IMG/VR virus record: IMGVR_UViG_3300006802_000320
Location: 1 to 31,560 of that record
DNA: 31,560 nt
Origin: a virus
Strand: one strand, 5' to 3'
Shown here: piece after piece, positions 1 through 31,560 of the stretch
How the letters are laid out: every line of letters begins with the position of its first letter
How positions within the stretch are numbered: the first letter of the stretch is position 1
The notes under the pieces: model-generated
The model's database searches: none
Told to the model about the DNA's origin: nothing
What the model saw: the letters and a program-made list of their open reading frames with translations, nothing else
Translations under genes and position numbers: made by a program

Positions 1-2517
1 CGGTACCAGCTTGCTCTGGTCGATGCCTTGATACTCTGGGTTGCCCTCATCGTCCACAGCATCTTTCTCGCCAGTAATAGCTTCTGGCACAATGTCAGAC
101 ACCTCATGCGCCACAAACCCGTCAACTGTTTGATCAGCGTTTGATATGAAATTAAAACGTGAGGGTTTGAGCGATTTGATGCGCGTGATGCCGTCTGTGA
201 TGCCTACTACATTTTCTTTCAAACGGTAGTCAGAGGTGGTGTTATAGGAAGTTGTAGACGCAGTAACGCTGATCGTTCCGACTTCCGTGTTCGCTTGTCT
301 AAAAGCCGCAATAGTCCCTGTTGTTGACGGCCTATTTAACAGCAAACAATCGGAATCTCTAACAAAGGTGGCAGCGCCAGTAGAAGATATACTCGCGCCC
401 GCAGTAGCGGCTGAGGTAGTTGTTTTACCCACAAGCAGATTGCCAGACGAGTCGAGATACATTTTGTTCGACTGCGCTGTAGCAAAGGCCATTTGATCAG
501 TGCTGTGCGTGTAGAATATGCGCCCTGCCCACGCAGTTGCATCGCTGAACAGAATCCCAGAATCCGTCCCTGCGATCTCAATCAATGAGGTGCTGTTTTC
601 CTCGACTGCAAGGTTCGTATTGTTGTCTGGCGTAAACCCACTTAAAGTGCTTTCACGGATATGAGTGCGACACGCTGGCGATTCCGTGCCAATGCCGACG
701 TTATTATTGGCATTGACTAACGTCATAATTGCCGAATTACCGCCATCAATAAATTGCAAATGGTCAGCGGCTCCACCGTAGGAAATTTTGAAACCGTTGC
801 TGTTATTGCCTAATCGGATTGCCGTTGCATTGCCACTACCTGTATTTGTAACTCCTCGTTTTATGTCTAACAGAACGTCTGACACACCCGTAAACGGCGT
901 AGCACCATCGGCCATTAAATTCATCAGACCTGTTGGATTATTGGTTCCCAATCCCAAATAGCCAGACGAGTCTAAAACAAGATGAAGATTACTCCCACCA
1001 TTGCCATAAACTTGCAAATCGTTGGTGTAAGTTATTTGCGAGGCATACGTCAAATTGTTATACAGTGCCAATCTGGGATTAGCTACACCATTTGCCTCTA
1101 TTTTCAATTGAGCCAGCGAACCACTTTTATATAGATGTAAAACACTGTCTGGCGAACTCGTATTGATGCCGACGCGATCTGCACTAGCGTCGATATATAG
1201 AGTGTCGCCGTCGACGGCGAGGTCTTGCGCTGAATTGATCGTCATAGCCTCAACGCCGCCACCCGTTTTAAATGACATTGTGTTGGTGCTATGATTATAT
1301 TGGACTTGACCGCTGTAGCGGTCGGTGCCTGTGGTGCCATCAGCAAACGCTAAATAGCCGCTACTACTCGTTCCGCTCGCAATCGTTATAGTAGAGTTTG
1401 CACTGGTATTAGCGACTACTAACCTTGCGTCATTATTAAAAGAGTAAGTGCTTGGAGATGATGTGCCTATGCCGACGATGCTGCTGTCCAATTTCATCGC
1501 CACAGAACCGTCACTATACCAAAAATGGTCTCCGTTGCCGAAATAATACGACTCGTCTGAGGTTAATGATGAGCCGTTATAAATTCCGCTGTAAGTGGAG
1601 TCAGAATAAAATTTAACCTTTGCGGTGTTGCTTCCTATTTCTGCTCCACCGTTGCCAGAGATTAAGCCGCTGAATGTTCCCGTAGTGCCTGTGAGTGCGC
1701 CTGTTAAGGTTGCCGTTGTGCCGCTGATCGTGCCGCCTGTGACGTTGCCGCTGATATTTCCCGTGACATCGCCAGTGACGTTACCCGTAAGATTGCCAGT
1801 TACGTTCCCTGTCAACGCACCGCTTACGCCACCAGAGGCCGTGATGAGGCCCGTAACGCCCAATGTGCCGCCCATCACTGCATTGCGGCTTAGAAAGAGG
1901 TCACGGGGGCGTGTAGCACCACTCGCGCCAATGTCGTAGGTCGCATCCGTGAATATGAGGTTGCTGGTGATGGTGCTGTTGACCGTGAGGGTGTCGGCAC
2001 TAGAGTCACCAATGGTAGTATTACCGTTGAGCGTTATGCCACCCGTTAGCGTCAGTGTGCCGCCGACACTTACATCGCCGGCAAACGTTGCTGCCTGTGC
2101 TGATGATAGCGTTAATGCTGTAGTGCCGTTTGTCCCGAGGGTAAGCGCGTTTGTTGCGTGGTTGTATGTGATAAGACCAACGTCGTTATCGCCAGAATCA
2201 CCAAACGCAATCTTGCCCGTACTGGAGCCACCCGAAAGGATCGTTATACCTGACGCCGTGCTGTTTTCAAACACAGCCTCGTCTGCATCCGACGCCGCCT
2301 GCACTGTGCCGGCAGATCCCGTGTGAACGTGCAACTGCCCGCCGTCTGCCGCAGCCAGTCCGGTTCCAATGACCAGCTCACCCAACACATACGACGCCGT
2401 GCTGTCTATGTCGCTATTGTTGATTGTGTGCGTGTATATGTTTTGAAATTCAGCGTTGAGGTCCGCAGCGGTTAGTGTCTCTCCGCTCACCCAACTCTTT
2501 AGTGCTGTAAGATTCAT
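1..2517 (-). CDS. Tail fibre/spike protein with S74 intramolecular chaperone domain (3' end cut by window)
   Basis: Read on the minus strand, an ATG at 2517 follows an in-frame TGA and a GGGAG-type ribosome site and stays open for 839 codons to the window edge. The protein begins MNLTALKSWVSGETLTAADL, an N-terminus common in phage fibres. A Gly/Thr/Asn-rich part follows, with TGNVTG and TGNLTG repeats (about 1677-1830), then many short beta-like segments containing phrases such as SSGYLGLGTNNPTG. The end carries the S74 endosialidase-chaperone signature SDYRLKENV from about residue 762, followed by DGFVAHEV and SKLVP. In that family Ser and the Lys five residues later (here S762 and K767) act in autocleavage after trimerisation. 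Inferred role: trimeric host-binding fibre folded by a C-terminal chaperone that is then released. The last part of the chaperone domain lies outside the window. Confidence 0.9.
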   Translation of the reverse strand, partial: MNLTALKSWVSGETLTAADLNAEFQNIYTHTINNSDIDSTASYVLGELVIGTGLAAADGGQLHVHTGSAGTVQAASDADEAVFENSTASGITILSGGSSTGKIAFGDSGDNDVGLITYNHATNALTLGTNGTTALTLSSAQAATFAGDVSVGGTLTLTGGITLNGNTTIGDSSADTLTVNSTITSNLIFTDATYDIGASGATRPRDLFLSRNAVMGGTLGVTGLITASGGVSGALTGNVTGNLTGNVTGDVTGNISGNVTGGTISGTTATLTGALTGTTGTFSGLISGNGGAEIGSNTAKVKFYSDSTYSGIYNGSSLTSDESYYFGNGDHFWYSDGSVAMKLDSSIVGIGTSSPSTYSFNNDARLVVANTSANSTITIASGTSSSGYLAFADGTTGTDRYSGQVQYNHSTNTMSFKTGGGVEAMTINSAQDLAVDGDTLYIDASADRVGINTSSPDSVLHLYKSGSLAQLKIEANGVANPRLALYNNLTYASQITYTNDLQVYGNGGSNLHLVLDSSGYLGLGTNNPTGLMNLMADGATPFTGVSDVLLDIKRGVTNTGSGNATAIRLGNNSNGFKISYGGAADHLQFIDGGNSAIMTLVNANNNVGIGTESPACRTHIRESTLSGFTPDNNTNLAVEENSTSLIEIAGTDSGILFSDATAWAGRIFYTHSTDQMAFATAQSNKMYLDSSGNLLVGKTTTSAATAGASISSTGAATFVRDSDCLLLNRPSTTGTIAAFRQANTEVGTISVTASTTSYNTTSDYRLKENVVGITDGITRIKSLKPSRFNFISNADQTVDGFVAHEVSDIVPEAITGEKDAVDDEGNPEYQGIDQSKLVP
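1677..1830 (-). repeat. Short TG-N/D/x-type coding repeats in the fibre gene
   Basis: A run of near-identical 12-base units encodes successive tetrapeptide-like steps (TGNV, TGNL, TGDV, SGNI) in the tail-fibre shaft. This is directly visible low-complexity coding DNA. Such stretches form extended trimeric shafts in other fibres and can change length by slippage or recombination. Confidence 0.7.
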
Positions 2518-2568
2518 TCAGCCTTTTCTCCCACGGTCTTATGATTTATTGGCCGGGCCGTGTGCCGG

Positions 2569-4590
2569 CTACTCTTCCCTTAATTGTCGCACTCCGACCT
2601 GCGAAGTCGTCCGTCCGATCAGTCTCAACATGTCATTAGGAATTGCCTGTTGGGTTTTTGTCTCGCCGAGCATGTAGCGCGCAAGCCCGGGCTTAGTCAT
2701 AAACTGCGCAATACCCACGTCGGTTACAGCCCGCGCTGCAAGGCGCGCTAACGCATCTCGCGTCTTCCCACCTTCTCTAAACATGCCTGTCAACGCATCG
2801 ACAATGTCTGACCCATACCCACCTTGAAAATTTACATAACGGGCCGTGTTGCTAAAGTTTGCCATCGACCGCTCGCCCTGCGTCATTTCTTGCAATGCCC
2901 TCGCCACGGTGCGCAACTCGTTGTATACATCTGTCCCCAGCAACGCTTCTACTGATCCCGGTCTACTCTTTTCTAACCCATCTAAGTAGTTATTGATATG
3001 TTTGCCACTTATGATCCTCTGCAGATCCTGTGGATACATACCCGATTTCATTTGATCTGATGAAATAGACCCAGCTGTTTTTAGGTTTTCAAAGAATGCG
3101 TTTATAATTGACGCCCACGCGTCTGCGCCTTCTTTCGTTATCCGCAACCCGGATGGCGTTCCCTGCTGGCCGATACTGATTTTAAAATTAATAATCTCTT
3201 CAGGCGTCATGCTCTCAAATACTGTGCGCGCAATCTGACTGCCCTTCTCATCGTTGCTCATTGCCCTGCGCACTGCCCCTGACTCTTTTACCCGAAACAA
3301 TGACTCCGCAGCGTCTGCCGCTTGACGCCCGAGCGCGTACGCTTGCGGACTGTTTGTGCCGCCACCTTGACGCAGGAACTCCATCTCGGCGTAGTGCATT
3401 GAGTCGGCAAGGTTGCGCATTTGTGTTTCAACCTTGTCGTCGAAAAATGGTATAGCCGACCGTCTATTGGAGTTTAACTCTTCGTAAATTTGAGACTTCA
3501 CTCTCCGCACGTCGTCAAACGTGCGCGCTCCCAACGCCAGCTCCATAGAGCTTGCCAGCTTGTCTATGCCGCGCACGCCTACGTTGCCCTCACGCTTGAA
3601 CAAGTCTGTATTTTCTATTGCATTCAGCGCGTTATCTATCGCCGTGCGGTCTATTGGTGCAGACCTATCTACGCCGCCTTGCGTAAAGAAGTCTGTATAC
3701 AACTTATTAATGTCACCTTGCCGTATGTCCGTTGTCGTTTCTATCGCACCGCGTATCCGCTCGCCGGTTTCTATAGCTGCGTCTGCGCTGCTGGCAGTCG
3801 GCCCGCCCTTTGAACCCGCTTTTTTCTGCAGATTGCTAATTGCTCTTTGAAACTCCCTAAAAAGCGGCTCGTCTGCTTCGCGCATAATTTCAGTTGTTAC
3901 TTGATTTGTGCGAGCGACGTTTGCCATGCCTCCTATAAATGGCGACGCGGTCCTGATTTGCGGTGGAGCAACTTTCATCATCTCTGTGCCCGCAGCCTTA
4001 TCAGCCTGACCCACAAGATCGCGGACTTGCTTCATTGCGCCTGTTTGCGCTTTCTTCGCCGCTGGCCCTTTTAGCAGCGCCGTTACACCCCGCTGCAGTA
4101 ACTCACCACCCGCTGCAAACGCGCCCTCTAACGCAGTTTGCCCTACGTCATATCCTCGCTCTGATCCTGCTTCCTTTGCCATGCCCTGTCGAAATGCATC
4201 TCCACCCACGCCACCTAACACAGTCCCGGTCCCCGGCTTTACGAACGATCCCATAATGCTCGTCACCATTGGGATCGCGTCTCCCAGCATATCGGCGAAG
4301 TCGTAAATAGTTATCTCATCCTCATCAAACTTCTTCAATCCTTGTCGCGTATTTACAAACAGCTCGCCATTTTTTATCTGTATGGCTTCGCGCGGCACGC
4401 CACGGCTCACTAATATGTCGACCTTACCTTCGGGCTCCGGATCGAGCGATGCCAACATACGATTTTTGAATTGTTTCATTAAGCCACCCAGATTTGCAGT
4501 CGCAGTAGGTGGTTCGTTTTGTATGTTTGCAGACGGCAATGCAGGCGCAGTGTATAGTTGGCGATATTGCTGTAGTTGGTTTTTAGCCAT
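2569..4590 (-). CDS. Large internal virion / DNA-ejection protein candidate (673 aa)
   Basis: ATG at 4590 overlaps the previous stop as TAATG, so it is translationally coupled to the 453-aa gene. No catalytic motif is recognised. The N-terminal 60 residues are polar. Residues about 96-180 contain Gly/Ala-rich hydrophobic stretches (for example GTGTVLGGVGGDAF and EGAFAAGGELLQRG) that could be amphipathic or membrane-active. The remainder is predicted helical with charged residues. Its place after two other helical virion proteins, at the end of the tail module and before the fibre, matches the ejection-protein slot of P22- and T7-like phages. Inference: carried in the capsid and expelled into the host envelope with the DNA. 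A purely structural tail protein is the alternative. Confidence 0.6.
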   Translation of the reverse strand: MAKNQLQQYRQLYTAPALPSANIQNEPPTATANLGGLMKQFKNRMLASLDPEPEGKVDILVSRGVPREAIQIKNGELFVNTRQGLKKFDEDEITIYDFADMLGDAIPMVTSIMGSFVKPGTGTVLGGVGGDAFRQGMAKEAGSERGYDVGQTALEGAFAAGGELLQRGVTALLKGPAAKKAQTGAMKQVRDLVGQADKAAGTEMMKVAPPQIRTASPFIGGMANVARTNQVTTEIMREADEPLFREFQRAISNLQKKAGSKGGPTASSADAAIETGERIRGAIETTTDIRQGDINKLYTDFFTQGGVDRSAPIDRTAIDNALNAIENTDLFKREGNVGVRGIDKLASSMELALGARTFDDVRRVKSQIYEELNSNRRSAIPFFDDKVETQMRNLADSMHYAEMEFLRQGGGTNSPQAYALGRQAADAAESLFRVKESGAVRRAMSNDEKGSQIARTVFESMTPEEIINFKISIGQQGTPSGLRITKEGADAWASIINAFFENLKTAGSISSDQMKSGMYPQDLQRIISGKHINNYLDGLEKSRPGSVEALLGTDVYNELRTVARALQEMTQGERSMANFSNTARYVNFQGGYGSDIVDALTGMFREGGKTRDALARLAARAVTDVGIAQFMTKPGLARYMLGETKTQQAIPNDMLRLIGRTTSQVGVRQLREE

Positions 4591-5951
4591 TAGTATGGAC
4601 CTTTTCCGCGACTAATTGCTTCTACTTCATATAGGCTTGTTATCTCACGGTTCATTTGATTTACTAATTCACCCAACGTGTTTCTGAGTTGCTCTGGTTG
4701 TGTAAATATTCCCCCTACTAATCCTTCGTAGAAATCCTGCTCGGCTTCGGTTAAGGCTGCTCCAGAGCGATAGCGTGCTACCGTGTCACGGAGGAATCCT
4801 AATTGTGTTAGGAAGTTTGCCGCTTCCGGCCCAATCGCTTCTTGCTCGCCTACTAAATAGGCCCGGGCTTTTTTTATAGCTCCCTCACTTCTCCCAAACG
4901 CTTCCTGTATTTGCCCTATTGCTTCTGGGTCAGTCAGGGTCTCTATTGCCCTCAAAGCATTCGCACGTATGGTCGTCAACTGCATGAGTTGTTTTTTCTC
5001 AGTTGCGCTAAAGTTGTATGCGTCACTTGCTGCATCAATTCGGTCTAAGAATGAACTCAACATATTTTCTGACAGGTCGTAGCCTTGCGCTTGTAATCCT
5101 GCCTCTAATGCAAGCACGCCGTCTTCATAATTTGTATTAGTCGCTTGCTTTACTGCACCGTCCAGTATGGCATTAAATTTGTCCCTTATTTGTGCTGCCT
5201 GTTCATTGTATCCTGCCACCGCCGATGTAAGCAATTCGGGGGACATCGAACCGCTTTGCTCAACTATTAATTTTTTTGCCTCGTCACCTCTAAGAAATGG
5301 GTTTAACGTAGCCACGTTACTCCCAGCATCTGCTGCAATTCGGATACGATTGCTTCCACTAAAACTTGTCCCTCCAGCCGCACGCGCTCTTTGAGCATTT
5401 GCATTGATAAGGTTTAGCTGCGCTTGCTGCGTCAGGTCATCCATACGCTGCTGCTGCGCTCCTGCACGGAAAGCAGGTGATACCATAGAGCTCGTCTCTA
5501 TAGGCGCGGCAAGTAATTCAGACGTGCCGCGCAATGCCTCATCCACTTGTATTGGCACATAGCCGCCTGCCGTTTGTGCCTGCGCACCCGCTTGCTGCTC
5601 TAACTGATTTGCAGCTGCCTGTGTTTGCAAGTCCCGCAATCTGTTTTGTGCTTGCCTGTCTTTCATGCCTCCATACAAACCGACTGCTTGCGAACCTGCG
5701 CCGGCCAATTGCCCTAACGCGCTCAAAAGGTTTGCACCTTTCCCGGGCCGAAAGTCTAACGGCACTTGATTGGCAATAGGGTTGCCCCCAAACGCACGAG
5801 AAAGGTTTGCCATTGCATTTTCTTGTTTCTGTGCGGCAGCTTGACGCCTTTGCGCTCGCTCTAAATCTTTCTGAGCGTAATAGCCAGCACCGGCGTTTGC
5901 GATGCTGCTGCCCAGCCCTAATAAAGCTGCTATTGTCATTGGTTCAGGCAT
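4590..5951 (-). CDS. Internal virion / DNA-ejection protein candidate (453 aa)
   Basis: Starts at ATG 5951 in a TAATG overlap with the upstream gene. The N-terminus MPEPMTIAALLGLGSSIANA is a Gly/Ala-rich hydrophobic segment followed by Gln/Ala/Arg-rich helix. A short hydrophobic start running into a long Gln-rich helix is typical of small internal core or pilot proteins of podoviruses. Residues about 70-110 hold a second Gly/Ala-rich patch. The rest is Ala/Gln/Glu-rich and probably helical. No enzyme motif is visible. The position among the 1092-aa repeat protein and the 673-aa protein supports an ejectosome or internal-core role. This is inferred from composition and order, not from a recognised family match. 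Confidence 0.6.
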   Translation of the reverse strand: MPEPMTIAALLGLGSSIANAGAGYYAQKDLERAQRRQAAAQKQENAMANLSRAFGGNPIANQVPLDFRPGKGANLLSALGQLAGAGSQAVGLYGGMKDRQAQNRLRDLQTQAAANQLEQQAGAQAQTAGGYVPIQVDEALRGTSELLAAPIETSSMVSPAFRAGAQQQRMDDLTQQAQLNLINANAQRARAAGGTSFSGSNRIRIAADAGSNVATLNPFLRGDEAKKLIVEQSGSMSPELLTSAVAGYNEQAAQIRDKFNAILDGAVKQATNTNYEDGVLALEAGLQAQGYDLSENMLSSFLDRIDAASDAYNFSATEKKQLMQLTTIRANALRAIETLTDPEAIGQIQEAFGRSEGAIKKARAYLVGEQEAIGPEAANFLTQLGFLRDTVARYRSGAALTEAEQDFYEGLVGGIFTQPEQLRNTLGELVNQMNREITSLYEVEAISRGKGPY

Positions 5952-8900
5952 TATCCCCCCGGCGTTACGTCTATTAATTCTTGTCCATCTGACGAATAGC
6001 GATAAATTCTGCCGTCAGCTTCGATTGTCCCATCTGCGCGCGGAACTGCCCCGGGAGGGAGCGTTGCTGAACTTCCCGGCGTAGGCAACCCTAACGCTTG
6101 CAGTATCTGATTGCGCACTGGCGTATACCCAGCAAACCCTGCATCTTGCGCCGCGAGCAACTGCACGATGTCCATGTCGCGCAACTGGCGCTCTTGTAAG
6201 TCGGCGGCGCGCTCATCGGCGTCGCTTGCAAGTCGGCGCGCCTGCGCCGCATTTAATCCCCCAACTGTCGTTGTCCCATCAACCTCGCCAAATAGTGCGT
6301 CTTCAATTGCTCTCTCAGCACGGTTTTCCGCGCCCTGCGATGCGGCGATGTCTTGATCTAAGGCGCGTGCGCGCAACGTCGTCGTAGGCGCTTGCCCATA
6401 CCCGCGTGCGTAGAAGTCGCCTGTAGCGTCAGCCTCGGACAACCTGCGCTGCAGGTCAGCCGTGCTTAAGTCAGAGGACAACGCCTGCGCTGCGCGTTGA
6501 TCCGCTGCCGACTGTAGCCCTCTGCCGGCAATCGCATTGAGTATGTCCTGCTGGGCCAACTGGGTCCTGCGCGCGTTGTCGGACATCGCAAGGTTTCGGT
6601 TGAGCTGCTGCGTTTGCAGGTCGTCTGCTGCTTGTTGCCCTGCGAGGGTTTGTATAGGACTATCTGCACCAGTCTGGACCTGACCAAACAAGATGGACTC
6701 AAGCTGCTGCTGGGCGCGTAGATCATTGGCGCGGGCGAGGTCTTCCTCCAGCCCCATCGCACGCCCAGATAACGTCTCTACCGGGGCCTGATTTGCACCA
6801 GTGAAATATTGCCCCGTTATGCCCGCCTCTGCGATGCGTCGCTGTAGATCTTGTGTCACCAGATCGGATCGCAGTGCGTCTGCTGCGCGCTGGTCCGCAG
6901 ACGCTGCCAGTTGCCGGCCCTGCGCCGCACCTGTAAGGTCTGACCCCAAAGCCTGCGTTGCCCGTAAATCAGCCGCTTGCGATAGCCGGCGCTGTAAGTC
7001 TTGCGTGATGAGATCGCTATCCAACGCCCGCCCAGCGCGTTGATCTGCAGTATTTGCCAGTGCGCGTTGCTGGGAAGCCGTTGCGAGGTCTGAGCCCAGC
7101 GCCTGCTGTGCGCGAAGATCCGCACGTCCCGCCAGCGCGCGTTGCTGCGCTGCGCTGGTAAGGTCCGAACCGAGCGCCTGTGCCGCCCGCTCGTCGCCAG
7201 CAAGCGACAAGCGTCTCTGTAGGTCTGCCGTAACAAGATCGGACTGTAGACCCCTCTCAGCACGGCTGGCGTCGTCCATTGCCAACTGACGATTAAGACG
7301 ATCCGTCTCCAGCGCCGATAGCTGACCCTGCCGTCCGTATACGTCAGTCAGAGCCTGCCGCTGCATCTCCTGATCGACGATACCCATCTGGTCTCGTCGG
7401 CTCTGCAGCCCCAACGCCTGCGACACCGCATCCCCGGCAAGCCCTGACTCCAACGCAGCGCGCTGATCGTATTGAGATGCCAGTCCTGCCACATCGCCTA
7501 TGGCTGCGCGCGCCAGATCCTCATTGGCGAGCCTTAGATTGTCGCGCCGACCCTCAAAGTTGAGTGCGTCTGCCAGTGCCTGCGTCTGCAGGTCATATCC
7601 CAGCGCGTTAATATCATTGAGCGTGCGCTCACGCGAGCCGATAAAGTCTCCCAGCGCCTCTGCCGTATCGCCGCTCCGCAACACGCCCATGCGGTTAAGG
7701 TTTTCACGCAACTGCTCCTGCTGCTGCCGGGACCGCTCAAGAAAATCTGCGCGCTGCTGCTCAACCAACGGATTACTGCCACCCATCAAGCGATCCATAA
7801 TGACCTGCTGCGCCTGATTGGTCAGGTCCGTGTCGAGTGTTACGCCGCTATTCGACAGGCGGTTCCGCGCCGCGACCATAGCCGAGTCCAGATCCGCGCT
7901 GGAGCCCAACTGATTGCCCGCAAGACGATCCAATACATTCTGCTCGGCTGCGCCAACCATCGGCGTGTCCGTATTAACCAGCTTGCCTGCCCGCACCCTA
8001 TCCAGTAGCGCCTGATCCGCAGTAGCTGCCGCCCGGTCTGCTAACGTGCTGCCGACAGGCGTGCCGGTTCCAACCTTGAGCGCGTCGTCCAACCCGAGCG
8101 TGCTATAGGGCGTTGCCACGCCCGTCCCAGCCGACTGAGCTGTAGCACCGGATAACTCAGGCGTGCTAACTTCGGACAATCCCGCTGCGGCTTGATTGAA
8201 ATCACCAACGGCAGCCCCGGGCTGTAAGCCCAGCCTCGCCATTGCGTCAGCCATTGTCTCGCCAGACACGCTACCCAGACCTGCTGCGGTTTGGTTTTGT
8301 TCACCAACGGCAGTCCCGGGCTGTACACCCAGCCTCGCCATTGCATCGGCCATTGTCTCACCTGCAACACTACCCAATCCTGCTGCGGTTTGATTCTGTT
8401 CGCCTATTGCCGCCCCGGGGTTTATGCCCAGTCGCGCCATTGCATCGGCCATAGACTCACTTCCGCTCATCCCGCTGCCGCCAGTGGGAATGCCGGGCCC
8501 ACCCTCATATCCAGTCATGTCTAACGGCTCATTGGCTGACTGAGGTGCTACAGTTTGCACTGGCGATTGCGAAAAGTATTCACGGTAGGCGGCGTTGGGA
8601 TCATATGTTGCAACTGCTGTCTGCACTGGAGCTGTCCCGAAATTGTCCCGGTATTGCCGGTTCGGATCAGCCACCGTTGTCTGCACTGGTGCTTTTGTAA
8701 ATGCCGCTCGGTAATCCGCATTCGGATCGCTCGTGGGCGTTGGCGTAGTTGTCTGCACTGCGCCACTGCTAAAGGCATCACGGTATTGCTGGTTCGGATC
8801 AGCCACCGTCGTTTGGACGGGCGATTGGCTAAACTGCTCCCTATATGCATCATTGCCTGCCATCGAACCCGTTGCAGATGCACTGCTTGTTGGCCCCCTA

Positions 8901-9229
8901 TTCATGACCTGACCAGCATTACCACCCATAACAAATTTGGTATTAGCAGCACCTTGTGGCACACCCGGCGTCATGCCCCCCATTGCATCAGCCATGCTTC
9001 TGCCGGCAAACGGATTGGCTCCGCTCTGCTGTGTTGTATTTTGCATCACTGCAGCTGTGTTTGCTGCGCCAATAGGCCCAGTATTTAACCCCAACGCGCT
9101 ATACACAGCTGCCATGCTATTTTGGCCGCTACCACTGCCTGTCATGCTGAAATAATCCGCTGCAGACATTTGTTGCTTAGGTTTGGTGTAGTTATATGGG
9201 TTCATGTTTGCCGGCCCGTACATATTCAT
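5951..9229 (-). CDS. Repeat-rich 1092-aa internal virion protein candidate
   Basis: ATG at 9229 overlaps the stop of the gp10-like gene as TAATG; a second in-frame ATG lies two codons later. Three repeat families are visible. Residues 127-229 hold five copies of about 20-24 aa built on DPNxxYRxxF...PVQT. Residues 257-355 hold three copies of 33 aa beginning ETMADAMARLG. Residues 656-805 hold six tandem 25-aa units of the form RAxxALxSDLxTxxLQRRLx, with a seventh at 912-936. About 100 residues from 781 are also loosely duplicated from 912. The 25-aa units look strongly helical. No catalytic residues are recognised. Inferred role: elongated internal virion or ejection protein, or a ruler-like core component. 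Confidence 0.6.
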   Translation of the reverse strand: MNMYGPANMNPYNYTKPKQQMSAADYFSMTGSGSGQNSMAAVYSALGLNTGPIGAANTAAVMQNTTQQSGANPFAGRSMADAMGGMTPGVPQGAANTKFVMGGNAGQVMNRGPTSSASATGSMAGNDAYREQFSQSPVQTTVADPNQQYRDAFSSGAVQTTTPTPTSDPNADYRAAFTKAPVQTTVADPNRQYRDNFGTAPVQTAVATYDPNAAYREYFSQSPVQTVAPQSANEPLDMTGYEGGPGIPTGGSGMSGSESMADAMARLGINPGAAIGEQNQTAAGLGSVAGETMADAMARLGVQPGTAVGEQNQTAAGLGSVSGETMADAMARLGLQPGAAVGDFNQAAAGLSEVSTPELSGATAQSAGTGVATPYSTLGLDDALKVGTGTPVGSTLADRAAATADQALLDRVRAGKLVNTDTPMVGAAEQNVLDRLAGNQLGSSADLDSAMVAARNRLSNSGVTLDTDLTNQAQQVIMDRLMGGSNPLVEQQRADFLERSRQQQEQLRENLNRMGVLRSGDTAEALGDFIGSRERTLNDINALGYDLQTQALADALNFEGRRDNLRLANEDLARAAIGDVAGLASQYDQRAALESGLAGDAVSQALGLQSRRDQMGIVDQEMQRQALTDVYGRQGQLSALETDRLNRQLAMDDASRAERGLQSDLVTADLQRRLSLAGDERAAQALGSDLTSAAQQRALAGRADLRAQQALGSDLATASQQRALANTADQRAGRALDSDLITQDLQRRLSQAADLRATQALGSDLTGAAQGRQLAASADQRAADALRSDLVTQDLQRRIAEAGITGQYFTGANQAPVETLSGRAMGLEEDLARANDLRAQQQLESILFGQVQTGADSPIQTLAGQQAADDLQTQQLNRNLAMSDNARRTQLAQQDILNAIAGRGLQSAADQRAAQALSSDLSTADLQRRLSEADATGDFYARGYGQAPTTTLRARALDQDIAASQGAENRAERAIEDALFGEVDGTTTVGGLNAAQARRLASDADERAADLQERQLRDMDIVQLLAAQDAGFAGYTPVRNQILQALGLPTPGSSATLPPGAVPRADGTIEADGRIYRYSSDGQELIDVTPGG
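6815..7264 (-). repeat. Six tandem 75-bp coding repeats (25-aa helical units)
   Basis: Six consecutive 25-codon units encode residues 656-805 of the 1092-aa protein. Each starts RA and contains SDL near the middle, and the DNA is similar but not identical. A seventh divergent unit lies at about 6422-6496. The constant period suggests expansion by unequal crossing-over followed by drift. Confidence 0.8.
8165..8461 (-). repeat. Three tandem 99-bp coding repeats
   Basis: Three direct repeats of 99 bp encode 33-aa units starting (E/S)xMADAMARLG and ending in AAGLG-type residues (residues 257-355 of the 1092-aa protein). The third copy is the most diverged. A partial related motif, GRSMADAMGG, occurs earlier, near residue 77. 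Confidence 0.8.
8543..8851 (-). repeat. Five imperfect coding repeats, DPNxxYRxxF...PVQT
   Basis: Five imperfect units of about 60-72 bp encode residues 127-229 of the 1092-aa protein. Four begin DPN; the first lacks DP. All share a YR pair, a Phe and a terminal VQT. Confidence 0.75.
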
Positions 9230-10791
9230 TAGCTAACCCCTGCTCTCGGTTTCCGTTGCCTACCAATCACCTTGTACTGCAGGTGCGTTCGTCGAATCCG
9301 GTATGGCTCGTCTTTAGTATTGTTTGTGAATTTGAGGGAGCTGTGTGGGTCGTATCCCTTTAGGTCGAGATCCTTACTAACCATACGCTTCGTCCCTACA
9401 GCGTCCGTGTCGAGCGTAAACGCATCCATCACACCACCCCCACCGGTCGTCGTCAGTGTTCCTACGTTACCGCCTACGCCCTGTGACTCTTGCTGGACTG
9501 TTAGGGTATAGGCTCCCAGCGCGTCGTAGTAGGTGCGCGCGTAGAGCCAGCGCAGGTCCACGTCACCCCCTAATGGGGCCGGCGACGCCGTCTCAAAGTG
9601 GCTGTCGTAGGCTGCAGACTCGTGGTTGTATGTGACTGCCGGCGCGTGGTCCAGCAGCTTGCCGCCGAAGCTGCCGGCGTGGGGCTTGTCATCAATTATG
9701 GCAGCACAGTTGCGCTCAAACGTCGCGCCAATTCCGTTGAGTGGACCGTACCACGCAAAGCGCGTTTGTCCGCTTGTCTCGTCTGCGTAGCGGTGGCGCA
9801 GCGACATAACCATAATCTCGTTGCAGTTTGTGTTGTCGTTGGGCAACCAAAACCACACCTCGTTTTCGTCGGCATAGTAGATGGCAAAGCTCTGCGAAAG
9901 GCGCGACTTGCTTATATTTGCCCAGTAACCCTCGTCCAGCGCGTATGAGACCTTTTCTACGATCTCGCCACCGGCCCACATGTACACGCCGTCTTCCAAC
10001 ACAAACACCTGCGCGTTACCGGGGATCGTGACAATGGCCCGCCCAGAGATGCTGCCCCCTTGTTGTGGGTTGCGCGGGTCGGTCGTAGTGCGCTGCTGTA
10101 GTTGGTAAGGGATCGTCGCGTTGCCCGTAGGAATCAGCACCGCGATAAAATCTTCGGTATGGATCGCCAATGCGTTTTGTAGGGGCTGTAAGCCCCGCAC
10201 AGGGCTTCCGAGGTTGTAAAAGGATGATGCACCCCACGTCTCAGGATCGCCCGCGTCCGAGTACCACACGCGGTCCTCGTCGGCGTTTGTGTTTGCCATC
10301 CATACGCGGTTGTCGAAGAAAGCTACGTGATCTGCTGTCGTGAACCGGCTGTCTACGTCCAGCACGGCAGCGTTGCCCGTGCCTGACCACTTGATCGGCG
10401 CGTCGACGCCGTTAGTCAGGACCAGCGTGTCAAACGCTCGGACCCACTCAAACGTATTGTCATCCCCAGCGGTTATCGTTACGGAGCCCGTAATATCTGA
10501 CCAGCCGCTGTTGTAGTAATACATGGCAGCGCCGGCTACAATAAACACGCGCTCGGCTCCGGTTGACGGCACGCGAAACTGCCCACACGCCGTGACAGTG
10601 GGCGTGCCTGCTAACGCCGCAGCATTCTCGTAGCTCTTAGTCCCTAAGACCTTTTCAATGCCGGCAGACTGCGTCAGGCGCGTGTTGAGCATGTCCTGCA
10701 GTCCGTTGGGACCGATATCCTCTGGCGGCAGGTCATACCGAACGCCCATCGTCCACGGGCCGTATTTTATCGTATCAGCCGCTATAGGCAT
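9229..10791 (-). CDS. P22 gp10-like tail hub / DNA stabilisation protein
   Basis: A 520-aa beta-rich protein starting at ATG 10791 in a TAATG overlap with the adaptor gene. It opens MPIAADTIKYGPW and carries repeated short beta-propeller-like phrases such as FDTLVLTNG, FFDNRVWMAN, RVWYSDAGDPETW and LQPLQNALAIHTEDFIAVL, characteristic of phage stabilisation proteins (P22 gp10 family). In P22 this protein sits under the gp4 ring, plugs the portal channel and keeps packaged DNA in. The neighbour on its 5' side is the gp4-like adaptor, the same pairing as in P22. No signal peptide or transmembrane segment is seen, and length fits the family. Confidence 0.8.
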   Translation of the reverse strand: MPIAADTIKYGPWTMGVRYDLPPEDIGPNGLQDMLNTRLTQSAGIEKVLGTKSYENAAALAGTPTVTACGQFRVPSTGAERVFIVAGAAMYYYNSGWSDITGSVTITAGDDNTFEWVRAFDTLVLTNGVDAPIKWSGTGNAAVLDVDSRFTTADHVAFFDNRVWMANTNADEDRVWYSDAGDPETWGASSFYNLGSPVRGLQPLQNALAIHTEDFIAVLIPTGNATIPYQLQQRTTTDPRNPQQGGSISGRAIVTIPGNAQVFVLEDGVYMWAGGEIVEKVSYALDEGYWANISKSRLSQSFAIYYADENEVWFWLPNDNTNCNEIMVMSLRHRYADETSGQTRFAWYGPLNGIGATFERNCAAIIDDKPHAGSFGGKLLDHAPAVTYNHESAAYDSHFETASPAPLGGDVDLRWLYARTYYDALGAYTLTVQQESQGVGGNVGTLTTTGGGGVMDAFTLDTDAVGTKRMVSKDLDLKGYDPHSSLKFTNNTKDEPYRIRRTHLQYKVIGRQRKPRAGVS

Positions 10792-11702
10792 TAGCCCGCC
10801 TCAACAACAAGCTGGTTGTCTGTGCGGACCATATAGTCATGGTCTTCGACCTGCGACGGGTAGCGCCTGTTGCCCTGCTGTAGCAGGTTTTGCTTTTTCA
10901 TCAGCGCAACAGCGCGCACCAGCTCGTTGGCTTCGCGCTGCGCGCCTTGCTCGTCGCCTTTTTCCTGCAGCAACAGCTTTGTCGCCCCATACACCAGCGC
11001 CGATTCGCCTATCTGCGGAATGCCGAGCTTTAAGAATGTGTCGCCGTCATTGGATGCCGCCCACGTCGATATTGCCATCTGATACCGCGCACGTATTTCC
11101 TGCCCGGTAGTAGACGGCGTGTAGTAAAACTCGACCTCTGGGTAGCCGGTGGTGGAGTCCGTCCCCCCGACTAAGACCTTATATACGTTACCGGACAGGC
11201 TGCGGTCCTCATCCCAGAGATCGTACTCGTCTGGACCTATGATCTCTATAGGCCATTCGTCCGTGACGTTCATAAATGACCACCACGCGCCCACGTACCC
11301 GTCAACGGGCGTGTATACGCGCGTGTTGGCTGCTGACTGGTAGGTCGCTGTAGTGCTGCTGGAACCTCCCGTAATCGTTTCTGACGCCGTAAAATCGGCA
11401 GACTCGTTGTAGACAAACAGCAACCCGTTCGTCGTGTCGTGCGAGTCCACTACGGCAGTGCTGCTGGACGTGCCGCCTGTCACGGTTTCGCCCACCGTAA
11501 ATACACCCGACGCGCCGGTGATGGTAAACGTCTTTGTCGTGCGGAACGTCACCGTTCGGTTGAGCCACCACCACTTCAACAAGTTGGCGATCTCCACCGC
11601 GTTGATGTTTATGTATCTGCGCGCGCGATTCTTGAACGTAGTGTTGGTCGCTTCAAGCCCTACGCGGTCCAGTACAAGCTCAATGCCTTCTGCTAATGTC
11701 AT
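10791..11702 (-). CDS. Head-to-tail adaptor, P22 gp4-like, with inserted beta repeat
   Basis: A 303-aa protein starting at ATG 11702, directly after the stop of the 74-aa gene. The N-terminal helical part (MTLAEGIELVLDRVGLEA...) and C-terminal helical part (IGESALVYGATKLLLQEKGDEQGAQREANELV, in part) resemble small adaptor proteins that ring the portal base. Between about residues 58 and 126 is an unusual Ser/Thr/Gly-rich segment with two copies of a unit, VGETVTGGTSSSTA and ASETITGGSSSTTA. This looks like a beta domain inserted in the adaptor and makes the protein longer than P22 gp4. Position between capsid genes and the gp10-like hub supports the adaptor call. Confidence 0.7.
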   Translation of the reverse strand: MTLAEGIELVLDRVGLEATNTTFKNRARRYININAVEIANLLKWWWLNRTVTFRTTKTFTITGASGVFTVGETVTGGTSSSTAVVDSHDTTNGLLFVYNESADFTASETITGGSSSTTATYQSAANTRVYTPVDGYVGAWWSFMNVTDEWPIEIIGPDEYDLWDEDRSLSGNVYKVLVGGTDSTTGYPEVEFYYTPSTTGQEIRARYQMAISTWAASNDGDTFLKLGIPQIGESALVYGATKLLLQEKGDEQGAQREANELVRAVALMKKQNLLQQGNRRYPSQVEDHDYMVRTDNQLVVEAG

Positions 11703-11927
11703 TCATATCACGTTTGCCCACGCCCCATTTTCGTAGCACTGGAGCTTGTTGGTTGTCGTGTTGTAGATGATCCATCCGTTGGACGCTGAAAGTGCGTCCC
11801 GCTCTGCTGTGGTCATCTGTGGCGCTGCCAGCACTGTGCCGGCTTCTATTACGTCAAACTGCGCGATGGTCCCAAACGACGTTGCCTGTTTCTGCTGACC
11901 GGCAACGACCGGTGAGCGTCGGTTCAT
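11703..11927 (-). CDS. Small virion-associated protein (74 aa)
   Basis: ATG at 11927 overlaps the preceding stop as TAATG. The C-terminal half, MTTAERDALSASNGWIIYNT, continues into a Trp-ending beta segment (NGAWANV). This phrase is common at the ends of phage structural and tail proteins, where it forms a small beta module. No further function can be assigned. The coupled position between a 209-aa protein and the adaptor suggests a minor head or neck component. Confidence 0.6.
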   Translation of the reverse strand: MNRRSPVVAGQQKQATSFGTIAQFDVIEAGTVLAAPQMTTAERDALSASNGWIIYNTTTNKLQCYENGAWANVI

Positions 11928-12556
11928 TAGAGCGCGCCCACGTCACTCGGCAACGTCTGGTCTGCAGCTATATCAAAGCGCACGTTGCCGTCCATCTTTG
12001 TGCCGGCAGCGTGATGGTCTAACCAGAGCTTGTATTCCTGCGTTTTTACCGGCACGCCCTTGTTGTCCATCATGGCGTGTTCCTTGTTGGACGTCGTTTG
12101 CCCGTCGTCCGCTATATACATTGGCACCCACGACGGGGGCAGCGGCTCCCAGCCGGGCTCGTGCTCCACCTCTACGCCACCATACACGCGCAGAGCTTCC
12201 TCCTGCCGATAATTGCGGCTGTATTCGCCTTTAGGCGCGCCTTTGCCGGCAGTGATACCCAACACTTCTGCGGCGTTTGGCGCGGCTGCGAGGAGGTCTA
12301 CAAGTCGAGATTTGGCGTTCGGGTCGTCTTGCGCTTCAGCTAAGATTTGATCAATGAGACGTCCCGGCTCTGCTGCTTTCTTACGCTTGCGCGCCGGCTT
12401 TACGTCGACCAGCGGCTGTAGGTCTTCTTCGTCTACCGCTTTTGCGTTTGCCGCTTCGACCAACTCTTGTGCTTTCGGATCAGGGTCGCCCTTCTTCAAC
12501 CCTACGGGCTGGCCCATTGAATCAAACCCACTGTCACTGCTTTGCCGCTTTGCCAT
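11927..12556 (-). CDS. Conserved-looking virion-region protein of unknown function (209 aa)
   Basis: Starts MAKRQSSDSG at 12556 and ends in a TAATG overlap with the next gene. The first 75 residues are polar with a Lys/Arg patch (KPARKRKKAAE) and look disordered. The C-terminal half is more ordered, with several Trp and Tyr residues (EPGWEPLPPSWVPMYIADDG). No domain is recognised. It lies between the decoration-like protein and the connector genes, so a head-completion role is possible but unproven. Confidence 0.6.
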   Translation of the reverse strand: MAKRQSSDSGFDSMGQPVGLKKGDPDPKAQELVEAANAKAVDEEDLQPLVDVKPARKRKKAAEPGRLIDQILAEAQDDPNAKSRLVDLLAAAPNAAEVLGITAGKGAPKGEYSRNYRQEEALRVYGGVEVEHEPGWEPLPPSWVPMYIADDGQTTSNKEHAMMDNKGVPVKTQEYKLWLDHHAAGTKMDGNVRFDIAADQTLPSDVGAL

Positions 12557-12589
12557 ATTTTGCTTTCATGTTTTTGTGTCTATAGCAAT

Positions 12590-12618
12590 GCGCGGGGAGC
12601 CGCGATGACCCCCCGCGC
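12590..12618 (-). other. GC-rich hairpin after the decoration gene
   Basis: GCGCGGGG (12590-12597) pairs perfectly with CCCCGCGC (12611-12618). In the minus transcript it lies about eight bases after the stop codon of the decoration-like gene and is followed by no U run. It may be a transcript-stabilising or processing hairpin, or a weak terminator. Confidence 0.6.
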
Positions 12619-12625
12619 GATCACA

Positions 12626-13132
12626 TTAGGAATAGTTGAAGTCTGCTACGTGCGGACGAACAAGATTTACTAATGCCAAACCACTGCTCGGCGTGTCAAG
12701 CGCAGACGCGGTAGTCATGCCGTAAATCAGATCGCCAGCCACTTCAGCGTCGTCGACTGACCCAGCCGTACCTGTCAAGAAGCAGGCTTTGTTGTCTGCA
12801 AGGCTTGCGAGCCCTTTAACAACACCCAACCCTGACACCTGATACCAACCGTACTGGTTTGCAACATTGGCTGACATGCTACAACCAATCATGCCCGTGT
12901 CGTCAGCCGTAGCCAGCGACGTCGTGAATCCGTTGGCGTCGATCAAGGCTGCGCTGCCAACTACAGTTGAAGCAACACCTTTAGCGTAGACGAACTCGCC
13001 CACACCGTAGTCTGTGCTGCCGTCAATATCTTTAGCGGTCACGATGGTCCCCAGCGGGAAATTCTGATACGTGCTGGTTTCATCAATATTCTGACCACCA
13101 CCGATACTTCCGATGATTTTCCAATTTGCCAT
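12626..13132 (-). CDS. Head decoration-like protein (168 aa)
   Basis: Starts MANWKIIGSIGGG at 13132 with an AGAGGG ribosome site, directly downstream of the major capsid gene. The sequence is Gly/Ala/Val-rich and beta-like (YQNFPLGTIVTAKDIDGST, YGVGEFVYAKGVAST), a pattern seen in capsid decoration and DUF2190-type proteins, in which a small beta barrel binds the outer head surface. No signal peptide or enzyme motif is seen. The assignment rests on composition and on position immediately after the capsid gene, so decoration protein is likely but not certain. Confidence 0.6.
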   Translation of the reverse strand: MANWKIIGSIGGGQNIDETSTYQNFPLGTIVTAKDIDGSTDYGVGEFVYAKGVASTVVGSAALIDANGFTTSLATADDTGMIGCSMSANVANQYGWYQVSGLGVVKGLASLADNKACFLTGTAGSVDDAEVAGDLIYGMTTASALDTPSSGLALVNLVRPHVADFNYS

Positions 13133-13149
13133 TCAGCGTATACCCTCTC

Positions 13150-14133
13150 TTAGATTCCAGTGATGTTAGTTGCCACGCCGAGACGACGGCGGTTGTTCGT
13201 AATCTGCTGCACACCGGCGACCATGTAGGACAACTGGGCAAGCTGACCGTTCGACTGCAACGATACAAACGGAGTCTTCTTGAAGTTTGCGTTACGCATG
13301 ACGCGCAACTGATGCGCACGCTTGTCGACAAAGTAGGCGTGGTTAGATGAGATATCTTCGTCAGCTACGACTTTGGCTCCCATGAAGCTCGGGAACTCCT
13401 GCCCCTTCAGCCCGTTAATGGCGCTACCAGAAATCTCCACGTAACCCTGCGACGTCAACGCGACGCGATACGCGCCGGCGATGCTGTAGGTGGTGAAGAT
13501 GGCATCGGTGCGACCGCCCTGCTTGCGCACGGCATCCATGACCGCGTTAAAGCGCGTGATACCGTCGAAGATGTTTGTGGTCGTCTGCGTCAAAAACGTG
13601 GTGGCCGTCGTGTCCTTCTGGTTTTGCCAGTAGGTGCTCGTGGCTGAGTTAATGCCGCCAACGGTGCCTGTGCCTGCGTCTGCAATAAGATCCTGCAGGC
13701 CCAACATAGACTTGCCAGACTGCGCACCACAGGCGTCCTCGTTGATCGTCTTGAGGAGGCTGTTCATGGCATTGTCACCCAGCGCCGAGAGTAGGTCAAA
13801 GACCTGCTCGGGACCGCTGTTTTCCCAGTCCTCAGTGTCCGAAAGGATCACGGGGACGGCGTAGTAACGACGCTTGTAGAAAGCCGACTCAAACGGATCG
13901 CGGGGCGACTTGCTTAGGGGATCATACTTGTCGAACGCTTCAGCAGTGCCGGCGCTGGTTTCAAGAATGACCTGAATTTCCTTACCCCCACCGTCGACCA
14001 TCTGCATACCACGCTTGCGAAGCGCGTCGATGACGTTATAGGGTTCAAAGATGTTCGAAATTACTTCGGGATCAATCGTGCGTCGCGTTGACGACCAGCG
14101 ACTATCCCATGTTTCTGAAGTGGTCTGTGCCAT
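13150..14133 (-). CDS. Major capsid protein
   Basis: A 327-aa protein starting at ATG 14133 with GAGG seven bases upstream. It lies directly after the scaffold candidate and before the decoration-like gene, the usual order. It starts MAQTTSETWDSRWSSTRRTI and contains Phe/Tyr-rich segments such as FESAFYKRRYYAVPVILSDT and a C-terminal part with IFTTYSIAGAYRVALTSQGY and GAKVVADEDIS, phrases typical of HK97-fold capsid subunits. There is no prohead protease gene beside it, and the N-terminus shows no long propeptide, which fits a separate removable scaffold rather than a cleaved delta domain. Confidence 0.8.
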   Translation of the reverse strand: MAQTTSETWDSRWSSTRRTIDPEVISNIFEPYNVIDALRKRGMQMVDGGGKEIQVILETSAGTAEAFDKYDPLSKSPRDPFESAFYKRRYYAVPVILSDTEDWENSGPEQVFDLLSALGDNAMNSLLKTINEDACGAQSGKSMLGLQDLIADAGTGTVGGINSATSTYWQNQKDTTATTFLTQTTTNIFDGITRFNAVMDAVRKQGGRTDAIFTTYSIAGAYRVALTSQGYVEISGSAINGLKGQEFPSFMGAKVVADEDISSNHAYFVDKRAHQLRVMRNANFKKTPFVSLQSNGQLAQLSYMVAGVQQITNNRRRLGVATNITGI

Positions 14134-14154
14134 TCGTATACCTCGTGTTTAACC

Positions 14155-15093
14155 TCACATCGTCTGTCCGATTTCAGCGATTGCTGCCGACTTGCTGATG
14201 GCTCCACCACCACTGTCTCGCACGGTGGCCCCGTTGCCGCGCCCTACTGCCGACTGCTTTGCGACGTTCCGCTGCGCGCGCTGCTCTTGCCGCGCCCTGC
14301 TTGCGTCCTCTGCCTGCCGGCCAGTCCATCTGCTTACCAACTCGCTCAACGTGAAATTCTTGCCCGTGTCAGGATTCTGCACGTCCAACATTCCACGGTT
14401 GTTGGTAATGAACTGTAGCGTCAACGGGTCTGTAAGCGTCTGCTCGCCCAGCAATGACTTTGCTTCTTCAATCTGCTGCAGAAGCTCGCTTTCGCGCTGC
14501 TGTCGCTGCTGTTGCACAAGAGACTGCATGAGTTGTCTGTCCTGATCGTAGTTTTCCAGCCCCATACTTTGCATACGCTGCTGGATCTGCTCTTCGACCA
14601 GTTTATTGACATACTCTATACCAGCTGCTTGTTCCATAAGCGCGCGTTGTTGCTGCGGGTCGTCGACCTGCATCGCGCGTTCACGCAACGTGCCTGCATC
14701 ACCGAGCGCCTCTGCTCCTACATTCTGCGCCGGTTGCTGCTGCCGTTCAGCCTGCCATTTCGCTCGCTCTTCTTCAAAGGCTTTACGCTCGTCTAAGAGA
14801 CGCTGGTTGCCCTGTTGGAAGTAGCGGTCTGCTTCTCGCCTTCCTTTTTCAAACTCAGATAGGTTATCGTTGTTTGTTTGTTGTGTGCCGCTTGTTTCGG
14901 CACGCTGTTGAGTTGAGTCGTCGTTGGTCTGCTCCGTCGCTGGCTCGGGGTCCGATGATGGAGTATCCACCTCAAGCATCCCCAGTCCCATCTCGGGCAT
15001 ACTGTCCCGCGATGAGGTCTCTGCAGATCCTGACGATGGGCCACTATCGGTCTGCCCCGACTCCACTCCAGAGTCCACGGCAATCTCAGACAT
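14155..15093 (-). CDS. Scaffolding protein
   Basis: I place the start at ATG 15093 (MSEIAVDSG, 312 aa) because GGGAG lies six bases upstream. A longer in-frame opening to 15159 would translate a terminator hairpin and is rejected. The N-terminal 80 residues are acidic, Ser/Thr-rich and disordered. The middle is Gln/Glu/Arg-rich coiled coil (ERAKWQAERQQQ, LVQQQRQQRESELLQQIEEA). The C-terminus is basic (SRARQEQRAQRNVAKQ). This acidic to coiled-coil to basic layout is typical of podoviral scaffolds, where the basic tail binds the inner capsid. The gene immediately precedes the capsid gene. Confidence 0.75.
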   Translation of the reverse strand: MSEIAVDSGVESGQTDSGPSSGSAETSSRDSMPEMGLGMLEVDTPSSDPEPATEQTNDDSTQQRAETSGTQQTNNDNLSEFEKGRREADRYFQQGNQRLLDERKAFEEERAKWQAERQQQPAQNVGAEALGDAGTLRERAMQVDDPQQQRALMEQAAGIEYVNKLVEEQIQQRMQSMGLENYDQDRQLMQSLVQQQRQQRESELLQQIEEAKSLLGEQTLTDPLTLQFITNNRGMLDVQNPDTGKNFTLSELVSRWTGRQAEDASRARQEQRAQRNVAKQSAVGRGNGATVRDSGGGAISKSAAIAEIGQTM

Positions 15094-15108
15094 ATTCTGC
15101 TCCCTAAT

Positions 15109-15173
15109 AAAAAACCAGCCGCACAGGGCGTCGTAGGAGTGGTGCGGCACTCCTACCAACCCCGCACGGCTGG
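15109..15173 (-). terminator. Strong intrinsic terminator or attenuator in the scaffold leader
   Basis: On the minus strand, GGCTGG-type arms (15115-15121 with 15167-15173) enclose a perfect 9-bp inner stem (15133-15141 with 15148-15156, loop of six). Six T residues follow (15114-15109). The scaffold ribosome site begins a few bases later and the ATG is at 15093, so the element lies inside the 5' leader of the scaffold/capsid transcript. Confidence 0.75.
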
Positions 15174-15214
15174 TCGTGTCGTGTTACTACTGTGCCGGCG
15201 TAATGCCGGTGTGA

Positions 15215-15691
15215 TTACTCAGTTGGGTCTAAACCGTATCCAGATTCGACATTGCGGCTCAGGTCGCCCGATTGCTGCCGGTCGACACTGTCCCAGTCTA
15301 TACTATTCATAATCTCCTCTTCGCTGTCTGCCGCAAGTACTTTATTTGTAGTCCGTTGCGATTTTGCGCGCTGTTGGGCCTCGTGCGTCTCCAGCTCAAT
15401 CTGGCTGCGAGTCTTCATATCACCCTCTTCCAGCCCCATATTCTTAAGCTTACGCCGGCGATCTGTAGCGTTTTCGTAATACAGCCCCGTTTGCGGATCT
15501 GGGTGGTGTTGATTGTGGCCTTGAGATGACATAAGTCGATTAAACACACCCATTGCCCCAAAATTGATCGTCGACTCCTCGCCGCACTCTGGACACTCGC
15601 GCGCCTTCATGGGCCGACCCGTGTAGTATACGTCCATCTCGGCGTGGCCGAGTCCGCATATATAGTTGTGTGTTGGCATATCCTTACTCAT
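15215..15691 (-). CDS. FmdB-like zinc-ribbon protein (158 aa)
   Basis: ATG at 15691 overlaps the end of the methyltransferase-bearing gene. The N-terminal 40 residues form a probable zinc ribbon: Cys12 with a nearby GH, then CPEC at about residues 33-36 (MPTHNYICGLGHAEMD, ECPECGEES). This arrangement resembles FmdB-type ribbons found in phage head regions. The remaining 110 residues are polar and acidic with His/Gln-rich and Glu-rich stretches and look disordered. Function is unknown; possible roles are DNA or protein binding during assembly. It is the last gene before the terminator-like hairpin that precedes scaffold. Confidence 0.65.
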   Translation of the reverse strand: MSKDMPTHNYICGLGHAEMDVYYTGRPMKARECPECGEESTINFGAMGVFNRLMSSQGHNQHHPDPQTGLYYENATDRRRKLKNMGLEEGDMKTRSQIELETHEAQQRAKSQRTTNKVLAADSEEEIMNSIDWDSVDRQQSGDLSRNVESGYGLDPTE

Positions 15692-18677
15692 TGTTTAGCA
15701 TGGGGATTATTACAGTTTCCCAATAATTTTTGTTGCCTATTTTGTTACGATTTATTCCAGTACCTTCAAGCTTTTGCGTCCACCGTACTGACCTTTCAAT
15801 AGCATCCTGATAATCAAAACCCATGTAATCTGGCCTCACCATATTCCATTTATGGTGATATACAGTCACCCCACCTTTTCTGGGACTGGATACTTGACCA
15901 TCTGCGCCCACTTTTATGGATTTCCCTACAGTAGGTTCGTCTGCTATGTCAAAATCTGGGCTTTCTATAAAACTTATCGAATTATCCTTGTTGTTGTATT
16001 TGACTATATCGTATTCAAAGTCACCAACTTTTCCTTTTGCCTTTAACAATACATCGGTAGGGATAACGTCTTCTGCTGATTTATGCACATAGTAATCGTA
16101 TCCGACTTTTTTACCGACTCCTAACTGTTTGTCAGGCATAGGCACTCGCACACCGCTTGAAGCCTGCGTAGCAATGTCTACCTGATTAGATTTTTTTTTT
16201 ACATAAACGCCGGCTCCACCGAGGCTTATACTTTTTACGTCATAGCCTTCCCCCAGCACCGTCTCTATGTATTCCTTTAGCTCTGGGTTGGTAAACCCTT
16301 TCTGATACGTGCCGGTTGACGTGACAAGCGACATCGGCTCAGGTCCGGGCGTCCCTTTCGCGTTCAATACATCTCGCCCTCTGGTCGTGATAATCGCACT
16401 GCCGCCCGGCTTCATCACGCGCGCTATATCTTCGACTATAAAGTCTCTGACTTGCGGACTGACGACGTTGAGCACGTTCAAGTTGACAACACGCTCGTAT
16501 TGATTGTCTGGTATGACTTTGGAATCTGTGAAGTCGTACTTCACACCGAGCGCTTCGCCCCTTGCCGTGTTTGGCTCAAACATATCGTAGCCCAGCATCT
16601 CTTTGGAAAACCCTAAGCCGGCTCCGTAGTCCAACGTCTTGCCGACGGCTTGCTGGTCATCCAGATATTGATTGGCTTTGATGTACGTGGGCTTTGTAGT
16701 AGTTATCTGTGTCCTTATAGACTCTTCAGCGTCAGGATAGTCGAAGTCTTCAAATTCTTTTAACTGCTGCTCTCGTAGCTTCTTTGCGTTTCTTGCACCC
16801 GTCGCCGCTTGCTTGATAAACTTTGGCGCACCCCCCATAGCCGCTGCGCCCATCATTGCGCCGCCTGCTGCCTGCATCTCAGGATCGTCGCTTGCCATCG
16901 CGTTGAGCCCGCCGGCTCCCAGCAAGAGAAACGCGAGCGTAGGCACACCACCCAAATCCGTGATGCCCTTGCGCTCCATGTAGCTGCGAACGCCGTCAAG
17001 CCACTGCTGGTCTAACACCTCAAAGTCTGCACCCATATGGAACTTGCCCATTTGGGAATGCAGCTCCATAGGATTGCCTTCTTTAGTTTTTAACGTCCGG
17101 TATCTATCAAACGTTTTTGGAAACATAATAGGCGCGGGTATATCAACCCGCTCCATGACGCCTTGATATTGCCCCGGTATGCCCGTATCGTAGGATCTGT
17201 GGCCGGCATCTGGCGGGGCGTCAGGATCACGCAGTGTTGCGTCTGGGTCCATGCGGAGGATGGCGCCGCCCGTATCGCCACGCTGCACAGACCGCAATTC
17301 GGGCTCCGTCATTTGGTAGGCCGCATCTTTGTAGCTGGGAAAGCCCAGACCGCGCATATCCTCTCGCGCTATTGTTTGTACAACCACCTTGCGTAGGTCG
17401 CCCGAGCCAAACCTTCTGTATTCTTTACCCGATGCGCCTGTTGTCCCTAACAACTGAGCCATCGCCTCTGGGTGATCTATGCCCAAAAACTCGTCAAGCA
17501 AGCTGTCTTCAATAACCTCTACGGGTCTACCTTTTTTCACACCTTCAGCAATGCGTTGCTTATTTACCGTCTTTATAGCTTCATTAATTTTTTGATCTAA
17601 TTTTTTTCTTGCTGCAGCCGGCACTCTAATTGTATTCAACTGCCCCATTAGCAACTCTACGACAGGCGTAGAAAAGTCTACAGCGCCTTCGCCCATTGCT
17701 GTATATATGCCGAGCACGGGCAGTCCAGTGGCTTCACTTGCCGTTATTACGTGGTTTTGTTTGCCTCGCGCTATGCCATAGTTTGACGCCCACGAAAAAT
17801 CATCCCTGCCGAAACCATACGTCGGCCCTCCCTGCACATCTATCGGCTCGTCTAACTTTACGCCACCCAGTTGTTCAATGCGCGTGCGCGCGGACCTGTC
17901 GCCGGGAACGCCGATGGCGACGTTGCCAACCATCGACTCGGGTTGCACTATTTCGCGCTGACTGATATCCAATGGCGTGGCAATGGTTTCGCCTTTTACT
18001 TCTTGCGGCAACCTCTGTTTGAACTCAGGATTGCCGCGCATTTTTTCTCTGCGAATTGCTGCAGGATTTTCTTTGCCAGAGCTTAAACTTTCAGTTTTCT
18101 CAAATATTGACTTATCCCGCTTCTCCCGCAGCGCATCGACTATATCAGGATCATAGCCCTCTTGCTCTATTGCCGACCTGCCTACTTTGTTTGCCGCTGA
18201 TTGCGTAGGCTGATTCAAAATCTCTTCTATCAGTTGCTCTCGCGTGCGTTTACCTATTGGCGTAGCAGCCATACCCAGCGCAGTGCCGGCTGCGCCCAAC
18301 TTTGACATCATACCGAACCCGGGTATTGCCACATCTTCTATACCCATCACAGCGCCCAACCCGCGTTCCAGCACGCCCTCCTTTAACGCTTCTTTCATTG
18401 CATCATACGTGCCGCCGACGTCAGAAGACACCGCGTCTACAATATTGGGCAGCGTGCGTCGAACCTGCCGTCCCAGTGCTTCTGCTTTGTCCAGCTGTCC
18501 TATAGACCCTAACACGTTGCCGATGTCCGACGCTGTATCCATTGTGGTCTGCAACATACCGCCGGGCGACTTAGTCAGCAGCGCCTGCAGTATTTCACGC
18601 GTCTCTGGATCTAATTCTTGATACGCTCCCTGCCCAGCACCGCTAAATGTTGGGGGATATGCTCTATTGATATTCAT
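15684..18677 (-). CDS. Giant polyvalent-type virion protein with SAM methyltransferase domain (997 aa)
   Basis: I choose ATG 18677, which overlaps the portal stop as TGATG; one extra TTG codon lies upstream. Residues 1-230 are helical and linker-like. Residues about 245-520 form a conserved-looking phage domain (VAIGVPGDRSARTRIEQLGG, PVLGIYTAMGEGAVDFS, and SYDTGIPGQYQG followed by IMFP). A hydrophobic Gly/Ala segment lies at 575-620. Residues about 660-830 are a class I SAM-dependent methyltransferase: motif I is LDYGAGLGF near 682-690, then VVNLNVLNVV and VMKPGGSAIITTRG. A last domain (about 840-997) includes VYHHKWNMVRPDYMGFDY. The gene sits between portal and scaffold. Substrate is unknown; DNA, RNA or protein are all possible. 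Delivery into the host with the DNA is an inference from the fusion layout and neighbours. Confidence 0.7.
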   Translation of the reverse strand: MNINRAYPPTFSGAGQGAYQELDPETREILQALLTKSPGGMLQTTMDTASDIGNVLGSIGQLDKAEALGRQVRRTLPNIVDAVSSDVGGTYDAMKEALKEGVLERGLGAVMGIEDVAIPGFGMMSKLGAAGTALGMAATPIGKRTREQLIEEILNQPTQSAANKVGRSAIEQEGYDPDIVDALREKRDKSIFEKTESLSSGKENPAAIRREKMRGNPEFKQRLPQEVKGETIATPLDISQREIVQPESMVGNVAIGVPGDRSARTRIEQLGGVKLDEPIDVQGGPTYGFGRDDFSWASNYGIARGKQNHVITASEATGLPVLGIYTAMGEGAVDFSTPVVELLMGQLNTIRVPAAARKKLDQKINEAIKTVNKQRIAEGVKKGRPVEVIEDSLLDEFLGIDHPEAMAQLLGTTGASGKEYRRFGSGDLRKVVVQTIAREDMRGLGFPSYKDAAYQMTEPELRSVQRGDTGGAILRMDPDATLRDPDAPPDAGHRSYDTGIPGQYQGVMERVDIPAPIMFPKTFDRYRTLKTKEGNPMELHSQMGKFHMGADFEVLDQQWLDGVRSYMERKGITDLGGVPTLAFLLLGAGGLNAMASDDPEMQAAGGAMMGAAAMGGAPKFIKQAATGARNAKKLREQQLKEFEDFDYPDAEESIRTQITTTKPTYIKANQYLDDQQAVGKTLDYGAGLGFSKEMLGYDMFEPNTARGEALGVKYDFTDSKVIPDNQYERVVNLNVLNVVSPQVRDFIVEDIARVMKPGGSAIITTRGRDVLNAKGTPGPEPMSLVTSTGTYQKGFTNPELKEYIETVLGEGYDVKSISLGGAGVYVKKKSNQVDIATQASSGVRVPMPDKQLGVGKKVGYDYYVHKSAEDVIPTDVLLKAKGKVGDFEYDIVKYNNKDNSISFIESPDFDIADEPTVGKSIKVGADGQVSSPRKGGVTVYHHKWNMVRPDYMGFDYQDAIERSVRWTQKLEGTGINRNKIGNKNYWETVIIPMLNNE

Positions 18678-20791
18678 CAACCCTGCGTCTGTGCGGAAAT
18701 TACGTCGGATGTACGCTGTGCATTGGACTGCACTTGCGAGATTAAATCAGGCTGGTTTTGCGCAGCCTGCGCTGCTCCTGCCGGCGCGCTGGGCGCGGTT
18801 TCTCCCTGCTGGGAATTCTGCGCTGCCTGCTCGTGCTGCTGCATGTGCTGGCCCATAGCTTGTTCGATCTGTGCGATGAACTGTGCCGCTTGCGGGTTGG
18901 CAGGGTTGCCAGTCAGGTCCGTGGCCTGCGCTTGTTGGTTGAGTTGTATAAAGGTCGGATGCTCTCTGAATAGTGAGTGCACGCCCAGATGCGCTGCGTG
19001 GTCTTGCTGTGGTAGCACCTCTATCTGCTCGCCCGTCATTACGCGGTCGTTTTCGTATTGTGCCGCCCTCTGCGCCTCCACGTTGTCCTGATCCTGCAGC
19101 ACGCGCTCCACGTCCTGCACGCCATGCGCAATGGCGGCGAGCTTGTCTACCTCAAGCTGGTCGTAGTTTGGACGGTTGCCTGCCCACGCTACAAACGCCA
19201 TCGTGCGGTCGCGCTCAAGCTGCTCGTATAGTGGCTGCGTTGAGCCCGTTTTTGTTTCTATGCGATACGTATATAAAAAGTCTGACGTCCTCAGTGCGCG
19301 CACGACTCGCTGCTCCCCGTTTGGTGCTATGTTTTCAACGAACGACTCTGGCGTATACCTCGGATCGCCCATGATTTGAAACGCATTGCGCACGATAGTC
19401 TCGTAGAAAGTATTTACCGCTGCCTCCATCCAGTTGCCGTTGACCTGCGCAGCGGCAGCGACGACAGCCGCTTCCGTTGCCGTCTCCGACTGGCCGGCCT
19501 GCGGTGGCGCAAGTGCGGCGATCTCGCGCTCCATACCCATCATCATGCTGGAGAAGTTATACACGTCGACCGGGACGTTGCCCCAGTTAAGCTCACGTAT
19601 GTTGTTAAGATCCTCGACGCCCACAAACTCGCCGTCGCGTCCAGTGCGCATTACGTCGCCGATCTCTGGGTTGCTTTCCAGCTCGCTGTTACGTATCGCA
19701 GTCATGCGCGACGTGCGCTTAAGTAGGTCGGATACGCGGCTGACCTGCTCAATGATGCTGTTTTGTATGTCCTCTAAATATTTGAGATGCCCTAACGGGT
19801 AGAAGCTCTCCTGCGCCAAATCGAACTTGATAGCGACAAACGGAAAGCCCTGCTCCACCAGCCACCCGGACGACTCCTCACCACCTTGCAAATTCAGCAC
19901 GGGCTCTGTCGGCTCACCAGTCACGTCGTCTATGTCGAATACGGGCTGGCCCAGCAGGTCTGTTACCTGCGGGAACGTCATCTTGCGGAATGGGTGCGGG
20001 ACGTCCAGTATAGGCTGGTCGACGCCCGGCACGAACATCACCTCGCGGCGTTCCATGCGGTTGTGCCACCGCTCCACCAACACAAAGTCGCCGTTGCTGA
20101 TTGACTCGCGCAGGGCCTCCTGCTCTGGGCCGTCGTAGCGTTCGCCCATCACCTCGCCGTAGCCTACCTCGTCTTCGCGTGACAACTGGGTCGGCTTGAT
20201 CTGCTTTTTGTTTTGAATGCGCGGGTCGTCGAGCAAATATTGCATCGGGGTCCAAAACTTCTCGCGGATGTATCGCTTGTCACCCAGTCGGTGCGGGCTA
20301 CCCGTGGGGTCCAGATGCACGTAACCGGGGGCAACGCGCTGGCAGACCACCATATCCTCTGCGAAGTCGTCGTTGGTCGTGTAGGGGGCAATGAAGTCGT
20401 CCCCGGGTGGGTTGTAGTCAAGTCGAATCCAGCCAACGCCACAGAAGAGCGCGTCGAATATAGCCTGATGGACGTGGCTCTTCAGCGACGTGATCTCCAT
20501 ATAGCTGCCGGCAGCGCGCTCCAGAATGGGCGCTACGTCGGCGTTGACCTCGTCTTCTACATTGAACGACATGACCGGGTAGTTGTGGGCAATGCTACCC
20601 AGTATCTGTCGGACAATGGGGTAAAACCGGCTGACCTTCACGACGTCTTCAGCGCGCAGGTCGCGTATCTTCTCGTCGAACTTAAGCTCGTATGAATCGT
20701 AAAGCTTTTGCCAGCTCTCCTGCCGGTCCCGATACAACGAGTCCAGCATTTCTCCTTCTGCTTTATACCACGATATCTCGTACTTATTCAT
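18677..20791 (-). CDS. Portal protein, P22-type
   Basis: A 704-aa protein starting at ATG 20791 in an ATGA overlap with TerL. It begins MNKYEISWYKAEGEMLDSLY and contains phrases typical of P22-like portals: FYPIVRQILGSIAHNYPVMS, FDALFCGVGWIRLDYN, VHLDPTG, YPLGHLKYLEDIQNSIIEQV and NWMEAAVNTFYETIVRNAFQ. The C-terminal about 100 residues are Gln/Ala-rich and helical, like the barrel extension of P22 gp1. The family forms a dodecameric ring at one capsid vertex through which DNA is packaged and ejected. Length is near that of P22 gp1, and adjacency to TerL supports the call. Confidence 0.9.
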   Translation of the reverse strand: MNKYEISWYKAEGEMLDSLYRDRQESWQKLYDSYELKFDEKIRDLRAEDVVKVSRFYPIVRQILGSIAHNYPVMSFNVEDEVNADVAPILERAAGSYMEITSLKSHVHQAIFDALFCGVGWIRLDYNPPGDDFIAPYTTNDDFAEDMVVCQRVAPGYVHLDPTGSPHRLGDKRYIREKFWTPMQYLLDDPRIQNKKQIKPTQLSREDEVGYGEVMGERYDGPEQEALRESISNGDFVLVERWHNRMERREVMFVPGVDQPILDVPHPFRKMTFPQVTDLLGQPVFDIDDVTGEPTEPVLNLQGGEESSGWLVEQGFPFVAIKFDLAQESFYPLGHLKYLEDIQNSIIEQVSRVSDLLKRTSRMTAIRNSELESNPEIGDVMRTGRDGEFVGVEDLNNIRELNWGNVPVDVYNFSSMMMGMEREIAALAPPQAGQSETATEAAVVAAAAQVNGNWMEAAVNTFYETIVRNAFQIMGDPRYTPESFVENIAPNGEQRVVRALRTSDFLYTYRIETKTGSTQPLYEQLERDRTMAFVAWAGNRPNYDQLEVDKLAAIAHGVQDVERVLQDQDNVEAQRAAQYENDRVMTGEQIEVLPQQDHAAHLGVHSLFREHPTFIQLNQQAQATDLTGNPANPQAAQFIAQIEQAMGQHMQQHEQAAQNSQQGETAPSAPAGAAQAAQNQPDLISQVQSNAQRTSDVISAQTQG

Positions 20792-22173
20792 CCGTATCTG
20801 CTCTCTATCAAATCGTCGGCGAGCTGGTCTATCAGCCGGCCACCATCGTTGAGTGGTCTATCCTCGACTTTGCGCGCCTTGTAGACGTGGTTTATTCCGT
20901 AGCGCAGCGCGTCGGCCCCGTGGTCGTCGCCGCTGCTTGCGTCCTCTGGGTTGCGCGATTCGCGCTGCAGACTCAGCAAGCTGTCGACTACACGCTCGGT
21001 CGATCCACGGAAAAACTTTAGCCGGCCAGCGTATAGCAAATTAGCTATGTTCCGCCATCCATTGACACGGTCCATGTTCGCCTTCGACAGCGTCAGCCCG
21101 TGGTCCCGGAACGTGTCGACCGGTGCACGTGCTTGCGATACGTCTCCCGGAGCACGCCTTGTCCACATATCCCCGGGCGCTAAGAGCAACCGTGGTTGCC
21201 GTCCATACGCGCCGCCGATGGACGTGTACCTGCACTCGTCTATCATTGCTCCGATGCCCTGAGCGTGCTCCGCTCCTGCTCCCGACGAGTAGTAGCTACT
21301 GACCACCCACACGTCATCGTCGTAGTCTACAGCCAGCAAGACCGCAGCCGTAGGATTATTCTCCCCGTAGTCCATTGCCATGAACAACGGCCAGTTTTCT
21401 GGCACTTCAAATGGGTCGACCAGCAGATCGTTGCGCATAGCAGAAAACATAGCGCCGAGGCTAACGTCCCAGTTGCCATCCAGATACGCTGCCGTCAGCT
21501 CAGGATCTCCCATACCCATCAACCTGTTCGGGTAGTCTGGGTCAGCGTCAAGCAGTGCACGGTTGTCCTGCACGCGCGCTGGGATGAAGCAGCGCACCAT
21601 TTTAGACTCTTTGTCGAGTAGCGGCACGTAGCCGTCTGGGTATTTGTCGATAGCGAAGTATCTTTTGACCTCACCGTGACACCTGCCGCCGGGGTTGCCT
21701 GTAGCCCGTATTCGCTTATGCTGTGCCGGCCCGCGCAGGCGCGACTTCATCATCTGATAGGGTCGCAAGCTGTCCCACGTCGGCAGCTCATCCCAGCCGA
21801 TGAACGCGTAGCTGTGGCCCATATACTTCATAAAGTCCGCGTCAGTATCCATGTGCCTCAGCCTGATCTCTGCTCCACCCGGGAACCTCCACGTCCGAAT
21901 GCCGACCTTATACTCGCCTCCCATCGGGCCGTAAATCTCCATTGACCGGTGGATCAGCTCGTCCATGTCCGTCGTATGCCGGCGAAAAATGATGCCTATC
22001 CAGTCGCTGCCCTGATCGACGTCCTGCACAGCATCAGCCAGTAAGAAATCGGACTTCCCCCCGCCGGCTGCGCCACCATAGAACAGCTCGTCTATGGCCT
22101 CACCTGACATGATCGCCATCGCCTGTGGCCCCACCTGCGGGGACCAGACAAACTTAGTCTGCCCAACTGTCAT
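20788..22173 (-). CDS. terL: Terminase large subunit
   Basis: A 461-aa packaging motor protein with the ATPase-plus-nuclease layout. Walker A is GGAAGGGKS at residues 33-41. Walker B with catalytic Glu is YAFIGWDE at about 122-129. The coupling-type motif TGNPGG is at 158-163. The C-terminal RNase H-like nuclease begins with MAMDYG (Asp268) and has late acidic residues in GDDHGADALRYG (about 415-426). It cuts concatemers and drives DNA through the portal. It overlaps TerS by 20 bases at its 5' end and the portal by 4 bases at its 3' end. All expected motifs are present, so it appears functional. Confidence 0.95.
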   Translation of the reverse strand: MTVGQTKFVWSPQVGPQAMAIMSGEAIDELFYGGAAGGGKSDFLLADAVQDVDQGSDWIGIIFRRHTTDMDELIHRSMEIYGPMGGEYKVGIRTWRFPGGAEIRLRHMDTDADFMKYMGHSYAFIGWDELPTWDSLRPYQMMKSRLRGPAQHKRIRATGNPGGRCHGEVKRYFAIDKYPDGYVPLLDKESKMVRCFIPARVQDNRALLDADPDYPNRLMGMGDPELTAAYLDGNWDVSLGAMFSAMRNDLLVDPFEVPENWPLFMAMDYGENNPTAAVLLAVDYDDDVWVVSSYYSSGAGAEHAQGIGAMIDECRYTSIGGAYGRQPRLLLAPGDMWTRRAPGDVSQARAPVDTFRDHGLTLSKANMDRVNGWRNIANLLYAGRLKFFRGSTERVVDSLLSLQRESRNPEDASSGDDHGADALRYGINHVYKARKVEDRPLNDGGRLIDQLADDLIESRYG

Positions 22174-22579
22174 CGACTGCGTCTGCTATGCGATTCTTAT
22201 ACCCAACCCACTCCTCGACTGTAGCCGCGCGCGGTGGCCTATCCATCTGCATTCGTATCGGGCCACCGTCCACGCCCGTCTGCTCGCTGCGCTCCACGTA
22301 GCCGCGCCGCTTGCCTTGTGTTTTTAGATAGAAGAAAATGGCCGAAGGGTGACGTTCCCGGACCAGCTCATGCAGGCTCTGCTCTGCCACGTCTACCAGC
22401 GTCTCCCTGACCTCGTCGACCACTTCACCGAGTCCATACCGCTCTATGCTGGAGTAGACCGTCTGACGCACGCAGTCAGCCTCCCGAGCGATTGCCGTCA
22501 GGTTTCCGTCGTGTTTGCGGATCAGATCGGTCAACTGCTTTTTGGTAAAAGTGCGGCTATGTTTATCTCTTTTTGGCAT
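22154..22579 (-). CDS. terS: Terminase small subunit
   Basis: A 141-aa protein just upstream of TerL and overlapping it. The N-terminus is basic (MPKRDKHSRTFTKKQ) and is followed by a helix-turn-helix, LIRKHDGNLTAIAREADCVR plus QTVYSSIERYG. Helices after that include VDVAEQSLHELVRERHPSAI, and FFYLKTQGKRRGY is a phrase common in phage TerS. The family forms a ring that recognises the packaging site and recruits TerL. The start ATG at 22579 follows the stop of the 84-aa gene by three bases. Confidence 0.85.
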   Translation of the reverse strand: MPKRDKHSRTFTKKQLTDLIRKHDGNLTAIAREADCVRQTVYSSIERYGLGEVVDEVRETLVDVAEQSLHELVRERHPSAIFFYLKTQGKRRGYVERSEQTGVDGGPIRMQMDRPPRAATVEEWVGYKNRIADAVDDSWAD

Positions 22580-22582
22580 TGT

Positions 22583-22837
22583 CTAACCATCTATCTCCAC
22601 GACTACGGGATTCTGGGCCATACGCCGCATATGCTCGCGCTCTGCTTTAGTAACGGGCCACGGTATGTCTATGTATACTTCTTCCTGCAATCCCGGCAGT
22701 TTGACGACCGCAGCTCGGCATTTGCTGCCGTGCATCTGTATTTTTCCGTTCATGATGTCATCCCGCAACGATTGGACCAGCGTAGCTGCTGCCTCGTGCC
22801 GGCGGGATTCGTGCTCAGTTACCTCTATGCCCAACAT
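22583..22837 (-). CDS. Small conserved-looking protein of unknown function (84 aa)
   Basis: ATG at 22837 has a clear GGAG ribosome site that starts right after the stop of the 57-aa basic gene. The protein is helix then beta: LVQSLRDDIMNGKIQMHGSK, then VVKLPGLQEEVYIDIPWPVT, ending VVVEIDG. No motif is recognised. It lies between lysis and terminase genes in the packaging operon, so it is probably expressed with them. Confidence 0.65.
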   Translation of the reverse strand: MLGIEVTEHESRRHEAAATLVQSLRDDIMNGKIQMHGSKCRAAVVKLPGLQEEVYIDIPWPVTKAEREHMRRMAQNPVVVEIDG

Positions 22838-22845
22838 ATCGCTCC

Positions 22846-23019
22846 TTATGTGCGCGTTTTCTTTCTGCTCGCGGCCATGTTATCAACAAGATTCGGGTAG
22901 GGCCGTCCTGCAGCGGCAGCTCTTCGCTTTGCACTGGCCTTTTGTGCTTTTGACAGTGGTTTGCTCTTTTTTTTGGGATTCTTGCGCTCCCATACCGGTT
23001 TTGTCTTTTTTTTTGCCAT
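22846..23019 (-). CDS. Very basic 57-aa protein
   Basis: I translated the minus strand from ATG 23019, which overlaps the previous stop as TAATG, to TAA at 22846. The product starts MAKKKTKPVWERKNPKKKSK, includes RPYPNLVDNM and ends SRKKTRT. About a third of its residues are Lys or Arg. It is translationally coupled on both sides, which argues that it is real despite its size. It probably binds nucleic acid (inference). Packaging or DNA condensation is possible given the neighbouring terminase genes, but no family is recognised with certainty. Confidence 0.65.
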   Translation of the reverse strand: MAKKKTKPVWERKNPKKKSKPLSKAQKASAKRRAAAAGRPYPNLVDNMAASRKKTRT

Positions 23020-23255
23020 TATTCGCCACCCAGTCGTTTATAGTCACCCACAGATATGATATACGCCGGCGTCTCCCCCAGCTGTGTCAACACGCCGCGT
23101 AACGGTATCGCGTCCACCTGCACGTCCACCGCGTCCAACGCCTGATGCAGCCGCACGACTTCTGCCTGCAGCCGGTCGCGCTCCTGCTCTAACTCTGTTA
23201 CGTAATCGGGTCCGTTAATACGTCCAGACCCACGGTCGGGGCTGTACATGCTCAT
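23019..23255 (-). CDS. Small coiled-coil protein downstream of endolysin (78 aa)
   Basis: The open frame extends to 23315, but its first part only overlaps the endolysin gene. I place the start at ATG 23255 (MSMYSPDRG) or two codons later, with a weak ribosome site. The middle is a clear coiled coil (TELEQERDRLQAEVVRLHQA) and the end is YIISVGDYKRLGGE. A coiled coil beside an endolysin recalls spanin or Rz proteins, but there is no transmembrane segment or lipobox, so that role is not supported. Function unknown. Confidence 0.5.
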   Translation of the reverse strand: MSMYSPDRGSGRINGPDYVTELEQERDRLQAEVVRLHQALDAVDVQVDAIPLRGVLTQLGETPAYIISVGDYKRLGGE

Positions 23256-23634
23256 GCTCTGCGTCGTCCAGATGTATGAATCGCTCGTTGGGCGCTCCCT
23301 GCTGGGCCAACCCAATGCCGGCGAAATTCATGTGTGTTGCGATACCTAATAGCAGATAGGCGTCGTGCCCGGAGACCTGTATATCCACCGCGATGCCGCG
23401 CGTGTGCGCGCCCGTCGTGCCGGGCTTCTTTGCTTCGACCGGATGCTCGGGGCTGCGATACCCGGACGTGATGCGGATTGGCTTGCCGTATTCGTCGCGC
23501 AATTTTTGTAGCCGGTCGATAAATACAGGATCAACTGAGCAAGTCCCAGTGTGGCGGCAGGCCACCTCTCTCCAGCCAATATTCGGCCAGCGCTCGTTGT
23601 CCCAATTCTCTTCTGCGTATTCAATCTGTGCCAT
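23215..23634 (-). CDS. M15-family peptidase endolysin
   Basis: A 139-aa single-domain protein with a strong ribosome site, AGAGAGG seven bases before ATG 23634. The M15 zinc peptidase signature is complete: SGYRSPEH, then GAHTRGIAVDI giving His77 and Asp84, and FIHLDD giving the third ligand His121. Enzymes of this family cut peptide crosslinks in peptidoglycan. It is the first gene of the long minus-strand block and has no signal peptide, so it would need a holin or other exit route; none is recognised next to it. Small M15A endolysins of this size are common in phages. Confidence 0.85.
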   Translation of the reverse strand: MAQIEYAEENWDNERWPNIGWREVACRHTGTCSVDPVFIDRLQKLRDEYGKPIRITSGYRSPEHPVEAKKPGTTGAHTRGIAVDIQVSGHDAYLLLGIATHMNFAGIGLAQQGAPNERFIHLDDAEHEHVQPRPWVWTY

Positions 23635-23839
23635 CTATCTACCTCTCTGTCCTATACCTACATAATCTCTCCATTTGCAAAAAGCGCAACATAATATTAT
23701 TTATATGACATATATAAAACGCTATGTAAACTACTCACCCATAAAATTATTGAGTCAATTGATATGATTTGCTTTTTTGTATAAATTACAACACAAAAAA
23801 GGAACATACTGTTTGACCACTGAACATTCGGGCAGTATA
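23635..23839. promoter_or_regulatory. AT-rich leader of the late minus-strand block
   Basis: No gene is seen. On the minus strand this should contain the promoter for the endolysin-terminase operon. The region is very AT-rich, with a perfect TCAATTGA palindrome around 23754-23761 and a TTTACA followed 18-19 bases later by TATAA-like sequence. I do not call a specific promoter because the phage sigma factor's preference is unknown. An inverted repeat ATACTG/CAGTAT (23806-23811 with 23833-23838) followed on the minus strand by a T run may weakly terminate the repressor transcript. Confidence 0.45.
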
Positions 23840-24058
23840 TTACGAAGGGTCTCGCTCCCAGCGCAATATGTCCCCGGGCTGGCAATTAAGCACCTCGCAG
23901 ATCGTGTCGATCATGCGCAGGTTCGGCGCGGTATGTCCGTTTTGCCACCGTGAAAACGACATATTGTTGATCCCGGCCCGCAGGCAAAACTGGCGGTCCG
24001 ATGGAATGTCGTGCTGGGCGCACAACACTTTAAACTCCCGACGTTTTAGTTTTATCAT
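23840..24058 (-). CDS. Cro/CI-type (XRE) repressor
   Basis: A 72-aa protein beginning MIKLKRREFKVLCAQHDIPS. It contains a helix-turn-helix of the Cro/C1 family (FCLRAGINNMSFSRWQNGHT) and ends with the phrase LNCQPGDILRW, characteristic of short XRE repressors. It faces away from the plus-strand early genes and sits beside two divergent promoters, so it most likely represses the early operon. It lacks the C-terminal oligomerisation and cleavage domain of lambda CI, so RecA-triggered self-cleavage is not expected. Its own promoter would make a leaderless transcript, like lambda cI from its maintenance promoter. Confidence 0.85.
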   Translation of the reverse strand: MIKLKRREFKVLCAQHDIPSDRQFCLRAGINNMSFSRWQNGHTAPNLRMIDTICEVLNCQPGDILRWERDPS

Positions 24059-24064
24059 ATGTCT

Positions 24065-24093
24065 ATAATACTCTTTAGGTTACGTTCTGTCAA
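24065..24093 (-). promoter_or_regulatory. Sigma70 promoter for the repressor, leaderless
   Basis: On the minus strand TTGACA (24093-24088) and TATTAT (24070-24065) are separated by exactly 17 bases. The repressor ATG begins seven bases after the -10 box, so transcription should start at or next to the initiation codon. No Shine-Dalgarno sequence is present. Confidence 0.8.
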
Positions 24094-24114
24094 TGTATTT
24101 GTGTATTTTTATGC

Positions 24115-24143
24115 TTGACTATATATCTCTTTAATACTACATT
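24115..24143 (+). promoter_or_regulatory. Divergent early promoter (plus strand)
   Basis: TTGACT (24115-24120) and TACATT (24138-24143) are 17 bases apart and face the Erf-SSB operon. The -35 boxes of this and the repressor promoter are about 20 bases apart, back to back. The -10 box lies inside an operator-like inverted repeat. Confidence 0.65.
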
Positions 24144-24147
24144 AGAG
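24127..24147. promoter_or_regulatory. Candidate repressor operator
   Basis: Imperfect inverted repeat CTCTTTAAT...ATTAGAG spanning the spacer and -10 of the early promoter. A related half-site, ATACTCTTTA, occurs at 24068-24077 over the repressor -10 region. Shared half-sites at both promoters fit a repressor that controls both. Confidence 0.5.
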
Positions 24148-24159
24148 TATAAATAAATA

Positions 24160-24201
24160 CCGCAGGTTGGCCTCACTCGCCAAAGCTAAACCAACCTACG
24201 G
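24160..24201 (+). other. Hairpin in the early-operon leader
   Basis: CCGCAGGTTGG (24160-24170) pairs with CCAACCTACGG (24191-24201) with a single mismatch and a 20-base loop. It lies just downstream of the early promoter and has no U run, so it is not a normal terminator. A second small inverted repeat, CCTAATC/GATCAGG, is at 24212-24230. The remainder to 24355 shows no gene. Confidence 0.6.
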
Positions 24202-24355
24202 CTCACTTAAACCTAATCACGTAGATCAGGTCTATGTCAAAAATACATAAAAGCAACTCAAAAGTCTACATATATAGATTATTGATACTGCTTTTTTCTG
24301 CGTATTTTGCACATCTGGCCGTCTCCGTGGTTACTAAACTAACGGAGGTATGCCC

Positions 24356-24559
24356 GTGAGTGCGGCACAGCTATCCCCCCAACCTCATTGGAAGCTCTTT
24401 ACAAAAAACGGCCAATGGCACAAGGCATTTCGCCCCTGCTCTAACTGTAGCGGCACGATGTCCCTTTGCGGCACGAAGGCTTTCTCGTATTACGCCTGCC
24501 CAGATTGCGGTGACGCATTAGACACTCGTCTTGCCGAGGAGTCGTCCGATGCGCAATAG
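24356..24559 (+). CDS. Small early zinc-ribbon protein (67 aa)
   Basis: An ATG at 24350 lies only one base after GGAGG. The in-frame GTG at 24356 is seven bases after it, so I choose GTG. The protein has two CxxC knuckles (PCSNCSG and ACPDCGD) and an intervening Cys, so it probably binds zinc. It is the first gene of the early operon and overlaps the Erf start by 11 bases. The role is unknown; candidates are a DNA-binding accessory or a host-interaction protein. Confidence 0.7.
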   Translation: MSAAQLSPQPHWKLFTKNGQWHKAFRPCSNCSGTMSLCGTKAFSYYACPDCGDALDTRLAEESSDAQ

Positions 24560-25190
24560 CCCGTCTACTGTAGAGATTTCACAAGCCCTCGCCCGTTTCC
24601 AGAGCGCCTGCACGGGCGCTGTGAAGGACGGCACAAACCCCCACTTCAAGTCCAAATACGCGTCGCTCGACGCGATCTGGGCTGCTATACGCGAACCCCT
24701 CACCACGAACGGACTGTCGGTCACCCAGATGGGTGACTGGCAGGACGGGACCGAGCTGCTGGTCACTACCATCTGGCATGTGTCGGGTGAGTTTATCAGC
24801 GGCGTGCAGCCCGTCAATTTTGAGACGACGGGCCGGCGCAACGGCAGTCAGGAGCACGGGTCTGCCATGACCTACCTGCGCAGGTACGCTATCGCGGCTG
24901 CGCTGGGCATCGCGTCGCAGGACGACGACGACGCCGAGTCTTCCGTCGCGCCACAAAACAAAAAGGCAGCGCCAGCAAAGAAAGCGCCCGCCCCTACCCC
25001 ATCCGACCAACAGCAGGTCAAAAACTTTGTAGACCACGTATGCGCAATGGAGCCACCCGGATATATCATCGGAGCTGCCTGCGAAGCCGTGGGTGCGGAC
25101 TCGTTAGAAACCGTCCCAGCAGACAAGCGCCGGGAGGTCATCGCAGACATCAAGATGCTTATAGCTGACAACATAGGAGACAAATCATGA
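24549..25190 (+). CDS. erf: Erf-family single-strand annealing protein
   Basis: The start is ATG 24549 (213 aa) because GAGGAG lies seven bases upstream; an in-frame TTG six codons earlier is less likely. The ERF core occupies about residues 8-125 and ends in the diagnostic GSAMTYLRRYAIAAALGIAS. After an Ala/Lys/Pro-rich linker (residues 130-155) there is a small C-terminal helical region. Proteins of this family anneal complementary single strands and help circularise or recombine phage DNA. The gene overlaps ssb by four bases (ATGA), so the two are co-translated and probably act together. RusA-like resolvase follows downstream. Confidence 0.9.
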   Translation: MRNSPSTVEISQALARFQSACTGAVKDGTNPHFKSKYASLDAIWAAIREPLTTNGLSVTQMGDWQDGTELLVTTIWHVSGEFISGVQPVNFETTGRRNGSQEHGSAMTYLRRYAIAAALGIASQDDDDAESSVAPQNKKAAPAKKAPAPTPSDQQQVKNFVDHVCAMEPPGYIIGAACEAVGADSLETVPADKRREVIADIKMLIADNIGDKS

Positions 25191-25561
25191 ACGACGTGCA
25201 TCTATCCGGTAAGGTGGACCGTGCCCAGTATCGCACGGTTGGCGCAGACAACATACCCCTGCTCACGTGGACGACGGTCGTTGAGCGGTCGTACAAAGGG
25301 CGCGACGGGCAGACGAGGGTCAGTTCGCAGTACATCAAATGCTGCGCGTGGAGAAAGGTCGCAGAGGACAACCAGCGGCTCAGGGACGGACTCCTCGTGA
25401 CGTGTAGAGGGTCGATCAACAACCGCAGCTATCAGAAGGACGACGGCACAACAGCCTACATCACAGAAGTCGTCTGCACGGATGTAAACATGGAAAACCA
25501 CGACAACGACACGGTAGCCTACAACCCGGCTGCAGACTACGGAGACGACCTACCCTTTTAA
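25187..25561 (+). CDS. ssb: Single-stranded DNA-binding protein
   Basis: A 124-aa OB-fold SSB. It starts MNDVHLSGKVDRAQYRTVG and contains LLTWTTVVERSYKG and QYIKCCAWRKVAEDNQRLRD, with the usual beta-strand pattern over residues 1-105. The tail is short and acidic, ending DYGDDLPF, which matches the family's C-terminal tip used to recruit partner enzymes. It coats single strands during replication and recombination. It is co-translated with Erf and is followed by the structured non-coding region. Confidence 0.9.
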   Translation: MNDVHLSGKVDRAQYRTVGADNIPLLTWTTVVERSYKGRDGQTRVSSQYIKCCAWRKVAEDNQRLRDGLLVTCRGSINNRSYQKDDGTTAYITEVVCTDVNMENHDNDTVAYNPAADYGDDLPF

Positions 25562-25953
25562 ACCAGTCGTGCGTCCGGGGCTGGGGCTCCCGGGAGCCTA
25601 TAAGGGGATGCGATAATCGCATTGGCCTCGGACGCACGCACCAACACACGGTCGCCAGCCTGCTGACAATAGGGCTGGCCCACCGGCAGACATAGGCGCA
25701 GTAAGGTTCCCGGAGTGCATCCGGGCAGGGGCAGCGCACACACAAACAGCCCAATGTCACACGTAAGCGCGTCGCGTGATAATTGACGCGCATCCCGACG
25801 GGTGGACGTAGTCGTACAGACAATCTCCACAGCAGTCCGTCACACTGGCGAGATCGGCCAGAGGACAACGGATCGGATCACTGTAGATAGATGGTTCGGA
25901 ATTGGTGATAGGGTTATCCCTAACAGGCAGAGGGCACACAGGGGGGAATAAAG
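25562..25953 (+). ncRNA. Highly structured 390-base non-coding region (candidate ncRNA or origin)
   Basis: No convincing gene is present on either strand. Perfect or near-perfect hairpins follow each other. The first is a three-way junction: outer stem CGTGCGTCCG/CGGACGCACG (25568-25577 with 25629-25638, extended inward by five more pairs), a 14-bp palindrome at 25585-25598 and an arm at 25608-25622. Next come GCCAGCC/GGCTGGC (25654-25660, 25673-25679), CCCGGA/TCCGGG (25709-25725), GCGCGTC/GACGCGC (25767-25791), CTGGC/GCCAG (25845-25861) and TAGGG/CCCTA (25909-25922). It lies between ssb and a resolvase gene. A structured phage RNA or a replication origin are the two best readings; the RNA strand is assumed to follow the operon. 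Confidence 0.55.
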
Positions 25954-26340
25954 ATGTCTTTAAAGAGGCGTGTCGCATTGCACACGGTCATACCCACGGC
26001 AAACGAAATGATCAACATAGAGCGCAGGAACAAATACCTCGCGGCGAAACTGAAAGCGACCACGGAGCGCGATCTGATACGAGAGATGATCGCCTTCTTT
26101 ACTACTAAACACGAGGAGACGCAGTACCCCGTACACATGACGTACACGTGGCATCGCAAAAACAAGCGCACGGACCCCAGCAACGTAGCGTGGGGTACGA
26201 AATACATAGAGGACGCACTGCAGCGCGCGGGCGTGCTACGCAATGACGGTCCACGCGAGATCGCGTCGATCACCCACCAGTACGTCTACGATGCGGACGA
26301 AAACTACGTCGAGGTCGAGTGGTGCAGCGAGCCCTCGTAG
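25954..26340 (+). CDS. RusA-like Holliday junction resolvase
   Basis: A 128-aa protein with a GGGGG ribosome site before ATG 25954. The C-terminal half shows the RusA pattern: TYTWHRKNKRTDPSNVAWG with Asp74 and Asn77, then KYIEDALQRAGVLRNDGPRE with Lys83, Asp87 and Asp98. RusA-type enzymes form dimers and cut four-way junctions. Here it would resolve recombination intermediates made by Erf and SSB and trim branches before packaging. The N-terminal 55 residues are longer than in many RusA proteins and basic. Confidence 0.8.
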   Translation: MSLKRRVALHTVIPTANEMINIERRNKYLAAKLKATTERDLIREMIAFFTTKHEETQYPVHMTYTWHRKNKRTDPSNVAWGTKYIEDALQRAGVLRNDGPREIASITHQYVYDADENYVEVEWCSEPS

Positions 26341-26528
26341 TCTCCCACAGCGGACAGACGCCCCGCACCGTCTACATGCGACAGCGCCCAGACGGGCAGG
26401 TCGAGTGGCAGTGCGATTGTGAAGGATTTGGATACAGAGACACATGCCGGCACGTCAACATCGTCGCAGACGCTACGCGCGCCGGGCTACTAACAATGGA
26501 GCAGATTGATGATCACCTGTACGACTAA
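26322..26528 (+). CDS. SWIM-type zinc finger protein (68 aa)
   Basis: A GTG start at 26322 lies seven bases after GAGG and inside the end of the resolvase gene; a GTG one codon earlier is an alternative. The sequence holds QCDCEGFGYRDTCRHV, the CxC-x8-CxH signature of SWIM zinc fingers, which bind DNA or proteins. A beta hairpin precedes it (YMRQRPDGQVEW) and a short helix follows. Stand-alone SWIM proteins occur in phage replication regions, but the function here is unknown. It overlaps the next gene start. Confidence 0.7.
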   Translation: MQRALVVSHSGQTPRTVYMRQRPDGQVEWQCDCEGFGYRDTCRHVNIVADATRAGLLTMEQIDDHLYD

Positions 26529-27138
26529 AGAGGAACTACGCGATGCACTCAACAGCTTTGACATCCCAGCCGTCACCCGAGACATGGTCTACGACAACGT
26601 CGTCCTCGGACGCACTTACACTCCCGGACGCGGGAAACGGAACCAGCGCGCCTATAGCGAGCACATCCCCGGACACGGAGACGTCCAGATCGCTGGACAA
26701 CTCTACAGCGAAATGTCAGCCGCTGCGGTGGAGCGGAGCAGATCTGTTGACCTACGAGACACTGTTAGCCGATCTGCACAGCGAAATATCGCGCGAAACC
26801 ACGAACGCTACGGAGTGGCAGTCAGCGACGCTACCCACGCTGCACTTCGCATTGCAGAGGCTTTTGAAGGAGACCTCGCTGCTTACGGACGAGCAATGGC
26901 TGCAGAGCTGGTCGCTGTGTATGCATCTGTGCAGAGAGATGCTGCTATCGCTGCAGAGAGAGCGCGCGGAGATAGAGAGCAGGGAGACGTATCAGGCGCA
27001 GCAGATAGAGTATCTCGAAATAGACGGACCACCTCCCCACTCCGCGCCTCCGGCGTTGCTGAAGAGTATGACAGCGGCGCGGTACGCTTACACCGCAAAG
27101 AGCAAGAAATGGCGCGCCGTCAGGACGCCCGAATCTGA
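26509..27138 (+). CDS. Open frame overlapping the pre-sigma gene (frame 1; possibly only its N-terminus is real)
   Basis: ATG 26509 has an ideal site, GGAG seven bases upstream, inside the end of the SWIM gene. The first about 60 residues (MITCTTKEELRDALNSFDIP, VTRDMVYDNVVLGRTYTPG) look like genuine protein, with C-ending codons like the neighbouring genes. After about residue 75 the product turns Ala/Arg-rich with different codon use and resembles a shadow of the other frame. It overlaps the 212-aa gene for nearly its whole length, in the frame one base behind. It may be a real overlapping gene, or the 5' part of one gene joined to the other frame by a +1 shift. Confidence 0.4.
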   Translation: MITCTTKEELRDALNSFDIPAVTRDMVYDNVVLGRTYTPGRGKRNQRAYSEHIPGHGDVQIAGQLYSEMSAAAVERSRSVDLRDTVSRSAQRNIARNHERYGVAVSDATHAALRIAEAFEGDLAAYGRAMAAELVAVYASVQRDAAIAAERARGDREQGDVSGAADRVSRNRRTTSPLRASGVAEEYDSGAVRLHRKEQEMARRQDARI

Positions 27139-27181
27139 AGCCATCGCACGCGAGATGGCGATACAGCAGAAGTTATTATGA
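26543..27181 (+). CDS. Helical protein of unknown function preceding the sigma gene (212 aa)
   Basis: ATG 26543 follows GAGGA by eight bases, and the end overlaps the sigma gene as ATGA. The first about 65 residues are Ser/Thr-rich and unusual (TSQPSPETWSTTTSSSD). From about residue 66 the protein is well formed and helical: LLTYETLLADLHSEI, LHFALQRLLKETSLLTDEQW, REMLLSLQRERAEIESRETY, then AARYAYTAKSKKWRAVRT at the end. The C-terminal part is confidently coding. The N-terminal part may be a frame shadow of the overlapping 26509 reading frame. No family is recognised; the coupling suggests a link with the sigma factor. Confidence 0.65.
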   Translation: MHSTALTSQPSPETWSTTTSSSDALTLPDAGNGTSAPIASTSPDTETSRSLDNSTAKCQPLRWSGADLLTYETLLADLHSEISRETTNATEWQSATLPTLHFALQRLLKETSLLTDEQWLQSWSLCMHLCREMLLSLQRERAEIESRETYQAQQIEYLEIDGPPPHSAPPALLKSMTAARYAYTAKSKKWRAVRTPESEAIAREMAIQQKLL

Positions 27182-28008
27182 CAGACATCAGCTATCGACT
27201 CACGATCACCCCACCGCTGTCCAGAGAAGAAGAGCAGACATGTCTATGTCGCGCGCAGTATTACAACGACGAAAATGCGCTGGAACGACTGGTCACCAGT
27301 AACTACGCGTACATGGTCGGGCGCACGAAACAGATATTTGCCACAAGCAATAGCGAACACAGCGATGCGCTGTTGAGCAGCGCAGTGTTCGGCATGTTGA
27401 TTGCAATTAACAAGTTTGATCTGCAGCTCATTCCGGACGTGCGTTTGCGCTCGTATGCTACACATTGGATCGACCGCTACATCAGATTCGGAATTATTGA
27501 GCTGACGTGGTCGCGTTACCCTCGACTGCCCAGCAACGTGCGTCGCCTGTTTGAGACATACAAAACACTCCGCAAACGGCACGAGCATACCACTGGACGT
27601 GTCGCACACCACCGGGAAATCTTAGTCGATACTGACCTGCAAAAATACGAGGACGTGTTCCACCTCTACGTAGACCCTATTGCTCTATCTCTCGACACTC
27701 CCACGGCGCACGACGACGACGACGACGGGTACCTACACGAGCGCATAGCCGGCGACATACCCGACGTAGACGGCATGCTGCGCTCTATAGACAGCGAATC
27801 AGCACTTTCAACCATCAAACAAAAACTGGCCGACATGCCAGCACAAATGCGCGAGATCTTAGAGCAATCATACGGCATTACATGCCCAGAGAAAACGCTG
27901 ACAGAGATTGCCCGCAACAACAATATGTCCCGCGAACGAGCACGACAACTACGAGAGCGAGGACTGAGGAGCTTAAAACGAAATGGTATTGAACTTTCCA
28001 CACGATGA
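27178..28008 (+). CDS. Phage-encoded sigma70-family factor
   Basis: A 276-aa protein. Region 2 (about residues 33-110) contains ALERLVTSNYAYMVGRT, then LLSSAVFGMLIAINKFD and LRSYATHWIDRYIRFGIIEL, matching the core-binding and -10-recognition helices. A variable linker with an Asp run (about 178-183) follows. Region 4 (about 208-270) has LADMPAQMREILEQSYGIT and the helix-turn-helix TLTEIARNNNMSRERARQLR for the -35 element. There is no region 1.1. It probably redirects host RNA polymerase to phage late promoters, replacing the Q or RNA polymerase strategy of other podoviruses. It is made late in the early operon, which fits a timing role. Confidence 0.88.
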   Translation: MTDISYRLTITPPLSREEEQTCLCRAQYYNDENALERLVTSNYAYMVGRTKQIFATSNSEHSDALLSSAVFGMLIAINKFDLQLIPDVRLRSYATHWIDRYIRFGIIELTWSRYPRLPSNVRRLFETYKTLRKRHEHTTGRVAHHREILVDTDLQKYEDVFHLYVDPIALSLDTPTAHDDDDDGYLHERIAGDIPDVDGMLRSIDSESALSTIKQKLADMPAQMREILEQSYGITCPEKTLTEIARNNNMSRERARQLRERGLRSLKRNGIELSTR

Positions 28009-28249
28009 CCCATACAGCGCACTGTCTGCCGCAGTGATAAGACAAGCTGCCCACGACATGCAAAAATCCATCAAACACTGGAACCACGACGACGAAAAAA
28101 TACGGGACGCGGCACGCGCTACCTACGCTGAATGCCGCCGATTCTTGCTGTCCGTTGACAGCCCCTACCACTCTATGCTCAAACTCGACAACGACGTGTA
28201 TACACGCATCGTGGAGCAGGTCGAACACAGTGCTGGATTGCACAACTGA
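27983..28249 (+). CDS. Small protein after the sigma gene (88 aa)
   Basis: ATG 27983 lies inside the end of the sigma gene, with GAGGAG eleven bases upstream. The protein is helical and His/Asp-rich (RQAAHDMQKSIKHWNHDDEK, ARATYAECRRFLLSVDSPYH). No family is recognised. The overlap suggests co-translation; an accessory to the sigma factor or to the nuclease that follows is possible but unproven. Confidence 0.65.
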   Translation: MVLNFPHDDPYSALSAAVIRQAAHDMQKSIKHWNHDDEKIRDAARATYAECRRFLLSVDSPYHSMLKLDNDVYTRIVEQVEHSAGLHN

Positions 28250-28691
28250 GGTAGGGCGGCAGTATCTGGCGCACGAGGACGAGACCGCCCGGCGCGTAGG
28301 ATTCAAGCTGCGCTGCCAGCCAGTCAAGCTGGGCGGGCTGGCTACCACGGTCGACCGAGCCTTCATACGAGACGGCCATATCGTCGGACTGGCTGAAATC
28401 AAAACGCGCGGCATGAGCGTGCAGGAGTTGCGCGGGTTTGGGTCGTATCTCGTGACGGCTAAAAAATTACAGGACGGCATGGATCTGGCGCGCGCGCTCG
28501 GCGTGCCTTACGTGCTGATCGTGAGGACGCTCAAGGATGACGCGGTGGTCTGCTGGACCATCTCGGACAAAACCGGACGTCAGTTAGTGCAATGGGAGAC
28601 AAACAATACCGTGACGCAGGCAGGCTGTAACGGCGGCACGGCATACAGGACCAATGCATATATTCCATTAACCCATATGAGGCTATTGTAA
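28230..28691 (+). CDS. PD-(D/E)XK nuclease-like protein (153 aa)
   Basis: I place the start at GTG 28230 (VLDCTTEVGRQYLAHEDETA). The open frame extends upstream to 28155, but that part reads as a shadow of the preceding gene. The catalytic pattern is visible: Asp42 in TTVDRAFIRDG and Glu56-x-Lys58 in GLAEIKTRGMS. A helix follows with FGSYLVTAKKLQDGMDLARA and the strand VPYVLIVRTLKDDAVVCWTI, all in the order of the PD-(D/E)XK fold. It could process phage DNA ends, degrade host DNA or act in recombination; substrate is unknown. It overlaps the preceding gene by 20 bases. Confidence 0.7.
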   Translation: MLDCTTEVGRQYLAHEDETARRVGFKLRCQPVKLGGLATTVDRAFIRDGHIVGLAEIKTRGMSVQELRGFGSYLVTAKKLQDGMDLARALGVPYVLIVRTLKDDAVVCWTISDKTGRQLVQWETNNTVTQAGCNGGTAYRTNAYIPLTHMRLL

Positions 28692-28692
28692 C

Positions 28693-28935
28693 ATGGCAAA
28701 AAAACAGAAATGGTATACAGCACAAGAAGCAGCCGACTACCTCGGACTGACAGTGCAGCACGTGCGCCGACTCTGCCGGCAGCGGCAGATAGCACACAGA
28801 AGGCTAAAGGGTTATCAATTTACTCGGGACATGTTGGACGCGTTCCTACGTTCGCGCACAGTGTTTCAGCCACGGCATCCCGACCCGATGAAGGTGCGGA
28901 GAGGACGGCCACTGGATGCGGATCGGGGGCGATAG
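28693..28935 (+). CDS. Excisionase-like helix-turn-helix protein (80 aa)
   Basis: It starts MAKKQKWYTAQEAADYLGLT and continues with VQHVRRLCRQRQIAHRRLKG and YQFTRDMLDAFL, the winged-helix pattern of the excisionase/MerR-type DNA-binding family. The C-terminus is Arg-rich. Proteins of this kind act as excisionase or as a transcription regulator. No integrase is present in the window, so a regulatory role is at least as likely. GAGG lies ten bases before the ATG. Confidence 0.75.
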   Translation: MAKKQKWYTAQEAADYLGLTVQHVRRLCRQRQIAHRRLKGYQFTRDMLDAFLRSRTVFQPRHPDPMKVRRGRPLDADRGR

Positions 28936-28937
28936 CT

Positions 28938-29201
28938 ATGGATAGGCTTTTAATAAAGTGGAAATGGACGAATCAGGAGCTGCCACCATCTCAATACCCT
29001 GTTTTATTCTATACTCGGATTTTAGGTATGCTGTTTGTTGGTATGTTGGACTATGATCCACAAGCTGAATTAACGGACGATGAAAAATTACGAACGCTAA
29101 TGGTGACTGGCCCATTGCCGGGTAACAGAGGTGATATAGATGGCGATCATCTGCCCGATTTATGGACTGAACTACCTGAAAGACCGATTGAGATGTTTTA
29201 A
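28938..29201 (+). CDS. AT-rich small gene of unknown function (87 aa)
   Basis: ATG 28938 has GGGGG eight bases upstream. The protein begins MDRLLIKWKWTNQELPPSQY, has a hydrophobic segment YPVLFYTRILGMLFVGMLDY (not clearly transmembrane) and an acidic end. Codon use is clearly more AT-rich than in the preceding genes, marking the start of the accessory region. No family is recognised. Confidence 0.65.
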   Translation: MDRLLIKWKWTNQELPPSQYPVLFYTRILGMLFVGMLDYDPQAELTDDEKLRTLMVTGPLPGNRGDIDGDHLPDLWTELPERPIEMF

Positions 29202-29203
29202 AT

Positions 29204-29503
29204 ATGCCACCATTGTATCCTGATAGAAAACCTATACCAGACACCGTAAAGCGCGCCGTCAGAGAGCGCGCTGGCAACTGCTGTGAGGAATGCGGTGACG
29301 ATGGTAGATTAGAGTTTCACCACCTCACATATCTGTATACAAATTCTAACTACCACCGGGATTGGTTTGGGTTAATATTTGGTGCAGAAAACCCTGACGA
29401 TTTAATGTTGTTATGTAGGCAGTGTCACCACCAGCAACACAGAGATTCTAATGGTTATTTTTGGGCAGACCCAGACGATCACCCAGAAAGGAACATTGCG
29501 TAA
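29204..29503 (+). CDS. HNH endonuclease (99 aa)
   Basis: It starts MPPLYPDRKPIPDTVKRAVR. The HNH signature is clear: CCEECGDDGRLEFHHLTYLY with a zinc CxxC and the catalytic His pair, then NPDDLMLLCRQCHHQQH with Asn63, a second CxxC and the last His. HNH enzymes nick or cut DNA using one metal ion. Possible roles are packaging-associated cutting or a homing-type free-standing nuclease. It lies in AT-rich accessory DNA, two bases after the previous stop, with a poor ribosome site, so it may depend on translational re-initiation. Confidence 0.85.
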   Translation: MPPLYPDRKPIPDTVKRAVRERAGNCCEECGDDGRLEFHHLTYLYTNSNYHRDWFGLIFGAENPDDLMLLCRQCHHQQHRDSNGYFWADPDDHPERNIA

Positions 29504-29759
29504 CATTATGTATTACAACATCTTAGCTGTATTACCTGTTATAGTTAGTATGGGATCAGATTAAGTTAAACTGATTAATCTGCAGCAATCACATCTCTTG
29601 CAATAAGTTACGCGCTTTCTACACAGCAGTCCACACTACCCCGTTAAATTATTAGCTACAGCTTATAAATAGTTACAAGATTCTTGTTGACAGTATAGTA
29701 TTTTGATGCTATATTAGTATCAGTTAGTTAATACATCGCTCGCCAACAGGAGATGCACA
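29504..29759. promoter_or_regulatory. Intergenic region before the accessory cassette
   Basis: No gene is called; one 18-codon open frame at 29508 lacks support. It contains a perfect 8-bp inverted repeat CAGATTAA/TTAATCTG (29557-29564 with 29575-29582) and, near its end, the consensus promoter listed separately. Overall very AT-rich. Confidence 0.6.
29687..29715 (+). promoter_or_regulatory. Consensus sigma70 promoter for the small-gene cassette
   Basis: TTGACA (29687-29692) and TATATT (29710-29715) are 17 bases apart. The first cassette ATG at 29760 is preceded by AGGAG with a seven-base spacer. This is the best sigma70 match in the window and suggests strong host-driven, repressor-independent expression. 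Confidence 0.8.
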
Positions 29760-30056
29760 ATGGCTACTGTAAACGAAAAAATTAATTTTCCGGTCAAACC
29801 GCTCTGCAAGACTAAATATTTGTGTATAGTCAAAAAATATGAAGGTAAAATGCCAAACTATCAACTTCAGATTGCCCTTGTGGGTGCGGGCATTTATTCG
29901 CCACAAAAAAATAAAGTTTATGTTGATTTTTCGCAGTCTGAAAAGTATCAAGACGTAAAAGATTGGTTGCAAAGAAATGGATACGAAGCGGTAAAAAATG
30001 GCCCACGCGATTGGGCGAATGAACCAGTGATTTACGGCAAACATTCCGACAACTAA
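29760..30056 (+). CDS. Accessory protein of unknown function (98 aa)
   Basis: First gene after the consensus promoter. AGGAG lies seven bases before the ATG. The protein is basic and rich in Lys and aromatics (NFPVKPLCKTKYLCIVKKYE, KVYVDFSQSEKYQDVKDWLQ) with a beta-beta-helix feel. No family is recognised. A strong promoter, a strong ribosome site and small size fit host-takeover or anti-defence proteins, but this is only inference. Confidence 0.65.
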   Translation: MATVNEKINFPVKPLCKTKYLCIVKKYEGKMPNYQLQIALVGAGIYSPQKNKVYVDFSQSEKYQDVKDWLQRNGYEAVKNGPRDWANEPVIYGKHSDN

Positions 30057-30069
30057 CACACTACCAACC

Positions 30070-30090
30070 GGCGGGGCTTCCGGCCCCGCC
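30070..30090 (+). terminator. GC-rich hairpin after the first cassette gene
   Basis: GGCGGGGC (30070-30077) pairs perfectly with GCCCCGCC (30083-30090) around a five-base loop, 14 bases after the stop codon. No U run follows, so termination would be partial at best. It may protect the upstream transcript from decay. Confidence 0.55.
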
Positions 30091-30116
30091 ACCACCCACT
30101 CACTCGCCGAGGAAAC

Positions 30117-30287
30117 ATGCAAATACATATCAAGTTAGAAGCAGACACGATTGAAGAAGTCCTACAGCAGAAAGAAGACTACCTACACAACTACCACCCT
30201 GCCGGCTACAGCACGTCTATTGGCAAGCCCGTCGAAGAAGACGGCAAGTGGATCTGCCGTGGTTATCGCTTTTCATCCTGCGATTAA
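30117..30287 (+). CDS. Accessory protein of unknown function (56 aa)
   Basis: ATG 30117 follows GAGG, and the frame closes at TAA 30287. It begins MQIHIKLEADTIEEVLQQKE and ends WICRGYRFSSCD: a strand, a helix, then a hairpin with two Cys. It lies between the hairpin and a gene with an ideal AAGGAG site. Too small to assign, but its codon use and placement support a real gene. Confidence 0.6.
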   Translation: MQIHIKLEADTIEEVLQQKEDYLHNYHPAGYSTSIGKPVEEDGKWICRGYRFSSCD

Positions 30288-30298
30288 GGAGCTTTGTA

Positions 30299-30571
30299 AT
30301 GATAAAGTCTATGTTCCACAATAATGACGACTCTGCTCTCACGGCTGCTCACGGCATAGAAAATGACCCAATGGTAGAAGACCGAGAGACGGTCGTCATC
30401 TATCGCTCTGAGCGAAACTTAAACGGCAGTGTAAGCAAATTACGTTACTCGGTTGGGCGAGTGCGTAAAGCAAAATGGGCAAACTGTCGCATTTATTGCG
30501 CTCTATCAAAGCATAAAACTATTGCGGCTGCTATCGCGGCTGCAAAGAAATTAGATAAGGAGAGCGCATAA
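30299..30571 (+). CDS. Accessory protein of unknown function (90 aa)
   Basis: ATG 30299 has AAGGAG with a seven-base spacer, so the longer upstream frame (to 30248) is rejected. The protein is MIKSMFHNNDDSALTAAHGI, then beta-rich ETVVIYRSERNLNGSVSKLR, and ends with a Lys/Ala helix AAAIAAAKKLDKESA. Basic overall. It ends within a short motif that also serves as the ribosome site of the next gene. Confidence 0.65.
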   Translation: MIKSMFHNNDDSALTAAHGIENDPMVEDRETVVIYRSERNLNGSVSKLRYSVGRVRKAKWANCRIYCALSKHKTIAAAIAAAKKLDKESA

Positions 30572-30573
30572 TG
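30559..30573 (+). repeat. Repeated gene-junction sequence, copy 1
   Basis: GGAGAGCGCATAATG here and GGAGAGCGCACAATG at 30780-30794 match at 14 of 15 bases. Each encodes the Glu-Ser-Ala near the end of one gene and the ribosome site and ATG of the next. Confidence 0.7.
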
Positions 30574-30795
30574 AGAAAAATAATTAAGCCTACGGGCTAT
30601 GTTAGAGACCTATGCAACCTCAAACAGGGGTCAACAATTTTTGGCAAAGGTTGTTATGCCGAAACTTATCTAATCTGCGATTCGCTTGATGAAAATGCAC
30701 CGGCGTTTGCTGTCTTTAACGGGCATATATCAGAAGAGCAATTGAAACGAATTAGCGAAATATTAAACACTGATGAACTGGAGAGCGCACAATGA
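30571..30795 (+). CDS. Accessory protein of unknown function (74 aa)
   Basis: It starts at ATG 30571, overlapping the previous TAA as TAATG, with GGAG upstream inside the preceding gene. The protein is MRKIIKPTGYVRDLCNLKQG, then FAVFNGHISEEQLKRISEIL, ending DELESAQ. Mixed alpha/beta with no recognised family. The junction sequence GGAGAGCGCA(T/C)AATG is repeated at its 3' end. Confidence 0.65.
   Translation: MRKIIKPTGYVRDLCNLKQGSTIFGKGCYAETYLICDSLDENAPAFAVFNGHISEEQLKRISEILNTDELESAQ
30780..30794 (+). repeat. Repeated gene-junction sequence, copy 2
   Basis: Second copy of the 15-base junction motif described at 30559. The repeated joint suggests cassette-like duplication or recombination between small genes. 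Confidence 0.7.
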
Positions 30796-31004
30796 CCGAT
30801 CCTAATATCACCGAAGAACAAGCCGAAATTTTTGGAGAATTTTTAGACAGCCTGTCAGCGGAAGAGAAGAAAAAATACACCCGTCTTTATAGGGCCAGAA
30901 ATAAACCACGGTTTGAGGATTATTTGATTGAATTCTTATCGGAAACAGATACAACAGAAATTCGTCGAAAACTGACGGGTAAAATGTTGCCGAGTTACTC
31001 ATAA
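30792..31004 (+). CDS. Acidic accessory protein (70 aa)
   Basis: ATG 30792 overlaps the preceding stop as ATGA. The sequence is helical and charged: ITEEQAEIFGEFLDSLSAEE, then KKKYTRLYRARNKPRFEDYL. It shares with the next protein a layout of an acidic helix followed by a basic region. No family is recognised. Confidence 0.6.
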   Translation: MTDPNITEEQAEIFGEFLDSLSAEEKKKYTRLYRARNKPRFEDYLIEFLSETDTTEIRRKLTGKMLPSYS

Positions 31005-31020
31005 CCGAGGAAAGAAGGAA

Positions 31021-31188
31021 ATGACGCGCTCAGATCAAGAAAAAAGAGCATTGGATTTTTTAACAACGCAACCCTTTTTTAACGGGTTGACAGAAGAACA
31101 GCGTAGCGAACTTGTAAACATATTAACTGCTCCAGAGCGGTATAATCGCTTTAAGAAATTTGCATACGAAACGCTCAATCAAGAATAA
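31021..31188 (+). CDS. Accessory protein of unknown function (55 aa)
   Basis: ATG 31021 follows AAGGAA and an upstream GAGG, and the frame ends TAA 31188. It begins MTRSDQEKRALDFLTTQPFF and contains LTEEQRSELVNILTAPERYN, a helical layout resembling the preceding 70-aa protein. The stop regions of this gene and its neighbour share ATAACCGAG (31001-31009 and 31185-31193), another sign of cassette-like organisation. It is the last gene before the terminator. Confidence 0.6.
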   Translation: MTRSDQEKRALDFLTTQPFFNGLTEEQRSELVNILTAPERYNRFKKFAYETLNQE

Positions 31189-31217
31189 CCGAGTCGTGAT
31201 TCCACAATAAACATTTC

Positions 31218-31259
31218 GGGGGTATGAGGATTAAACGCATCGAAAATCCTTATACCCCC
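31218..31259. terminator. Strong bidirectional terminator between convergent genes
   Basis: A 15-bp stem, GGGGGTATGAGGATT (31218-31232) with AATCCTTATACCCCC (31245-31259), pairs throughout, with one wobble and a 12-base loop. A pyrimidine/T-rich stretch follows on the plus strand. It separates the rightward accessory genes from the leftward gene at 31281 and so ends both transcription units. Confidence 0.8.
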
Positions 31260-31280
31260 TTCTTCTGTTTGTCTGGCAGG

Positions 31281-31520
31281 CTATTTGCTATCTTCCTCGA
31301 TATAGAGCGCCAGCAATGCCACCTGCGTATCAACCAACCGTTTTAACTGCATCCTCAGAAACAGCCTCTCTTCCGCATCCACCGGGTTCCACTGTATCAA
31401 TGCCAGCACCGTATTACTCAGCGTCTGGCTGTATACGCCAGTGTCGTCCGATCCGACATACTGCGGCTCCAGTGGGCCAATAATGACCTCGCCTTCTTCC
31501 TCCTCTTCCCGACTACTCAT
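31281..31520 (-). CDS. Acidic 79-aa protein at the end of the late block
   Basis: ATG 31520 has GAGG eight bases upstream. The protein starts with a Glu run (MSSREEEEEGEVIIGPLEPQ) and continues with a helix, NPVDAEERLFLRMQLKRLVD and TQVALLALYIEEDSK. No family is recognised. On the minus strand it would lie about 16 bases downstream of a stop codon (31539-31537) that is in frame with the fibre gene if the window closes into a circle. It is therefore probably the last gene of the late operon, with a tail-related or assembly role (inference). Confidence 0.6.
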   Translation of the reverse strand: MSSREEEEEGEVIIGPLEPQYVGSDDTGVYSQTLSNTVLALIQWNPVDAEERLFLRMQLKRLVDTQVALLALYIEEDSK

Positions 31521-31560
31521 TGGGCGCGCCTCGGGCTCAACTGCACTTTATTTGCGCAAC

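Follow-up and report, generated by a model that had tools for sequence, protein, structure and literature searches.

Large conserved RNAs in the early operons of phages are, to our knowledge, few and mostly without known function. Processing into separate RNAs is one known fate of structured phage elements, and the put RNA of HK022 is short and sits directly downstream of early promoters. Structured RNA elements of phages also comprise antitermination leaders (PMC9378689) and translational operators (PMC535899), while at the origins of T4 RNA primers lie within R-loops (PMC3016281). The GOLLD and ROOL RNAs (PMC12286853) are large, ornate noncoding RNAs known from phages too.

The window analysed here, a virus record, is a 31,560-base phage contig whose early operon contains a noncoding gap predicted to form an RNA of this broad kind. 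Like the HK022 put RNA (PMC9378689) it would be a structured part of early phage transcripts, but it is 392 nt long and is placed after the second recombination gene. It resembles GOLLD and ROOL in being a large noncoding RNA, but has no Rfam match and lies in another context. As at the R-loop origins of T4 (PMC3016281) and with ColE1 RNA II, a transcript from a region involved in replication or recombination could serve as a primer for DNA synthesis. With the Rfam family RF02932 (Betaproteobacteria-1) and a wider set of phage RNAs it shares its nature as a structured RNA in a phage early region, and a diverged member of that family occupies the same operon in sister phages of the window; unlike these, the window RNA lacks the core GGUCGG...ACGGCAGC...CUGUGGG and matches neither the family model nor models of the sister RNAs.

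The packaging and structural genes of the window (terminase, 20788-22173; portal; major head protein) are located on the minus strand, and the early genes on the plus strand in the order small zinc-ribbon-like ORF, ERF, ssb, rusA, SWIM-like ORF, a 212-aa gene without an assigned family, and a sigma-factor-like gene. A putative PDDEXK endonuclease gene (28155-28691; Pfam PF24579, E 3.3e-9) and, downstream of it, an HNH endonuclease (29204-29503) are also encoded. The initial annotation had described a tightly packed genome, which is accurate for most of the contig, although 200-300 bases are left free at two or three further places. The gap considered here spans exactly 392 bases (25562-25953), since the ssb stop codon ends at 25561 and the rusA ATG is at 25954. 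The genes of the operon are as follows:
24531-25190, plus strand: ERF single-strand annealing protein gene (Pfam PF04404, E 1.6e-22)
25187-25561, plus strand: ssb gene (Pfam PF00436, E 1.3e-12)
25954-26340, plus strand: RusA-like Holliday junction resolvase gene (phrog_1682, E 1.1e-27)

The dense array of hairpins noticed earlier in this gene-less gap is borne out by counts: seven separate perfect hairpins with stems of at least 5 bp are present, compared with a mean of 2.5 in dinucleotide shuffles (none of 300 reached seven), and four with stems of at least 6 bp, compared with 0.7 (P 0.007). The outer stem described as closing a palindrome and a second arm is also found, with 13 Watson-Crick pairs out of 14, enclosing the palindrome GGCTCCCGGGAGCC at 25585 and the second arm ATGCGATAATCGCAT at 25608-25622. 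As RNA, the plus strand of the gap folds with a z of -3.52 (0 of 100 shuffles as low) and the minus strand with -1.39; with DNA parameters both strands are significant (z -2.8 and -3.5), so that energy alone cannot separate RNA from DNA. Relative to other 392-nt windows of the contig the GC-corrected energy is moderately low (-1.5 sd), and energy by itself is thus no proof of function. A GC hairpin with a T run was sought in the gap and not found, which rules out an intrinsic terminator. Neither a promoter clearly belonging to the element nor a terminator at its end was identified, so a separate RNA would require processing. The suggested Rfam search (Rfam 15, 4227 models) matched no family, ruling out a known RNA family as the identity of the element, and no DNA relatives of the gap were found in named phages and plasmids. 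The element is new in this respect, while its broad kind, structured phage RNA, is already known. Its predicted parts are:
25562-25953, plus strand (sense strand of the early operon): whole structured noncoding element (conservation, compensatory pairs, z -3.5)
25566-25639, plus strand: three-way junction, 4 nt past the ssb stop codon, with outer stem 25568-25581/25625-25638
25584-25599 and 25607-25623, plus strand: palindrome arm and second arm of the junction in the predicted fold
25649-25685, plus strand: hairpin with the conserved 12-nt loop UGCUGACAAUAG, the best supported helix (three compensatory pairs in the close relative)
25696-25737, plus strand: two-part hairpin GCGC..CCCGGA..UCCGGG..GCGC, predicted in the window and in the close relative
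25749-25935, plus strand: multibranched domain of ~190 nt, closed by GCCC/GGGC (25749-25752/25932-25935) and UGUC/GGCA
25767-25791, 25797-25841, 25845-25861, 25877-25909 and 25910-25921, plus strand: arms of the multibranched domain in the predicted fold
25940-25946, plus strand: rusA ribosome-binding site AGGGGGG, seen in the sequence at the end of a 57-nt stretch identical in the close relative

The close relative is a single contig, IMGVR_UViG_3300030099_003935 (L002, also L007), with a gap at the equivalent place. The two gaps are 92.6% identical, above the genes on either side (mostly 76-93% in 100-base segments); identity reaches 98% at 25700-25799 and at 25900-25999, and the last 57 nt ahead of the rusA start do not differ at all. 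The differences amount to 26 substitutions and five single-base indels. The indels disrupt every frame, which excludes a conserved protein in all frames and with it a protein-coding gap.

The check for covariation in relatives proposed in the initial annotation was run on L002, using helices predicted from the window alone and a null in which the same substitutions were placed randomly. Its outcome favours structure: four two-sided compensatory changes occur in two helices, compared with a mean of 0.19 and a maximum of 3 in 20,000 randomisations. In the outer stem of the junction, the pair 25574/25632 changes from U-A in the window to C-G in L002. The other three lie in the hairpin 25649-25685, where 25650/25684 changes from G-C to A-U, 25657/25676 from A-U to G-C, and 25658/25675 from G-C to U-A; one pair of this hairpin, 25656/25677, has turned into a mismatch. 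As a single close relative is known, covariation is limited to four pairs in two helices. Substitutions in L002 disrupt nine predicted pairs, a number not below the chance expectation, and 72 pairs are common to the 115 predicted in the window and the 112 in L002. Helices beyond the two covarying ones are mostly invariant and hence uninformative on pairing. The helix of the hairpin 25696-25737 is unchanged, the sole difference being a loop base, and the multibranched domain, which ends just upstream of the rusA ribosome-binding site, is about 95% conserved, with no two-sided change in its helices and some predicted pairs broken in L002.

With conservation, the absence of a protein frame, compensatory changes and a sense-strand folding bias established, the existence of a structured RNA is well supported for the two sequences. 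Of the two options put forward in the initial annotation, a replication origin and a structured phage RNA, the evidence favours the latter, on account of the compensatory changes in L002, the better fold of the sense strand and the G-U-tolerant sense-strand changes in the sister RNAs described below; nothing specific for an origin was found. Our preferred reading, held with about even confidence, is a conserved noncoding RNA that is transcribed in sense within the early ERF-ssb-rusA operon and acts as RNA independently of its exact place. The transcript would fold into the three-way junction right after ssb, two more hairpins and the ~190-nt multibranched domain before the rusA ribosome-binding site. 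The RNA may be released from the operon transcript or protected inside it, and could work, for instance, as a binding partner of a phage or host protein during the early phase of recombination and replication.

Searches with terminase and RusA yielded a group of sister phages (L008/L024, L009/L023, L010, L013, L021, L022, L025 and L026), in which terminase is 59-60% and RusA about 45% identical to that of the window. A terminase scan of genome contigs returned distant terminases only, and the RusA relative L027 lacks a comparable gap. The order ERF-ssb-rusA is kept in the sister phages wherever the sequence covers the operon. Their ssb-rusA gap is ~130 nt and contains, a few nt past the ssb stop codon, a hairpin whose stem has 15 bp and which is similar to the three-way junction of the window in place and size, the sequences not being alignable; among L008, L022, L025 and L013 this hairpin shows three U-A/U-G switches and no broken pairs. 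Upstream of ERF the sister phages contain ~370 nt of noncoding sequence, folding with a z of -2.1 in sense and +0.2 in antisense, and pairing is kept there, mostly via G-U, through three two-sided changes and about twelve one-sided ones. The predicted structured RNA lies at:
L008:6805-7179 (-): ~370-nt structured RNA upstream of ERF
L022:993-1363: the same
L025:1111-1481: the same
L013:107-476 (-): the same

The window and L002 have no comparable noncoding region upstream of ERF, and both phage groups appear from the predicted folds to carry a long structured RNA in this operon, at different places. Homology of the gap element to the sister RNA is unsupported by alignment or by covariance models: sequence alignment is borderline (P 0.05 and 0.02), models R1 and R2 of the sister RNA place a site of the gap at the top of the region searched, but with E of only 0.2 and 0.9, and model R3, a weak test that captured 4 base pairs only, has no match in the gap. 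Two gaps of the sister phages contain extra DNA, 220 nt between ssb and rusA in L025 and 184 nt between ERF and ssb in L022, which reads as putative small genes rather than RNA (L025:2417-2771 and L022:1907-2090); the L025 frame looks like a candidate PC4-type DNA-binding protein.

The sister ~370-nt RNA matches RF02932 over all 120 positions with 28-31 bits, compared with 12 bits for chance hits and a gathering score of 49.4 bits, under which it falls. The sister phages contain the core of the family, GGUCGG...ACGGCAGC in a stem followed by a CUGUGGG hairpin, with a flanking stem that is variable yet pairing, and by these sequence matches their RNA is a diverged relative of RF02932. In the gap of the window the model finds no match up to E 5 (the best hit of the contig, 12 bits, lies elsewhere) and the core is absent, so that by every test made the gap element is not a member. 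A search for the core pattern gave matches in 42 viral contigs, with about seven random matches estimated. Among 36 further records tested against RF02932, 16 reach the gathering score and another 7 have E <=0.0002, and some loci missed by the Rfam model (L071, L081, L083) match a model built from the sister phages. In most pattern-matched contigs the flanks of GGUCGG...ACGGCAGC pair despite differing sequence, while the loop motifs are invariant because the pattern demanded them. Judged from these matches, RNAs like RF02932 occur widely among viral contigs, although the Rfam name refers to bacteria; they were noted in L061-L064, L067, L070-L074, L077-L081, L083, L084, L086, L088-L091, L093 and L095-L098. 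ERF neighbours the RNA in L061, L089, L091 and L098, a primase-helicase is encoded directly downstream in L089 and L091 and RNase H in L079, and repressor-like genes are located nearby in L079 and L081. Through the RNA of the sister phages, the orphan family RF02932 becomes linked to genes for recombination and replication in phages, and the presence of a different RNA in the sister operon makes a role in phage replication, early gene expression or host takeover testable. It is conceivable, if improbable, that the window RNA and the sister RF02932-like RNAs are exchangeable versions of one function, the starting or licensing of early replication and recombination in phages that lack an initiator.

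Action independent of position is suggested by the sister phages, in whose version of the operon another RNA, similar in size, precedes ERF; on this argument, a function independent of the gene next to it is somewhat more probable than a role confined to controlling rusA. If the window and sister RNAs are not equivalent, the argument falls and control in cis becomes about as likely. As things stand, a cis-acting leader that controls rusA translation, or the passage of transcription into the remaining operon, in the manner of the HK022 put RNA or an ssb autoregulatory site, is a possibility to which we give tentative credence. The element lies between two genes of the operon, its final 57 nt before the rusA start are those identical in L002, the closing stem of the multibranched domain ends just upstream of the rusA ribosome-binding site, and phages offer precedents for cis-acting early RNAs in the put RNA (PMC9378689) and the T4 gp32 mRNA operator (PMC535899). 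However, the element is far bigger than the put hairpins, and the long sister RNA precedes ERF, rusA being preceded there by the ssb hairpin alone, a point valid only if the RNAs are equivalent. An ordinary mRNA-stabilising hairpin after ssb followed by functionless spacer would account for the one part that has a counterpart of similar kind in the sister ssb-rusA gap, but three of the four compensatory changes fall outside the ssb hairpin and the rest of the gap is equally or better conserved (including both 98% segments), which makes this reading highly improbable.

A replication origin, possibly primed by a transcript as at the T4 R-loop origins or by ColE1 RNA II, would recruit host replication enzymes. 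The earlier statement that the phage encodes no polymerase, helicase or primase was upheld, none of these nor an initiator being found among the ORFs of the contig tested; the gap is situated among recombination genes, both of its strands fold better as DNA than shuffles do, and RF02932-related phage RNAs adjoin the primase-helicase and RNase H genes mentioned above. Those neighbours, however, relate to another RNA, absent from the window phage, and the features of classical origins, namely iterons, an AT-rich unwinding stretch and a nearby initiator gene, are lacking: the gap contains no iterons and no AT-rich stretch, and its GC content is 60%, above the 54% of the contig. The three clustered GATC sites noted initially are real (25852, 25871, 25876). 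With 128 GATC in the contig, close to the number expected at random, the gap is not enriched and the cluster is weak evidence. An origin is unlikely compared with the preferred noncoding RNA.

After GC correction, the strongest-folding stretch of the contig is the minus strand at ~24109-24500, in and beside the early control region. An early-leader hairpin at 24161-24202 has the loop CUCGCCAAAG, which also occurs in L012 on a different stem, and in L008, L009, L010, L013 and L025 in the opposite operon orientation, followed by a T-rich stretch.
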